A DNA stretch of 64,000 nucleotides from Cupriavidus gilardii (GTDB taxonomy: Bacteria > Pseudomonadota > Gammaproteobacteria > Burkholderiales > Burkholderiaceae): the NCBI RefSeq assembly GCF_008801915.1, contig NZ_VZOV01000010.1:1-64000 (forward strand). Reading direction: 5' to 3'. Of this stretch, positions 1-64,000 are shown piece after piece (the first letter of the stretch is position 1; every line of letters starts with the position of its first letter). A program made the translations under genes and the position numbers. Below the pieces are notes generated by a model, which had not been told where the DNA came from, searched no databases, and worked only from the letters and a program-made list of their open reading frames with translations.

Positions 1-2401
1 CGCCGACCGGCAGGCCCGCGCCCGGTGCGGCTGCGCCCTGCAGCGGCGCGGCGTCCGGCGCGAGGCCGGCCTCGCGCTGCGCCAGCCGCTCGGCCAGCAC
101 GGCCACCGGTACCTGCTGCCCCTCGGCATCGAGAAAACCGCGCTTGATCAGGATGCGCTGCAGCGCATAGCCGAGCGCCGCCACCTCCGAATCGTGGAAG
201 CGCGGCACTTCGGTGCCGTCCTGCCGCGTCAGCGTGCCGTAGCGCACGGTGCCCTTGTCCCACACCACGTTGCGCATGTCGGCCAGCGCCTTGGCGATCG
301 AGCCGCCCGAGCGCGCCACCATCGACAGCAGCCGCATCGTCGAGGTAATCCATTGCTGGCCTTCGCTGCGCTGGCCGGCCGGCATGAAGAACTCGACCGG
401 CCGCTCGATCGTCACCGGCTTGCCGTCGACCACGCCGTCGACACGCATGAAATTGACGGTCAGGTAGACGGTCTTGTGGCCCTCGTACGTCAGGTACTCG
501 ACCTTGGAAGTCACGCCCTCGAGATCGCCGACGGGCCGGCTCTCGAAGGGCTTGCGCAGCGGATCGTCGCCATTGGCGGCGGCAGCACCGGCGGCTGCCG
601 CCGCCGCGCCCTGCCCCGCCTGCTCGACCGACAGCACCGCCCCCAGCACGCGATTGGGCCGGTAGGTCGCCAGGCCCTTCAGCCCGGCCTTCCACGCCTC
701 CAGATACAGGTTGCGGAACGCCTCGTACGGATAGTCCTCCGGCACGTTGACGGTCTTGCTGATGCTGGTATCGATATAGGGCTGCACCGCCTCGAGCATC
801 TTCATATGGTCGAGCGCGGACATCTGCAGCGCGGTGACGAAGCTGTCGGGCAACTGCTCGACGTCGCCGCCCAGATGCCGGTACAGCCGCCAGGCATGGT
901 CGGCGACCTCGTAGACCTTGTAGCTGTCGTCGCCCATCCGCTTGCGCCGCTGGTAGGTCCACGAAAAGGCCGGCTCGATGCCGTTGGAGGCGTTGTCGGC
1001 GAAGGCCAGCGTGATGGTGCCGGTGGGCGCGATCGACAGCAGATGCGAATTGCGGATGCCGTGCGCGCGGATCGCGGCGCGTACCGGTTCCGGCAGCCGG
1101 CTGGCGAAGCCGCTGCGCAGATAGGCATCGGCGTCGAACAGCGGGAACGCGCCCTTCTCGCGCGCCAGGTCTGTCGAGGCCAGATAGGCGGCATCGCGCA
1201 GCGTCTGCGCGATGCGCGCGGCCAATGCGCGGCCGGCCTCGCTGTCGTAGCGCACGCCCAGCATCACCAGCGCGCTGCCCAGGCCCAGGAAACCGAGGCC
1301 GACGCGGCGCTTGGCCATCGCCTCGGCACGCTGCTCGGGCAGCGGCCAGTAGGTGACGTCGAGCACATTGTCCAGCATCCGCACCGCGACCGCGACCAGC
1401 GCGCGAAAGCCGTCGAAATCGAAGGCCGCCGCGTCGCTGAACGGGCCGCGCACGAAGCGCGTCAGATCGATCGAACCGAGGTCGCAGCAGCCGTAGGCCG
1501 GCAGCGGCTGCTCCGCGCACGGGTTGGTGGCCTCGATCCGCTCGCAGTAGTGCAGGTTGTTGTCGTCGTTGATGTGCGACAGGAACAGGATGCCCGGTTC
1601 GGCGTGATCGTAGGTCGCCTGCATGACCTGATCCCACAGCTGCCGCGCCGGCACGCGCCGGTACACCCACATGCCGTCGCCGCGGCGCCAGGCGCCGGCG
1701 GCGATGGTTTCGGGCGCGGGCTCGGCAACGTGCACCAGTTCGATCTCGCCATCGGCCTCGACCGCCTGCATGAAGGCATCATCGACGCCGATCGACAGGT
1801 TGAAGTTGGTCAGCTCGCCACGGTCCTTGGCGTGGATGAAAGCCTCGATATCGGGATGGTCGGCGCGCAGCACGCCCATCTGCGCGCCGCGCCGCGCGCC
1901 GGCCGATTCGACGGTGGCGCACGAGGCGTCGAATACCTTCATGAACGAGACCGGCCCCGACGCGCGCGAATGCGTGCCGCGCACCAGCGCGCCAGACGGA
2001 CGGATTGCCGAGAAGTCGTAGCCGACGCCGCCGCCGCGGCGCATGGTTTCCGCGGCCTGCGCCACCGCGGCATAGATGCCGGGCTTGCCGTCGACGGTCT
2101 CGGACACCGCATCGCCGACCGGCTGCACGAAGCAGTTGATCAGCGTCGCCTCGATGCGGGTGCCCGCCGCCGAATGGATGCGCCCGGCCGGCACGAAGCC
2201 GCCTTCGAGCGCCGCGAGGAAGCGCTGCGCCCAGCGTTCGCGCTGCGCCTCGGGCTCGGCCTCGGCCAGCGCGCGCGCCACGCGGGCGCGCACATCGGCC
2301 GCGCTCCGTTCTTCGCCCTTGGCGTACTTTTCGCGCAGCACTTCGATCGAGATTTCCTGCGGCGGCAGCGCGGCCTGCATCATCTGTTCGTTGGCATTCA
2401 T
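1..2401 (-). CDS. nrdJ: Adenosylcobalamin-dependent (class II) ribonucleotide reductase, C-terminus off left edge
   Basis: Reduces ribonucleotides to deoxyribonucleotides using adenosylcobalamin, so it works with or without oxygen. About 800 codons are present. The start ATG (MNANEQMMQ) is at 2401; the C-terminal cysteine tail lies beyond base 1. Visible class II features are TLINCFV with the first redox cysteine, the [19 protein letters not shown] active-site segment (catalytic Cys in NPC-x-E) and the [11 protein letters not shown] loop typical of the vitamin B12 type. There is no nrdA/nrdB-like partner beside it. It is divergent from ffs with about 55 bp between them, so both promoters must lie in that short gap. 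No cobalamin riboswitch is recognisable upstream. Family assignment is firm; whether a second reductase exists elsewhere cannot be seen. Confidence 0.93.
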
Positions 2402-2419
2402 CGGTCAGATCACCAGGTT

Positions 2420-2450
2420 TTGGCGCGGGACTCGCGCTCTGGGTTACAAT
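2420..2450 (+). promoter_or_regulatory. Candidate promoter of ffs
   Basis: A near-consensus -10 hexamer TACAAT lies at 2445-2450, six bases before the predicted 5' end of the SRP RNA. A weak -35 (TTGGCG at 2420-2425) sits 19 bp upstream. The -10 position fits a transcript starting near 2456-2458. Confidence 0.6.
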
Positions 2451-2455
2451 GCCGG

Positions 2456-2557
2456 TCGGACGGGCCTCCTCGCATGGCGGCGCGGTCAACCTGGTCAGGT
2501 CGGGAACGAAGCAGCCACAGCCGTTTTCCGCCAGTGCCGAGGGTCAGGCTCGTCCCC
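2456..2557 (+). ncRNA. ffs: 4.5S signal recognition particle RNA (bacterial small type)
   Basis: This RNA binds Ffh and forms the particle that brings nascent membrane proteins to the FtsY receptor. The apical domain is recognisable by CCTGGTCAGGTC followed by GGGAACGAAGCAGCC, the conserved Ffh-binding symmetric and asymmetric loop sequence. The two ends pair perfectly for 10 bp: GGACGGGCCT at 2458-2467 with AGGCTCGTCC at 2546-2555 (one G-T pair). The length of about 100 nt is that of the Alu-less 4.5S type. Exact ends are inferred from the helix. No clear intrinsic terminator follows; a C/T-rich stretch does. Confidence 0.93.
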
Positions 2558-2676
2558 CTTCCTTTTCCCCTCCTGCGTTGCCCTTCCCTCCAGCTGTTCG
2601 CTCCAGCGTGCCAGATCGGCCGAACGATGGTGTTCGCATTCGTTCGCGATGGCGCGACATTGCCCTCTCCCGCAGC

Positions 2677-2790
2677 CCCTCTCCCGCACGGCGGGAAAAG
2701 GGAGCGCGGCATCGGTACAGGGTACGGGTACGCTGACGCCACCGCATCTCGTCTCCCCTTTCCCCCGCGGGAGAGGGCTCGGGGGAGAGC
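2677..2790. repeat. Two REP-like palindromes (CTCTCCCGC/GCGGGAGAG family)
   Basis: Two inverted repeats lie in the gap between ffs and the 3' end of addA. The first, 2677-2702, pairs CTCTCCCGC with GCGGGAaAAG across a 3-base loop. The second, about 2753-2790, pairs CCCCTTTCCCCCGC with GCGGGAGAGGG and then runs into CTCGGGGGAGAG. The same palindrome recurs at 32903, 42748, 50007, 56899 and 57031. The rest of the gap (2558-2851) holds no supportable gene. Confidence 0.75.
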
Positions 2791-2851
2791 GCAACGACGC
2801 CGCATCGCCCCGCATCGTTCGCATCTTATTCCCGTTCGCCGGGCCGCGCGC

Positions 2852-6537
<3,686 letters not shown>

Positions 6538-6541
<4 letters not shown>

Positions 6542-9500
6542 GCCAGCGGTCCTCCTGGATCGTTGCTCGATGGCTCGTTGGATGGTTCGTCCGTTCGCTC
6601 CCCCGGCGCTGCCGACCGCTGCGCGGGCGGGCGGTCATGCATGTATCGGGGCGCCGCGGCGACCGCGTCCGGCAACGCGGTCGACTGCCAGAACCCCTTG
6701 CGGCACAACCCCCGCGCATTGCACCAGGTGCAGGCCGCCGCGTCGCCGAACGCCGGCAGCGGCGCGCCTTCGCGCAGCCGCAGCGCGTCGTGCGTCAGCT
6801 GCTGCTGCAGCCAGGCCACCGCCTCGCCGAAGTCCGGCAGCGAAACCTCGCGGCGGCTGGCCGGCGAGGCGCTGCGGGGCTCGTTGCGGCCGTCCTCCAG
6901 CGCGATCCAGCTGCCCGCGCGCGCATCGGCGCGCAGCAGGCCGTAGAACGGCAACTGGCAATCCTCCTGCGCATCGCGCGCCTTGCGCTTCAGGCGCGCG
7001 GCGCTTTGCGTCTTGTAGTCGAGCACCGCATGGCGGCCGTCGCGATGGCGATCGAGCCGGTCGATGCGGCCATGCAGCCGGATCGGCTGGCCGTCGCGCA
7101 TCGGCAGCTCGGCACCGGCGTCGAGCTCTCCCGCCTGCCAGTACCAGCCCTCGCGCTCGCGCGCGGCCTGCCACGCGACGTATGACGGCAGTACCGCGAG
7201 CCAGCGGCGGTAGTAGCCGATCGCATTGCCGTCCTCGGCCATCACGCCGTCGAAGACCTCGCGCGAGACGGCCTGCAGATGCGCGACGCGCGCCGCATCG
7301 TCGCGCAGGTCCCGCGCCTGCACGTCGCGGTGGTAGCGCAGCAGGATCTGGTGCAGCAGTTCGCCGATATCGCGCTTCTCGAGATCGTCGCTGACGGCCT
7401 CCAGGCCGGCCAGGCCCAGCATGCGGCCGGCGAAGAACTGGTACGGGCAGCGGCGCAGCATGTTGTACGACTGCGCGGTCCAGCGCGCCGGGGCCAGTTC
7501 GGGCGCCGAGGGCGCGGGCATGCCGCCCGCCTGGGCGATCGCCTCGTGTACGGAAGGTGCGACGCTCGCCCCGATCGGCGCACCGGCCGCTTCGCAGTGC
7601 ACCGCCAATCGTTCCAGCCAGCCCGACACATGCTTCGGCTCGCCGCGGCCGCCGAAACGCTGCCAGGTCATTACCACGTCGTCGTTGTTCAGCAGCACCT
7701 CGGCCAGATCGCGCGCCTGCTGCGCAAAGCGCGCCTCGCGATCCTCGAGGCCGAGCTCGCGGCGCATCTGGTTGGAGAAGAACATCAGCTCGGCCGCGGT
7801 CGACGGCAGTTGCGCGTCGTCGCAGCCGACGATCACGACGCCGTCGAAGCGGCGCATGCGCGCGCCGTTCAGCGGCAGGATCGTGATGCGCGCGGCGGCG
7901 GGCTCGCTCGGCTCCTTGTAGGCCACCGCTTCGAGCAGCGCGGCGAGCATCGCGCGGAATTCGGCCAGCGTCAGCGTGGCGGTCGCGCTCGCCTCGTCGT
8001 CGGGCAGTTCGTCGAGCCGCGCCAGCGCGTCGAGCAGTTGCGCGCCGGCATCGTCGGCGGTCAGCGCGGCGCGCATCTCGAGCGCGTCGAGCGTGGCCTG
8101 CAGGCGCTGCAGCCAGAAGCCGACCGGCCGCGCGTCATTGCCGCGCGGCCAGGCTTGCGCCTCGCCGGCCAACTGCCGCAGCAGCGCGGCAGTGGCGCCC
8201 TGGGCCGCTGCCAGCACGGCCGCTTGCTCGTCGTCATGCGGGCCGGTATCGGACAGCGTGTCGGCGCTCCACTGCGCCTGCGGCGTCGCCGGAAAGCGCT
8301 GCAGCAGCCGGCGCCATCCGCCGGTGATGCCGTGGCGTCGCACCTGCCGCTCGAGCAGCGCGATCGCGGCGCCGCGCTGCGGCAGTTGCGGCAGGCAGAA
8401 CGGGCTCTTCAGCAGATCGAGCAGCGCCGCGGTATCGCCGTCGCCGACCACCAGGTCGAACCAGCGCATCAGCGCGGCGGCGGCGCGCGTGGTCGACAGC
8501 TTCCAGCCGGTCTCGTCGCGTACCGGCGCGCCGGCGCGCGCCAGCAGTGCGCGCGCCCGCCGCGCGACCACGCGGTCATGCGCGACCAGCGCCAGCTGCT
8601 TGCGGCCCTCGTTGAGCCAGCGCACCAGCTGGTCGGCCGCGGCGGCGGCCTCGTCCTCGAAGCGCGCGCTGCCGATCAGCCGCACGCGCGGACGATCGGC
8701 GGGCAGGCGCGGCGCCATCAGCGTCGGCAGCGAGGGCAGCGCGGTCGTGTCGGCGGGCAGACGGCACTCAGGCCATAGCCGGAGCAAGGTGCCATACCAG
8801 TTGCCGCCATCGCCATTGCCGGCGCGATCGAAGGGCAAACCGGTCGCCGCTTCCGCATCGCCGCGGCCTTGCCGATCGGCTTCGTTCGCCGCGCCCTCGT
8901 TGGTCTCGCCCTCGGCCGCCCCGCCGCTCCAGTCGTAGCCGATCTCCAGCACCGGCACCATGTCGGCGGCGGCGCGCAGGAAGGCGGCCTCGATCGGCGT
9001 CGGCGGAGTCGGCCCGAGCCAGACCACCGGGCCGGTCAGCTGCTGGGCCAGCGCCTGCAACGCACGCCGGCGCGCCGGCAGCGGATCGTCGGGTCCGGAC
9101 AGCGCCTGCCAGAACGCCAGCACGATGCGCGCCTCCTCGCCGAGGAAGCGCTCGGACAGATGCGCATAGGTCCGTTGCAACGCCTGCTGCAGCAGGTCGG
9201 CGCGATCGTCGGCAAGCACCGCGTCATCGTCGCGAATGGCGGCATCCTCGAGCCATCGCGCGGACAGCTCGTCGCAGACGGTCAGCACCGTCTGCGCCAG
9301 CCCCCAGGCCGCCGGTTCGGTCTGCGCGCCGAAGGCCTGCCGCAACCAGTCCTGGCCGCGGATCGCCTGCTGCACTGCGAGCAGGCGCGCGGCGTGGCTG
9401 CGTACCTTGCCGCCATGCAGCATCGCCGGCGGGAAATCGAGCAGCCAATGGCCCAGCGTCAGAATGCGCGGCAGCAGGCGCGGTGCGCCGGCCGCGCGCG

Positions 9501-9672
9501 CGGCGCGGTCCAGCGCCTGGCGCACGCCCGGAATCTGCGCCGCGGTCGGCACCACCAGATGCGCGGCGGACGCGCTCTGGCCGTGCTGTTCGCAGCGATC
9601 GAGGAAATACCAGGCCGCGGCCGCGGCATTGTCGAGAAAGTCGCGGCCGGGGCGGAAACGCAGCGTTGTCAT
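6538..9672 (-). CDS. addB: AddB-type nuclease/helicase-like subunit with Fe-S PD-(D/E)XK domain
   Basis: Second subunit of the AddAB end-processing nuclease. 1044 aa, ATG at 9672. The N-terminal half is an inactivated helicase-like fold. The C-terminal nuclease shows HAVLDYKTQSAARLK (Asp and the D-x-K pair). Four cysteines fit the iron-sulphur staple of this family: one in MLRRCPYQFFAGRMLG, and three in CTWCNARGLC close to the C-terminus (C-x2-C-x5-C). It is first of the pair in transcription order, and addA follows with an ATGA overlap. Similar two-gene arrangements are known in Burkholderiales. No promoter can be picked with confidence in the 137-bp gap upstream. Confidence 0.9.
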
Positions 9673-9809
9673 GTAGCGGGGTGAAATGGCGAAGGCTTGG
9701 CCGGCGGAATCCGTGGCAATCGGGGAGCATCGGCCCGCGCCCGGCGCGGGCGCATGCCGGTCCGGACGCCGCGCGGTCCCGCGCCGGCGTCACGCGATTG
9801 CGGCCGGGC

Positions 9810-10133
9810 TCAGGAGCGGTCGCCTTCGATGCGGGCGCGGATCTCGCGCGCGGTTTCGAGCAGTCCTTCGTAGCCGGAGCGCGCATGTTCGGGCAGGTCC
9901 GGATCGCCGACCAGCGTACCGAGCGTCTCGATGATGCTGTAGACGAGGCCCTTGGCCGCGCCAACCGCAATGCTGTTCTCCTCGACGGCGGTACTCAGAT
10001 GGGCCAGCGCGTCGCCAAGATGCTCGGCGCCGGCGGATTCGGCCCGGCCTTCGGCATCCGCCTCGGGCAACGGCTTGGAATCGCGCAGGGGGTCGCGGAT
10101 CGGGTCGCGGGTCGGATCGTCTTCGGGCGTCAT
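9810..10133 (-). CDS. Small protein of unknown function
   Basis: 107 aa, ATG at 10133. Not recognised. The first 45 residues are charged and low in complexity, with repeated acidic-Pro-Arg units (DDPTRDPIRDPLRDS). The remaining part is predicted mostly helical, with ALAHLSTAVEENSIAVGAAKGLVYSIIETLGTL split by no obvious motif. There is no signal peptide or clear membrane segment. It is co-directional with addB, 137 bp upstream of it, so it could be the first gene of the same transcript. Codon usage looks like the neighbours. Real coding is likely; function is unknown. Confidence 0.6.
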   Translation of the reverse strand: MTPEDDPTRDPIRDPLRDSKPLPEADAEGRAESAGAEHLGDALAHLSTAVEENSIAVGAAKGLVYSIIETLGTLVGDPDLPEHARSGYEGLLETAREIRARIEGDRS

Positions 10134-10614
10134 GGTGGTGGCCTGATCGATAGGTGGCAGCGGCGCCGGGACTTGTCCGGCACGCGTTCATTCTACGCCC
10201 GCCATGCTCGCCGACGGCAAGCGCGGGGCAGCGCGGTGCCCCCGTGCCTCGGGAAAACCCGACGCGCAGCCTGCGATATTGACAAAATCTCTGGCGCCGA
10301 TTGAAAGGCATCATTGGCCTCGCGGCGCCGGGCACGGCAAAATGGCGTCATCCCTGGTACGAGGCCGATGCCGCCGGCGCCGGGACCGCACGGTTCGCCC
10401 GCGTACGGGCGATGCGTACGGGCGATGGAAGGGACGGTTGAATTCGGGGCCGCCGCCGCCATCTTCCGTATTGCGAATCCGGGCGGCCAATCCGGGCAGC
10501 GCCAGCCGGCGCAATATGACCGGCTCCGACGAGCCGCGAAAAAGTCGTGTAATGTAGCGGTTCGGCATAATCCAGCCTTTTGAAATCCCCGAGCGAAACC
10601 TGAGGTTTTCCGCC
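10134..10614. other. 480-bp intergenic region upstream of trxA with a tandem duplication
   Basis: No supportable gene. It contains a perfect 13-bp tandem duplication, GCGTACGGGCGAT twice at 10401-10426. A TTGACA at 10279-10284 lacks a matching -10 at normal spacing. The trxA -10 candidate lies at its right end. Confidence 0.7.
10566..10571 (+). promoter_or_regulatory. Candidate -10 element of trxA
   Basis: CATAAT lies 44 bases before the trxA start. The -35 region at about 10543-10548 is poor, so this is only a moderate candidate. Confidence 0.4.
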
Positions 10615-10941
10615 ATGAGCGAACAAATCAAGTATGTGAGCGACGCCTCCTTCGACGCCGACGTCCTCCAGTCCGACAAGCCCGTGCTGCTCGACTTCTG
10701 GGCCGAATGGTGCGGCCCCTGCAAGATGATCGCGCCGATCCTGGACGAAGTCGCCAAGGACTACAGCGACAAGCTGCAAGTGGCCAAGATCAACGTCGAC
10801 GAGAACCAGCAGGTGCCGGCCAAATTCGGCATCCGCGGCATCCCCACGCTGATCCTGTTCAAGAACGGCCAGGTCGCCGCGCAGAAGGTCGGCGCGCTGT
10901 CGAAGTCGCAGCTGACCGCCTTCCTCGACGGCAACCTGTAA
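10615..10941 (+). CDS. trxA: Thioredoxin 1
   Basis: Cytoplasmic dithiol reductant for ribonucleotide reductase, methionine sulfoxide reductase and other targets. 108 aa, the family's usual length. The redox motif [11 protein letters not shown] places the cysteines at residues 33 and 36, and the cis-proline segment [11 protein letters not shown] is intact. Start ATG 10615 is preceded by a GAGG about 10 bases upstream. It lies 198 bp upstream of rho in the same orientation, an order seen widely in proteobacteria. Assignment is firm. Confidence 0.97.
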
Positions 10942-11006
10942 TTGCCCCCGCGGCGCCGCGCAACGCGCGCCGCGACAGGCATCGCCGCCCTCCCGGGCGG
11001 CTCGAT

Positions 11007-11040
11007 CCGACCGGCGCGCCGCCTCTGGTGCGCCGGTCGG
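11007..11040 (+). other. Strong hairpin between trxA and rho
   Basis: A 14-bp stem (arms 11007-11020 and 11027-11040, one G-T pair) encloses a 6-base loop. No T-tract follows, so it is not a canonical intrinsic terminator. A TAAGAT (11048-11053) that could be the rho -10 begins eight bases after the stem. It may act as an mRNA 3'-end stabiliser for trxA or take part in autoregulation of rho. Confidence 0.6.
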
Positions 11041-11139
11041 ATTGTGCTAAGATGCCCCCTACAACTTCCCCGAGCGTTCGCTCATTTCTTTCCCCTTCCC
11101 TTGCTTCCGCCCGTCCGGGCCCATCTGTACCCCTCGTCT

Positions 11140-12402
<1,263 letters not shown>

Positions 12403-12435
12403 GGCCGCGCCGGCCCGCATCATCGCCGCATGATC

Positions 12436-12461
12436 AAGGCGCGCCGCGGCGCGCCTTTTTT
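12436..12461 (+). terminator. Intrinsic terminator of rho
   Basis: Arms AAGGCGCGCC (12436-12445) and GGCGCGCCTT (12448-12457) form a very GC-rich stem, followed by a run of six T ending at 12461. It lies 34 bases after the rho stop. Confidence 0.9.
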
Positions 12462-12480
12462 CTTCCTGCACCTGCCCGCC

Positions 12481-13332
12481 ATGCTCGCTCGCCTCGCCAG
12501 ACTGCTGCATGCCCGCTCGCGCCAGCGCAAGCTGCGCCGCTACGCGATCGACGACGCGCTGTGGCAGCAGACCGTTTCCGCGCTGCCCTTCCTGCAGCGC
12601 TACGGCGCCGAAGACCTGGCGGCACTGCGTGAGCTCGCCACGCTGTTCATCGCCGACAAGGAATATTCGACCGCGCACGAGCTCGTGCTGACCGACGAGA
12701 TGGTGGTCAGCGTCGCGGCGCAGGCATGCGTGCCGATCCTGCGGCTCGGGCTGCAGTGGTATCGCGGCTGGCACGGCATCGTGCTGTATCCCGGCGAATT
12801 CATCATCCGGCGGACCGTCGAGGACGAGATCGGCCTGGTGCATGGCGTGGTCGAGGAGGCCAGCGGCGAAGCATGGGAGCACGGGCCCGTGATCCTGTCG
12901 TGGCCGGACGCGAGCCTGCCCGGCGCCGGGCTCGATGCCGCCGCCGACCATCCCGACGACACCTACAACGTGGTGATCCACGAGTTCGCCCACAAGCTCG
13001 ACATGCTCGATGGCGAGGCCGACGGCGTGCCGCCCTTTTCGCGCGCGCTGCATGCCGGCGTCCAGCGCAGCCAATGGGCGCGGACCTTCGATGCCGAATA
13101 CCAGCGCTTCGCCGATGCCTGCGATGCGGTGCCGGACTCGGTCTGGGACGAGCCCGACCGGCTGCCGGCGCCGGTGCGCGTGATCGACCCCTATGGAGCC
13201 GAGGCGCCGGGCGAGTTTTTCGCGGTCGCCTCGGAGGCGTTCTTCGTCGAGCCGGCGGGGCTTTCGCGGCATTGGCCGGTGCTGTACGGGCTGCTGAGCA
13301 CCTTCTATCGGCAGGATCCGGCATCGATGTGA
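12481..13332 (+). CDS. mtfA: MtfA-family zinc metallopeptidase
   Basis: Homologue of E. coli MtfA, a cytosolic zinc peptidase that binds the Mlc repressor and so affects glucose PTS expression. 283 aa. The zinc motif HEFAHKLDMLDG is at residues 167-178, and a conserved glutamate region EFFAVASEAFFVEP lies near the C-terminus. ATG 12481 is chosen over one at 12430 because the extension would be encoded by the rho terminator. The neighbours do not suggest a PTS link here, so its partner in this organism is unknown. Family assignment is strong; role is transferred. Confidence 0.87.
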   Translation: MLARLARLLHARSRQRKLRRYAIDDALWQQTVSALPFLQRYGAEDLAALRELATLFIADKEYSTAHELVLTDEMVVSVAAQACVPILRLGLQWYRGWHGIVLYPGEFIIRRTVEDEIGLVHGVVEEASGEAWEHGPVILSWPDASLPGAGLDAAADHPDDTYNVVIHEFAHKLDMLDGEADGVPPFSRALHAGVQRSQWARTFDAEYQRFADACDAVPDSVWDEPDRLPAPVRVIDPYGAEAPGEFFAVASEAFFVEPAGLSRHWPVLYGLLSTFYRQDPASM

Positions 13333-13386
13333 TGCTTGCTGCATAAAGAAGCATCGGAATCTTCACGGCGCGGTGCTTGTTGCACC

Positions 13387-13416
13387 TTGCCCAAGTCCTT
13401 GTTTCTCTGCCATAAT
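13387..13416 (+). promoter_or_regulatory. Candidate promoter of rpmE2
   Basis: TTGCCC (13387-13392) and CATAAT (13411-13416) are 18 bp apart, upstream of rpmE2, giving a leader of about 115 bases. No Zur-like palindrome is evident. Confidence 0.5.
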
Positions 13417-13538
13417 CCGCGTTTGTCCGTCACCGGCAAGTGGTTCGCTCGCCGCCAGCAGCGCAGCAGCAAATGGCCAAGCATGGCCAGCACGAACAGG
13501 CGGCCGCGGACTGGCTACCCAACCTGCAAGGAAACACC

Positions 13539-13805
13539 ATGAAAGAAGGCATTCACCCGAATTACCGCGAAGTCGTGTTCGTCGACGTGTCGTGCGACTT
13601 CAGCTTCCTGACCCGCTCGACCATCCAGACCAAGGAAACGATCACTTGGAAGGACGGCAAGGAATACCCGCTGGCCAAGATCGAAGTGTCGTCGGAATCG
13701 CACCCGTTCTACACCGGCACCCAGAAGATCATGGACACCGCCGGCCGCGTCGAGAAGTTCCGCCAGAAGTTCGGCAGCAAGCTGGGCAAGGCCGCCGCGA
13801 AGTAA
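13539..13805 (+). CDS. rpmE2: 50S ribosomal protein L31, type B
   Basis: Large-subunit protein at the intersubunit bridge. 88 aa, starting [19 protein letters not shown]. The zinc-ligand cysteines of the C+ type are missing (only one Cys), and the longer C-terminal part with [18 protein letters not shown] marks type B. ATG 13539 has AAGGAA upstream at good spacing, and upstream in-frame codons are not conserved. A strong terminator follows. In bacteria with both types, type B replaces type A under zinc limitation; here no second copy is visible, so regulation is unknown. Confidence 0.96.
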
Positions 13806-13906
13806 TCCGGCGCTGGACCCAGAGACGGCGCCGGCAGCGCATCCCGCATGCCTTCTGCCGCCGTCCGATGCGCGCCTTCCTGCAGGAATCGGTGCACATT
13901 GTGTTA

Positions 13907-13938
13907 AAAGAGGCAGCCCAGGCTGCCTCTTTGCTTTT
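13907..13938 (+). terminator. Intrinsic terminator of rpmE2
   Basis: An 11-bp perfect stem (arms 13907-13917 and 13922-13932) has a four-base loop, and TTTGCTTTT on the 3' side. It is about 100 bp after the rpmE2 stop; the bases between carry no gene. Confidence 0.88.
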
Positions 13939-14063
13939 GCAACGCGTGGAGCGCGGCGCTGTCTTCCCTTCAATGCAAGCAGTCAACCGCACCCGCCAGG
14001 CTCGGTGCCCCGCCCGGGGCCTCGCCGCCGCCAAACCACGCCGCCCAGTCCGCTGACCGATCG

Positions 14064-15842
14064 ATGAGCCCCGTCAAAGCTTCCCGCGTCCACCTGACCG
14101 CCGCCGCCACCGGGGCCCTGCCCCGCGCGCTGCTGCTGGCGATCTGCATCATCTACGGCGCCGTCGGCCTGTTCGGCCGCGACCCGTGGAAGAACGAGGA
14201 CGCCGCCGGCTTCGGCGTGATGTGGCAGTTGGCCATCGGTGGATGGCAGGACTGGCTGATGCCCAATATCGCCGGCCGGCCCTACGGGCAGGACGGCCCG
14301 CTGGTGTTCTGGGTTGGCGCGGCGATGATCCGGCTGGCCGGCGGCTGGCTGGGCGCGCCCGATGCCGCGCGGCTCGCCACCGCGCTGTTCTACTTCGCGA
14401 CCTGCGCCTTCATCTGGTACGCGACCTACCTGCTGGGACGCCGCGCCGAGGTCCAGCCCTTCGCCTTCGCCTTCGGCGGCCAGCCCAATGCGCGCGACTA
14501 CGGCCGCACGCTGGCCGATGGCGCGCTGCTGATCTTCCTGGCCTGCGTCGGCCTGGCGATGCGCGGCCACGAGACCACGCCGCAGGTCGGCCAGGTCTGT
14601 TTCGTCGCGATGAGCCTCTATGGGCTGGTGCGCAGCCTCGACATGCCGACCCAGGGCGCGCTGTGGCTTGGCGCGGGCCTGGGCGCGCTGACGCTGGCCA
14701 GCGGGCCGATCCTGCCGCTGGTGCTGTTCACCGCGATCCTGATCGGCGGCCTGGTCTGCAAGCCGTTGCCGTTGCGGCGCGTGCTGACGATGGCCCTGCC
14801 GATCGCGCTGGCAATGGTCGCGGCGTGGATGGCGGCCACCTACTTCGGCGCCTCGCATCGCGACGAGGCGGTCGGCTTCATCCGCGAATGGTCGCGCTAC
14901 GACCGCCGCACCTATAGCTGGCCGAACGGCTTCGCGATCGGCTTCGTCGCGCGCAACTTCTTCCTGTTCTCGTGGCCGGTATGGCCGATCGCGATCTGGT
15001 CCTGGCTCAGCTGGGCCGGCATGCGGCGCAGCCCCCATGTCGCGCTGCCGCTGGCGCTGCTGCTGCCGCTGTTCGTGCTGCTGCTGATGCTGCGCCAGCC
15101 CGGCGACGTGCAGTTCATCCTGCTGCTGCCGCCGATGGCGGTGCTGGCGGCTTTCGGCCTGCCGACGCTGACACGCGCGACGATCAATGCGATCGACTGG
15201 TTCGCGCTGCTGTTCTTCACGATCTTCGGCGGCACCGTCTGGTTCATGTGGCTGGCCAAGACGACCGGCTGGCCGCCGCGGATCGCCAACAACATCTTCA
15301 AGCAGCTGCCCGGCTACCTGCATGTGTTCTCCGTCAGCGCGGTGCTGTTCGCGCTGGCGGCGACCGCGGCCTGGGTGCTGGTAGTACGCTGGCGGCTGTC
15401 GCGCGCGCCGAAGCAGATCTGGCGCCCGGTGGTGATCTCGGCCGCCGGCACCACGCTGATGTGGGTGATGGCGATGACGCTGTGGCTGCCGTCGATCAAC
15501 TATGGCAAGACCTACCGCGATGTCGCCGAGGCCGCCTCGATGGCGCTGCCGTCGACCTACGAGTGCGTACAGCCGATCCGCATGGGCGATGCGCAGCTGG
15601 CCTCGTTCGCCTTCTTCGGGCATTTCCGCTTCGGCGGCCCGGAGGACGGCTGCGACGTGCTGCTGCGGCACGATCCGGTCGACTACGGCGAGCCGTCCAG
15701 CATCTCGCGCTTCGAATGGCGGCTGATCTGGGAAGGCCGCCGCCCGTCGGACCGCGACGAACGCTTCCGCATGTACCAGCTGATCGAGAAGCCCGCGGTG
15801 CCGCCGCGCAAGAGCACGCGCCGGCTGCCCCGGCAGCCTTGA
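14064..15842 (+). CDS. ArnT/PMT-like membrane glycosyltransferase (GT-C fold, GT39/83 type)
   Basis: Integral inner-membrane protein, 592 aa, with about ten or more hydrophobic segments. The first periplasmic loop carries GLFGRDPWKNEDAAGFGVM; the Arg-Asp...Glu-Asp pattern is the catalytic loop of lipid-linked sugar transferases such as ArnT. A soluble C-terminal part begins after residue about 480. It is likely to move a sugar from undecaprenyl phosphate to a lipid or protein on the periplasmic side, but the acceptor cannot be told. No arn or LPS genes are next to it. It is followed by the MATE gene 121 bp downstream in the same direction. Confidence 0.72.
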   Translation: MSPVKASRVHLTAAATGALPRALLLAICIIYGAVGLFGRDPWKNEDAAGFGVMWQLAIGGWQDWLMPNIAGRPYGQDGPLVFWVGAAMIRLAGGWLGAPDAARLATALFYFATCAFIWYATYLLGRRAEVQPFAFAFGGQPNARDYGRTLADGALLIFLACVGLAMRGHETTPQVGQVCFVAMSLYGLVRSLDMPTQGALWLGAGLGALTLASGPILPLVLFTAILIGGLVCKPLPLRRVLTMALPIALAMVAAWMAATYFGASHRDEAVGFIREWSRYDRRTYSWPNGFAIGFVARNFFLFSWPVWPIAIWSWLSWAGMRRSPHVALPLALLLPLFVLLLMLRQPGDVQFILLLPPMAVLAAFGLPTLTRATINAIDWFALLFFTIFGGTVWFMWLAKTTGWPPRIANNIFKQLPGYLHVFSVSAVLFALAATAAWVLVVRWRLSRAPKQIWRPVVISAAGTTLMWVMAMTLWLPSINYGKTYRDVAEAASMALPSTYECVQPIRMGDAQLASFAFFGHFRFGGPEDGCDVLLRHDPVDYGEPSSISRFEWRLIWEGRRPSDRDERFRMYQLIEKPAVPPRKSTRRLPRQP

Positions 15843-15963
15843 TCGGCGGTTGCGGCGACTGCCGCGCTGCCCGCCCTGCCCGCCGGGCCTGGCCTTGTCG
15901 CGCGCCCGCCGGCGCCATCGCGTGGCAGTCCCGCCATCGCCCGGCCCGTGCCCCCGAACGAAC

Positions 15964-17313
15964 ATGACCCTGACCCAGGACCTTCGCCGCATTGCCGCGC
16001 TGGCCGGCCCCGTGCTGGTGGGCCAGCTGGCCGTGATCGCCTTCAGCGTGATCGACACCATCATGGCCGGCCGCGCCTCGGCCACCGATCTGGCCGCGGT
16101 CGGGCTGGGCGGATCGATCTACGTCACGGTCTACATCAGCCTGATGGGCGTGCTGCAGGCGCTGGCGCCGATCGCCGGCCAGCTCTATGGCGCCGGCCGC
16201 CACGCCGAGATCGGCGTCGAGGTGCGGCAGGCCGCGTGGCTAGGCCTCGCGCTGGCCGTGCCCGGCATGCTGCTGCTCAGTTTCCCCGGGCCGCTGCTGG
16301 CCTTCGCCAAGGCGCCGCCCGAACTGGTCGACAAGGCCACCGCCTATCTGCATCTGCAGGCGTTCGGCCTGCCCGCGGCGCTGGGCTTTCGCATTTATTC
16401 GGCGCTGAACAATGCGCTGTCGCGTCCGATCATGGTGACGCTGCTGCAATTGCTGGGGCTCGCGGTCAAGGTGCCGCTCAATGCGTGGTTCATCCATGGC
16501 GGGCTGGGTCTGGCGCCGATGGGCGGTCCGGGCTGCGCGCTGGCTTCGACGCTGATCAGCTGGATGTGGTGCCTGTCCGGCGTACTGATCCTGCGCCATG
16601 GCAGCGCCTACCGCCCGCTAGCCATCTTCGCGGCATGGAGCTGGCCAATGCGTTCGCATCTGTGGGCGCTGCTGCGCCTGGGCGTGCCGATGGGGCTGAC
16701 CTACTTGATCGAAATCACGTCGTTCACACTGATGTCGGTCTTCATCACGCGCCTGGGCACGGTGACGCTGGCCGGGCACCAGATCATCGCCAACCTTGGC
16801 GCCGTCGCCTACATGCTGCCGCTGTCGCTGGGCATCGCCACCTCGACGCTAGTGGCGCAGGCGGTCGGCGCACGTGACCGTGCCGGTGCGCGGCGCGTCG
16901 GCTGGCGCGGGATCCGGCTGGCGGCGGCGCTGGCGCTGGCGGTCGGCGCGACGCTATGGTTGCTGCGCGCGCCGGTGCTGCGGGCCTATGCCAGCGACGC
17001 GGCGGTGGTCCAGGCGGCGCTGCCGCTGGTGACGTTCGTCGCGCTCTACCAAGCCTTCGATGCGGTGCAGGTGACCACGGCCTTCGTGCTGCGCGCGTAC
17101 AAGATCGCGCTGGTGCCCACGGTGATCTATGCGGTGTCGCTGTGGGGAATCGGTCTGGGCGGCGGCTATGTACTGGGTTTCGGGCTGATCGAGGGCATGC
17201 CGGCCTTCACACACGGCGCGGCCGGTTTCTGGCTGGCCAACAGCCTGAGCCTGGCGGTCGCCGGTGCGCTGCTGGTCTTCTATTTCATTCGCATCAGCGA
17301 AGAGCGCAGCTGA
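15964..17313 (+). CDS. MATE-family efflux transporter (NorM-like)
   Basis: Cation-coupled exporter of drugs or metabolites in the inner membrane. 449 aa with about twelve hydrophobic segments, the usual length. LAGPVLVGQLAVIAFSVIDT near the N-terminus and its partial echo in the second half (PMGLTYLIEITSFTLMSVF) show the two-fold MATE repeat. ATG 15964 is used; upstream in-frame codons are Arg/Pro-rich and unlike the family. Substrate unknown. It ends about 150 bp before a terminator that belongs to the opposite-strand tRNA genes. Confidence 0.9.
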   Translation: MTLTQDLRRIAALAGPVLVGQLAVIAFSVIDTIMAGRASATDLAAVGLGGSIYVTVYISLMGVLQALAPIAGQLYGAGRHAEIGVEVRQAAWLGLALAVPGMLLLSFPGPLLAFAKAPPELVDKATAYLHLQAFGLPAALGFRIYSALNNALSRPIMVTLLQLLGLAVKVPLNAWFIHGGLGLAPMGGPGCALASTLISWMWCLSGVLILRHGSAYRPLAIFAAWSWPMRSHLWALLRLGVPMGLTYLIEITSFTLMSVFITRLGTVTLAGHQIIANLGAVAYMLPLSLGIATSTLVAQAVGARDRAGARRVGWRGIRLAAALALAVGATLWLLRAPVLRAYASDAAVVQAALPLVTFVALYQAFDAVQVTTAFVLRAYKIALVPTVIYAVSLWGIGLGGGYVLGFGLIEGMPAFTHGAAGFWLANSLSLAVAGALLVFYFIRISEERS

Positions 17314-17460
17314 CAGCGGCGAAGGCAAAGCGAGGGGGACGGGGCGGCATTGCCGGCCACCCTGCCCCGCGCTTTCGGGCATATCGCTGGTGGAAATCGG
17401 CGGGATGAAGTCGGCGCGAAGAAGTCGGCGGGACGAAAAGGAAAACCGGATGGAAAATCC

Positions 17461-17497
17461 AAAAAGAAAAACCCGCATGGCGCTAACCATGCGGGTT
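17461..17497 (-). terminator. Terminator of the tRNA-Ala/Glu/Asp transcript
   Basis: An 11-bp perfect stem (arms 17470-17480 and 17487-17497) with a 6-base loop. Read on the minus strand it is followed by TTTTTCTTTTT. It begins a few bases after the 3' end of tRNA-Asp. Confidence 0.9.
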
Positions 17498-17503
17498 CAG
17501 TTT

Positions 17504-17580
17504 TGGCGGAGTGGACGGGACTCGAACCCGCGACCCCCGGCGTGACAGGCCGGTATTCTAACCGACTGAACTACCACTCC
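17504..17580 (-). tRNA. tRNA-Asp (GTC)
   Basis: Cloverleaf of 77 nt with 5' GGAGTGG pairing with 3' CCACTCC, anticodon loop CTGTCAC (GTC) and T-loop GTTCGAG. The 3' CCA is encoded. Last of the three tRNAs in transcription order. Confidence 0.97.
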
Positions 17581-17657
17581 TTAGTCGGCTTATCGATATT
17601 GCCGCACCGGGGTGCAGGCTTTACCGATAATCTGGACGTTTGATTACGCCCATTATC

Positions 17658-17733
17658 TGGCGTCCCCTAGGGGATTCGAACCCCTGTACTCACCGTGAAA
17701 GGGTGATGTCCTAGGCCTCTAGACGAAGGGGAC
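17658..17733 (-). tRNA. tRNA-Glu (TTC)
   Basis: 76 nt. 5' GTCCCCT pairs with 3' AGGGGAC, the anticodon loop is CTTTCAC (TTC) and the T-loop GTTCGAA. CCA is encoded. It lies close to gltX, whose product charges it. Confidence 0.97.
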
Positions 17734-17835
17734 AGAAACCTGTTTTTCAACACGTTCCGTCTTGTTCCGACGGCCGCGGCGAACCGCTTGATCGAAACGG
17801 ACAACACCGTACTGCTGATGTCATCGCTGGAATTT

Positions 17836-17911
<76 letters not shown>

Positions 17912-18016
17912 ATATGTACTGCTGTCGCCGTTATTGTCACCGGCGATTCGCCTTTCGTTTCGGATTATCGTTCGTTTTATCGAAGCGATTATCTTGTCGT
18001 TTCCAGCGAAGCCAAG

Positions 18017-18044
18017 ATTATATAACAGCCTTGATTTTTTGCAA
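18017..18044 (-). promoter_or_regulatory. Promoter of the tRNA-Ala/Glu/Asp cluster
   Basis: On the minus strand TTGCAA (18039-18044) and a perfect TATAAT (18017-18022) are 16 bp apart, about 105 bp upstream of tRNA-Ala, in an unusually AT-rich stretch. The remainder of 17912-18225, between tRNA-Ala and the gltX stop, holds no gene. Confidence 0.78.
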
Positions 18045-18225
18045 GCCCCCATTTCACTTTTTTTACTGCTTCGGTTGTCGTCGAAATCGCTTCGGATATT
18101 CGCCGCCAAACCGCTGCGGTACTGCCGTGATGCCCGCTTGGTGTTGAACCGCGCTGCAGGGAGAAAGAGATTATGCGCAAGTCACGACGAAAGCGCAAGC
18201 CCCCGCCGCAACTTTTTTTGCTGAA

Positions 18226-19632
18226 TCAGGCACTGACGCCGGCCTGCAGCCGGCGCAGCACCGTATCGCGGCCGATCAGTTCCAGTACCGCATCGATGCT
18301 TGGCGTCTGCAGCTGCCCGACCACCAGCAGCCGCACCGGCATCGCCAGCTTCGGCATCTTCAGGCCGAACTCGGCCAGCACCGCCTTGAACTCGGCCGAG
18401 ATCGCCTCGCGCCGCCATTCGGTCAGCGCTTCGAGGCGCTGCGCCAGCGCGCGCACCGCCGGCACGATCTCGGCGGTCAGATGTTCGGCCTTCAGCGCCG
18501 GATCGGGCTGCGGCTCCCCGCGATAGAACAGCAGCGCGGTCTGCGCGACCTCCTTCAGCGTATTGGCCCGATCCTTGACCAGCGCCACCACGCCGACCAG
18601 GTCGGCGCCCTCGACCTTGCCGCCCAGCTGCTCGATGAAGGGCCGCGTCAGCTCGGCCAGGCGCGCGTTGTCGCCGACCTTGATGTAGTGGTTGTTCAGC
18701 CAGGCCAACTTTTCCGGGTTGTACTGCGCCGGCGACTTGCCCAGATGTTCGAGGTCGAACCATTCGACAAACTGGTCGCGCGAGAAGATCTCGGCGTCGC
18801 CGTGCGCCCAGCCCAGCCGTGCCAGATAGTTGAGCACCGCCTCGGGCAGATAGCCTTCGTCGCGGTAGGCGGTCACCGCCATTGCGCCATGACGCTTGCT
18901 CATCTTCTCGCCATGCTCGTTCAGCACGGTCGGCAGGTGAGCGTAGACCGGCGGCGTGCCGCCCAGCGCGCGGATGATATTGATCTGGCGCGGCGTGTTG
19001 TTGACGTGGTCGTCGCCGCGGATCACATGGGTGATCTTCATGTCCAGATCGTCGATCACCACGCAGAAGTTGTAGGTCGGGGTGCCGTCCGGCCGCGCGA
19101 TCACCAGATCGTCCAGCTCGTCGTTCGAGATCTCGATGCGGCCCTTGACCGCGTCGTCCCACACCACGCTGCCGCCGATCGGGTTCCTGAAGCGGACCAC
19201 CGGATCGACGCCGGCCGGCGGCGCCGGCAGGACCTTGCCCGGCTCGGGACGCCAGAAGCCGTTGTAGCGGGGTTTTTCGCCCCGCGCGCGCTGCGCCTCG
19301 CGCAGTGCATCGAGCTCCTCGGTGCTCATATAGCAGTGGTAGGCCAGCCCCGAGTCCAGCATCTGCTTGACCACCTCGCGATAGCGGTCCATCCGCTGCA
19401 TCTGGTAGAACGGGCCCTCGTCGATGTCCAGGCCCAGCCAGTCCATGCTCTCGAGGATCACGTCGACCGCTTCCTGCGACGAGCGTTCGACGTCGGTGTC
19501 CTCGATGCGCAGGATGAAATCGCCCTTCATGCGGCGGGCGAAGGCCCACGGATACAGCGCGGAGCGGATATTGCCCAGATGGATGAAGCCGGTCGGGCTC
19601 GGGGCGAAGCGGGTGCGGACGCGTGTGGTCAT
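18226..19632 (-). CDS. gltX: Glutamyl-tRNA synthetase
   Basis: Charges tRNA-Glu with glutamate. 468 aa, normal for the family. The class I signatures are [19 protein letters not shown] at residues about 8-26 (HIGH region written HLGN) and KMSKRHG near residue 240. The Rossmann domain is followed by the C-terminal anticodon-binding domain. The conserved Cys/Tyr zinc-site region is represented by YHCYMS. ATG 19632 gives the standard [15 protein letters not shown] start. It is co-directional with the tRNA-Glu cluster downstream but separated from it by the tRNA promoter, so it is expressed separately. Confidence 0.97.
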
Positions 19633-19730
19633 AGAGGGGAAGAACCGGGGAAGACTGCGGAGATTCGCGGAAAAACAGCCCGCGCAACAGGGGGCGCGGG
19701 CGACGATTCGAAGCCGGTCATTGTAGCAAA

Positions 19731-19756
19731 GGCATCAGTCAGCGCTGACTGATGCC
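19731..19756. promoter_or_regulatory. Perfect 26-bp palindrome between gltX and the patatin gene
   Basis: Arms of 13 bases (19731-19743 and 19744-19756) are exact reverse complements with no spacer; the core is TCAGTCAGCGCTGACTGA. It sits about 100 bp upstream of gltX and 150 bp upstream of the divergent patatin gene. No T-tract follows, so a protein operator fits better than a terminator. The protein is unknown. Confidence 0.6.
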
Positions 19757-19906
19757 GGCCGCGGCCGCTACGGATGATCGGGCCGCTGCGCGGAATCATT
19801 TATGCTATCGCCCGGTCTGAACCGCTGCCGCCACCGGCTGCAGTCGGAGCGTGACGCGCCGGCACGCCGGCCCCGGGGTCCTGCCCTTTCCCATTCGTAT
19901 TCCCGC

Positions 19907-20845
19907 ATGCAACGACGTACCTTCCTGAGCGCGGCGGCGGGCGCCACCGCGGCGTCCCTGCTCGCAGCCTGCAGCCTGGGCCCGAAGCCCGATACGCCGG
20001 CCGCGCCGTCCGCCGTCACGCCCGCGCCCCGCCCCGTCCGCATCGGCCTCGCGCTGGGCGGCGGCGCCGCGCGCGGCTTCGCCCATATCGGCGTGATCAA
20101 GACGCTGGAAGCGCACGGCATCCGCCCCGACCTGGTCACCGGCACCAGCGCCGGCGCAGTCGTCGCCGCACTGTACGCCTCCGGCATGGACGGCTTCGAG
20201 CTGAACCAGCACGCGCTGAAGATGGACGAGGCCACCATCGCCGACTGGGCGCTGCCGTTCGGCACCCGCTTCGGCGGCTGGCTCAAGGGCGAGGCGCTGC
20301 AGAACTACGTGAACCGGCTGGTGGACAACCGGCCGATCGAGGCAATGAAGATCCCGCTGGGCATCGTCGCCACCGACCTGAAGACCGGCCGCGCGATCCT
20401 GTTCCGGCGCGGCAATACCGGCCAGGCGGTACGCGCGTCCAGCAGCGTGCCGGGCGTGTTCCAGCCGGTGTCGATCCAGGGACACGACTACGTCGACGGC
20501 GGCCTGGTCGAGCCGGTGCCGGTCGACTCGGCGCGCAGCATGGGCGCCGACTTCGTGATCGCGGTCAACATCTCGGCCGATCCGGCCAGCCAGAACAATG
20601 CCGGCCAGAGCGGCGTGCTGCTGCAGACCACGGCGATCATGGGCCAATCGATCAACCGGCTGGCGCTGGCCCGCGCCGACGTGGTGATCCGCCCCGACCT
20701 GCCGGACATGAGCGGCAGCGATTTCGGCGCACGCAACCGCGCGATCCTGGCGGGCGAGAAAGCCGCCGTGGCCGCCCTGCCCGCGCTGCGCGAGAAGCTG
20801 GCGCAGGCGCGCCTGCAGCCGGCCGCGCCGCTTGCCGGGAAGTAG
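19907..20845 (+). CDS. Patatin-like phospholipase lipoprotein (RssA-like)
   Basis: Predicted serine hydrolase of lipid acyl esters, exported as a lipoprotein. 312 aa. The signal peptide ends in the lipobox LLAAC with Cys22 as the lipidated residue. The catalytic dyad is present: oxyanion loop LGGGAARG, nucleophile Ser81 in GTSAG, and Asp197 in DGGLVEPVP. ATG 19907 is chosen because it begins the signal peptide (MQRRTFLSAAAG, with an Arg-Arg pair that could also resemble a Tat signal). It converges on the NlpC/P60 gene with a shared terminator. Substrate unknown. Confidence 0.9.
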   Translation: MQRRTFLSAAAGATAASLLAACSLGPKPDTPAAPSAVTPAPRPVRIGLALGGGAARGFAHIGVIKTLEAHGIRPDLVTGTSAGAVVAALYASGMDGFELNQHALKMDEATIADWALPFGTRFGGWLKGEALQNYVNRLVDNRPIEAMKIPLGIVATDLKTGRAILFRRGNTGQAVRASSSVPGVFQPVSIQGHDYVDGGLVEPVPVDSARSMGADFVIAVNISADPASQNNAGQSGVLLQTTAIMGQSINRLALARADVVIRPDLPDMSGSDFGARNRAILAGEKAAVAALPALREKLAQARLQPAAPLAGK

Positions 20846-20888
20846 GCAGCGGACGAGCGCACCGCTACGGGCGCATCACCACCGCACC

Positions 20889-20924
20889 AACGAAAAAGGA
20901 CTGCCGAGGCAGTCCTTTTTCGTT
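20889..20924. terminator. Bidirectional terminator between the patatin and NlpC/P60 genes
   Basis: A 17-bp perfect stem (arms 20889-20905 and 20908-20924) carries five A on one side and five T on the other, so it works for both convergent genes. The nearest gene ends are 43 and 32 bases away. Confidence 0.92.
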
Positions 20925-20956
20925 GATGGCGATCGCAGCCGACGGCGCCGTTGCGC

Positions 20957-21634
20957 TCAGCCGCCGTAGAACGTACGCCCGCTGGCGTTCGGGTCGAAGC
21001 GCTTGAGCGTCTCGACCATGCCTCCGATGCCGCCCGGGGCGCCATTGTCGCGCTCCGGCATATCGTCGATGCGGCGCGCGCCGTTGTAGCGCGTGACCCA
21101 GTAGGCCGAACGCATGTCGTCGACGCGGATCTTGCTGCCGGTCGACGGTGCGTGCACGAACTTGTTGTCGCCGATATAGATGCCCACGTGCGAGAACGCA
21201 TGGCGCATCGTGTTGAAGAACACCAGATCGCCCGGGCGCAGTTCGTGCGCGGCGACGTTGGTGCCGACGCGGCTGATCTCGACCGAGCGCCGCGGCAGCA
21301 TGAAGCCGAAGGTGTCGTTGAAGACGTAGCGGACGAAGCCGCTGCAATCGAGGCCCGACTCCGGCGTGTTGCCGCCGAAGCGATAACGGACACCGATCAG
21401 GCCCAGCGCGTTCATCACCAGATCGCCGGCCTTGTTGGCGACATGGCTGGTCGAATTCATCATCGACGACAGCAGGCCCTTCTTCGGCTCGGGCTGCTGG
21501 GCCTCGACGCTCAGCTCCGCGCCCGGCTCCTTGAACACCGTGTCAGCCAGGGCTCCATTCGACAAGGCCGCGCCGCATGCCAGGGTCAGTCCGATGGCGG
21601 CACGCGCCAGGGAATGAAGCACCGTTCGCTGCAT
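20957..21634 (-). CDS. NlpC/P60-family cell-wall hydrolase, exported
   Basis: Peptidoglycan D,L-endopeptidase of the C40 family. 225 aa. A signal peptide covers about residues 1-30 (cut after ALA-D). Catalytic residues are Cys97 in GLDCSGFVRYVF, His149 in FSHVGIYIG and a third polar His161 in FVHAPSTG. A linker of about 50 residues precedes the domain. It likely trims muropeptides in the periplasm during growth. A strong promoter about 220 bp upstream implies a long leader. Substrate specificity cannot be read. Confidence 0.9.
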   Translation of the reverse strand: MQRTVLHSLARAAIGLTLACGAALSNGALADTVFKEPGAELSVEAQQPEPKKGLLSSMMNSTSHVANKAGDLVMNALGLIGVRYRFGGNTPESGLDCSGFVRYVFNDTFGFMLPRRSVEISRVGTNVAAHELRPGDLVFFNTMRHAFSHVGIYIGDNKFVHAPSTGSKIRVDDMRSAYWVTRYNGARRIDDMPERDNGAPGGIGGMVETLKRFDPNASGRTFYGG

Positions 21635-21855
21635 GGGTTCTCCCGTTGGTTCCGGTTCGGATGATTCAAATCACACGATCCCTCACGCGACGCGACAACC
21701 CATCGTCGTGTGGATCGGAGATGACTATGTGGAAAGACTGCTGAGGGCGGGTATCAGACGCCGAATCCGCCCGACAACGGTGTCGGGGTACGGCCGAACG
21801 CACCCGCCAGGAGACGTGCGGCGTGCAAACCACCCACACATCAAGTTCTCGCGGG

Positions 21856-21884
21856 ATGGTATAAGGTCACGCCGGTGATGTCAA
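21856..21884 (-). promoter_or_regulatory. Promoter of the NlpC/P60 gene
   Basis: On the minus strand a perfect TTGACA (21879-21884) and TACCAT (21856-21861) are exactly 17 bp apart. It predicts a 5' leader of about 215 bases. The gap 21635-22014 contains nothing else that can be supported. Confidence 0.72.
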
Positions 21885-22014
21885 AGTTCGTTACAAAATC
21901 GGCCGAAATCGCCATGTAATCAAAGGAATAGCGGGGGACTTGCACGCTAATTCTCGTGATTGACCGCGCGATCGGACAATGGGCGGCCATGGGCGGACAT
22001 CCCCCGCCGGGACA

Positions 22015-23721
22015 TCAGCCAGGCCAGCCGCCGACGTCTCCCGCCCGCGGCCCGGGACCCGATTCCATGCCGAGCTGGGCCGCCCGCATCAGCTTGCGGG
22101 TATAGGCGTGCTGCGGTGCGCCGAGCACCGCATCGGTCTCTCCCGCCTCGACCACCTCCCCGCCCTTCATCACGATGACCCGATGCGCCATGGCCCGGAT
22201 CACCGCCAGATCGTGGCTGATGAACAGGTAGCTGAGGTTGTACTTGCGCTGCAGCTGCGACAGCAGCGCCAGCACCTGCTGCTGGATCGACACGTCGAGC
22301 GCCGAGGTCGGTTCGTCGAGCACCACCACCTGCGGCTTCAGGATCAGCACACGCGCGATGGCGATCCGCTGGCGCTGCCCGCCGGAGAACTCGTGCGGAT
22401 AGCGCCCCAGCGCCGTGCGGTCCAGCCCCACTTCCCGCAGCGCCTCGATCACGCGTTCGCGCATCGCCTCGCGCGACAGCCCCGGCTGATGCAGCGCCAG
22501 GCCCTCGCCGACGATCTGCTCGATCGTCATGCGCGGCGACAGCGAACCGAACGGGTCCTGGAACACCACCTGCAGCCGCGCGCGCAACGACGCGCGCTCG
22601 GCCCGCCTGACCTGTTCCAGGCTGCTCCCGAGGAACTGGATCTGACCGCCGCTCTTGCGCTGCAGCGCCAGCACCGCGTGGGCCAGCGTGGTCTTGCCCG
22701 AGCCGGACTCGCCGACGATGCCCAGCGTCTCGCCCTCGCGCAGGTCGAAATCCACCTCCTTGACCGCGCGCACCACGTCGCGGCCGAACCAGCCGGCCAG
22801 GCCGCGGCGCTTGCGCGTGTAGTTGACGTCCAGGCCGCGCGCGCTCAGCAAGGTCGGCGCCAGCGGCAGCACCGGCACCACCTCGCGCCGCGGCCGGCTG
22901 TCGATCAGCCGCTGCGTATACGGATGACGCGGGTTGGCGAAGACGTCGGCGGTCTCGCCGATCTCGACCAGCACACCCTGCTCCATCACGCCGATGCGCT
23001 GCGCGAACGCGCGCACCATGTTCAGGTCGTGGGTGATCAGCATCACCGCCATGCCGAACTCGGCCTGCAGGTCGCGCAGCAGCTCGAGGATCTGCACGCG
23101 GATGGTGACGTCGAGCGCGGTGGTGGGCTCGTCGGCCAGCAGCAGCCTGGGCCGGCAGGCCAGCGCCATCGCGATCATCGCGCGCTGGCGCTGGCCGCCC
23201 GACAGCTGGTGCGGGAAGCTGTCGAAGCGGTGCGCGGCCTCCTCGATGCCGGTGCGCTCGAGCAGCGCGATCGCCCGCGCGCGCGCGGCGCGCTTGTCCA
23301 GCCCCTCGTGCAGCTCCAGCGTCTCGACGATCTGGTTGCCGACCGTATAGAGCGGGTTCAGCGCGGTCATCGGTTCCTGGAAGATCATCGCGATCTCGCT
23401 GCCGCGGATCGCGCGGATCTCCCGGTCGGGCACGCGCAGCAGGTCGCGCCCGTCGAAATGGATCGCGCCCTGGTAGCGCGCGTCCTCGACCAGACGCAGC
23501 ATCGACAGCGCGGTCACGGTCTTGCCGGAGCCCGACTCGCCGACCAGCGCGAACCGTTCCCCGGGGCGCAGCGAGAAACTGACATCCCGCACGGCGCGTG
23601 TCGCCTCCGGGCCGTCGCCGAAGGTCACCGACAGGCGGTCGACACGGATCAGTGCCGGGTCGGCGGCGTCGGGCGGCGTGGCCATGGGCTGCGCGGGCAT
23701 CCGGATGGGAAGGTCGTTCAT
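22015..23721 (-). CDS. yejF: ABC peptide importer, tandem ATPase (YejF-like)
   Basis: Drives the YejABEF oligopeptide importer; in E. coli this system also takes in microcin C. 568 aa with two fused ABC domains. The first has [12 protein letters not shown] near residue 60 and [16 protein letters not shown]. The second has [14 protein letters not shown] near residue 350 and [15 protein letters not shown]. Each half carries its own Walker B ([23 protein letters not shown]). Start ATG 23721 overlaps the yejE stop by 4 bp; longer in-frame readings run through yejE and are not real. Last gene of the operon. Confidence 0.93.
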
Positions 23722-24920
23722 GGCCGCGCCCCCGCGGCGGACTGCCCCGCCGCTGCGGCATCCGCCGCCGGTCCGCCGGCCGATCCGGCCGACGCGTCGG
23801 GCAGCTTCGGTTCGACCCGGCCGCGCAGCGCGGCCAGGCCCAGCCGCGTGTCGAAGGCATCGCGCAGTGCATCGCCCATGAAGGTCAGCAGCAGCAGCGT
23901 GACGACCAGCACGCCGAAGGTCGACAGCGAGATCCACCACGCGTCCAGATTGGCCTTGCCCTGCGCCAGCAGCTCGCCCAGGCTGGGCGTGGTCGGCGGC
24001 ACGCCGAGGCCGAGGAAGTCCAGGCTGGTCAGCGCCAGGATCGCGGCGCTCATGCGGAACGGCAGGAAGGTGATCACCGGGGTCAGGCTGTTGGGCAGGA
24101 TATGGCGCCACATGATCTGCACATTGGACAGGCCCAGCGCGCGCGCCGCCTTGACGTAGTCGAGCGAGCGGTTGCGGTAGAACTCGGCGCGCACGTAGTC
24201 CGACAAGCCCATCCAGCCGAACAGCGACAGCAGGATGATCAGCAGCGCCAGGCTGGGCTCGAAGATCGACGCGAAGATGATCAGCAGATAGAGCTCGGGC
24301 ATCGAGCTCCAGATCTCGATCGCGCGCTGCGAGATCAGGTCGAAGCGCCCGCCGAAAAAGCCCATCAGCGCGCCGGTGATCGTGCCGATCACCACACCGA
24401 TCACGGTCAGCGCCAGGCCGAACAGCACCGACACCCGGAAGCCGTAGATCAGCCGCGCCAGCACATCGCGGCCGCGGTCATCGGTGCCGAGCCAGTTCTC
24501 GGCCGACGGCGGCGCGGGATTGGGCTCCTTGGCGAAGTAGTTCAGCGTGTCGTACGAATAGCGGTTGGGCGGATAGATGGCCCAGTTGCCGTTGCTGGTG
24601 ATGCGCTGACGGATGAAGGGATCGAGATAGTCGGTCGGCGTCGGGAAGTCACCGTCGAAGGTCGTTTCGGCATAGGTCTGCACGATCGGGAAATACCACT
24701 CGCCGCGGTACTTGACCACCAGCGGCCGGTCGCTCGACAGCACCTCGGCGAACATGCTGAGCACGAACAGCACGACAAAGGCGATCAGGCTCCAGTAGCC
24801 GAGCCGGTTGCGGCGAAAGCGCTGCCAGGCGCGCTGGCGCGGCGACAGCGACGACGGCAGCCGGTCCAGGCGCGGCGGCCGCGGCGTCGAGCGGAAGGGG
24901 GATTGCCAACGCGGGGTCAT
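23718..24920 (-). CDS. yejE: ABC peptide importer permease (YejE-like)
   Basis: Inner-membrane permease of the DppC/OppC type, 400 aa. A cytoplasmic N-terminus precedes one membrane segment (YWSLIAFVVLFVLSMF). A periplasmic loop and five more segments follow. The EAA loop that docks on the ATPase is DYVKAARALGLSNVQIMWRHI. The C-terminal tail is Ala/Gly/Pro-rich and probably unstructured. ATG 24920 overlaps yejB by 4 bp, and its own stop overlaps yejF, so the three are translationally coupled. Confidence 0.92.
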   Translation of the reverse strand: MTPRWQSPFRSTPRPPRLDRLPSSLSPRQRAWQRFRRNRLGYWSLIAFVVLFVLSMFAEVLSSDRPLVVKYRGEWYFPIVQTYAETTFDGDFPTPTDYLDPFIRQRITSNGNWAIYPPNRYSYDTLNYFAKEPNPAPPSAENWLGTDDRGRDVLARLIYGFRVSVLFGLALTVIGVVIGTITGALMGFFGGRFDLISQRAIEIWSSMPELYLLIIFASIFEPSLALLIILLSLFGWMGLSDYVRAEFYRNRSLDYVKAARALGLSNVQIMWRHILPNSLTPVITFLPFRMSAAILALTSLDFLGLGVPPTTPSLGELLAQGKANLDAWWISLSTFGVLVVTLLLLTFMGDALRDAFDTRLGLAALRGRVEPKLPDASAGSAGGPAADAAAAGQSAAGARP

Positions 24921-25966
24921 CGCGGCATGGCCTCGAAATGGATGCGGGGGTCGACCAGCACGTAGCAGACATCGGAGATCAGCCGGGTCACCAGGCCGAT
25001 CAGCGTAAACAGGTACAGCGTGCCGAGCACGACCGGATAGTCGCGGCGCAGCACCGCCTCGTAGGACAACAGGCCGAGCCCGTCGAGCGAGAACAGCGTC
25101 TCGATCAGCAGCGAGCCGGTGAAGAAGGCGCCGATGAAGGCCGCCGGGAAGCCCGTGACCAGCGGGATCAGCGCATTGCGGAAAATATGCTTCCACAGCA
25201 CGCGCCGCTCCGACAGGCCCTTGGACCTTGCGGTCAGCACATACTGCTTGCGCACCTCCTCCAGGAAGGCGTTCTTGGTCAGCATCGTCACCACGGCGAA
25301 GCTGCCGACCACCGACGCGGTGATCGGCAGCACCAGGTGCCACAGATAGTCCATCACCTTGCCCATCAGCGACAGCTGCTCCCAGTTGTCCGAGGTCAGG
25401 CCGCGCAACGGGAACCACTGCACGAAGGTGCCGCCGCCGAACAGCACCAGCAGCAGCACGCCGAGCACGAAGCCGGGGATCGCGTAGCCGACCAGCACGA
25501 TCATGCTGGTCACCACGTCGAAGCGGCTGCCCGCCCGGATCGCCTTGGCGATGCCGAGCGGCACCGATATCAGATAGGTCAGGAAAAAGGTCCACAGGCC
25601 CAGGCTGACCGATACCGGCAGCTTGGACTTGACCAGCTCCCAGACGCTGCGGTGCTGGAAGTAGCTCTGGCCCAGGTCGAACTGCGCGAAGCGCTTGAGC
25701 ATCATCCAGTAGCGCTCCAGCGGCGGCTTGTCGAAGCCGTACAGCGCCTGGATCTCCTTGATCTTCTCCGCGTCGACGCCGCGCCGGCCCCGGTATTCGG
25801 CGCCGCCACCGCTGGCCTCGCCGCCGCCGCCGCGGCCCTTGAGCTCCATCATCATCTGCTCGACCGGGCCGCCGGGCACGAACTGGATCACGACGAAGGT
25901 CAGCGTGATCACGCCGATCAGCGTCGGGATCATCAGCAGAACGCGTTTGAGCAGATAGGCCAGCAT
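24917..25966 (-). CDS. yejB: ABC peptide importer permease (YejB-like)
   Basis: Partner permease of the DppB/OppB type, 349 aa. It has MLAYLLKRVLLMIPTLIGVI as first membrane segment, the family's FVPGGPVEQM after it, then a Gly-rich loop with YRGRRGVDAEKIKEIQ that is also seen in the E. coli protein. The EAA loop is YVLTARSKGLSERRVLWKHI. ATG 25966 is preferred over an in-frame start about 100 bases upstream because it begins the first membrane helix. It starts 46 bp after yejA. Confidence 0.92.
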   Translation of the reverse strand: MLAYLLKRVLLMIPTLIGVITLTFVVIQFVPGGPVEQMMMELKGRGGGGEASGGGAEYRGRRGVDAEKIKEIQALYGFDKPPLERYWMMLKRFAQFDLGQSYFQHRSVWELVKSKLPVSVSLGLWTFFLTYLISVPLGIAKAIRAGSRFDVVTSMIVLVGYAIPGFVLGVLLLVLFGGGTFVQWFPLRGLTSDNWEQLSLMGKVMDYLWHLVLPITASVVGSFAVVTMLTKNAFLEEVRKQYVLTARSKGLSERRVLWKHIFRNALIPLVTGFPAAFIGAFFTGSLLIETLFSLDGLGLLSYEAVLRRDYPVVLGTLYLFTLIGLVTRLISDVCYVLVDPRIHFEAMPR

Positions 25967-26012
25967 GCCGTTTCCTGTTTTCCTTTGGCGCCTGTCGCAG
26001 CCGTCGCCGCGC

Positions 26013-27950
26013 TCAGCGCACCGCCCTGGCCGGGGCCGTCTTGGCCTGCGCGGCGGCGGGCACATCGCTGCGCCACCAGCTGCTGAGCACCCAGCCCTCG
26101 GCCGTGTAGTAGTACGGCAGCCGCTGCGGATAGACCAGCTCGCGCCGGTAGGCCACGCGGTGCGAGGCGCTGTACCAGTTCGGCACCACGTAATAGCCGT
26201 GCATCAGCACGCGGTCCAGCGCGCGCGACGCGTTGATCAGGTCCTTGCGGGTATGCGCGCGCAGCACCTGGTCGACCAGCTTGTCGACCGCCGGCGACTT
26301 AAGCCCGAACAGGTTGTCCGAGCCCGGCATCGACGCCGCCTCGCTGGTGAAGCGATCGCGCAGCTCGTTGCCCGGGCTCTGCGAATCGGGGAAGCGGATC
26401 GACACCACGTCGAAATCGAAGTCCTCCAGCCGCTTCTGGTACAGCGCGAAGTCGGTGGTGCGCTGATGGACCTGGATGCCGAGCTTCTCCAGATTGCGCA
26501 CATAGGTCGTGATCACGCGGCTCATCGCGCCGCCGTCGTCGAGGAACTCGAACACGAAGGGCTCGCCCTTCGCGTTGCGCAGCGCGCCGTCGCTGTAGGT
26601 CCAGCCCGCCTGCGCCAGCAGCCGGCGCGCCTCGCGCAGGTTGTCGCGCAGCGAGCGCGGCGGTTCGGTGGTCGGCTGCGTGACGATCGGACCGAAGACC
26701 TCGGGCGGCAGTTCGTTGCGCAGCGGCTCGAGCAGTGCCAGCTCGCCGGGGCCGGGGCGGCCGTCGAAGGTCGAGCTGGCGGCCAGCTCGCTGTTGGAGA
26801 ACCAGCTGTCCAGGCGCTTGTAGGCGCCGTAGAACAGCTGCCGGTTCAGCCATTCGAAATCCAGCGCGAGGATCAGCGCCTGGCGCACGCGCACGTCCTG
26901 GAACAGCGGCTTGCGCAGATTCATCACGAAGCCCTGCATGCCCGCGCCATTGCGGTGCGGGAATTCGGTCTTCATCAGCTCGCCGTTGGCGAAGCGCTTG
27001 CCGACATAGCTCTTGGCCCAGCTCTTGGAGCGGTACTCGACGATGGCGTCGAACTCGCCGGCCTTGAAGGCCTCGAGCCGCGCGGTCTCGTCCTTGTACA
27101 GCCGGTAGACCACGCGATCGAAATTGAAGGTGCCGCGCCGCACCGGCAGGTCCTTGCCCCAGTAGTCCGGATTGCGCTTGTAGATGATGCCGCGGCCGGC
27201 ATCGTAGCGCTCGATCAGATAGGGGCCGCTGGTCATCGGCGCCTCGAAGGTCAGCTTCTCGAACGGTACCTTGGCCGTCCATTTGCGCGAGAACACCGGC
27301 AGCGAGCCGACGATCAGCGGCAGCTCGCCGTTGCGCTGCTTGAAGTCGTAGCGCACCGTGCGGTCGTCGATCACGGTCAGCGATTTGACGTCGGCGCACA
27401 TGCTGCGATAGCCCGGGCTTGAGGCCTTGCTCATCAGCATGTCGTAGGAATACTTGACGTCGCTGGCCAGCACCGGGTCGCCGTTGTGAAAGCGGGCCTG
27501 CGGGCGGATGCGGAAGGTCACCGACAGCTCGTCGGGCGCCACCGTGACGTCCTCGGCCAGCAGGCCGTAGGCGCTGGCGGTCTCGTCGGCGCTGCCGATC
27601 AGCAGCGACTCGAACATCAGCGAAGTCAGGCCCGGCGCGGCGACGCCCTTCAGCGTGAACGGATTGAACTTGTCGAAGCTGGTGCGCCGGTCCGGATTGG
27701 CCAGCGTCAGCGTGCCGCCGCGGGGGGCGTCGGGATTGACGTAGTCGAAGTGATGGAAGTCCGCCGGGTACTTCAGGTCGCCGTGCAGCGCGAAGCCGTG
27801 CGCGGCCCAGGCCGTGGCCGGCATTGTCGGCAACAGCGCGGCCATCAGGGCGGCTGCGGCGGACCGTGCCAGCATCTGGACCAGGCCGGTGCGAGTCCGC
27901 GCCCGGATACGATGCCATGCCGAAAACGGCCCTGCTGCTTGCCTTTGCAT
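26013..27950 (-). CDS. yejA: ABC peptide importer substrate-binding protein (YejA-like)
   Basis: Periplasmic peptide-binding protein of the SBP family 5, 645 aa with ATG 27950. The signal peptide has a long basic n-region and the hydrophobic core [19 protein letters not shown]. The mature part has [34 protein letters not shown] (family signature region) and [18 protein letters not shown] purine-rich AGGGGGAGGG lies about ten bases before ATG 27950; ATG 27875, at [11 protein letters not shown], is a possible shorter start. First gene of yejABEF and divergent from fabI. Likely ligands are short peptides. Confidence 0.9.
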
Positions 27951-28267
27951 CCGGTCGATGCCCTCCCCCTGAACTTCGCTTGGCAGTACGGCCGCGGTCG
28001 GTGTCCGGGCCAAGTTGTGCGACAATTTTACCTTCGTTCGGCGGCGTTCCAGCCATCCGGACATTCCAGTACGCGGCGTGGCCGCGGCCGCAGCGGGGCT
28101 GCCCGCTCGCCATCGGCAATCCGGTACGGGCGGCGGGGATCCAGTGGAACAAGCGGAATCCCACCCGGCCCTTGCAGCCCGGCGGGACTCAGCAGAAACC
28201 GTGCCCGCCAGCGTGCCCTGCCCCGGCACACCGCGAACGCGCATCACAAGACCACCATGGAGAACTT
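27951..28267. other. 317-bp divergent region between yejA and fabI
   Basis: No gene. A minus-strand TAAAAT near 28037 could serve yejA, but its -35 is poor. No convincing fabI promoter can be named. Confidence 0.5.
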
Positions 28268-29056
28268 ATGGGATTTCTGGCAGGTAAGCGGATCCTGATC
28301 ACCGGCTTGCTGTCGAACCGCTCGATCGCCTACGGCATCGCGTCGGCCTGCAAGCGCGAAGGCGCGGAACTGGCCTTCACCTATGTCGGCGAGCGCTTCA
28401 AGGACCGTATCCAGGACTTTGCCAAGGAATTCGGCAGCGATCTGGTATTCGAATGCGATGTGTCGAGCGACGAGCAGATCGCCGCCACCTTCGCCGCGCT
28501 CGGCCAGCGCTGGGACAAGCTCGACGGGCTGGTCCATTCGATCGGCTTTGCCCCGCGCGAAGCGATCGCCGGCGACTTCCTCGACGGCCTGTCGCGCGAA
28601 GCGTTCCGCGTGGCGCACGACATCTCGGCCTACAGCTTCCCGGCGCTCGCGAAGGCCGCGCTGCCGCTGCTGTCGGACAAGGCCTCGCTGCTGACGCTGA
28701 CCTATCTGGGCAGCGAGCGCGTCGTGCCCAACTACAACACGATGGGCCTGGCCAAGGCGTCGCTGGAAGCCAGCGTGCGCTACCTGGCCGCCTCGGTCGG
28801 CCCGCGCGGCATCCGCGCCAACGGCATCTCGGCCGGTCCGATCAAGACGCTGGCCGCATCCGGCATCAAGGGCTTCGGCAAGCTGCTCGGCCACTTCGAG
28901 GAAGCCGCCCCGCTGCGCCGCAACGTCACCATCGAGGAAGTCGGCAACGTCGCGGCCTTCCTGCTGTCGGACCTGTCCAGCGGCGTGACCGGCGAGATCA
29001 CGTACGTGGACGCCGGCTTCAACATCGTCGGCGCCAGCCTGCCGGAAGGCGAATAA
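28268..29056 (+). CDS. fabI: Enoyl-[acyl-carrier-protein] reductase (NADH)
   Basis: Last reduction of each fatty-acid elongation cycle; the target of triclosan. 262 aa, the usual length. It is an SDR-type enzyme with [20 protein letters not shown] at the N-terminus. The catalytic Tyr and Lys are in [15 protein letters not shown] (Tyr-x6-Lys spacing of FabI), and the [21 protein letters not shown] substrate loop follows. The C-terminus shows [20 protein letters not shown] 28268 gives the standard [13 protein letters not shown] start. It is divergent from the yej operon and followed by a convergent toxin gene. Confidence 0.96.
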
Positions 29057-29139
29057 GCGTCCGTCCGCCCGGCGGCCGCGAGTTGTTCCCGGCGGCCGCC
29101 GCTCCTTCTTACGTCCCCACCCTTTCCCGGCCGCGCCCG

Positions 29140-29529
29140 CTACACCGGTTCAATGCACCCGACCGGATAGCGCGCCAGCTTGGTGTCGGCCGTCACGAGC
29201 CGCATCGACTCGGCAAGCGCCTGCGCCACCAGCATCCGATCGAACGGATCCTTGTGGTCGTCCACTTCGGGCAGGTTCGCCACCATCCCCGCATGCGCTT
29301 CGGTCATCGCAAGACTGCGATAGCCGCTCGCCCGGAAGGCTGCCATCGCCATCGCCGGACTGAACGGCAGCTTGCCGCTGGCAAATTTGATGGCGATCTC
29401 CCACAGGCTGACCGCGCTCACCACGACTTCGTTGCCGGGGTCGATCAGTAGTGCCCGCGCTGGACCAGACAAGCGGGGACTATCCTGTGCGGCCCAGATA
29501 GCTACCTGAGTGTCGAGCAGAAGAATCAT
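29140..29529 (-). CDS. vapC: VapC-like PIN-domain toxin
   Basis: Predicted Mg-dependent ribonuclease toxin of a type II toxin-antitoxin pair. 129 aa. The PIN acidic residues are visible: Asp6 in LLLDTQVAIW, Glu in SLWEIAIKFASGKL, Asp in KDPFDRMLVAQAL and Asp in LVTADTKL. The start overlaps the antitoxin stop by an ATGA. Cellular RNA target unknown; tRNA cleavage is common in the family. Confidence 0.88.
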   Translation of the reverse strand: MILLLDTQVAIWAAQDSPRLSGPARALLIDPGNEVVVSAVSLWEIAIKFASGKLPFSPAMAMAAFRASGYRSLAMTEAHAGMVANLPEVDDHKDPFDRMLVAQALAESMRLVTADTKLARYPVGCIEPV

Positions 29530-29783
29530 TCGCCCTCCGTAAACAGGCGGGCGATTTCTTCATTGCTTTCGTCGAACTCCTCCTGACTCATCGCGGCAAA
29601 CGCACCGAGGAAAGCGACGCCCCCTCCGATCCGTTTCGAAATGTCCAGCGGTTCGATCGGCACGATGCGGGCAGCCGGCTGGCCGTTGCGGGCAATGATC
29701 ACTTCGGCCTGCGAACCGCTTTCGACGGCCTCCACCAACTGGGACAAGCGGCTTTTCGCGTCGTGCATGTTGACAATCAGCAT
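29526..29783 (-). CDS. Phd/YefM-family antitoxin
   Basis: Antitoxin and probable autorepressor for the PIN toxin that follows. 85 aa. The N-terminal half MHDAKSRLSQLVEAVESG plus VIIARNGQPAARIVPI is the Phd/YefM DNA-binding and dimer fold. The acidic C-terminus (QEEFDESNEEIARLF) would wrap the toxin. It is first in the two-gene operon, with two palindromic boxes about 70 bp upstream that are probable operators. Confidence 0.88.
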   Translation of the reverse strand: MLIVNMHDAKSRLSQLVEAVESGSQAEVIIARNGQPAARIVPIEPLDISKRIGGGVAFLGAFAAMSQEEFDESNEEIARLFTEGE

Positions 29784-29850
29784 CGTGCTCTCCTTGTACT
29801 GGCGAAGGCGGAAAGTCGGCGCCGCGACCGAGTACCGGCGCCGACATCAA

Positions 29851-29869
29851 TTAGCTAACTATTAGCTAG
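29851..29869 (-). promoter_or_regulatory. Probable operator of the toxin-antitoxin operon
   Basis: Two 8-bp boxes, TTAGCTAA (29851-29858, a perfect palindrome) and TTAGCTAG (29862-29869), start 11 bp apart, one helical turn. They lie upstream of the antitoxin gene in locally AT-rich DNA, as expected for cooperative autorepression. Confidence 0.65.
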
Positions 29870-30025
29870 TTTAAGACGCAAGCATGCGCTTTGCCAGCGT
29901 GCAAGCTCAAAAACGAAAGAAGGAGCGGAATTCGCCACCGGGCGACGGCGATAAAAGTCGGATTGAATTGCGCGCTTGGAACGGCACGCGCGCGGGAAGT
30001 GTCTTGATGGACACTGCAAGAAGTA

Positions 30026-30102
30026 TGGCCCGCCCTGCACGATTCGAACGTGCGACCGCTCGCTTAGAAGGCGAGTGCTCTATCCAACTGAGCTAAGGGC
30101 GG
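30026..30102 (-). tRNA. tRNA-Arg (TCT)
   Basis: 77 nt. 5' CCGCCCT pairs with 3' AGGGCGG, the anticodon loop is CTTCTAA (TCT) and the T-loop GTTCGAA. CCA is encoded. It lies just past a hairpin with a T-tract that follows tRNA-Pro. Confidence 0.96.
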
Positions 30103-30109
30103 TCGGAAG

Positions 30110-30146
30110 AGAAAAAGGGTTAGCCGGCCTCAGCCTGCTAACCCTT
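30110..30146 (-). terminator. Hairpin with T-tract between tRNA-Pro and tRNA-Arg
   Basis: A 10-bp stem (arms 30115-30124 and 30137-30146) with a 12-base loop is followed on the minus strand by a T-rich run. It has the form of an intrinsic terminator for tRNA-Pro, yet tRNA-Arg begins about 13 bases later. Confidence 0.72.
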
Positions 30147-30153
30147 GTCGTTC

Positions 30154-30230
30154 TGGTCGGGGCGACATGATTCGAACATGCGACCCTCTGATCCCAAATC
30201 AGATGCGCTACCAGGCTGCGCTACGCCCCG
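30154..30230 (-). tRNA. tRNA-Pro (TGG)
   Basis: 77 nt. 5' CGGGGCG pairs with 3' CGCCCCG, the anticodon loop is TTTGGGA (TGG) and the T-loop GTTCGAA. CCA is encoded. It has a near-consensus promoter directly upstream. Confidence 0.97.
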
Positions 30231-30239
30231 AAGCCGCGC

Positions 30240-30268
30240 ATTGTATCCGCCGGCACCGCAGCGGTCAA
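30240..30268 (-). promoter_or_regulatory. Promoter of tRNA-Pro
   Basis: On the minus strand TTGACC (30263-30268) and TACAAT (30240-30245) are 17 bp apart, about ten bases before the tRNA 5' end. Confidence 0.85.
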
Positions 30269-30393
30269 ACGGGATCGGTGCCTTGGACGTCCAGCAGCGT
30301 TCGCACCTTGAAAGGGCGTTCGCGCCACTTTATCGGTGCACGCGGGAACTAAAGGCCCCTGCCGGGAACCCAAAATGCTGCAGGTGCGTTCAT

Positions 30394-30401
30394 GCTATAA
30401 T
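30394..30401 (+). promoter_or_regulatory. Extended -10 promoter of infA
   Basis: TGC followed directly by a perfect TATAAT (30396-30401) makes an extended -10 element, 59 bases before the infA start codon. No clear -35 exists. Confidence 0.65.
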
Positions 30402-30460
30402 CGCGCATCCGCAAAGGCGGCCGTCCGGCTGCCCATCATGGAGCCACAAAGGAAGGAAGC

Positions 30461-30682
30461 TTGGCTAAGGAAGAACTCATTGAATTCGGCGGCGTCGTTT
30501 CGGAAGCGCTGCCCGACAACCGCTATCGCGTGCTGCTGGAAAACGGCGTGGAAATCTGGGCCTACGCATCGGGCAAGATGCAGAAGCACCGGATCCGTAT
30601 TCTGGCCGGCGACCGCGTGACGCTGGAAATGTCGCCCTACGACCTGACCAAGGGTCGCATCAACTTCCGTCACAAGAGCTGA
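30461..30682 (+). CDS. infA: Translation initiation factor IF-1, TTG start
   Basis: OB-fold factor that blocks the ribosomal A site during initiation. 73 aa, the usual length, with [28 protein letters not shown]-like [14 protein letters not shown] and [17 protein letters not shown]. The start is TTG at 30461, preceded by AAAGGAAGGA at good spacing; no ATG is in a suitable place. It is not in a ribosomal protein operon. Burkholderiales often have one infA in the S10/spc/alpha region and a second elsewhere; this is probably the second. Confidence 0.95.
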
Positions 30683-31398
30683 TACCGGACCGCCCGGTCC
30701 AACGGTTTCGCTCCTGCTCGGCGTCGCGGCGACGACGCGATTCTGTGCGTCGCCCGGCGGCGCTGTGCCTCCCACTCCATTGCAGCTCGCACGCGGTCAC
30801 TCGCCTGGAATGACCGCGCCGGTCGCGTTCGCCCTCGCGTTGTCTCGTAGCGGCTTGCAGCGCATTTTCCCGCGTCGACCACGTTTCCTCCATTTGGCGG
30901 AGGGCGCCCGCGACGCGATGCCGGCCGACGAGAACGGCAGCCCCACCACGCCCCGCCGCACCCGCCGCACCCGCCGCACCCGCTGCACCCCGCTGCACAC
31001 CGCTGACTCCCGCCGAACCCCGCGCTGAACCCTGAATAGGCCGTGCCCGGTCCGACGCTGCCCGCTCGCCGGCAGCGCCGATCGTGACCGCCGCACGACC
31101 GTCATCTCACTGTCATCGACGCACCCGATACTCCCGCGTCGCGCGCCGCCATGGGCCTGCCACCGGCATGACGGCGCATTGCCCGGACCACGCCGCTGCG
31201 CCATACTGGCCGCGGCATCGGCTCGCTATGCCGCGGACGTCCAGGCCGACAGCACCGACCGAAGGCCGCGGCGAATACCCCCCCGAACCGAGCCGCGGCA
31301 CGCCAGTCGAATCGATCCAGACGGAGCCGGGTACCGGTCTCCGGAGTGTCAACCCAACGACCGCCGCACGGCATTCGCGCCGTGCCGATCCCCAGCAA
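30683..31398. other. 715-bp region between infA and sixA
   Basis: No confidently supported gene. It contains a short CCGCAC-rich tract at about 30955-31005 and a PhoB-box promoter candidate at 31099-31132. A 77-codon reading frame (31168-31401) overlaps the sixA start by 4 bp, but it has weak codon bias for this genome and no ribosome-binding site. Confidence 0.6.
31099..31132 (+). promoter_or_regulatory. PhoB-box promoter upstream of sixA
   Basis: CCGTCAT (31099-31105) and CTGTCAT (31110-31116) are 7-bp direct repeats spaced by 4 bp. Ten bp later comes GATACT (31127-31132) as -10. This is the geometry of E. coli PhoB promoters. The predicted transcript starts about 260 bases before sixA. 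Confidence 0.7.
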
Positions 31399-31874
31399 TG
31401 AACCTGATCCTGTGGCGCCACGCCGAAGCGGAAGCGCTCCCCGATGTTGCCGGCATGGGCCGCGCCGCGGACCTGCAACGTGCCCTGACCCGCCGCGGCC
31501 GCAAGCAGGCCGAAGCCTCCGCCGCCTGGCTGCGCGCCCACCTGCCGCCCGATGCGCGGCTGTTGTGCAGCCCGGCGCAACGCAGCCGCGAGACCGCCGC
31601 GGCGCTGCGCTCCGACGCGCTGGTGGTGCCGGCGCTGGCGCCCGACAGCGACGTCACCGACGTGCTGGCCGCGATCGACTGGCCGCATGCGACCGGCACC
31701 ACCGTCGTGGTCGGCCATCAGCCCTGGATCGGCCGGCTGGCGGCCCTGCTGCTGGCGGGTACGGAGATCGGCTGGAGCATCCGCAAGAGCGGCATCTGGT
31801 GGCTGACGGCGCGCACGCGCGAGCACGAGGATCAGGTCGTGCTGCGTGCGGTCATCAACCCGGAATTTCTGTGA
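31398..31874 (+). CDS. sixA: Phosphohistidine phosphatase SixA
   Basis: Small histidine phosphatase of the phosphoglycerate-mutase fold; E. coli SixA removes phosphate from histidine residues of phosphotransfer proteins. 158 aa, family length. The RHG motif is written LILWRHAEAE, with the second catalytic His in VVGHQPWIGRL and conserved Arg in SPAQRSRETA. ATG 31398 begins the first beta strand. It stands next to olsB and the polyphosphate genes, with a PhoB box upstream, suggesting membership of the phosphate regulon. Target protein unknown. Confidence 0.92.
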   Translation: MNLILWRHAEAEALPDVAGMGRAADLQRALTRRGRKQAEASAAWLRAHLPPDARLLCSPAQRSRETAAALRSDALVVPALAPDSDVTDVLAAIDWPHATGTTVVVGHQPWIGRLAALLLAGTEIGWSIRKSGIWWLTARTREHEDQVVLRAVINPEFL

Positions 31875-31939
31875 TCGCGGTCCGGATCGGGTACGTGGCA
31901 CGCTGACCTCCGCCACCTCTCGATGTCGCCACGGCGGCA

Positions 31940-31995
31940 CGGTCACGCAACCGTCATCGCCGCTTCACGGGGCTGTCACCCGCCCCCTCTACATT
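31940..31995 (+). promoter_or_regulatory. Four-repeat PhoB-box promoter of the olsB-like gene
   Basis: Heptamers CGGTCAC (31940), CCGTCAT (31951), GCTTCAC (31962) and CTGTCAC (31973) recur every 11 bp, each separated by 4 bp: two adjoining Pho boxes. Ten bp after the last is TACATT (31990-31995) as -10, with no -35. Transcription would begin about 30 bases before the ATG. Confidence 0.85.
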
Positions 31996-32030
31996 GTTTC
32001 GCAGCCATGTTGTCATCGAAAGGACATCTG

Positions 32031-32867
32031 ATGCGAGACCTCCCGACGCCTACCCAGCCGCTCTTCGATTCCTTGCCCAATGGCCTGGCGGGCCATCCGG
32101 GCCGGAGGCGTCTTCATCGCCAATCCGTTGCGCAGCAAGATGCAGCGCCTGCTCTCAGCGTGGCGTGGGCGCGCCACCAGGACGAAGTAGTCGAGGCGCA
32201 GCGGCTGCGCTACAAGGTGTTCGCGGAGGAGATGGGCGCGCGCCTGTCGACCACGTCGCCCGAACTCGACATCGACATGTTCGACGCCTACTGCGACCAC
32301 CTGATCGTGCGCGACCTGGCCACGCTGAAGGTCGTCGGCACCTACCGCGTGCTGCCGCCGCACCAGGCCAAGCGCATCGGCTGCCTCTACGCCGAATCGG
32401 AATTCGACCTGGTTCGGCTGGCGCACCTGAAGCCGAAGATGGTCGAGCTGGGGCGTTCGTGCGTGCATCGCGACTACCGCACCGGCAGCGTCATCATGGC
32501 GCTGTGGGGCGGCCTGGGCGAGTACCTGCAGCGCTGGGGTATCGAGTCGATGCTGGGCTGCGCGAGCGTGCCAATCAACGACGGCGGCCATATCGCGGCC
32601 AGCCTGAGCCGCGTGTTCGCGCGCAACTATCTGGCACCGATCGAATACCACGCGTTTCCGCGGCTGCCGCTGCCGGTCCACGAGCTGAACCAGGATCTCG
32701 AAGTCGAGCCGCCCGCGCTGATCAAGGGCTATCTGCGCCTGGGCGCGCGCATCTGCGGCATGCCGGCCTGGGATCCGGACTTCAATGTGGCGGACTTCCT
32801 CACGCTGCTGCGCGTCAATGACATGAACCCGCGTTATGCGCGGCATTTCCTCGGGCTGCAGCGCTGA
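32031..32867 (+). CDS. olsB: Ornithine-acyl-ACP N-acyltransferase-like (OlsB)
   Basis: GNAT-fold acyltransferase of the OlsB type, first step of ornithine-lipid synthesis: 3-hydroxyacyl-ACP plus ornithine to lyso-ornithine lipid. 278 aa. Typical segments are EAQRLRYKVFAEEMGARL, FDAYCDHLIVRD, VVGTYRVLPP, MVELGRSCVHRDYRTG and SMLGCASVPI. ATG 32031 has AAAGGA six bases upstream; ATG 32007 would leave almost no leader from the Pho promoter. No olsA-like acyltransferase is adjacent. The PhoB box and the phosphate neighbours fit replacement of phospholipids under phosphate shortage. An N-acyl amino acid synthase is the main alternative. Confidence 0.83.
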   Translation: MRDLPTPTQPLFDSLPNGLAGHPGRRRLHRQSVAQQDAAPALSVAWARHQDEVVEAQRLRYKVFAEEMGARLSTTSPELDIDMFDAYCDHLIVRDLATLKVVGTYRVLPPHQAKRIGCLYAESEFDLVRLAHLKPKMVELGRSCVHRDYRTGSVIMALWGGLGEYLQRWGIESMLGCASVPINDGGHIAASLSRVFARNYLAPIEYHAFPRLPLPVHELNQDLEVEPPALIKGYLRLGARICGMPAWDPDFNVADFLTLLRVNDMNPRYARHFLGLQR

Positions 32868-32902
32868 CGGGATCAGGTAAGGCGCGCCGCGCTGGCGCGC
32901 TG

Positions 32903-32950
32903 CCCTCACCCCGGCCCTCTCCCGCGAGCGGGAGAGGGAGAACACCCGCG
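32903..32950. repeat. REP-like palindrome between olsB and ppx
   Basis: CCCTCTCCCGC (32915-32925) and GCGGGAGAGGG (32928-32938) form an 11-bp stem with a 2-base centre. CCCTCACCCCGG precedes it and AGAACACCCGCG follows. The trailing AGAACACCCGCG recurs at 57055. The two flanking genes are convergent. Confidence 0.85.
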
Positions 32951-32988
32951 CTGTTTCCGGGTGCCTTCTGACGGCGACTGCCACGGAT

Positions 32989-34527
32989 TCAGACGTACAC
33001 CACCTTGTAGCGGATGCCGATCCGCTCCCATTCGTCGGCTTCCTTGCCGAGGCTGTATTCGACCAGCGGATTGGCCTCGACCCACGCCTTGGGCAGCCGC
33101 ACCTCGAAGCCCTCTTCCAGCGCATCGGCGCGCTGGCTGACCTTGATCTCCGGCAGTTCGACGTCGGCGCGCCGCCGGCACAGCACGAAGGCCAGGCGCA
33201 GGCTGAACAGCATGCGCCAGTCGAGAAAGCGTCCGCGTCCCGACAGCTTGCCGAGCTTGCCGGCATGGCCGAGCAGCAGCGTCGCGAGCCGAGCCTGATC
33301 GGTCTTCGAAAAGCCCGGCATGTCCGCATGCGTGGCGATATAGGCCGAATGCTTGTGGTAGCTGCTGTGCGCGATCGACATGCCGATCTCGTGCAGGCTC
33401 GCAGCCCAGCCCAGCAGCGCCAGATTGTCATCGCGCCGCTCATTGACGGGATCGGGAAATTGCGCCAGCAATCGTTGCGCGGCCTGGCGCACGCGCGCGG
33501 CCTGCGCGCGGTCGACGCCGTAGCGGCGCATGAACTGATCGACCGTGACGGTGCGCATGTCCTCGTGATGACTGCGGCCGAGCAGGTCATACAGCACGCC
33601 AAGCCGCAGCGCGCCATCTGTCACGTCCATGCGGTCGATGTCGAGCTCCGCAAACACGCCCAGCATGATCGACAGCCCGCCGGGCAAGACCGGAATCCGG
33701 TCGGGCTTCAGCCCGATCAGCCGCACGCGATTGGTGTTCTCCGCCTTGATCAGCGCGCGCTTGAGCCGCTCCAGCCCTTCGCGCGTGATGCCATGCTCCT
33801 GCGCGTTGTCATTCATGCCGTTCAGTTCGATCAACTCGGCCAGCGCGCGCGCCGTACCCGACGAGCCCACCGCCTGCTGCCAGCCCGCACTGCGGTACTG
33901 GCGCACCAGCACCTGGATCTCGCGGCGCGCGGCCAGCTCCGCCTGCTTCATCGCGTACTCGTCGACATTGCCGCTGGGAAAGAACTGCCGGCTGTGCGAT
34001 ACGCAGCCGATGTACAGCGACTCCATCAGCTTGGCGGTGTAGCCATGGCCGATGATGAATTCCGTCGAGCCGCCGCCGATATCGACGACCAGCCGATTGC
34101 CGGCGCAGGCCGGCGCATCGTGCGACGCGCCCAGGTAGATCAGCCGGGCTTCCTCGCGGCCGGCAATCACTTCGATCGGAAAGCCCAGCGCGTTCTCGGC
34201 CTCGATCAGGAATTCCGACGCGTTCTTGGCCACGCGCAGCGTATTGGTGGCGACGGCGCGCACCTGATCCGGCGAGAATTCGCGCAGGCGGTCGCCGAAG
34301 CGCCGCAGCGCATCGACGCCGCGGCGCCGCGCCGGCTGGTCCAGGTACTTGTCGGCGGTCAGGCCCGCGGCCAGGCGAACCGGTTCGCGCAGCGCATCGA
34401 CCTGGAAGATCTGGCTGACCGGACCGGTCGCGGTCTGCGTCTCGTCGACGCGGCCGATCATCAGCCGGAAGCTGTTGGAGCCCATATCGACGGCGGCGAG
34501 CAGGCGGGGAGTATTGTTCATCGTCAT
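32989..34527 (-). CDS. ppx: Exopolyphosphatase
   Basis: Releases orthophosphate from the ends of polyphosphate. 512 aa, near the usual 500. It is a sugar-kinase/Hsp70-like ATPase fold with LLAAVDMGSNSFRLMIGRV at the N-terminus, RLVVDIGGGSTEFIIG near 150, and an HD-like C-terminal region (WAASLHEIGMSIAHSSYHKH). The start is ATG 34527 (MTMNN) or 34521 (MNNTP); neither has a clear Shine-Dalgarno. It is divergent from ppk, with a PhoB-type promoter of its own about 60-90 bases upstream. Confidence 0.95.
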   Translation of the reverse strand: MTMNNTPRLLAAVDMGSNSFRLMIGRVDETQTATGPVSQIFQVDALREPVRLAAGLTADKYLDQPARRRGVDALRRFGDRLREFSPDQVRAVATNTLRVAKNASEFLIEAENALGFPIEVIAGREEARLIYLGASHDAPACAGNRLVVDIGGGSTEFIIGHGYTAKLMESLYIGCVSHSRQFFPSGNVDEYAMKQAELAARREIQVLVRQYRSAGWQQAVGSSGTARALAELIELNGMNDNAQEHGITREGLERLKRALIKAENTNRVRLIGLKPDRIPVLPGGLSIMLGVFAELDIDRMDVTDGALRLGVLYDLLGRSHHEDMRTVTVDQFMRRYGVDRAQAARVRQAAQRLLAQFPDPVNERRDDNLALLGWAASLHEIGMSIAHSSYHKHSAYIATHADMPGFSKTDQARLATLLLGHAGKLGKLSGRGRFLDWRMLFSLRLAFVLCRRRADVELPEIKVSQRADALEEGFEVRLPKAWVEANPLVEYSLGKEADEWERIGIRYKVVYV

Positions 34528-34586
34528 AGCAGTCTGGAAACACGGACCGGCGGCGTTCCGCTCAGCGCCGGCCGCGCGAGGCACGA

Positions 34587-34620
34587 AGAATATGTCTTGG
34601 CCGTGTCGGTGTCATGACAA
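34587..34620 (-). promoter_or_regulatory. PhoB-box promoter of ppx
   Basis: On the minus strand TTGTCAT (34614-34620) and CCGACAC (34603-34609) are spaced by 4 bp. Ten bp later comes TATTCT (34587-34592) as -10. The predicted leader is about 50 bases. Confidence 0.75.
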
Positions 34621-34627
34621 AATCACG

Positions 34628-34645
34628 TTGTCATCAAGTTGACAC
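34628..34645 (+). promoter_or_regulatory. PhoB box upstream of ppk
   Basis: TTGTCAT (34628-34634) and TTGACAC (34639-34645) are spaced by 4 bp and face ppk. At the usual 10-bp distance the -10 (34656-34661) is weak. It lies seven bases from the ppx box on the other strand. Confidence 0.62.
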
Positions 34646-34690
34646 GATTCTATGGAAAAGTCGCCGCATCGCCCAAAGAAGGTCATGCCC

Positions 34691-36769
34691 ATGTCGACGA
34701 CCCCGCCCGGTACGCTGCTCAATCGCGAACTCGGCATCCTGGAATTCAACTCCCGTGTGTTGGCCCAGGCGGCGGACCAGTCGGTACCGCTGCTCGAGCG
34801 CCTCAAGTTCATCTGCATCGTGTCGAGCAATCTCGACGAATTCTTCGAGATCCGGATGGCCGGCCTGAAGGAGCAGATGCGCGACAACCCGTCCGGCCTG
34901 ACCCCGGACGGCCTGTCGTTCCAGCAGACCTACCAGTCGATCACCGAGCGGACACAGCGCCTCGTTGCAGCGCAGTATGCCATGCTGCAGGACGTGATAT
35001 TCCCCCTGCTCGAGCGCGAGGGCGTGTTCTTCCATATGACGACGGTGTGGAACGACGCACAGCGCGACTGGGCACGCGACTTTTTCGTGCGCGAGATCGG
35101 GCCGGTGCTGACGCCGATCGCGCTCGATCCCGCCCATCCCTTCCCCCGCGTTTCCAACAAGAGCCTGAACTTCGTCGTCGAGCTGTCGGGCAAGGACGCG
35201 TTCGGCCGCGAAGCCGATCTCGCGATCGTGCAGGCGCCGCGCGCGCTGCCGCGCGTCGTGCAGATGCCGCAGTCGCTGTCGGGCTATCCGTACGGCTTCG
35301 TGCTGCTGTCCTCGTTCATGCAGGGCTTCGTGCACGAGCTGTTCCCGGCGATCGAGGTCGACGGCTGCTACCAGTTCCGCGTCACGCGCAATTCGGATCT
35401 GTTCGTCTCCGAAGACGAGATTACGGATCTGCGCGAGGCGCTGCAGGACGAACTGCCGACGCGCCACTACGGCGATGCGGTGCGGCTGGAGGTCGCCGCC
35501 GAGACGCCGCCGGCGCTGACGCGGCGGCTGCTGACCGAGTTCGCGCTGGGCGAGCAGGACCTGTATCGCGTCAGCGGCCCGGTCAACCTGGTGCGGCTGA
35601 TGTCGATCCCCGACATGGTCGACCGCCCCGCGCTCAAGTATCCGCCGCACGTTCCGGCCGCAGTCAAGGCGTTCAGCGGCGGCACGCCGATGTTCGACGT
35701 GATCCGCCAGCGCGACGTGCTGCTGCACCATCCGTACGAGAGCTTCAGTTCGGTGCTGGATCTGCTGCAGCTGGCGGCCAACGATCCCGACGTGGTGGCG
35801 ATCAAGCAGACCGTCTACCGCACCGGCAACGATTCGCTGGTGATGGAAGCGCTGATGACCGCGGTGCGCAACGGCAAGGACGTGACCGTCGTGCTCGAGC
35901 TGCTGGCGCGCTTCGACGAGGAAACCAATATCAACTGGGCCGAGCGCCTGGAATCGGCCGGCGCGCACGTGATCTACGGCGTGGTCGGCCACAAGTGCCA
36001 CGCCAAGATGCTGCTGATCGTACGGCGCGAGCCGGCCGGTCCGAAGAGCAAGCAGACCAAGCTGCGCCGCTACGTGCATCTGGGCACCGGCAACTACCAT
36101 CCGCGCACCGCGCGGCTGTACACCGACTTCGGGCTGCTGACCGCCAACGAGGAGGTGTGCGAGGACGTGCACCACGTGTTCCAGCTGCTGACCGGCACGG
36201 CCGGCTCGATCAAGCTCAAGCATCTGTGGCAGTCGCCGTTCACGATGCAGAGCAACCTGGTCGAGCATATCCGTGCCGAGGCGCGCAACGCGCGGGCCGG
36301 CAAGCCGGCGCGCATCATCGCCAAGATGAACGCGCTGCTGGAGCCGTCGGTGATCGAGGAGCTCTACAAGGCCTCGCGCGCCGGCGTGCAGATCGACCTG
36401 ATCGTGCGCGGCGTCTGCGCGCTGCGGCCAGGCGTGCCGGGCCTGTCCGAGAACATCACGGTGCGATCGATCGTGGGCCGCTTCCTCGAGCACCATCGGG
36501 TCAACTACTTCCTCGCCGGCGGCACCGAACTGCTGTACCTGTCGAGCGCCGACTGGATGGACCGCAATCTGTTCCGCCGCGTCGAGGTCGCCTTCCCGAT
36601 CCTGGACAAGACGCTGAAGACGCGCGTGATCCAGGAAGGGCTGCTCGTGCATCTGCGCGACAACGGTTCGGCGTGGGTCATGCAGCCGGACGGCAGCTAT
36701 GTCCAGCAGACGGGCAAGGGGAAGGAACGGCGGATCAGCCAGATGGAGCTGCTGGGCATGTTCGCCTGA
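34691..36769 (+). CDS. ppk1: Polyphosphate kinase 1
   Basis: Makes polyphosphate from ATP at the inner face of the membrane. 692 aa, family length. N-terminal domain starts LLNRELGILEFNSRVLAQA, then SSNLDEFFEIRMAGLKEQ. The catalytic C-terminal domains contain KQTVYRTGNDSLVMEAL, the autophosphorylated histidine in YVHLGTGNYHPRTARLYTD, and YLSSADWMDRNLFRRVEVAFPI. ATG 34691 is chosen because AAGAAGG ends eight bases upstream; ATG 34652 would overlap the Pho promoter and ATG 34685 is too close to the ribosome-binding site. Divergent from ppx, so synthesis and breakdown share one control region. Confidence 0.96.
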   Translation: MSTTPPGTLLNRELGILEFNSRVLAQAADQSVPLLERLKFICIVSSNLDEFFEIRMAGLKEQMRDNPSGLTPDGLSFQQTYQSITERTQRLVAAQYAMLQDVIFPLLEREGVFFHMTTVWNDAQRDWARDFFVREIGPVLTPIALDPAHPFPRVSNKSLNFVVELSGKDAFGREADLAIVQAPRALPRVVQMPQSLSGYPYGFVLLSSFMQGFVHELFPAIEVDGCYQFRVTRNSDLFVSEDEITDLREALQDELPTRHYGDAVRLEVAAETPPALTRRLLTEFALGEQDLYRVSGPVNLVRLMSIPDMVDRPALKYPPHVPAAVKAFSGGTPMFDVIRQRDVLLHHPYESFSSVLDLLQLAANDPDVVAIKQTVYRTGNDSLVMEALMTAVRNGKDVTVVLELLARFDEETNINWAERLESAGAHVIYGVVGHKCHAKMLLIVRREPAGPKSKQTKLRRYVHLGTGNYHPRTARLYTDFGLLTANEEVCEDVHHVFQLLTGTAGSIKLKHLWQSPFTMQSNLVEHIRAEARNARAGKPARIIAKMNALLEPSVIEELYKASRAGVQIDLIVRGVCALRPGVPGLSENITVRSIVGRFLEHHRVNYFLAGGTELLYLSSADWMDRNLFRRVEVAFPILDKTLKTRVIQEGLLVHLRDNGSAWVMQPDGSYVQQTGKGKERRISQMELLGMFA

Positions 36770-36871
36770 GGGCGACGGCGCCTTTTCCGTCGAAGGCAAA
36801 GGTGCCTGCCTCGCGTCCGCGAGAAAGACGGCGCCCTGCCTCTCGGCACCCTACCTCCGGGCGCCCTACCC

Positions 36872-38191
36872 CTACGCCGCGTGCCGCGCGCCCGGCTGAT
36901 GGATGCTGCGGTCGACCGGAAACACCACGCGGAACACGCTGCCCTTGCCTACCTCGCTGCTGATGCGCAGTTCGGCATGGTGGCGCGACAGCACGTGCTT
37001 GACGATCGCCAGCCCCAGGCCGGTGCCGCCGGTATCGCGCGAGCGGCTGCGGTCGACCCGATAGAAGCGCTCGGTCAGCCGCGGAATGTGCTCGGCGGCG
37101 ATGCCCAGGCCCGTATCGCTGACCGAGAACACCGCATGGCCGTCGCGGTAGCACAGGCCGATGCCGATGCGGCCGCCGTCGGGCGTGTAGCGCACCGCAT
37201 TCGATACCAGATTGCCCAGCGCCGACAGCAGCTCGGTTTCGCTGCCGCGGATGCCGACCGTCCGGTCGATGTCGGCGGTGATCTCGTGCCGGCCCTGCGA
37301 CAGCCCCTGCGCGTCGTGCACCAGGTGATGCACCAGCGCGCCGATGTCGACCGGATCCTGGCTGGGCGGCTGCATATCGCTCTCGAGCTTGGCCAGCGCC
37401 AGCAGGTCCTCGACGATATGCTGCATGCGCATCGCCTGCGTCATCATCATGTCGACATAGCGCCGGCGATCCTCGTCCGAGACCGGCAGATCGCGCACGG
37501 TCTCGAGAAAGCCCGTCAGCACCGTCAGCGGCGTCTTCAGTTCATGCGAGACATTGGCGACGAAATCGCGCCGCATCGACTCGGTGTTCTCGAGCTTGGT
37601 GATGTCCTGCGTCAGCACCAGCTTGCGATTGTCGCCATAGGGCAGCACCTGCACCGCCAGCACGCTCTGCTTGTGTTCGCCCATGTCGCGCATCTGCAAG
37701 GGTTCGTCGAAACGTTGCAACATCAGGTACTGCACAAACTCCGGGCGCCGGATCAGGTGCGTGATGCGCTGGCGCGCGTCGCGCCGCGCGCTGAGGCCGA
37801 AGTGCAGCTCGGCCACGGCGTTGCACCACTCGATCTGGTCGGCGTCGTCCAGCATCAGCACGCCGTTGGGCGAGGCCTGGATGGCCTGGATGAAGCGCGT
37901 GTGCTGCTGCTCGACCTGCAGCACCTGCATGCGCCAGCGCTTGACGAGACGGTGCAGGCGGTAATAGACCTCGCCCCACAGCCCGACCGCGCTCGGAATC
38001 TCGCCGTAGGCAGGCGCGTCCAGCACCTTCCACAGCCGGTTGATCTGATACAGGTAGAACACCAGCAGCGCCAGCAGCGCGCCGGTGGTCACCGCCAGCG
38101 CGGCGGTGACGCCGACGAAGACGGCCAGCAGCGCGGCGGCGATGGCCAGCAGGATCAGGACGGCCGCGGATCGGGCCCAGATGACATTCAT
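36872..38191 (-). CDS. phoR: Phosphate-regulon sensor kinase PhoR
   Basis: Membrane histidine kinase that phosphorylates PhoB when phosphate is scarce. 439 aa. It has two N-terminal membrane segments within residues 1-50 and a PAS domain (FIQAIQASPNGVLMLDDADQ, about 100-200). The H-box is FVANVSHELKTPLTVLTGF. The N, G1 and G2 boxes follow (ALGNLVSNAVRYTPDGG, DTGLGIAAEHIPRLTERFYR, GGTGLGLAIVKHVLSRH). No periplasmic sensor domain is present, as expected for PhoR, which senses through Pst and PhoU. It follows phoB by 157 bp and is last in the pst-pho order. Confidence 0.96.
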   Translation of the reverse strand: MNVIWARSAAVLILLAIAAALLAVFVGVTAALAVTTGALLALLVFYLYQINRLWKVLDAPAYGEIPSAVGLWGEVYYRLHRLVKRWRMQVLQVEQQHTRFIQAIQASPNGVLMLDDADQIEWCNAVAELHFGLSARRDARQRITHLIRRPEFVQYLMLQRFDEPLQMRDMGEHKQSVLAVQVLPYGDNRKLVLTQDITKLENTESMRRDFVANVSHELKTPLTVLTGFLETVRDLPVSDEDRRRYVDMMMTQAMRMQHIVEDLLALAKLESDMQPPSQDPVDIGALVHHLVHDAQGLSQGRHEITADIDRTVGIRGSETELLSALGNLVSNAVRYTPDGGRIGIGLCYRDGHAVFSVSDTGLGIAAEHIPRLTERFYRVDRSRSRDTGGTGLGLAIVKHVLSRHHAELRISSEVGKGSVFRVVFPVDRSIHQPGARHAA

Positions 38192-38348
38192 GAGATCGTG
38201 CGATGGCAGCCTGGCAGGGTACGGCGAAGGCGACAGTCAGGGCCGCCCCCGCAGGCGGGATGGGCCGCAGTGTGCCACGAAACCGCGGAAAGCGACGCCG
38301 CCTCGCCCAGCCCGCGGATCCCGCGGCAAACCTGGCGAGGCCGGCCGC

Positions 38349-39056
38349 TCACTGTCCCGGCGACCGGGCCAGGCGGTAGCCGCTGCCGCGGACCGTCTCG
38401 ATCATCGCGCTGTAGCCGCCGGGAGCCAGCGCCGCGCGCAGCCGCTTGATATGCACGTCGACGGTGCGCTCTTCCACGAAAACGTGGTCGCCCCAGACCT
38501 GGTCCAGCAGCTGCGAGCGGCTGTGCACGCGCTCCGGGTGGGTCATCAGGAAATGCAGCAGGCGGAATTCGGTCGGGCCGAGTTCCAGCTTGATCGGGCC
38601 GGATTCGTCCTGGCCGGTGACGCGATGCGTGGCCGGGTCCAGCCGCAGGCCGTTGATCGCCACGACGTCGTCGGTCAGCTGCGGCGCGCGGCGGCGCAGC
38701 ACCGCCTTGATGCGCGCCAGCAGCTCCTTCGGCGAGAACGGCTTGGTCACGTAGTCGTCGGCACCCGCCTCCAGCCCCATGACCTTGTCCTGCTCCTCGC
38801 TGCGCGCGGTCAGCATGATGATCGGGATCTGCTTGGTGCGTTCGTTGTTGCGCAGTTCCTTGGCGAACACCGCCCCGGACTTGCCCGGCAGCATCCAGTC
38901 GAGCAGCACCAGATCGGGCAATACATCGCTCATCAGCGACAGCGCCTGCTCGGCGTTGTAGGCACGGATCGGATAGTGCCCGGCGTGCTGCAGGTTGACG
39001 GCGATCAGTTCGGCAATGGCCGGTTCGTCTTCGACGACCAGAATACTGCTAGGCAT
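38349..39056 (-). CDS. phoB: Phosphate-regulon response regulator PhoB
   Basis: OmpR-type transcription activator for Pho boxes. 235 aa. The receiver has acidic ILVVEDEPA, phosphoacceptor Asp in LVLLDWMLPGKSG and Lys in DDYVTKPFSPKELLARI. The winged helix has LGPTEFRLLHFLMTHPERVHSR and EERTVDVHIKRLRAAL with YSAMIETVRGSGYRL. The gene lies between phoU and phoR in the same direction. Its predicted binding sites are found within this window at five places. No Pho box is seen directly upstream of phoB, so it is likely read from the pstS promoter. Confidence 0.97.
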   Translation of the reverse strand: MPSSILVVEDEPAIAELIAVNLQHAGHYPIRAYNAEQALSLMSDVLPDLVLLDWMLPGKSGAVFAKELRNNERTKQIPIIMLTARSEEQDKVMGLEAGADDYVTKPFSPKELLARIKAVLRRRAPQLTDDVVAINGLRLDPATHRVTGQDESGPIKLELGPTEFRLLHFLMTHPERVHSRSQLLDQVWGDHVFVEERTVDVHIKRLRAALAPGGYSAMIETVRGSGYRLARSPGQ

Positions 39057-39212
39057 GAATGAGGTCTCCGCTCTCTGGCAGGTTCAGGTATTGGCAGATG
39101 GAACAGCGAGATGACGTAGTACAGCGGGCGATCTACGGCGAGCGAAACGGGCAGGTACACACCGGGCAGCAAGACAACGGACAGGTACCACGGCGTCGCT
39201 CGACCGGTTGGA

Positions 39213-39917
39213 TCAGCTCAGCGCTTCCTTTTCCATGTCCTCGCGCGACGTGTGGCGAACGTCGGTGCCCTTGACGATGTAGATGATGAATTCGGCAATG
39301 TTCTTCGCATGGTCGCCGATGCGCTCGACGGCCTTGGCGATGAACAGGAAGTCCAGCGCGACCGAGATCGTGCGCGGGTCTTCCATCATGTAGGTGATCA
39401 GCTTGCGCACGAAGGCACGGAATTCGTCGTCGATCGCCTTGTCGTCCTTGACGATGCGCGCGGCCGCGACCGTATCAAGGCGCGCGAAGGCATCGAGCGA
39501 CTTGCGCAGCAGCGCGATCGCCAGATCGCCGGCCAGCTTGACCTCGGCGTAGTTGATGCCTTGCGCGCCGGTCTCTTCCATGATGTGCTTGGTACGCTTG
39601 GCGATCTTCTCGGCCTCGTCGCCGGCGCGCTCCAGGTTCGTGATGGTCTTGGAGATGGCCATGACCAGGCGCAGATCGCGCGCGGTCGGCTGGCGGCGCG
39701 CGATGATATTGCCGCAGTCGGCATCGATCTCGATCTCGAGCGCGTTGATCTGGTTCTCGCGCTCGATGACCTGCTCGGCCAGCGTGGCATCGAATTCGGC
39801 CAGCGCCTTCATCGCGGTATCGATCTGCGCCTCGACCAGGCCGCCCATCTGCAGCAGCTTGGTATTGATCGCGTTGAGGTCGGCGTCGAATTGGGTCGAC
39901 AGGTGCTTGTCGGTCAT
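39213..39917 (-). CDS. phoU: Phosphate transport regulator PhoU
   Basis: Couples the Pst transporter to PhoR and keeps the regulon off when phosphate is plentiful. 234 aa as a two-fold repeat of three-helix PhoU domains. Metal-binding acidic motifs occur once per repeat: NLERAGDEAEKIAKRTKHI and AVERIGDHAKNIAEFIIYI. Start ATG 39917 (MTDKHLSTQFDADL) has GGAG at better spacing than the adjacent ATG 39920. Located between pstB and phoB. Confidence 0.96.
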   Translation of the reverse strand: MTDKHLSTQFDADLNAINTKLLQMGGLVEAQIDTAMKALAEFDATLAEQVIERENQINALEIEIDADCGNIIARRQPTARDLRLVMAISKTITNLERAGDEAEKIAKRTKHIMEETGAQGINYAEVKLAGDLAIALLRKSLDAFARLDTVAAARIVKDDKAIDDEFRAFVRKLITYMMEDPRTISVALDFLFIAKAVERIGDHAKNIAEFIIYIVKGTDVRHTSREDMEKEALS

Positions 39918-39991
39918 CATGTTCTCCTGGCCGCGGATGCTGGCGCTTCGCGCGACACGGCGGGCGTTGCTTGGACGGGCTGCCTTGCTGC

Positions 39992-40780
39992 TCAGCCGAA
40001 ACGGCCGGTGATGTAGTCCTCGGTTTCCTTGCGGTGCGGCTTGATGAAGATCTTCTCCGTCTCGCCGAACTCGATCAGCTCGCCCAGGTACATGTAGGCG
40101 GTGAAATCCGAGCAACGCGCGGCCTGCTGCATATTATGGGTCACGATCACCACGGTGTACTCGTCCTTCAGTTCCGCGATCAGTTCCTCGATGCGGCCGG
40201 TCGAGATCGGGTCCAGCGCCGAGCACGGCTCGTCGAGCAGCAGCACCTCCGGGCGGATCGCAATGCCGCGCGCGATGCACAGCCGCTGCTGCTGGCCGCC
40301 GGACAGGCTGTAGCCCGACTGGTGCAGCTTGTCCTTGGCCTCGTTCCACAGCGCGGCCTTCGACAGCGCCCACTCGACGCGGTCGTCCATCTCCGAGCGC
40401 GACAGCTTCTCGAACAGCCGCACGCCGAAGGCGATATTGTCGTAGATCGACATCGGGAACGGCGTCGGCTTCTGGAACACCATGCCGACCTTGGCGCGCA
40501 GCAGCGCGATGTCCTTGCGGCTGGTCAGCAGGTTCTCGCCGTCCATGTTGATCTCGCCCTCGGCACGCTGCTCGGGATAGAGCGCGTACATCTTGTTCAG
40601 GGTACGCAGCAGGGTCGATTTGCCGCAGCCCGAGGGACCGATGAAGGCGGTGACCTTGCGGTCCGGGATCGACATGTTGATGTTCTTCAGCGCATGGAAC
40701 TGTCCGTAGTAGAAGTTCAGGTTGCGCACGTCGATCTTGGCGCGGACGCTGTCGGGGATGTCGATGACGGTCGAAGTCAT
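39992..40780 (-). CDS. pstB: Phosphate ABC transporter ATPase
   Basis: ATPase of the high-affinity phosphate importer. 262 aa. Walker A is [19 protein letters not shown], the signature is [18 protein letters not shown] and Walker B is [13 protein letters not shown]. The H-loop is [17 protein letters not shown] 40780 ([16 protein letters not shown]) is chosen; the long upstream in-frame reading lies over pstA. It sits 71 bp after pstA and 74 bp before phoU in the operon. Confidence 0.97.
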
Positions 40781-40851
40781 GCTGGGTCTCGCAGGTAGAT
40801 TCGTGGTTTCGCGTGCTGCTTGCGGTTCGTTTTGCTGTCTGCCGGTTGCGT

Positions 40852-41763
40852 TCACTGGCTCTTCTTGAACAGCACGCGCGCCAGGATGTTCAGCGCCAGG
40901 ACGCCGATCGTGATCAGGAACACGCCGGCCCATGCCAGCTGCTGCCATTCGGTGAACGGGCTCATCGCGAAGCGGAAGATCGTCACCGGCAGGTTGGCCA
41001 TCGGCTTGTTCAGATCCGTGCTCCAGAACTGGTTCGACAGCGCGGTGAACAGCAGCGGCGCGGTTTCGCCGGCGATCCGGGCCACCGCCAGCAGCACGCC
41101 GGTGATGATGCCCGCGTACGAGGCCTTGACCGTGATCGACAGCACCATCTTCCATTTCGGCGTGCCGAGCGCGAAGGCGGCCTCGCGCAGCGCGTTGGGC
41201 ACCAGGTTCAGCATGTTCTCGGTGGTGCGCACGACGATCGGGATCTGCAGCAGCGCCAGCGAGCAGATGCCGGCCCAGGCCGAGAAATGCCCCATCCGGG
41301 CCACCACCAGCGCATAGACGAACAGGCCGATCACGATCGACGGCGCCGACAGCAGGATGTCGTTGATGAAGCGGATGAAGCTGGCCAGCGGGGACTTCTG
41401 GCCATACTCGGCCAGGTAGATGCCGGCCAGGATGCCCAGCGGCGTGCCGAACACGGTGGCCAGGCCCACCATCACGAAACTGCCGAAGATCGCGTTGGCG
41501 AGACCGCCGCCGGCGGTATTCGGTGCCGGCGTCATCTGCGTGAACAGGTCGATCGACAATCCGCCGATGCCCAGCGAGATCGTCGTCCACAGGATCCACG
41601 CGAGCCAGAACAGGCCGAAGGTCATCGCGGCCAGCGAGGCGGCCAGCGCGTAGACGTTGATGCGCTTGCGCCGCGCCTGCAGGCGCTCGCGCACCTCGTT
41701 GGCATTGGCATGGACCGCCGGGATCGACGAGGTCGACATGGTGGCTTGGCTGGTCGAATTCAT
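40852..41763 (-). CDS. pstA: Phosphate ABC transporter permease PstA
   Basis: Membrane permease of the Pst importer, 303 aa with six hydrophobic segments. Family segments are [39 protein letters not shown] and the EAA-loop region [21 protein letters not shown]. The ATG at 41763 overlaps the pstC stop by 4 bp, so translation is coupled. Confidence 0.96.
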
Positions 41764-42725
41764 TTCTTGCCCTCATTGCGCGACAGGCGCAGCAACAGCA
41801 GTTTGGACAGCGCCAATACCACGAAGGTGATGAAGAACAGGATCAGGCCAAGCTCCATCAGCGCGGCGGTATGCAGGCCCGGACCGGCCTCCGCGAACTC
41901 GTTGGCCAGCGCCGAGGTGATGCTGTTGCCCGGCGAGAACAGCGAGGCGTTGTCCAGCAGGTTGGTGTTGCCGATCACGAAGGTGACCGCCATGGTCTCG
42001 CCCAGCGCGCGGCCCAGGCCGAGCATCACGCCGCCGATCACGCCGGCACGGGTATAGGGCAGCACGACGTTCCACATCACCTCCCAGGTGGTGCAGCCCA
42101 CGCCGTAGGCGGATTCCTTCAGCAGCACCGGGGTGACCTCGAACACGTCGCGCATCACCGAGGCGATATACGGAATGATCATGATCGCCAGGATCACGCC
42201 CGCGCACAGCAGGCCGATGCCCAGCGGCGCGCCCTGGAACAGCGGCCCGATCAGCGGCAACTGGCCGACGGTCGCGGCCAGCGGCTTCTGGAAGTACTCG
42301 CCGAACAGCGGTGCGAATACCAGCAGGCCCCACATGCCGTAGACGATCGACGGCACCGCGGCCAGCAACTCGATCGCGGTGCCCAGCGGGCGGCGCAGCC
42401 ATGCCGGAGACAGTTCGGTCAGGAACAGCGCGATGCCGAAGCTGACCGGCACCGCGATGATCAGCGCGATCAGCGAGGTCACGATGGTGCCGTAGATCGG
42501 CACCAGCGCGCCATAGATGTCCGCGGGGGGATCCCACTCCGCGGTCCACAGGAATTTGAGGCCGAAGGCCTGGATCGAAGGCCAGGCGCTGATGGCGAGC
42601 GAGACGATGATGCCGCCCAGCAGCAACAGCGTGATGATGGCGGCGCCGCGCGTCAGGCCACCGAACAGGATGTCACCGGTGCGGCCGGGTGCGCGTACGG
42701 CGGAAAGATCGGACGTGGTCGCCAT
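41760..42725 (-). CDS. pstC: Phosphate ABC transporter permease PstC
   Basis: Second Pst permease, 321 aa with six hydrophobic segments. It shows [39 protein letters not shown] and the EAA-like [22 protein letters not shown]. The C-terminal [19 protein letters not shown] is typical of PstC. It begins 105 bp after pstS; that gap is largely filled by a REP-like palindrome. Confidence 0.96.
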
Positions 42726-42747
42726 GTTCAGGAGTACTCGGTTTTGC

Positions 42748-42790
42748 TCCCCTCTCCCGCAGGCGGGAGAGGGGCCGGGGGAGAGGGCAG
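42748..42790. repeat. REP-like palindrome between pstS and pstC
   Basis: CCCCTCTCCCGC (42749-42760) and GCGGGAGAGGGG (42763-42774) form a 12-bp stem with a 2-base centre. GCCGGGGGAGAGGG follows. It occupies the gap between the gene for the binding protein and that for its permease, inside one operon. Confidence 0.88.
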
Positions 42791-42830
42791 CGCGCTCGGC
42801 ACGCCCTCCCTTCGGATCACCACAGGTCGA

Positions 42831-43862
42831 TCAGTACAGGCCCTTGCCCGACGCGTCCTTGATGCTGTTCTTCCAGGTCGTGCGGATCTGGTTGACGACC
42901 GACTCGGGCATCGGCACGTAGTCCAGTTCGCTGGCCATGCTGGCGCCGCTCTTGTAGGCCCAGTCGAAGAACTTCAGCACTTCCGCGCCCTGCGCCGGCT
43001 TTTCCTGGTTCTTGTGCACCAGGATGAAGGTCGCGCCGGCGATCGGCCAGGCGTCCTTGCCCTGCTGGTTGGTCAGGATCTGGTAGTACGACTTGCTCCA
43101 GTCGGCGCCGGCCGCAGCGGCCTTGAACGCGTCATCGCTCGGCGAGACCACCGCACCGGCGGCGTTCTTCATCTTCACGTGCGTCATCTTGTTCTGCTTG
43201 GCGTAGGCGTACTCGACATAGCCGATCGCGCCGTTCAGACGCTGCACGAAGGCGGCCACGCCTTCATTGCCCTTGCCGCCCGTGCCGCCACCCGGCCAGT
43301 TGACCGTGGTGCCCTCGCCCACCGAGCTCTTCCAGTCGGCGCTGACCTTCGACAGGTAGTTGGTGAAGATGAACGTGGTGCCCGAGCCGTCGGCGCGGCG
43401 CACCGGCAGGATGTCCTGGCTCGGCAGCTTGGCGTTCGGGTTCAGCGCCTTGATGGCCGGATCGTCCCACTTCTTGATCTTGCCCAGGTAGATGTCCGCC
43501 AGCACTTCGCCCGTGATGGTCAGGTCGCCCGGCTTGATGCCTTGCAGATTGATCACCGGCACCACGCCGCCGATCACGGTCGGGAACTGCACCAGACCTT
43601 GCTTGGCCAGCTCCTCGTCCTTCAGCGGGGCGTCCGAAGCGCCGAAATCGACCGTCTTGGCGTTGATCTGCTTGATGCCGCCCGACGATCCGATCGATTG
43701 ATAGTTGACCTTGTTACCCGTGGCTTTTTGGTATGCGTCGGCCCACTTGGAATAGACGGGCGCCGGAAAGGAAGCGCCTGCACCGGTAATTTCTGCCGCG
43801 AATGCGGAGCCTGCTACCACCATCGATACGATGCCCGCAACGGCAGTCTTGACCAGCTTCAT
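42831..43862 (-). CDS. pstS: Phosphate-binding periplasmic protein PstS
   Basis: High-affinity phosphate-binding protein. 343 aa with a signal peptide ending [15 protein letters not shown]. Phosphate-contact segments are [29 protein letters not shown] and [15 protein letters not shown] (Arg, Asp, Ser and Thr ligands). ATG 43862 ([10 protein letters not shown]) has GGAGG four bases upstream; an ATG 18 bases earlier adds MFSGGH and overlaps this site. First gene of pstSCAB-phoU-phoBR, with a textbook PhoB promoter. Confidence 0.97.
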
Positions 43863-43911
43863 ATGTCCTCCAGAGAACATGGTTGGGAATGTCAGTTTTT
43901 TGACATCCCGA

Positions 43912-43945
43912 ACTTTATGCGGCCACTATGACAGTTCCGTGACAT
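43912..43945 (-). promoter_or_regulatory. PhoB-box promoter of the pst-pho operon
   Basis: On the minus strand ATGTCAC (43939-43945) and CTGTCAT (43928-43934) are spaced by 4 bp. Ten bp later TAAAGT (43912-43917) serves as -10. The predicted leader of about 40 bases holds a small TGTCA/TGACA hairpin. Confidence 0.88.
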
Positions 43946-44042
43946 CGCGAAAATTTCTCTGAAGAGACATTTAAGCGGACATTTCCGCACGCACTCGAGC
44001 AGGCATGGAAGGCACCGATCGGCCCTCGGCTGCGGTCCGACA

Positions 44043-44072
44043 AAGGAAAACGCCCGGCCGGGGCCGGGCGTT
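44043..44072 (-). terminator. Terminator of glmM
   Basis: An 11-bp GC-rich stem (arms 44049-44059 and 44062-44072) is followed on the minus strand by TTTTCC. It lies 28 bases past the glmM stop and separates it from pstS. Confidence 0.85.
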
Positions 44073-44099
44073 CACGGCAGGCTGGCGCCTTGTGCTGGA

Positions 44100-45443
44100 T
44101 CAGGTCGCCAGCGCGTCGGCCAGCCTGCGGGCCGCCTGCTCGGCGGTCTCGGCCTGTTCGGCCTCGACCATCACCCGCACCACCGGCTCGGTACCGGAAG
44201 CACGGATCAGCACGCGCCCCTTGCCGGCCAGCGCCGGCTCGATCTCGGCGCGAGCCGCTTGCAGGCCGGCATGGCTTTGCCAGTCGAAGCCCTTCTGCAC
44301 CCGCACATTGATCAGCGTCTGCGGGAACAGCGAGACACCGTCGAGCAGCTGCGCCAGGGTCTTGCCGCTGCGGCGCAGCGCCGCCAGCACCTGCAGCGCC
44401 GACACGATGCCGTCGCCGGTAGAGTGGCGATCCAGGCATAGCAAATGGCCCGAACCCTCGCCGCCCAGCGTCCAGCCGCGCTTGCCCAGTTCCTCGAGCA
44501 CGTAGCGGTCGCCGACCTTGGCCCGCACGAATTCGACGCCCTGGCGTTGCAGCGCCAGCTCGACCGCCATATTGGTCATCAGCGTGCCGACCACGCCTGG
44601 GACGCTTTGTCCACAGGCGATGCGGTCCTGCACGATCGCATAGAGCAGCTCGTCACCGTTGTAGAGCCGGCCGTCGGCATCGACCACCTGCAGCCGGTCG
44701 GCATCGCCATCGAAGGCCAGGCCGAGGTCGGCGCCGTGCGCCTTGACCGCCTCGACCAGCTTGTCCGGCGCGGTGGCGCCGTAGCCGTCGTTGATGTTGC
44801 GGCCATTGGGCTGGTTGCCGATCGACACCACGTCGGCACCCAGCTCGTGGAACACGTGCGGAGCGATGTGGTACGCCGCGCCATGCGCGCAGTCGACGAC
44901 CAGCTTCAGGCCGTGCAGGTCGCGGTCGTATGGGAAGGTGCTCTTGCAGAACTCGATGTAGCGGCCGGCTGCGTCGTCGATCCGGCGCGCACGCCCCAGC
45001 TGGTCGGACGGCACGCAATGCATCGGCGCCTCGAGCTCGGCCTCGATCGCCAGTTCGACGTCGTCCGGCAGCTTGTCGCCGGTGGCCGAGAAGAACTTGA
45101 TGCCGTTGTCGTGGTACGGATTGTGGCTGGCCGAGATCACCACGCCGGCGGCCAGCCGCAGCGCGCGGGTCAGATAGGCGACACCCGGCGTCGGCAGCGG
45201 GCCGGTCAGCAGCACATGGACACCGGCCGCGGTAAAGCCCGCTTCGAGCGCGGCTTCCAGCATATAGCCGGAGATCCGCGTGTCCTTGCCGATCAGCACC
45301 GTGGGCTTGCCTTGCGTGCTCGGCTGGCCGAGCGCCAGCACGCGCCCCGCCGCATAGCCCAGCCGCATCACGAAATCCGGCGTGATCGGCGCCTCGCCGA
45401 CCCTGCCGCGCACGCCATCGGTGCCGAAGTATTTACGTGTCAT
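44100..45443 (-). CDS. glmM: Phosphoglucosamine mutase
   Basis: Converts glucosamine-6-phosphate to glucosamine-1-phosphate for peptidoglycan and LPS precursors. 447 aa. It starts [21 protein letters not shown]. The phosphoserine is Ser106 in [16 protein letters not shown], the metal loop is [10 protein letters not shown], the sugar loop GGEGSGHL, and the phosphate loop [18 protein letters not shown] 45443 has AGGGAGA at good spacing; the longer in-frame reading runs over folP. It follows folP, as in many proteobacteria. Confidence 0.97.
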
Positions 45444-45531
45444 CCGATCGTTCTCCCTGTTCTGATTCGGGTTCGAATTGTTTGCGCTGCGATTGGTTGT
45501 AGATGGTCGCCGGGGATGGCCGTGACGGGCG

Positions 45532-46407
45532 TCAGGCCGCGGCGTCGACGCGTTGCTGCCGCACGGCCCACCAAGTCTTGATCGCGTCGACCGATGCCTG
45601 CACATCGTGCACGCGCACGATATAGGCGCCGCGTTCGGCCGCGCACACAGCGGCGGCGATGCTGGCCGCGACGCGCTGCTGCGGCGGCCGTCCGCCCAGA
45701 ATGGCGCCGAGCGTCGATTTGCGCGACAGCCCGGCCAGCAGCGGCAATCCGTCGACGGCCAGCTGCGGCAGCTCGCCGAGCAGGCGCAGATTATGATCCG
45801 CGGTCTTGCCGAAGCCAAAGCCCGGATCGAGCACGATGCGGCTGTCGTCGACGCCGGCCGCGCGCAACGCATCGACGCGCTGCTGCAGGAAGTCGCGGAC
45901 CTCGCCGACCACGTCGTCGTAGTGCGGGGCCTCCTGCATCGTCTGGGGATCGCGCTGCATGTGCATCACGCACAGGCCGGGTTGGGCGCCCTGGCCCGCC
46001 TGGGCGGCCGCGACGGCCTCGAGCGCGCCCGGCATGCGCAGGCCCCAGATGTCATTGATCAGGTCGGCGCCGGCCGCCAGCGCCGCGCGCATCGTCTCGG
46101 GCTTGTAGGTATCGATCGACAGCGGCTTGCCGCAGTCGCGCAGCGCTTCGACGATGGGCAGCACGCGCGCCAGCTCCTGCTCCAGCGGCAGCGACGCCGA
46201 GCCGGGCCGGCTCGATTCGCCGCCGATGTCGATGATGTCGACGCCCTCGGCGATCATCTGCTCGGCATGCCGCAGCGCCGCGTCGCGGCTCGCATGCTGG
46301 CCGCCATCGGAAAACGAGTCGGGCGTCACGTTGAGGATGCCCATGACCAGCGGGCGGCGGTCGCGTGCAAAGCGATAGCGCCCGCACTGGAAATACGAGG
46401 TCGACAA
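45532..46407 (-). CDS. folP: Dihydropteroate synthase
   Basis: Joins 4-aminobenzoate to the pterin in folate synthesis; the sulfonamide target. 291 aa, TIM-barrel. Signatures are [54 protein letters not shown] and [16 protein letters not shown]. The C-terminal part is slightly longer than in E. coli. It lies between ftsH and glmM, a common order. ATG 46407. Confidence 0.96.
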
Positions 46408-46474
46408 GTTGCGGTCCTGAATAAACGGGGAAGTAAGACGAAGGACGAGGCCGGTAACGGGGGAAGCCGGGACG

Positions 46475-46505
46475 AAAAAAGCCGGTGCCCTGGGGCACCG
46501 GCTTT
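46475..46505 (-). terminator. Terminator of ftsH
   Basis: A 13-bp stem (arms 46478-46490 and 46493-46505, 2-base loop) is followed on the minus strand by six T. It lies about 60 bases after the ftsH stop and before folP, so folP-glmM may have its own promoter. Confidence 0.88.
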
Positions 46506-46564
46506 GCGAGGCTCAGCGCGCCAAGCGCAGCGCAGCCATCATCCTCTGGGCGGACGGTCTCGGA

Positions 46565-48448
<1,884 letters not shown>

Positions 48449-48652
48449 GGCCGAACTCCTTTGCGATTGCCTTGCCAACGATAGCTGCATTGCATTGTAA
48501 TGCAGCGCCGCCCCGGGGGGCGAAAAGCGTCCCTATCGGGCCAATAGTGATAGCGCTAGCGGCCAACTGAGGGACGACAGTCAGACCGGCAATGACGCCA
48601 ATGGTGCCCGGCCGGGCCCTGGGCAGGGCCCGTGCCGGACGGCCCAACGGCT

Positions 48653-49318
48653 TCAGCCCGGCGACTTCAGGTGGCGTCCAAGAATGAAGGTTTCGGAGGA
48701 CTTGTCCCGCGAGGCCTTCGGCTTGCGCTTGGCCACCACCTTGAACTGGCGCTTGAACTTTTCGACGATCTGGCTGTAGCCGCTGCCGTGGAAGCACTTT
48801 ACCAGCAACGCGCCGTCGGGTTTCAGATGGGCCTGGGCAAATTCGAGCGCCAGGTCGCACAGATATTCGATGCGCGCCGCATCGGCCGAGGCCACACCGG
48901 ACAAATTGGGGGCCATATCGGACAAAACAAGGTCGATCTTGTTGCCGCCGGAGGCCTCCAGCACGATCTGCTCGAGCTGCCGGAACACCTCCTCGTCGCG
49001 GAAGTCGCCCTGGATGAAGGTCACGTCGGCGACCGGCTCCATCGGCAGCAGGTCGATCGCGACCACCGCTCCGTCGATATGGCCTTCCCGCGCGCGCGGC
49101 GAGGCGGCCAGCTTGTTGCGGACATACTGGCTCCAGCTGCCCGGCGCCGCGCCCAGGTCGACGATGACCTGACCCGGCTGGACCAGCTTGTCCTGCTCGT
49201 CGATCTCCTTGAGCTTGTAGGCCGCGCGCGCGCGATAGCCTTCGCGCTGCGCCAGCTTGACGTAAGGGTCGTTGATATGGTCGTGCAGCCACGACTGCCT
49301 GAACTTGTTCTTGGCCAT
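48653..49318 (-). CDS. rlmE: 23S rRNA 2'-O-ribose U2552 methyltransferase
   Basis: SAM-dependent methyltransferase (FtsJ/RrmJ) acting on the 50S A-loop. 221 aa. The K-D-K-E catalytic set is visible: Lys in [12 protein letters not shown], Asp in [11 protein letters not shown], Lys in [12 protein letters not shown], Glu in SSETFILG. The SAM loop is [15 protein letters not shown]. It is upstream of ftsH, as in E. coli. A minus-strand TATTAT (49358-49363) may be its -10, though its -35 is weak. Divergent from yhbY. Confidence 0.96.
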
Positions 49319-49477
49319 TTCTCGTGATTTCGCCGCCAGACCATGACGGTTTGACGGATAATACGCGCCGTTGCGACGCCCTTGCGACGTAAGAGGCCCT
49401 GCCGGCCGCGTTTGCAGCCGGCTTTCCGGCCGCCTTTCCAGCCGCCTTTACCGGCGTCGCCCCTATCCTGCCTGACT

Positions 49478-49978
49478 ATGCCTGCCCTTCAATTGAATCC
49501 CGCCCAGCGCTCCGAACTCCGCTCCCGTGCCCACGGCCTGAACCCGGTCGTGATGATCGGCGCCGAGGGCCTGACCCGTGCCGTCCTCGCCGAGATCGAC
49601 CGCAGCCTCGCGGCCCACGATCTGATCAAGATCCGCGTGTTCGGCGACGAGCGCGACACCCGCATCGCCATCTACGAAGCCATTTGCGATGAACTTGGCG
49701 CCGCCCCGATCCAGCACATCGGCAAGCTGCTGGTGGTCTGGCGCCCGGGCCCGGCCCGGCTGAAGGAGAACCAGCCGCAGGACCTCGGCCGCATGGCACC
49801 GGCCCGCCGCGGCGCAGCACCGCGCACCGTCACGGTGCGCAAGCCCGCCGCCAAGCCGGGCGGCCGCCCGACCCGCAACGAGGTCCGCCTGCTGGGCAAC
49901 GAGCGCGTGACCGCCGGCGGCAACGTCAAGCGCGCCCGGACCCGCCAGGCCAGCCAGAAGAAGAAGTCGCTGGGTTGA
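49478..49978 (+). CDS. yhbY: YhbY-family CRM-domain RNA-binding protein with long basic tail
   Basis: Pre-50S-associated RNA-binding protein. 166 aa. The CRM domain fills the first 95 residues (RSRAHGLNPVVMIGAEGLTRAV, GLT as GxxG-like loop, and HIGKLLVVWRP). A basic, Ala/Arg/Lys-rich tail of about 70 residues follows, absent from the E. coli protein of about 97 residues. ATG 49478 begins the CRM domain; upstream in-frame codons are low-complexity Pro/Arg. The pairing with rlmE across a divergent promoter is common in proteobacteria and fits ribosome assembly. Confidence 0.92.
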   Translation: MPALQLNPAQRSELRSRAHGLNPVVMIGAEGLTRAVLAEIDRSLAAHDLIKIRVFGDERDTRIAIYEAICDELGAAPIQHIGKLLVVWRPGPARLKENQPQDLGRMAPARRGAAPRTVTVRKPAAKPGGRPTRNEVRLLGNERVTAGGNVKRARTRQASQKKKSLG

Positions 49979-50006
49979 GCGGCTCCTGTGCCCCACGGCG
50001 CTGTAC

Positions 50007-50033
50007 TCCCTCTCCCGCTTGCGGGAGAGAGGA
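50007..50033. repeat. REP-like palindrome after yhbY
   Basis: CCTCTCCCGC (50009-50018) and GCGGGAGAGAGG (50021-50032) pair around a 2-base centre in the convergent gap between yhbY and the DUF4149 gene. An A-rich run on the plus strand means it could also terminate minus-strand transcription. Confidence 0.82.
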
Positions 50034-50065
50034 GAAAAAAACGACGCTTGGGGGGTCGCCCTCCC

Positions 50066-50593
50066 TCAGTCCTCCGCCACCGTCCGCCGGCCGGCCAGGC
50101 GCCAGACCAGCACCAGCGCCAGCAGGCTCTGCAGCAGATAGAAGGCGCTCGAGACGCCGTGCAGCATGCCGAAACGCGCGCGGAACGGCGACTCCGACAC
50201 CCCAAGCCCCATCGCCTGCGCCTTGTGCCGCAGGCTCTCCATGAACGGCTGCAGCCCGAAGTAGCCGATCAGCACGCAACACAGCATGCCGAGCACCAGC
50301 CAGCGCAGCGCCCGGTAGCGCGTGGCGCCGCGCCGGATCATCACGTTGCACAGCACCAGCTGCAGCACGCCGATCACCACGCCCAGCACAGCCTCGGTGC
50401 GGAACAGCTGTCCGGCCAGCATGCCGGCCATCTCGCGGCTCGGCAGCACGGCGAACAGCGTGGGAGCGACCAGATAGCCGATGGTCCAGAGGCTGCCCGC
50501 CCAGATCACGGTCAGCAGCAGAAACAGCCGGTGCGGCAGCAGCGGCTGACCGGCGGACACCGGGCCCGGCAGCGGGGAGGACGGCGACACCAC
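50066..50593 (-). CDS. DUF4149-type membrane protein
   Basis: Four hydrophobic segments (HRLFLLLTVIWAGSLWTIGYLVAP; the LGVVIGVLQLVLCNVM region; WLVLGMLCCVLIGYFGL; HGVSSAFYLLQSLLALVLVW). Function is not known. 175 aa using GTG 50593; GTG 50590 is equally possible. The ATG at 50674 would run through the greA 3' end in another frame. It begins 13 bp after the greA stop in the same direction, so it is likely co-transcribed with greA, an arrangement also seen in related genera. Confidence 0.8.
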   Translation of the reverse strand: MVSPSSPLPGPVSAGQPLLPHRLFLLLTVIWAGSLWTIGYLVAPTLFAVLPSREMAGMLAGQLFRTEAVLGVVIGVLQLVLCNVMIRRGATRYRALRWLVLGMLCCVLIGYFGLQPFMESLRHKAQAMGLGVSESPFRARFGMLHGVSSAFYLLQSLLALVLVWRLAGRRTVAED

Positions 50594-50606
50594 GGCGCGC
50601 GCCGCC

Positions 50607-51083
50607 TCAGATGTAACGGACGGTGATGACTTCGTACTCGCGCTCGCCGCCGGGGGCCAGCACCGTCGCGACATCGCCCTCGAACTTGCCGATCAGCGCC
50701 CGCGCGATCGGCGAGCTGACCGAGATCTTGCCGCTTTCGAGATCGGCTTCGTCCTCGCCGACGATCTGATAGCGGACCGACTTGCCGGATTCCAGGTCTT
50801 CCAGGTCGACGGTGGCACCGAACACGATGCGGCCGTCGGTATCGAGCTGGGTCGGATCGATGATCTGCGCGGCCGACAGCTTGGCTTCGACCTCGAGGAT
50901 GCGGCCCTCGATAAAGGCCTGTTTTTCCTTGGCGGCGTCGTATTCCGCGTTTTCCGACAGATCGCCCTGCGCACGCGCCTCGGCGATGGCATTGATCACC
51001 GCGGGACGTTCGACAGCCTTCAGGCGTTGCAGCTCCGCTTTCAGGAGTTCTGCGCCGCGCTTGGTAATCGGAATGGTGCTCAT
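50607..51083 (-). CDS. greA: Transcript cleavage factor GreA
   Basis: Rescues backtracked RNA polymerase by stimulating transcript cleavage. 158 aa, family length. The N-terminal coiled coil carries the acidic tip in [20 protein letters not shown] (Asp and Glu that enter the secondary channel). The C-terminal FKBP-like domain has [28 protein letters not shown] 51083 ([14 protein letters not shown]). It follows carB by 274 bp. Confidence 0.96.
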
Positions 51084-51185
51084 GTCTTCGTCAGGCAAAA
51101 AAATGAGCCGCAGCGCAGCGGGCGATGTACGCAGCGGTCTTGCCGGCACACCTCCGCTCAACCGCGGCTTTTGGGTGGTTCTTGG

Positions 51186-51191
51186 ATTGTA
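51186..51191 (-). promoter_or_regulatory. Candidate -10 element of greA
   Basis: TACAAT on the minus strand lies about 100 bases upstream of greA; the -35 is not consensus. Confidence 0.4.
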
Positions 51192-51293
51192 CGACCAGGC
51201 TCTGATTGCTCAGCTTTCGGGCGCCCCTGATGACTTGGGTCCGCCGAAATTCCCGTTAGTTTAGGTCAAGACGCCGAAGCACATCAACCAGGG

Positions 51294-51325
51294 CCAAGGG
51301 GCGCCCCCTCCCCGAAGGGAGAAGG
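51294..51325. repeat. Degenerate REP-like palindrome between carB and greA
   Basis: CCCCCTCCCC and GAAGGGAGAAGG form a shorter, imperfect version of the palindrome found elsewhere in the window, about 32 bases after the carB stop. Confidence 0.5.
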
Positions 51326-51357
51326 CAAGCCGCCGCGCCGTGAGAAGCGTCGCAGAA

Positions 51358-54606
<3,249 letters not shown>

Positions 54607-54674
54607 TGCACGCTCACTTTGTCGGCCGGTCCGCGCTCGCTCGCGAGCAGGCGCACCGCGCCGGATATCAATAT

Positions 54675-55376
54675 TCAGTTCAGGGTGGCCGTCGCCAGCT
54701 TGGCGCCGAAGCCGATAAACATCGCGCCCACGCCGCTCGCCATGCCGGCCGACAGCCTGCGCCGGCGGCGGAAGGCATCGGCCAGCTTCGCGCCGACGAA
54801 GATGATGGCGGTCAGGTAGGCGAAGCTGCAGGCCTGGCAGATCAGCCCCAGCACGCCGAACGACAGCACCGGATAGGCGAACTGCGGATCGACGAACTGG
54901 ATGAAGAACGAGACGAAGAACAGGATGGCCTTGGGGTTCAGCAGGCTGATCAGCAGCGCCTTGCGGAACGGGTTGGCGGGGTCGGCGACCTGCGCCTGTC
55001 CCGCGCCCTCGCCCTGCCCCGCGGCCTCGGCGCCTTTCCCGCCCTTGCCGTGGCCGCTCCAGTTGCGCAGCGCGCCGCGCAGCATCTGCAAGCCGATCCA
55101 CGCCAGATAGGCGGCACCGATGTACTTGATCACGTAGAACAGCCCGGGGCTGGCCTTGAGCAGCGAGGCCACGCCGGCGGCCGACAGCACCATCAGGATC
55201 GCGTCGCCGAGGAACACGCCGCAGGCGCCGCGATAGCCGGCACGCACGCCGCGCTGCGCGGCGACCGACAGCACGTACATCGAATTCGGCCCCGGCAGCA
55301 GCACGATGAAGATCGTGCCCAGCAGATAGGTCCAGAAGTCGGTAATGCCGAAGGTAGCGTGCATCAGGGCGTTCAT
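54675..55376 (-). CDS. leuE: LeuE/LysE-family amino-acid exporter
   Basis: Predicted inner-membrane exporter of small neutral amino acids. 233 aa with six hydrophobic segments. Family motifs are [19 protein letters not shown] near the N-terminus, [19 protein letters not shown] and [22 protein letters not shown] Gly/Ala/Glu-rich insertion of about 30 residues fills the central cytoplasmic loop. It sits between carA (49 bp) and carB (68 bp) in the same direction. Substrate unproven. Confidence 0.88.
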
Positions 55377-55425
55377 GGTCGCGATCCTGTGTCGTCTCGT
55401 TCCGCTCTCGATGTCGAGGTCCGCC

Positions 55426-56562
55426 CTACTGGCGGGCCTCCTCCATCAGCCTGGTGAAGCGGTCGAACAGATAGGCCACGTCGTGCGGGCCGGGCGACGC
55501 TTCCGGGTGTCCCTGGAAGCAGAAGGCCGGCTTGTCGTTCAGCGCGAAGCCCTGCAACGTGCCGTCGAACAGCGAGACGTGGGTCACGCGCGCGTTGGCC
55601 GGCAGCGTTGCGGCGTCGACCGCAAAGCCGTGGTTCTGCGAGGTGATCACCACGCGGCCGTCATCCAGGTCCTTGACCGGATGGTTGGCGCCGTGGTGGC
55701 CGGTCGGCATCTTGACCGTCTTCGCACCGACGGCCAGGCCCATGATCTGGTGGCCCAGGCAGATGCCGAAGGTCGGGATGCCGCGCTGCAGGAATTCCTG
55801 CGTGGCACGGATCGCGTAGTCGCACGGCTCGGGGTCGCCCGGGCCGTTGGCCAGGAAGATGCCGTCCGGCTTGTAGGCCAGCGCGTCGGCGGCGCTCGAC
55901 TGGGCCGGCAGCACCGTGATGCGGCAGCCGCGCTGGGCCAGCATGCGCAGGATGTTGAACTTGACGCCGTAGTCGAACGCGACCACGTGGAAGCGCGGGT
56001 TCTCCAGCTTGCCGTAGCCGCGCTCGAGCGCCCACTCGGTCTGGTTCCACTCGTACGGTTCCTTGACCGACACGACCTTGGCCAGGTCCATGCCGGCCAG
56101 GCCCGGGAACGAGCGCGCCAGGTCGATGGCCTTCTGCGCGTTGTCCTCGCCGGCCAGGATGCAGCCGTTCTGCGCGCCCTTCTCGCGCAGGATGCGGGTC
56201 AGCTTGCGGGTGTCGATGCCGGCGATCGCGGGCACCTTCTCCTGCTTCAGGTAGTGCGGCAGCGTGTGCTGCTTGCGGAAGTTCGAGGCGAGCAGCGGCA
56301 GATCCTTGATGATCAGGCCGGCGGCATGGACTTTGGTGGCTTCGACATCCTCGGAATTGACGCCGACATTGCCGATATGCGGGTACGTCAGCGTGACGAT
56401 CTGCCGCGAATAGCTCGGGTCGGTGAGGATTTCCTGGTAACCGGTCAGCGCGGTGTTGAACACCACTTCGCCGATGGTATGGCCGGAGGCGCCGATGGAA
56501 TAGCCACGAAAGACCGTGCCGTCTGCTAGCGCAAGGATGGCGGGCGGAAAAGACGGTAACAC
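55426..56562 (-). CDS. carA: Carbamoyl-phosphate synthase small subunit, GTG start
   Basis: Glutamine amidotransferase subunit that feeds ammonia to CarB. 378 aa. N-terminal domain starts [17 protein letters not shown] and holds [21 protein letters not shown]. The class I GATase domain has nucleophile Cys in [14 protein letters not shown] and His-Glu in [14 protein letters not shown]. The start is GTG 56562 with AGGAG seven bases upstream. A near-consensus promoter about 255 bases upstream gives a leader of about 245 bases. Confidence 0.97.
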
Positions 56563-56816
56563 GGGTAGGCTCCTGCTGGATTCACCCCGTGACCGACCTC
56601 TCTCGACGCCTCGTGCCCCGAATCTGACGGCGAGCGCGCCGGCAGCGAGCCGGGGCGGTCGGGCCGGGCTGCGCGGGATTCGGCATCGGTGCGCAGAGGG
56701 TGTCGACGGCGATCGGCACGGCGCTCCGGGGCGAATCCGCAGGGCAGCGGTCAGGGCGGCGGAAGGTGGAATGCGGTTGGCGCTAGGGTGAAGGGTTCTG
56801 AAAGCGAAACTTTCGG

Positions 56817-56845
56817 ATTCTATCTCACGCCGGCCAATTTCTCAA
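56817..56845 (-). promoter_or_regulatory. Promoter of carA-leuE-carB
   Basis: On the minus strand TTGAGA (56840-56845) and TAGAAT (56817-56822) are exactly 17 bp apart. Confidence 0.75.
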
Positions 56846-56898
56846 GTTTTCAAGGACTTGCGTATGCCAGGTCCTTGCCATTTGCCCTCGGACTACCA

Positions 56899-57066
56899 CC
56901 CTCTCTCGCATGCGGGAGAGAGGTCGGGGAAGCGGTCGGGAAGAGGTCGGGGCAGAGGGCGCAGCGTTGGCTCTGCGAGACTTTGCGGTCGCCGCGACCG
57001 CCCAGTTCCCTCTGCCCGTCCCTATGCTCGTCCCCCTCCCGCAAGCGGCAGGGAGAACACCCGCGA
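56899..57066. repeat. Two REP-like palindromes downstream of ridA
   Basis: The first (56899-56923) pairs CCTCTCTCGC with GCGGGAGAGAGG around a 2-base centre. The second (57031-57066) pairs CCTCCCGC with GCGGcAGGG and continues AGAACACCCGCG, the same tail as the copy at 32903. Confidence 0.8.
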
Positions 57067-57074
57067 GCTTGTCC

Positions 57075-57563
57075 TTATGCCGCCGGCGGCACCACCGCCG
57101 TCACTTCGATCTCGACCCGCGCGCGCGGTTCGATCAGATCCGCGACCTCGACCGCGGTCATCGCCGGGAAATGGCGGCCGATGATCTCGCGGTAGTGCTT
57201 GCCGATCGCGGGATAGGCAGCGACGTATTCCGCCTTGTCCTTCACATACCAGGTCATCCGCGCGATATGCTCGGCGCGGGCCCCGCCCTGCTCCAGCACC
57301 GCGATCACATTGCGCAGCGCCTGGGCGGTCTGCTCCGCGAAGTCGTCGCTTTCGAACTCGCACTGGCCGTTCCAGCCGATCTGGCCGCCGACGAAGATCA
57401 GCCGGCTGCCGGCCTGGAATTCGGTCAGGATGCCGTTGGCATAGCCGCGCGGCGCGGCCCAGCCCGGGGGCTGCAGCACGGCCATCGGCTGGCCCCGCTG
57501 CGCAGCGGCGGCAGTGTTCGCGGTGGTCGAGGATTCGGCGGTGGGCGCCACGATATCGTTCAT
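57075..57563 (-). CDS. RidA/YjgF-family protein
   Basis: RidA-type proteins hydrolyse reactive enamines and imines to ketones and ammonia. 162 aa, longer than the usual 130 because of an Ala/Thr/Pro-rich N-terminus of about 25 residues. The core has RLIFVGGQIGWNG, TAQALRNVIAVLEQGGA and EPRARVEIEVTAVVP. Arg147 matches the catalytic arginine of RidA. It is 12 bp after the thioesterase, last gene of the aromatic-CoA operon. That position suggests a substrate among the operon's amino-cyclohexene intermediates, which is inference. Confidence 0.87.
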   Translation of the reverse strand: MNDIVAPTAESSTTANTAAAAQRGQPMAVLQPPGWAAPRGYANGILTEFQAGSRLIFVGGQIGWNGQCEFESDDFAEQTAQALRNVIAVLEQGGARAEHIARMTWYVKDKAEYVAAYPAIGKHYREIIGRHFPAMTAVEVADLIEPRARVEIEVTAVVPPAA

Positions 57564-57575
57564 AGCTTGGACTCG

Positions 57576-58079
57576 TCAGGAATTCGATGAAGGAGAGGGC
57601 GAGGCGGCCGAGGCGGCCGATGGGGCAGCAGGCGCTTCGTTGCCGATCTCGTCGACAAAGCGGGCCATCGCCTCGCGCACCGGCGCAGGAAACGGTCGCG
57701 GCGCCATGCGTGCGGTATCGACGCAGACCAGGCGCTGGCTGAACTCGACACGCAGGTCCGCCCGTCCGTCGTGCTGCGCGCCGAGAAAGCGCACCCGCAA
57801 CGTGCAGCTGGAGCTGCCCAGCCGCGTCACTGCCAGCTCGCGCGTCAGCACCTCGCCCATCCGGCTCGGCGCGACAAAGCGGCATTGCAGGTCCGCGGTC
57901 GGCACGCCGGCCCGGTCGGCGCCGTGCATGCGCTCGAACGGCCAGTCGAGCGCCTCGCGAAACCAGTCCTCGACCAGATCGTTCAGCATCTCGAAATAGC
58001 GGGGAAAGAACACGATGCCGGCGGCATCGCAGTCCTTGAAGCGCACCCGCACGGTGTTGCGGAAGCTCGGTGCCGTCAT
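57576..58079 (-). CDS. Acyl-CoA thioesterase (4-hydroxybenzoyl-CoA thioesterase fold)
   Basis: Hotdog-fold thioesterase, 167 aa. [23 protein letters not shown] carries the Asp of the 4HBT active site; the C-terminus is Ala/Pro/Ser-rich and probably loose. ATG 58079 overlaps the ligase stop by 4 bp. It may release free acid from dead-end aromatic CoA esters and so spare CoA. Homologues accompany 2-aminobenzoyl-CoA and benzoyl-CoA gene sets. Confidence 0.85.
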
Positions 58080-59746
58080 GACGCCGGTGTCCCGTTCTGC
58101 TCGGCCATCTGCCGCAGCCGGAAGCGCTGCAGCTTGCCGGTTTCGGTGCGCGGCAGCGCGTCGACGAAGTGGATGCGGCGGGGATACTTGTACGGGGCGA
58201 TCTGCCGCTTGACGTACTCCTGCAGCGTCACGCGCATCGCATCGTCGCCGTGAAAGCCCGGACGCAGCACCACATAGGCCGCCACCACCTGCCCGCGCCC
58301 ATCGTCGGGCGCGCCGACCACGCCGCACTCGGCCACCGCTTCGTGCTGCATCAGCGCGGCCTCGACTTCGGGGCCGGCGATGTTGTAGCCGGCCGAGACG
58401 ATCATGTCGTCCGAGCGGGCCTGATAGAAGTAGTAGCCGTCGGCGTCCATCACGAAGGTGTCGCCGGGCAGGTTCCAGCCGTCGCGCACATAGTTGGCCT
58501 GGCGCGGATCGTCCAGATAACGGCAGCCGGTCGGGCCCTGCACCGCCAGCTTGCCGGGCACGCCGGGCGGCAGCGTCTGCATGTTCTCGTCGACGATGCG
58601 CGCGACATAGCCGGGCACCACCTTGCCGATCGCGCCGGGCCGCACCTCGTCGCCGGCGCTCGAGATGAAGATATGCATCATCTCGGTGCCGCCGATGCCG
58701 TCGATCATCTCGATGCCGGTCGCGGCCTTCCAGCTCTGGCGCGTGGCGTCGGGCAACGCCTCCCCGGCCGACACGCTCTTCTTCAGGCTCGACAGGTCGT
58801 AGCGCTCGGCCGCCGCGGCCATCTGGCGATAGAAGGTCGGCGCGGTGAAGACGATGGTCGCGCGCGCGTCCTGGATCAGCGCCAGCAGCGTGTCCGGCGT
58901 CAGCTTCTCGGCGAGCACGGTCGACGCGCCGATTCGCAGCGGAAAGCACAGCAGCCCGCCGAGGCCGAAGGTGAAGGCCAGCGGCGGCGTGCCGCAGAAC
59001 ACGTCGTCGGCCGTGGGCCGCAGCACGTGCCGCGGGAACAGATCGCACATCGCCAGCACGTCGCGATGGAAATGCACGGTGCCCTTGGGCTGGCCGGTGG
59101 TGCCGCTGGTAAAGGCGATCAGGCAGATGTCGTCGCTCGCGGTATCGCAGGCGGCGAAATCGTCGGGCTTGCCCTGCAGCGCCGCCTCCAGCGAGCCCGG
59201 CCCGCTGCCGTTGAAGCACAGCACCTGCCGCATCGTCGGACAGTGGAACTCGCCGCCCTCGCGCATGTTCGCGTCCAGCTCCTCGCGCAGCCGCGCATCG
59301 CACAGCGCGGCGCCCACCTCGGCGCGATCGATCACCTGCTTCAGTTCGCGCGCGCGCAGCAGCGGCATCGTCGGCACCGCAATCAGGCCGGCCTTCAGCG
59401 TCGCCAGCAGGCTCGCGGCCATCATCAGGTTGTTGGGCCCGCGCAGCAGGATGCGGTTGCCGGGCACCAGTCCCATGTCCTCGGTCAGCACGCGCGCGAT
59501 GCGGTTGGTCAGCGCGGCCAGCTCGGCATAGCTGACGGTGCGAAAGCCACCGGCGCCGCCGGCATCGGGATAGCGGATCGCGATGCGTTCGCCGCGGCCC
59601 TCGCGCACATGGCGATCGACCAGTTCCACCGCGGCGTTGAGCCGCTCGGGATAGCGGGTGTCGTCGTTGAACAGGAACTGCGGCCAGGCCTCGCGCGGCG
59701 GCAGGCGGTCCTGGGCAAAGGTATCGAGATGGGCTGTGCTCGCCAT
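58076..59746 (-). CDS. Benzoate/2-aminobenzoate-CoA ligase family AMP-forming enzyme
   Basis: Activates an aromatic carboxylate to its CoA thioester with ATP. 556 aa. AMP-binding motif [21 protein letters not shown] near residue 210, [16 protein letters not shown] as the A5 region, [10 protein letters not shown] and [18 protein letters not shown] as hinge, and the acyl-adenylate lysine in [13 protein letters not shown]. Start ATG 59746. Neighbouring genes, above all the monooxygenase/reductase, favour 2-aminobenzoate (anthranilate) as substrate over benzoate. Confidence 0.88.
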
Positions 59747-59790
59747 GGCTGTCTCCTTGATGGGCGGCGCTCGTTCTGTGGAGCGCGCGG

Positions 59791-61011
59791 TCAGGACCGC
59801 GGTTGCCGCGCGGCCAGCGTTTCGCGCGCGACGATCAGCTTCTGCACTTCGGTGGCGCCCTCGTAGATGCGCAGCGAGCGGATCTCACGGTACAGGCTCT
59901 CGACCCGGCTGCCGATACGCACGCCAAGTCCGCCGAACAGCTGCACCGCGCGATCGATCACCATCTGGGCGTTCTCGGTGGCGGTCATCTTGGCCATCGC
60001 GGCCTCGCGGGTCGTGCGGACCGGAGCGCCGCCTTGGGTGCCGCCCTGACTGCGGCCCGCGCCGGTATCGCGGAGCCACGCCGCACGCCAGGTCAGCAGC
60101 GCGGCCGCGTCGAGCGCGGTCGCCATCTCGCCGAGCGCGGCCTGCGTCAGTTGCAGGTCGGCCAGCTTGCCGCCGAACATCGGGCGCGCGGTGGCCCGCC
60201 CGATCGCTTCATCGAGCGCCGCGCGGCCGAAGCCCAGCGCGGCCGCCGCGACCGAGGCGCGGAAGATGTCCAGCGTCATCATCGCCAGCTTGAATCCCTG
60301 CCCCGGCTCGCCCAGCCGCTGCGCGACGGGCACGCGGCAGCCGTCGAAGCGCAACGTCGCCAGCGGGTGCGGCGCCATCACGTCGATGCGCTCGGCGATC
60401 TGCAGCCCCGGCGTATCGGCATCGACGACGAAGGCCGTGATGCCGCGCGCGCCAGGCGCTTCGCCGGTGCGCGCGAACACGCAATAGAAGTCGGCAATGC
60501 CGCCGTTCGAGATCCAGGTCTTGGCGCCGTCGAGCACGTAGTGATCGCCGTCCAGCGTCGCGCTGCACTGCATCGCCGCGACATCGGAACCGGCCTCCGG
60601 CTCCGACAGCGCGAAGGCCGCGATCGCCTCGCCGCGCGCCACGCGCGGCAGATAGCGCTGGCGCAGCGTCTCGTCGCCCGCCAGCGTGATCGCGCCCGAG
60701 CCCAGTCCCTGCATCGCGAAGGCGAAGTCGGCCAATCCATCGTGGCGCGCCAGCGTCTCGCGCAGCAGGCACAGCGCGCGTGAATCGAGCTGGTCGAGCG
60801 CGCCGCCGTAGGCGCGCGGCACGCAGTAGCGCAGCCAGCCGGCCTCGCCGAGCTGGCGCACCAGCGCACGGCAGTCCGCGTCGACATCGGCGCCAGGGGC
60901 GTGCGGCTGCGCCGACAGCGAGCGCGCGCACCAGGCGTCGAGCTCACGCGCCAGCGTGCGATGCGCATCGTCAAAGAACGGCAGCGTCAGATCATCGTCC
61001 CAGGCGGGCAT
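59791..61011 (-). CDS. Acyl-CoA dehydrogenase family protein
   Basis: FAD enzyme that desaturates an acyl-CoA. 406 aa. [16 protein letters not shown] and [18 protein letters not shown] are flavin and substrate segments; the C-terminal [21 protein letters not shown] includes the glutamate usual for the catalytic base. ATG 61011. It is 15 bp after the enoyl-CoA hydratase gene. In this operon it may act on a ring or ring-opened CoA intermediate; the exact step is not known. Confidence 0.88.
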
Positions 61012-61026
61012 TTCGGTTCTCCTCGC

Positions 61027-61878
61027 TCAGTTTCCTTCGAACACCGGCTTTGCCTTGGCGACGAAGGCTTCGTAGGCGCGGCGGAAGTCGCCGGTCTGCA
61101 TGCAGATCGCCTGGGCCTGCGCCTCGGCCTCGATGGCCTCGTCCAGCCCCATGTTCCATTCCTGGTGCAGCAGCTTCTTGGTGACGCCATGCGCGAAGGT
61201 CGGGCCCGCGGCCAGTTGCGCGGCCAGCGCGGCGGCCTCGTCGCCCAGCCGCTCGGGCGCATGCAGCGCGTTGAAGAAGCCCCATTGCAGCCCCTCCTGC
61301 GCGCTCATCGCGCGGCCGGTATAGAGCAGCTCACTCGCGCGGCCCTGGCCGATCATCCGGGGCAGCAGCGTGCAGGCGCCCATGTCGGCGCCGGCCAGCC
61401 CCACGCGCACGAACAGGAACGCGGTGCGCGCCGACTCCGTCGCGAGCCGCATGTCGGAGGCCAGCGCGATCATCGCGCCCGCGCCGGCGCAGACGCCATC
61501 GACCGCCGCGATGATCGGCTGCGGACACGCGCGCATCGCCTTGACCAGGTCGCCGGTCATCCGCGTGAAGTCGAGCAGCTCCGGCATCGCCATCTTCGTC
61601 AGCGGGCCGATGATCTCGTGCACGTCGCCGCCCGAGCAGAAGTTGCCGCCGGCGCCCTGCACCACCACCGCCTTGATGTCGCTGGCGTAGACCAGCGCAC
61701 GGAACAGATCGCGCAGTTCGGCGTAGGCGTCGAAGGTCAGCGGATTCTTGCGCTCGGGGCGATTCAGCGTCACGGTGCCGACCTTGCCGTCCGCGGATAC
61801 CGACCACAGGAAGTGGCGCGGCGCGAAGTCCGCGAAGCCGCCCTTGTGGTGGCGCATGTCCAGTGCGATCTCGTTCAT
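61027..61878 (-). CDS. Enoyl-CoA hydratase/isomerase family protein
   Basis: Crotonase-fold enzyme, 283 aa. The oxyanion holes are [14 protein letters not shown] and [20 protein letters not shown], and the Asp-rich [21 protein letters not shown] segment follows where catalytic acidic residues lie. It has the longer N-terminus ([17 protein letters not shown]) of homologues in 2-aminobenzoyl-CoA clusters. It could hydrate or hydrolytically open the ring. ATG 61878, 60 bp after the SDR gene. Confidence 0.88.
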
Positions 61879-61938
61879 CTGCGTTCTCTCGTCGATGTGT
61901 CGATGTAGCGTTCGTTGTCCGTGCCCGCGCAGGTCTGC

Positions 61939-62745
61939 TCAGCCCGCCATCACCTCGCCGCCCGCCACCGCGATCGCCTGGCCGGTGATCGCGCTGGCCG
62001 ACGGCCGGCACAGCCAGGCGACCGCGTCGGCCACTTCGTCCGGATCCACCAGCCGGCGCTGCGGGTTGCGGCCGGCCAGTTCCGCCCGCGCCTGCGCTTC
62101 GGTGCGGCCCGTCTTGCCGACGATATTGGCGACCGCCTCGCGCACGATGTCGGTATCGGTATAGCCCGGGCACACCGCATTGACGGTGATGCCGCTGCGC
62201 GCCAGCTCCAGCGCCAGCGCGCGCGTCAGGCCGAGCACGCCATGCTTGGCCGCGCAGTAGGCCGTCACATAGGCATAGCCGGTCAGCGCGGCGGTGCTCG
62301 CGACATTGACCACGCGGCCCCAGCCCGCTTCGCGCATCGCCGGCAGCGCGGCCTGCGTGCACAGGAAGGTGCCGGTCAGATTCACGTCCAGCATGCGGCG
62401 CCACAGCGCCAGGTCGGTCTTCGCGAACGGCGCGCTGTGCGCCTGGCCGGCGTTGTTGACCAGCACGGCGATCGGTCCCAGCGCCTGCGCCGCGGCGTCG
62501 AACGCGCGCGCCACGCTGTCGGCGTCGCCGACATCCGCCTGCACTCGATGCAGCCGCGCACCGGGATGGTCCTGCCCGAGCCGCTCCACGGCGCGCGCCA
62601 GTGCGTCGCCGTCGCGGCCCAGCAGCGTCACGCCGGCGCCCTCGGCCAGCAGGCGGCCGGCGATGGCGGCCCCAATGCCGCGCGCCCCGCCCGTGACCAG
62701 CGCGTGGCGACCCTGCAGCGGCAACGACGAACGATCGGCGCTCAT
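61939..62745 (-). CDS. Short-chain dehydrogenase/reductase
   Basis: NAD(P)-dependent oxidoreductase of the classical SDR type. 268 aa. Cofactor loop [14 protein letters not shown] at residues about 17-30, [10 protein letters not shown], catalytic Ser in [10 protein letters not shown] and Tyr/Lys in [11 protein letters not shown] 62745 overlaps the stop of the upstream monooxygenase/reductase by 4 bp, so they are coupled. Likely acts on a hydroxy- or oxo-cyclohexene carboxyl-CoA, by context. Confidence 0.9.
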
Positions 62746-64000
62746 CGTGCCCCCGCCAGCGCCGCGGCGCGCTCGAGGTTGGTCTCCAGCTGCCGCTTGC
62801 CGGCCTGGTATTGCACCGGCCAGTCGACCGGCCGATAGCCCAGCTGCGCGGCCTGATGCAGCGTCCAGGCCGGATCGGCCAGATGCGGCCGCGCGATCGC
62901 GCACAGGTCGGCGCGGCCCGCGGCGATGATGCTGTCGACGTGATCGGCTTCGGAAATCGCCCCGACGGCGATCGTCGGAATGCCCGCCTCGTTGCGGATG
63001 CGGTCGGCGAACGGCGTCTGGTACATGCGGCCATAGACCGGCGTTTGTTCGGGGCTGACCTGCCCCGACGAGCAGTCGATCAGGTCCGCGCCGGCCGCCT
63101 TGAAGGCGCGTGCGATCTCGACCGCGTCGTCGGGCGTGATGCCGCCCTCGACCCAGTCGTGCGCCGAAATGCGGACCGACATCGGCCGCTGCGACGGCCA
63201 TACCTCGCGCACCGCGGCGAACACCTCGAGGGGATAGCGCAGCCGGTTGGCCAGCGAGCCGCCGTACTCGTCATCACGGCGGTTGGTCAGCGGCGAAATG
63301 AACGACGACAACAGGTAGCCGTGCGCGCAATGCAGCTCCAGCCAATCGAAGCCGGCCTCGGCAGCGCGCCGCGCCGCGGCGGCGAAATCGTCGCGCACGC
63401 GATCCATGTCCTCGCGCGTCATCGCGCGCGGCACCTGCGAGATGCCGGGCAGATACGGCAGCGGCGAGGCCGAGATCAGCGGCCAGTTACCTTCGGGCAG
63501 CGGATGGTCCATCGCCTGCCAGCCCAGCTGCGTCGAGCCCTTGCGGCCGGCATGGCCGAGCTGCATGCCGATGCGCGCGCCGCTGGACAGCCCCGTGCCC
63601 GCATGGACGAAATCGACGATGCGGCGCCAGGCGTCGCGTTGCACGTCGTTCCACAAACCCGGGCATCCCGGCGTGATGCGCGCGTCCGGCGACACGCAGG
63701 TCATCTCGGCCATCACCAGGCCCGCGCCGCCCTGGGCACGCGCGCCCAGATGGACCAGATGGAAGTCGCCGGGCACGCCGTCGACGCAGCAGTACATCGC
63801 CATCGGCGACACCACCACGCGGTTCTTCAGCGTCAGGCCGCGCACGCGGTAAGGCGTGAACATCGGCGGCAAGGCGCCGTCGTGCGCGCGCAGGCTTTCC
63901 TCGGGCACGCCGGCCTGGCGCGCCAGCCAGCGCTCGTAATCCTCGACATAGGTACGATCGCGCAGCCGCAGGTTCTCGTGCGAGATCCGCTGCGAGCGCG
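62742..64000 (-). CDS. 2-aminobenzoyl-CoA monooxygenase/reductase-like protein (C-terminal part; 5' end off right edge)
   Basis: About 420 C-terminal residues are visible; the reading frame stays open to base 64000 (ending edge segment [20 protein letters not shown]). From residue [20 protein letters not shown] on it is an old-yellow-enzyme FMN reductase domain, with [30 protein letters not shown] and [20 protein letters not shown]. The part before it is the end of an FAD aromatic hydroxylase, as in the fused 2-aminobenzoyl-CoA or salicylyl-CoA hydroxylases. The GTG near 63908 is internal, not a start. In Azoarcus evansii the fused enzyme hydroxylates and reduces 2-aminobenzoyl-CoA. Confidence 0.83.

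Follow-up and report, generated by a model that had tools for sequence, protein, structure and literature searches.

The window analysed here, a stretch of 64,000 nucleotides, carries towards its end a seven-gene operon whose members all lie on the minus strand and are tightly packed. A sequence-only reading had listed the gene products as a fused 2-aminobenzoyl-CoA monooxygenase/reductase (ACMR), an SDR, a hydratase, an acyl-CoA dehydrogenase, a CoA ligase, a thioesterase and a Rid protein, and every one of them was recovered. The name AbmRid was coined in the present analysis.

57075..57563, minus strand: Rid-family protein AbmRid, 162 aa (PF01042, E 6e-21; alignments; structure model with Rid fold)
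57576..58079, minus strand: 4HBT-family thioesterase (PF13279)
58076..59746, minus strand: AMP-forming CoA ligase of the benzoate/2-aminobenzoate type (PF00501; TIGR02262, benzoate-CoA ligase family, 359 bits, just below the cut-off of 375)
59791..61011, minus strand: acyl-CoA dehydrogenase (PF00441, PF02770, PF02771)
61027..61878, minus strand: enoyl-CoA hydratase/crotonase-family protein (NCBIfam PRK08258, 500 bits, above the cut-off of 330)
61939..62745, minus strand: short-chain dehydrogenase/reductase, SDR (PF00106, PF13561; start taken from the translation)
62742..64000, minus strand: ACMR, C-terminal (Old Yellow Enzyme) part (PF00724, NCBIfam PRK08255)

Four-base overlaps join the ACMR and SDR genes and the ligase and thioesterase genes, and 12 bases separate the thioesterase gene from that of AbmRid. 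The full ACMR gene runs beyond the window to contig base 65111 (L011:7743-10112) and encodes 789 aa; the window includes only the reductase portion together with the last stretch of the monooxygenase portion, and the remainder was read outside it. This window part matches PRK08255 with 718 bits, against a cut-off of 1078 set for the full protein, and the 2-aminobenzoyl-CoA reading of ACMR is based on this match and on its relatives. As is typical of abm clusters, an aromatic CoA ligase is encoded in the same operon as ACMR, with three genes between. Some 100 bases upstream of the complete ACMR gene there is a promoter-like match (consensus match only; L011:10237-10209). Tryptophan, indole, quinolones and nitrobenzoates are sources of anthranilate. 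Two relatives with a kynureninase gene about 7–11 kb from ACMR, and a ligase of Arthrobacter Rue61a reported to be active on anthranilate, point indirectly to anthranilate as the substrate.

Aerobic CoA-dependent breakdown of anthranilate has been described up to the enamine product, and abm gene clusters for aerobic 2-aminobenzoate metabolism were reportedly described in Azoarcus evansii by Schuehle et al. in 2001. The A. evansii system shares with the operon the CoA ligase and the fused monooxygenase/reductase, and its later steps are ascribed to beta-oxidation enzymes, but the accessible part of the review account names no deaminase (PMC4539516). No assignment of the nitrogen-removing step was found in the accessible literature on this pathway, nor was a description of a Rid protein in the aerobic 2-aminobenzoyl-CoA pathway found in a search made mostly without subscription papers; the literature searched likewise yielded no report of AbmRid activity, of its structure with a ligand or of a mutant. 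Rid proteins are known from neighbouring contexts. According to the accessible texts, RidA-family genes in ben/cat/box regulons are discussed in PMC6449761, and Rid candidates have been proposed for a muconate step (PMC7118221). RutC, encoded in the catabolic rut operon, is likewise a Rid protein devoted to one pathway, but it acts on 3-aminoacrylate and belongs to a different operon (PMC8113886, accessible part).

AbmRid belongs to the Rid (YjgF/YER057c/UK114) superfamily, matching PF01042 with 75 bits against a cut-off of 27.3. Its structure model (pLDDT 90.9) adopts the Rid fold, and the 50 Foldseek matches listed are all Rid-family proteins by title (TM 0.61–0.70 over the query length, identity 21–33%). 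Since most same-genus matches start at residues 18–28, Met27 is a possible alternative start. The glutamate and tyrosine that we take to be Glu120 and Tyr17 were located by counting on the E. coli sequence, in agreement with the alignments. In an alignment with 132 unique relatives, for which Fisher values take no account of relatedness, the Glu120 column is Glu151 in AbmRid and Glu in all 132, and the Tyr17 column is Tyr41 in AbmRid and Tyr in 77, Phe in 53 and a gap in 2. In both columns AbmRid agrees with RidA and Rid1-3. The sequence-only reading had proposed Arg147 as the catalytic arginine, which did not hold: the FPAM-T of AbmRid aligns without gaps with the FPAR-S or PAR-S of solved Rid proteins, so that the arginine column is occupied by Met135. 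This column is Met in 127 of the 132 relatives and Arg in none, which separates AbmRid from the arginine-bearing RidA and Rid1-3 proteins. Arg147 itself was rejected as a catalytic residue on the alignment, on its poor conservation (57/132) and on the model, which places it in the loop that precedes the final strand. Among the seven same-genome paralogues in the alignment, Arg occupies the arginine column in four, as PAR in three and as PPR in one.

Compared with archetypal RidA, TdcF and UK114, AbmRid thus shares the fold and the Tyr17 and Glu120 columns but lacks Arg105 and has a near-obligate genomic partner. In the accessible texts of PMC5619798 and PMC4433059, the second of which supplies the residue numbers Arg105, Glu120 and Tyr17, Arg105 is held necessary for Rid deaminase activity; its absence would, by this rule, predict no activity on amino-acid imines. 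Other departures from the arginine are known, Trp replacing it in Rid4/7 and the position being variable in Rid5/6 (PMC4433059, accessible part). A related system is AmnE, the 2-aminomuconate deaminase of Pseudomonas sp. AP-3, a Rid-family enamine deaminase in an aromatic-amine pathway. Its substrate is a free dicarboxylate formed after ring cleavage, whereas the substrate proposed for AbmRid is a CoA thioester whose ring is still intact, and AmnE has a conserved cleft Arg117 where AbmRid would have Met, if Arg117 (compared by description) is assumed to fall in the Arg105 column (PMC6742747, accessible part).

The AbmRid gene lies beside ACMR and is inherited almost only with it, in bacteria and archaea. 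Among the 398 genomes of the phylum sample, ACMR was detected in 71 and AbmRid in 69, all 69 being among the 71, and AbmRid was found in none of the 327 genomes without ACMR. In 61 of the 69 the two genes share a contig and are no more than 15 kb apart, with a median gap of 5.2 kb. The class sample, which overlaps the phylum sample, gave AbmRid in 18/18 ACMR genomes versus 2/351 others; here 33 of the 51 genomes over the threshold had been set aside, as their matches were judged to be confined to the reductase part or to a short stretch, while G119, matching over residues 1–230 at the edge of a contig, still counted among the genomes with ACMR. Within the genus (G001-G035), the sole genome without ACMR, G026, is also the sole one without AbmRid. 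Chance neighbourhood was rejected: the 10 PF01042 matches in the 5.8 Mb genome of the window give about 0.03–0.04 Rid genes expected per 20 kb, against AbmRid in 60 of the 80 named loci.

ACMR homologues also occur in gentisate-type clusters, read as salicylate pathways, which resemble the present operon in a close ACMR homologue, often a thioesterase and in some cases a ligase, but have a gentisate-dioxygenase-like cupin and an FAH hydrolase in place of AbmRid. Presumably there is no amino group to remove in these clusters, and within the stretch read AbmRid was found in none of the 18 loci. The two phylum-sample genomes with ACMR only (G724, G775) both have gentisate-type loci, and in two Streptomyces genomes with a gentisate-type ACMR and AbmRid, the AbmRid gene neighbours a second ACMR, at distances of about 4 and 5 kb. 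None of 107 ACMR rows bears both labels (81 Rid, 7 gentisate and 19 with neither label; four genes are counted twice and rows below 640 aa were left out). The labelled ACMR tree omits those short rows too, as well as the four duplicate gene entries and every unlabelled row. Explaining the two states on it takes 4 changes, of which at least 3 fall on well-supported branches, and a sign test has only 3 independent pairs (p 0.25). The trees were built with FastTree and contain some long branches; as only loci labelled Rid or gentisate enter the labelled tree, the opposition seen there is built in, and the informative result is the lack of any doubly labelled row among the 107. Shared ancestry alone as the cause of the pattern is weakened. 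The survey suggested by the sequence-only reading thus came out in its favour: across phyla ACMR is accompanied by the Rid gene, which is missing from the gentisate-type clusters that carry an ACMR homologue.

Exceptions exist. Fifteen named loci bear neither label; two of these (L130, L178) have the Rid gene at or just past the flank edge, and nine more have it in their genome (L121, L127, L132, L137, L142, L144, L150, L173, L175). No AbmRid match above 90 bits was detected in the ACMR genomes of L139, L152, L162 and L171, drafts or MAGs without gentisate context, nor was AbmRid found on plasmid record L100 (plasmid sequence alone searched), whose ACMR also lacks gentisate context. The second ACMR of genome G431 (L202) has a ligase nearby and neither gentisate dioxygenase nor AbmRid, and AbmRid is distant from ACMR in the genome of L144, in G521 and in G549. 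Conversely, AbmRid-like genes occur with no ACMR detected beside them at L182, L183, L186, L188, L230 and L231; an AbmRid-like branch beside benzoyl-CoA reductase genes may carry out the same reaction after anaerobic aminobenzoyl-CoA reduction. C. metallidurans CH34, with annotated abm genes, did not grow on anthranilate according to the accessible text of PMC8879955.

Taken with the operon context, this distribution makes it quite probable that AbmRid provides a dedicated step in aerobic CoA-bound anthranilate breakdown and hydrolyses the enamine product of ACMR. The earlier proposal of Rid action on this enamine before ring opening therefore withstands the co-occurrence survey, although its arginine argument was wrong; with the canonical arginine missing, another mode of substrate binding is needed. 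In the scheme envisaged, the ligase would convert anthranilate to 2-aminobenzoyl-CoA, from which ACMR would form 2-amino-5-oxocyclohex-1-ene-1-carboxyl-CoA; these two reactions have been described before. AbmRid would then hydrolyse the enamine/imine carbon to give 2,5-dioxocyclohexane-1-carboxyl-CoA (acid C7H8O4) and ammonia. This product, a beta-keto thioester, would be primed for ring opening by hydrolysis, a task that may fall to non-homologous enzymes: perhaps to the crotonase-family protein in the Cupriavidus operon and perhaps to an FAH-family hydrolase in Arthrobacter/Rhodococcus-type clusters. AbmRid would accordingly be a Rid protein adapted to a CoA thioester: because the carboxyl group of the substrate is a thioester, the carboxylate-binding arginine is proposed to be replaced by Met, with Glu151 and Tyr/Phe41 retained to place water. 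It also seems likely, if less firmly so, that such proteins form a distinct Rid subfamily (PAM for PAR) whose hydrolysis of CoA-thioester enamines is obligatory for the pathway, in bacteria as well as in haloarchaea.

Metabolite data from Arthrobacter Rue61a, which bears an AbmRid cluster of the Arthrobacter/Rhodococcus type on a plasmid, fit deamination before ring opening. In the accessible text of PMC3534580, the plasmid anthranilate-CoA ligase is reported active, and by position it is the ligase of the AbmRid cluster. The same text describes a C7H8O4-CoA ester only in anthranilate-grown cells, its identity being the authors' suggestion; since the enamine is not stable at a pH below 5, this ester may have arisen during extraction. 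Rue61a that lacks the plasmid retains growth on anthranilate (PMC3534580, accessible part).

Three other explanations were weighed. The crotonase-family protein might hydrate the beta-amino-enoyl thioester and so be the deaminase itself, AbmRid only clearing leaked imine. Crotonases do hydrate enoyl-CoAs and the operon has a hydratase gene, but such a hydratase is present in just 36 of the 60 named AbmRid loci in the stretch read, and Arthrobacter/Rhodococcus-type clusters keep AbmRid with neither hydratase nor acyl-CoA dehydrogenase detected, which makes this unlikely. Slightly less probable still is damage control, in which the enamine hydrolyses by itself and AbmRid, as a non-essential step, clears away a toxic imine or shields an enzyme. 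Canonical RidA acts in this way (PMC4433059) and the enamine is acid-labile (PMC3534580), as far as the accessible texts go; however, a beta-enamino thioester should, on chemical grounds, be fairly stable at neutral pH, and AbmRid in 69 of 71 ACMR genomes together with its absence from gentisate-type loci fits a needed step better. That AbmRid acts on another intermediate or by other chemistry, such as hydrolytic ring opening or tautomerisation, the lost arginine marking a new reaction, is very improbable: chorismatase offers a family precedent (mentioned in the accessible part of PMC4433059) and no relative has Arg in the Arg105 column, but the Glu120 and Tyr17 columns are conserved and the absence of AbmRid from clusters read as nitrogen-free indicates the amino group.

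A near-obligate and widespread partner of ACMR, AbmRid offers a concrete gene candidate for the deamination step of aerobic anthranilate catabolism. If AbmRid does hydrolyse the ACMR enamine, this would break the rule that Rid deaminases need Arg105 and would challenge the prediction of such enzymes from Arg105, which matters for the annotation of a very common family of small proteins. AbmRid would then also serve as a genomic marker telling anthranilate clusters from salicylate/gentisate clusters, whose ACMR homologues now share the name 'salicylyl-CoA 5-hydroxylase'.

Seven genes were expected in this operon from the sequence-only reading (ligase, ACMR, SDR, hydratase, dehydrogenase, thioesterase and Rid), and all were found on the minus strand within 57075-64000 of the window, overlapping by 4 bases or separated by gaps of 12 to 60 bases. 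ACMR, the fused 2-aminobenzoyl-CoA monooxygenase/reductase, is truncated by the window end; its full gene spans contig positions 62742-65111 (789 aa), with a promoter-like match, to the consensus only, about 100 bases upstream. Beyond the window, some 170 bases further upstream than ACMR and likewise on the minus strand, lies a putative acyl-CoA synthetase gene (contig 65282-67174; L011:10283-12175); it looks like the acetate/propionate type and shows similarity to the operon ligase.

The question raised earlier, whether the Rid protein (57075..57563, minus strand, 162 aa; here named AbmRid) stays with the cluster, is answered affirmatively by a phylum sample of 398 genomes (profile E up to 1e-150 for ACMR and up to 1e-30 for AbmRid). 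AbmRid was present in 69 of the 71 ACMR genomes and in none elsewhere, so that all 69 AbmRid genomes also carry ACMR (Fisher p about 1e-75, relatedness ignored). Both genes lie on one contig, at most 15 kb apart, in 61 of the 69; five others have them on separate contigs and three have 38 kb to 1.8 Mb between them. In a class sample of 369 genomes, with ACMR presence judged by our own reading of the matches, AbmRid accompanied ACMR in 18/18 genomes and occurred also in two outside these (G354, G390). Within the genus, ACMR was found in 39/40 genomes and AbmRid in 34/35, and neither in G026; the samples overlap. ACMR in G023 (C9:1819520-1821879) appears as two adjoining ORFs, the first matching residues 1-266 of the query and the second 265-786, which would mean either a frameshift or an enzyme split in two.

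A scan of genome contigs gave at least 594 relatives, the best 80 of which are mostly actinobacterial because the query alignment started with a Rhodococcus sequence. Among these best 80, the stretch read contained AbmRid in 60, a gentisate-type locus in five and neither in 15. AbmRid stood at or just past the flank edge in two of these 15 and elsewhere in the genome in nine; the genome search, in which AbmRid matches scored at least 159 bits and other Rid matches at most 90, gave no match above 90 bits for the remaining four.

Gentisate-type loci, where a gentisate 1,2-dioxygenase-like cupin and an FAH hydrolase accompany the ACMR homologue, serve as a natural control. The L101 cupin matches TIGR02272 at 312 bits, below the cut-off of 442. 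From the gene context we infer salicylate as the substrate. AbmRid was absent from the stretch read in all 18 such loci (L101, L136, L147, L157, L161, L172, L216-L226 and L228), and genome searches found none in the genomes of L136, L157 and L172. The only two ACMR genomes lacking AbmRid in the phylum sample (G724, G775) are of this type, and G430 and G432 carry a gentisate-type locus plus an AbmRid elsewhere that has a second ACMR beside it. Nevertheless, two exceptions spoil a clean rule: the genome of L157 (G431) has a further ACMR near a ligase (L202) with neither a gentisate-dioxygenase-like gene nor AbmRid nearby, and at L231 AbmRid adjoins a gentisate-dioxygenase-like gene with no ACMR.

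AbmRid-like genes also occur away from ACMR. At L231:7286-9929 (G648) the neighbours include FAH and dehydrogenase-like genes, and in G390 (L182, ORF 9676-10065) AbmRid immediately follows an SDR-like gene, no ACMR being detected in the genome. The paralogue of L186 (G273, ORF 9389-9868) adjoins an AFOR-family oxidoreductase, a benzoate-CoA-ligase-like gene and PaaK, together with a 2-oxoacid:acceptor oxidoreductase and benzoyl-CoA reductase subunits A and D. The surroundings of L188 (G152, ORF 5954-6490) are similar by eye, the 2-oxoacid oxidoreductase being the sole gene tested; these paralogues may act in anaerobic aminobenzoyl-CoA reduction. A lone weaker paralogue (L230:9354-9776, G477) has PPS in place of PAM, and ten genomes belonging to a single family, G477 among them, carry extra copies that score similarly low.

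The PAR motif houses the catalytic arginine in solved Rid proteins. AbmRid reads FPAMTAVEVADLIEPRARVEIE there, its FPAM stretch aligning without gaps to their FPAR or PAR. The earlier choice of Arg147 as catalytic arginine must be abandoned: Met135 fills the Arg105 column of archetypal RidA, and 147 is a loop residue. The structural model predicts residue 135 in strand 134-139 and residue 151 in the final strand, with residue 147 in the loop that joins the two. Among 132 unique relatives (at least 130 bits, some without adjoining ACMR), the Arg105 column holds Met in 127, Leu in 3, Thr in 1 and Ser in 1, the Glu120 column (Glu151 here) is Glu in 132/132, and position 147 is Arg in 57. Two haloarchaeal proteins left out of this set (116 and 121 bits) read PAM and PAV. 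Four further Rid genes in the window's genome have Arg in the Arg105 column. Passages of PMC5619798 and PMC4433059 hold that Arg105 decides deaminase activity, and the latter describes a Rid7 without the arginine that gave no activity on a leucine-derived imine. Loss of the arginine in AbmRid is consistent with a substrate without a free carboxylate.

Arthrobacter Rue61a, as described in PMC3534580, can use anthranilate for growth but none of salicylate, gentisate and 5-hydroxyanthranilate; two of its cloned genes, one plasmid-borne, have anthranilate-CoA ligase activity. CoA esters of C7H7NO3 and C7H8O4 were detected in anthranilate-grown cells only, cyclohexanedione-carboxyl-CoA being the suggested identity of the latter (PMC3534580). 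The main text of that paper lacks the words 'deaminase', 'L-PSP' and 'YjgF'. The 113-kb plasmid, recorded as pAL1 and matching pARUE113 of PMC3534580 by size and content, carries AbmRid, with motif PAM, in the same cluster. AbmRid would produce this C7H8O4 ester from the enamine that ACMR yields; because the enamine is acid-labile, the deamination may instead be spontaneous. A Cupriavidus strain with annotated abm genes is described as not growing on anthranilate (PMC8879955).

The clusters fall into four general patterns, from which single clusters vary.

Type I, in Proteobacteria, Deinococcus and Solirubrobacter: ACMR, SDR, hydratase, dehydrogenase, ligase, often thioesterase, AbmRid
Type II, in Arthrobacter, Rhodococcus and some other actinobacteria: AbmRid, FAH hydrolase, cupin, TesB-like thioesterase, ligase, ACMR
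Type III, in Streptomyces: hydratase, ACMR, ligase, dehydrogenase, AbmRid
Type IV, on two haloarchaeal plasmids: AbmRid, ACMR, dehydrogenase, MaoC, SDR, hydratase

Both type IV plasmids (L096, L097) have trpB nearby, L096 also kynureninase. On each, a luciferase-like (LLM) flavoprotein gene lies directly upstream of the ACMR homologue, with MaoC and AbmRid close by. A ligase occurs in most (54 of the 60 AbmRid loci among the best 80 of at least 594). Besides ACMR, AbmRid is the part present in all four, and we therefore infer that its step comes directly after that of ACMR.
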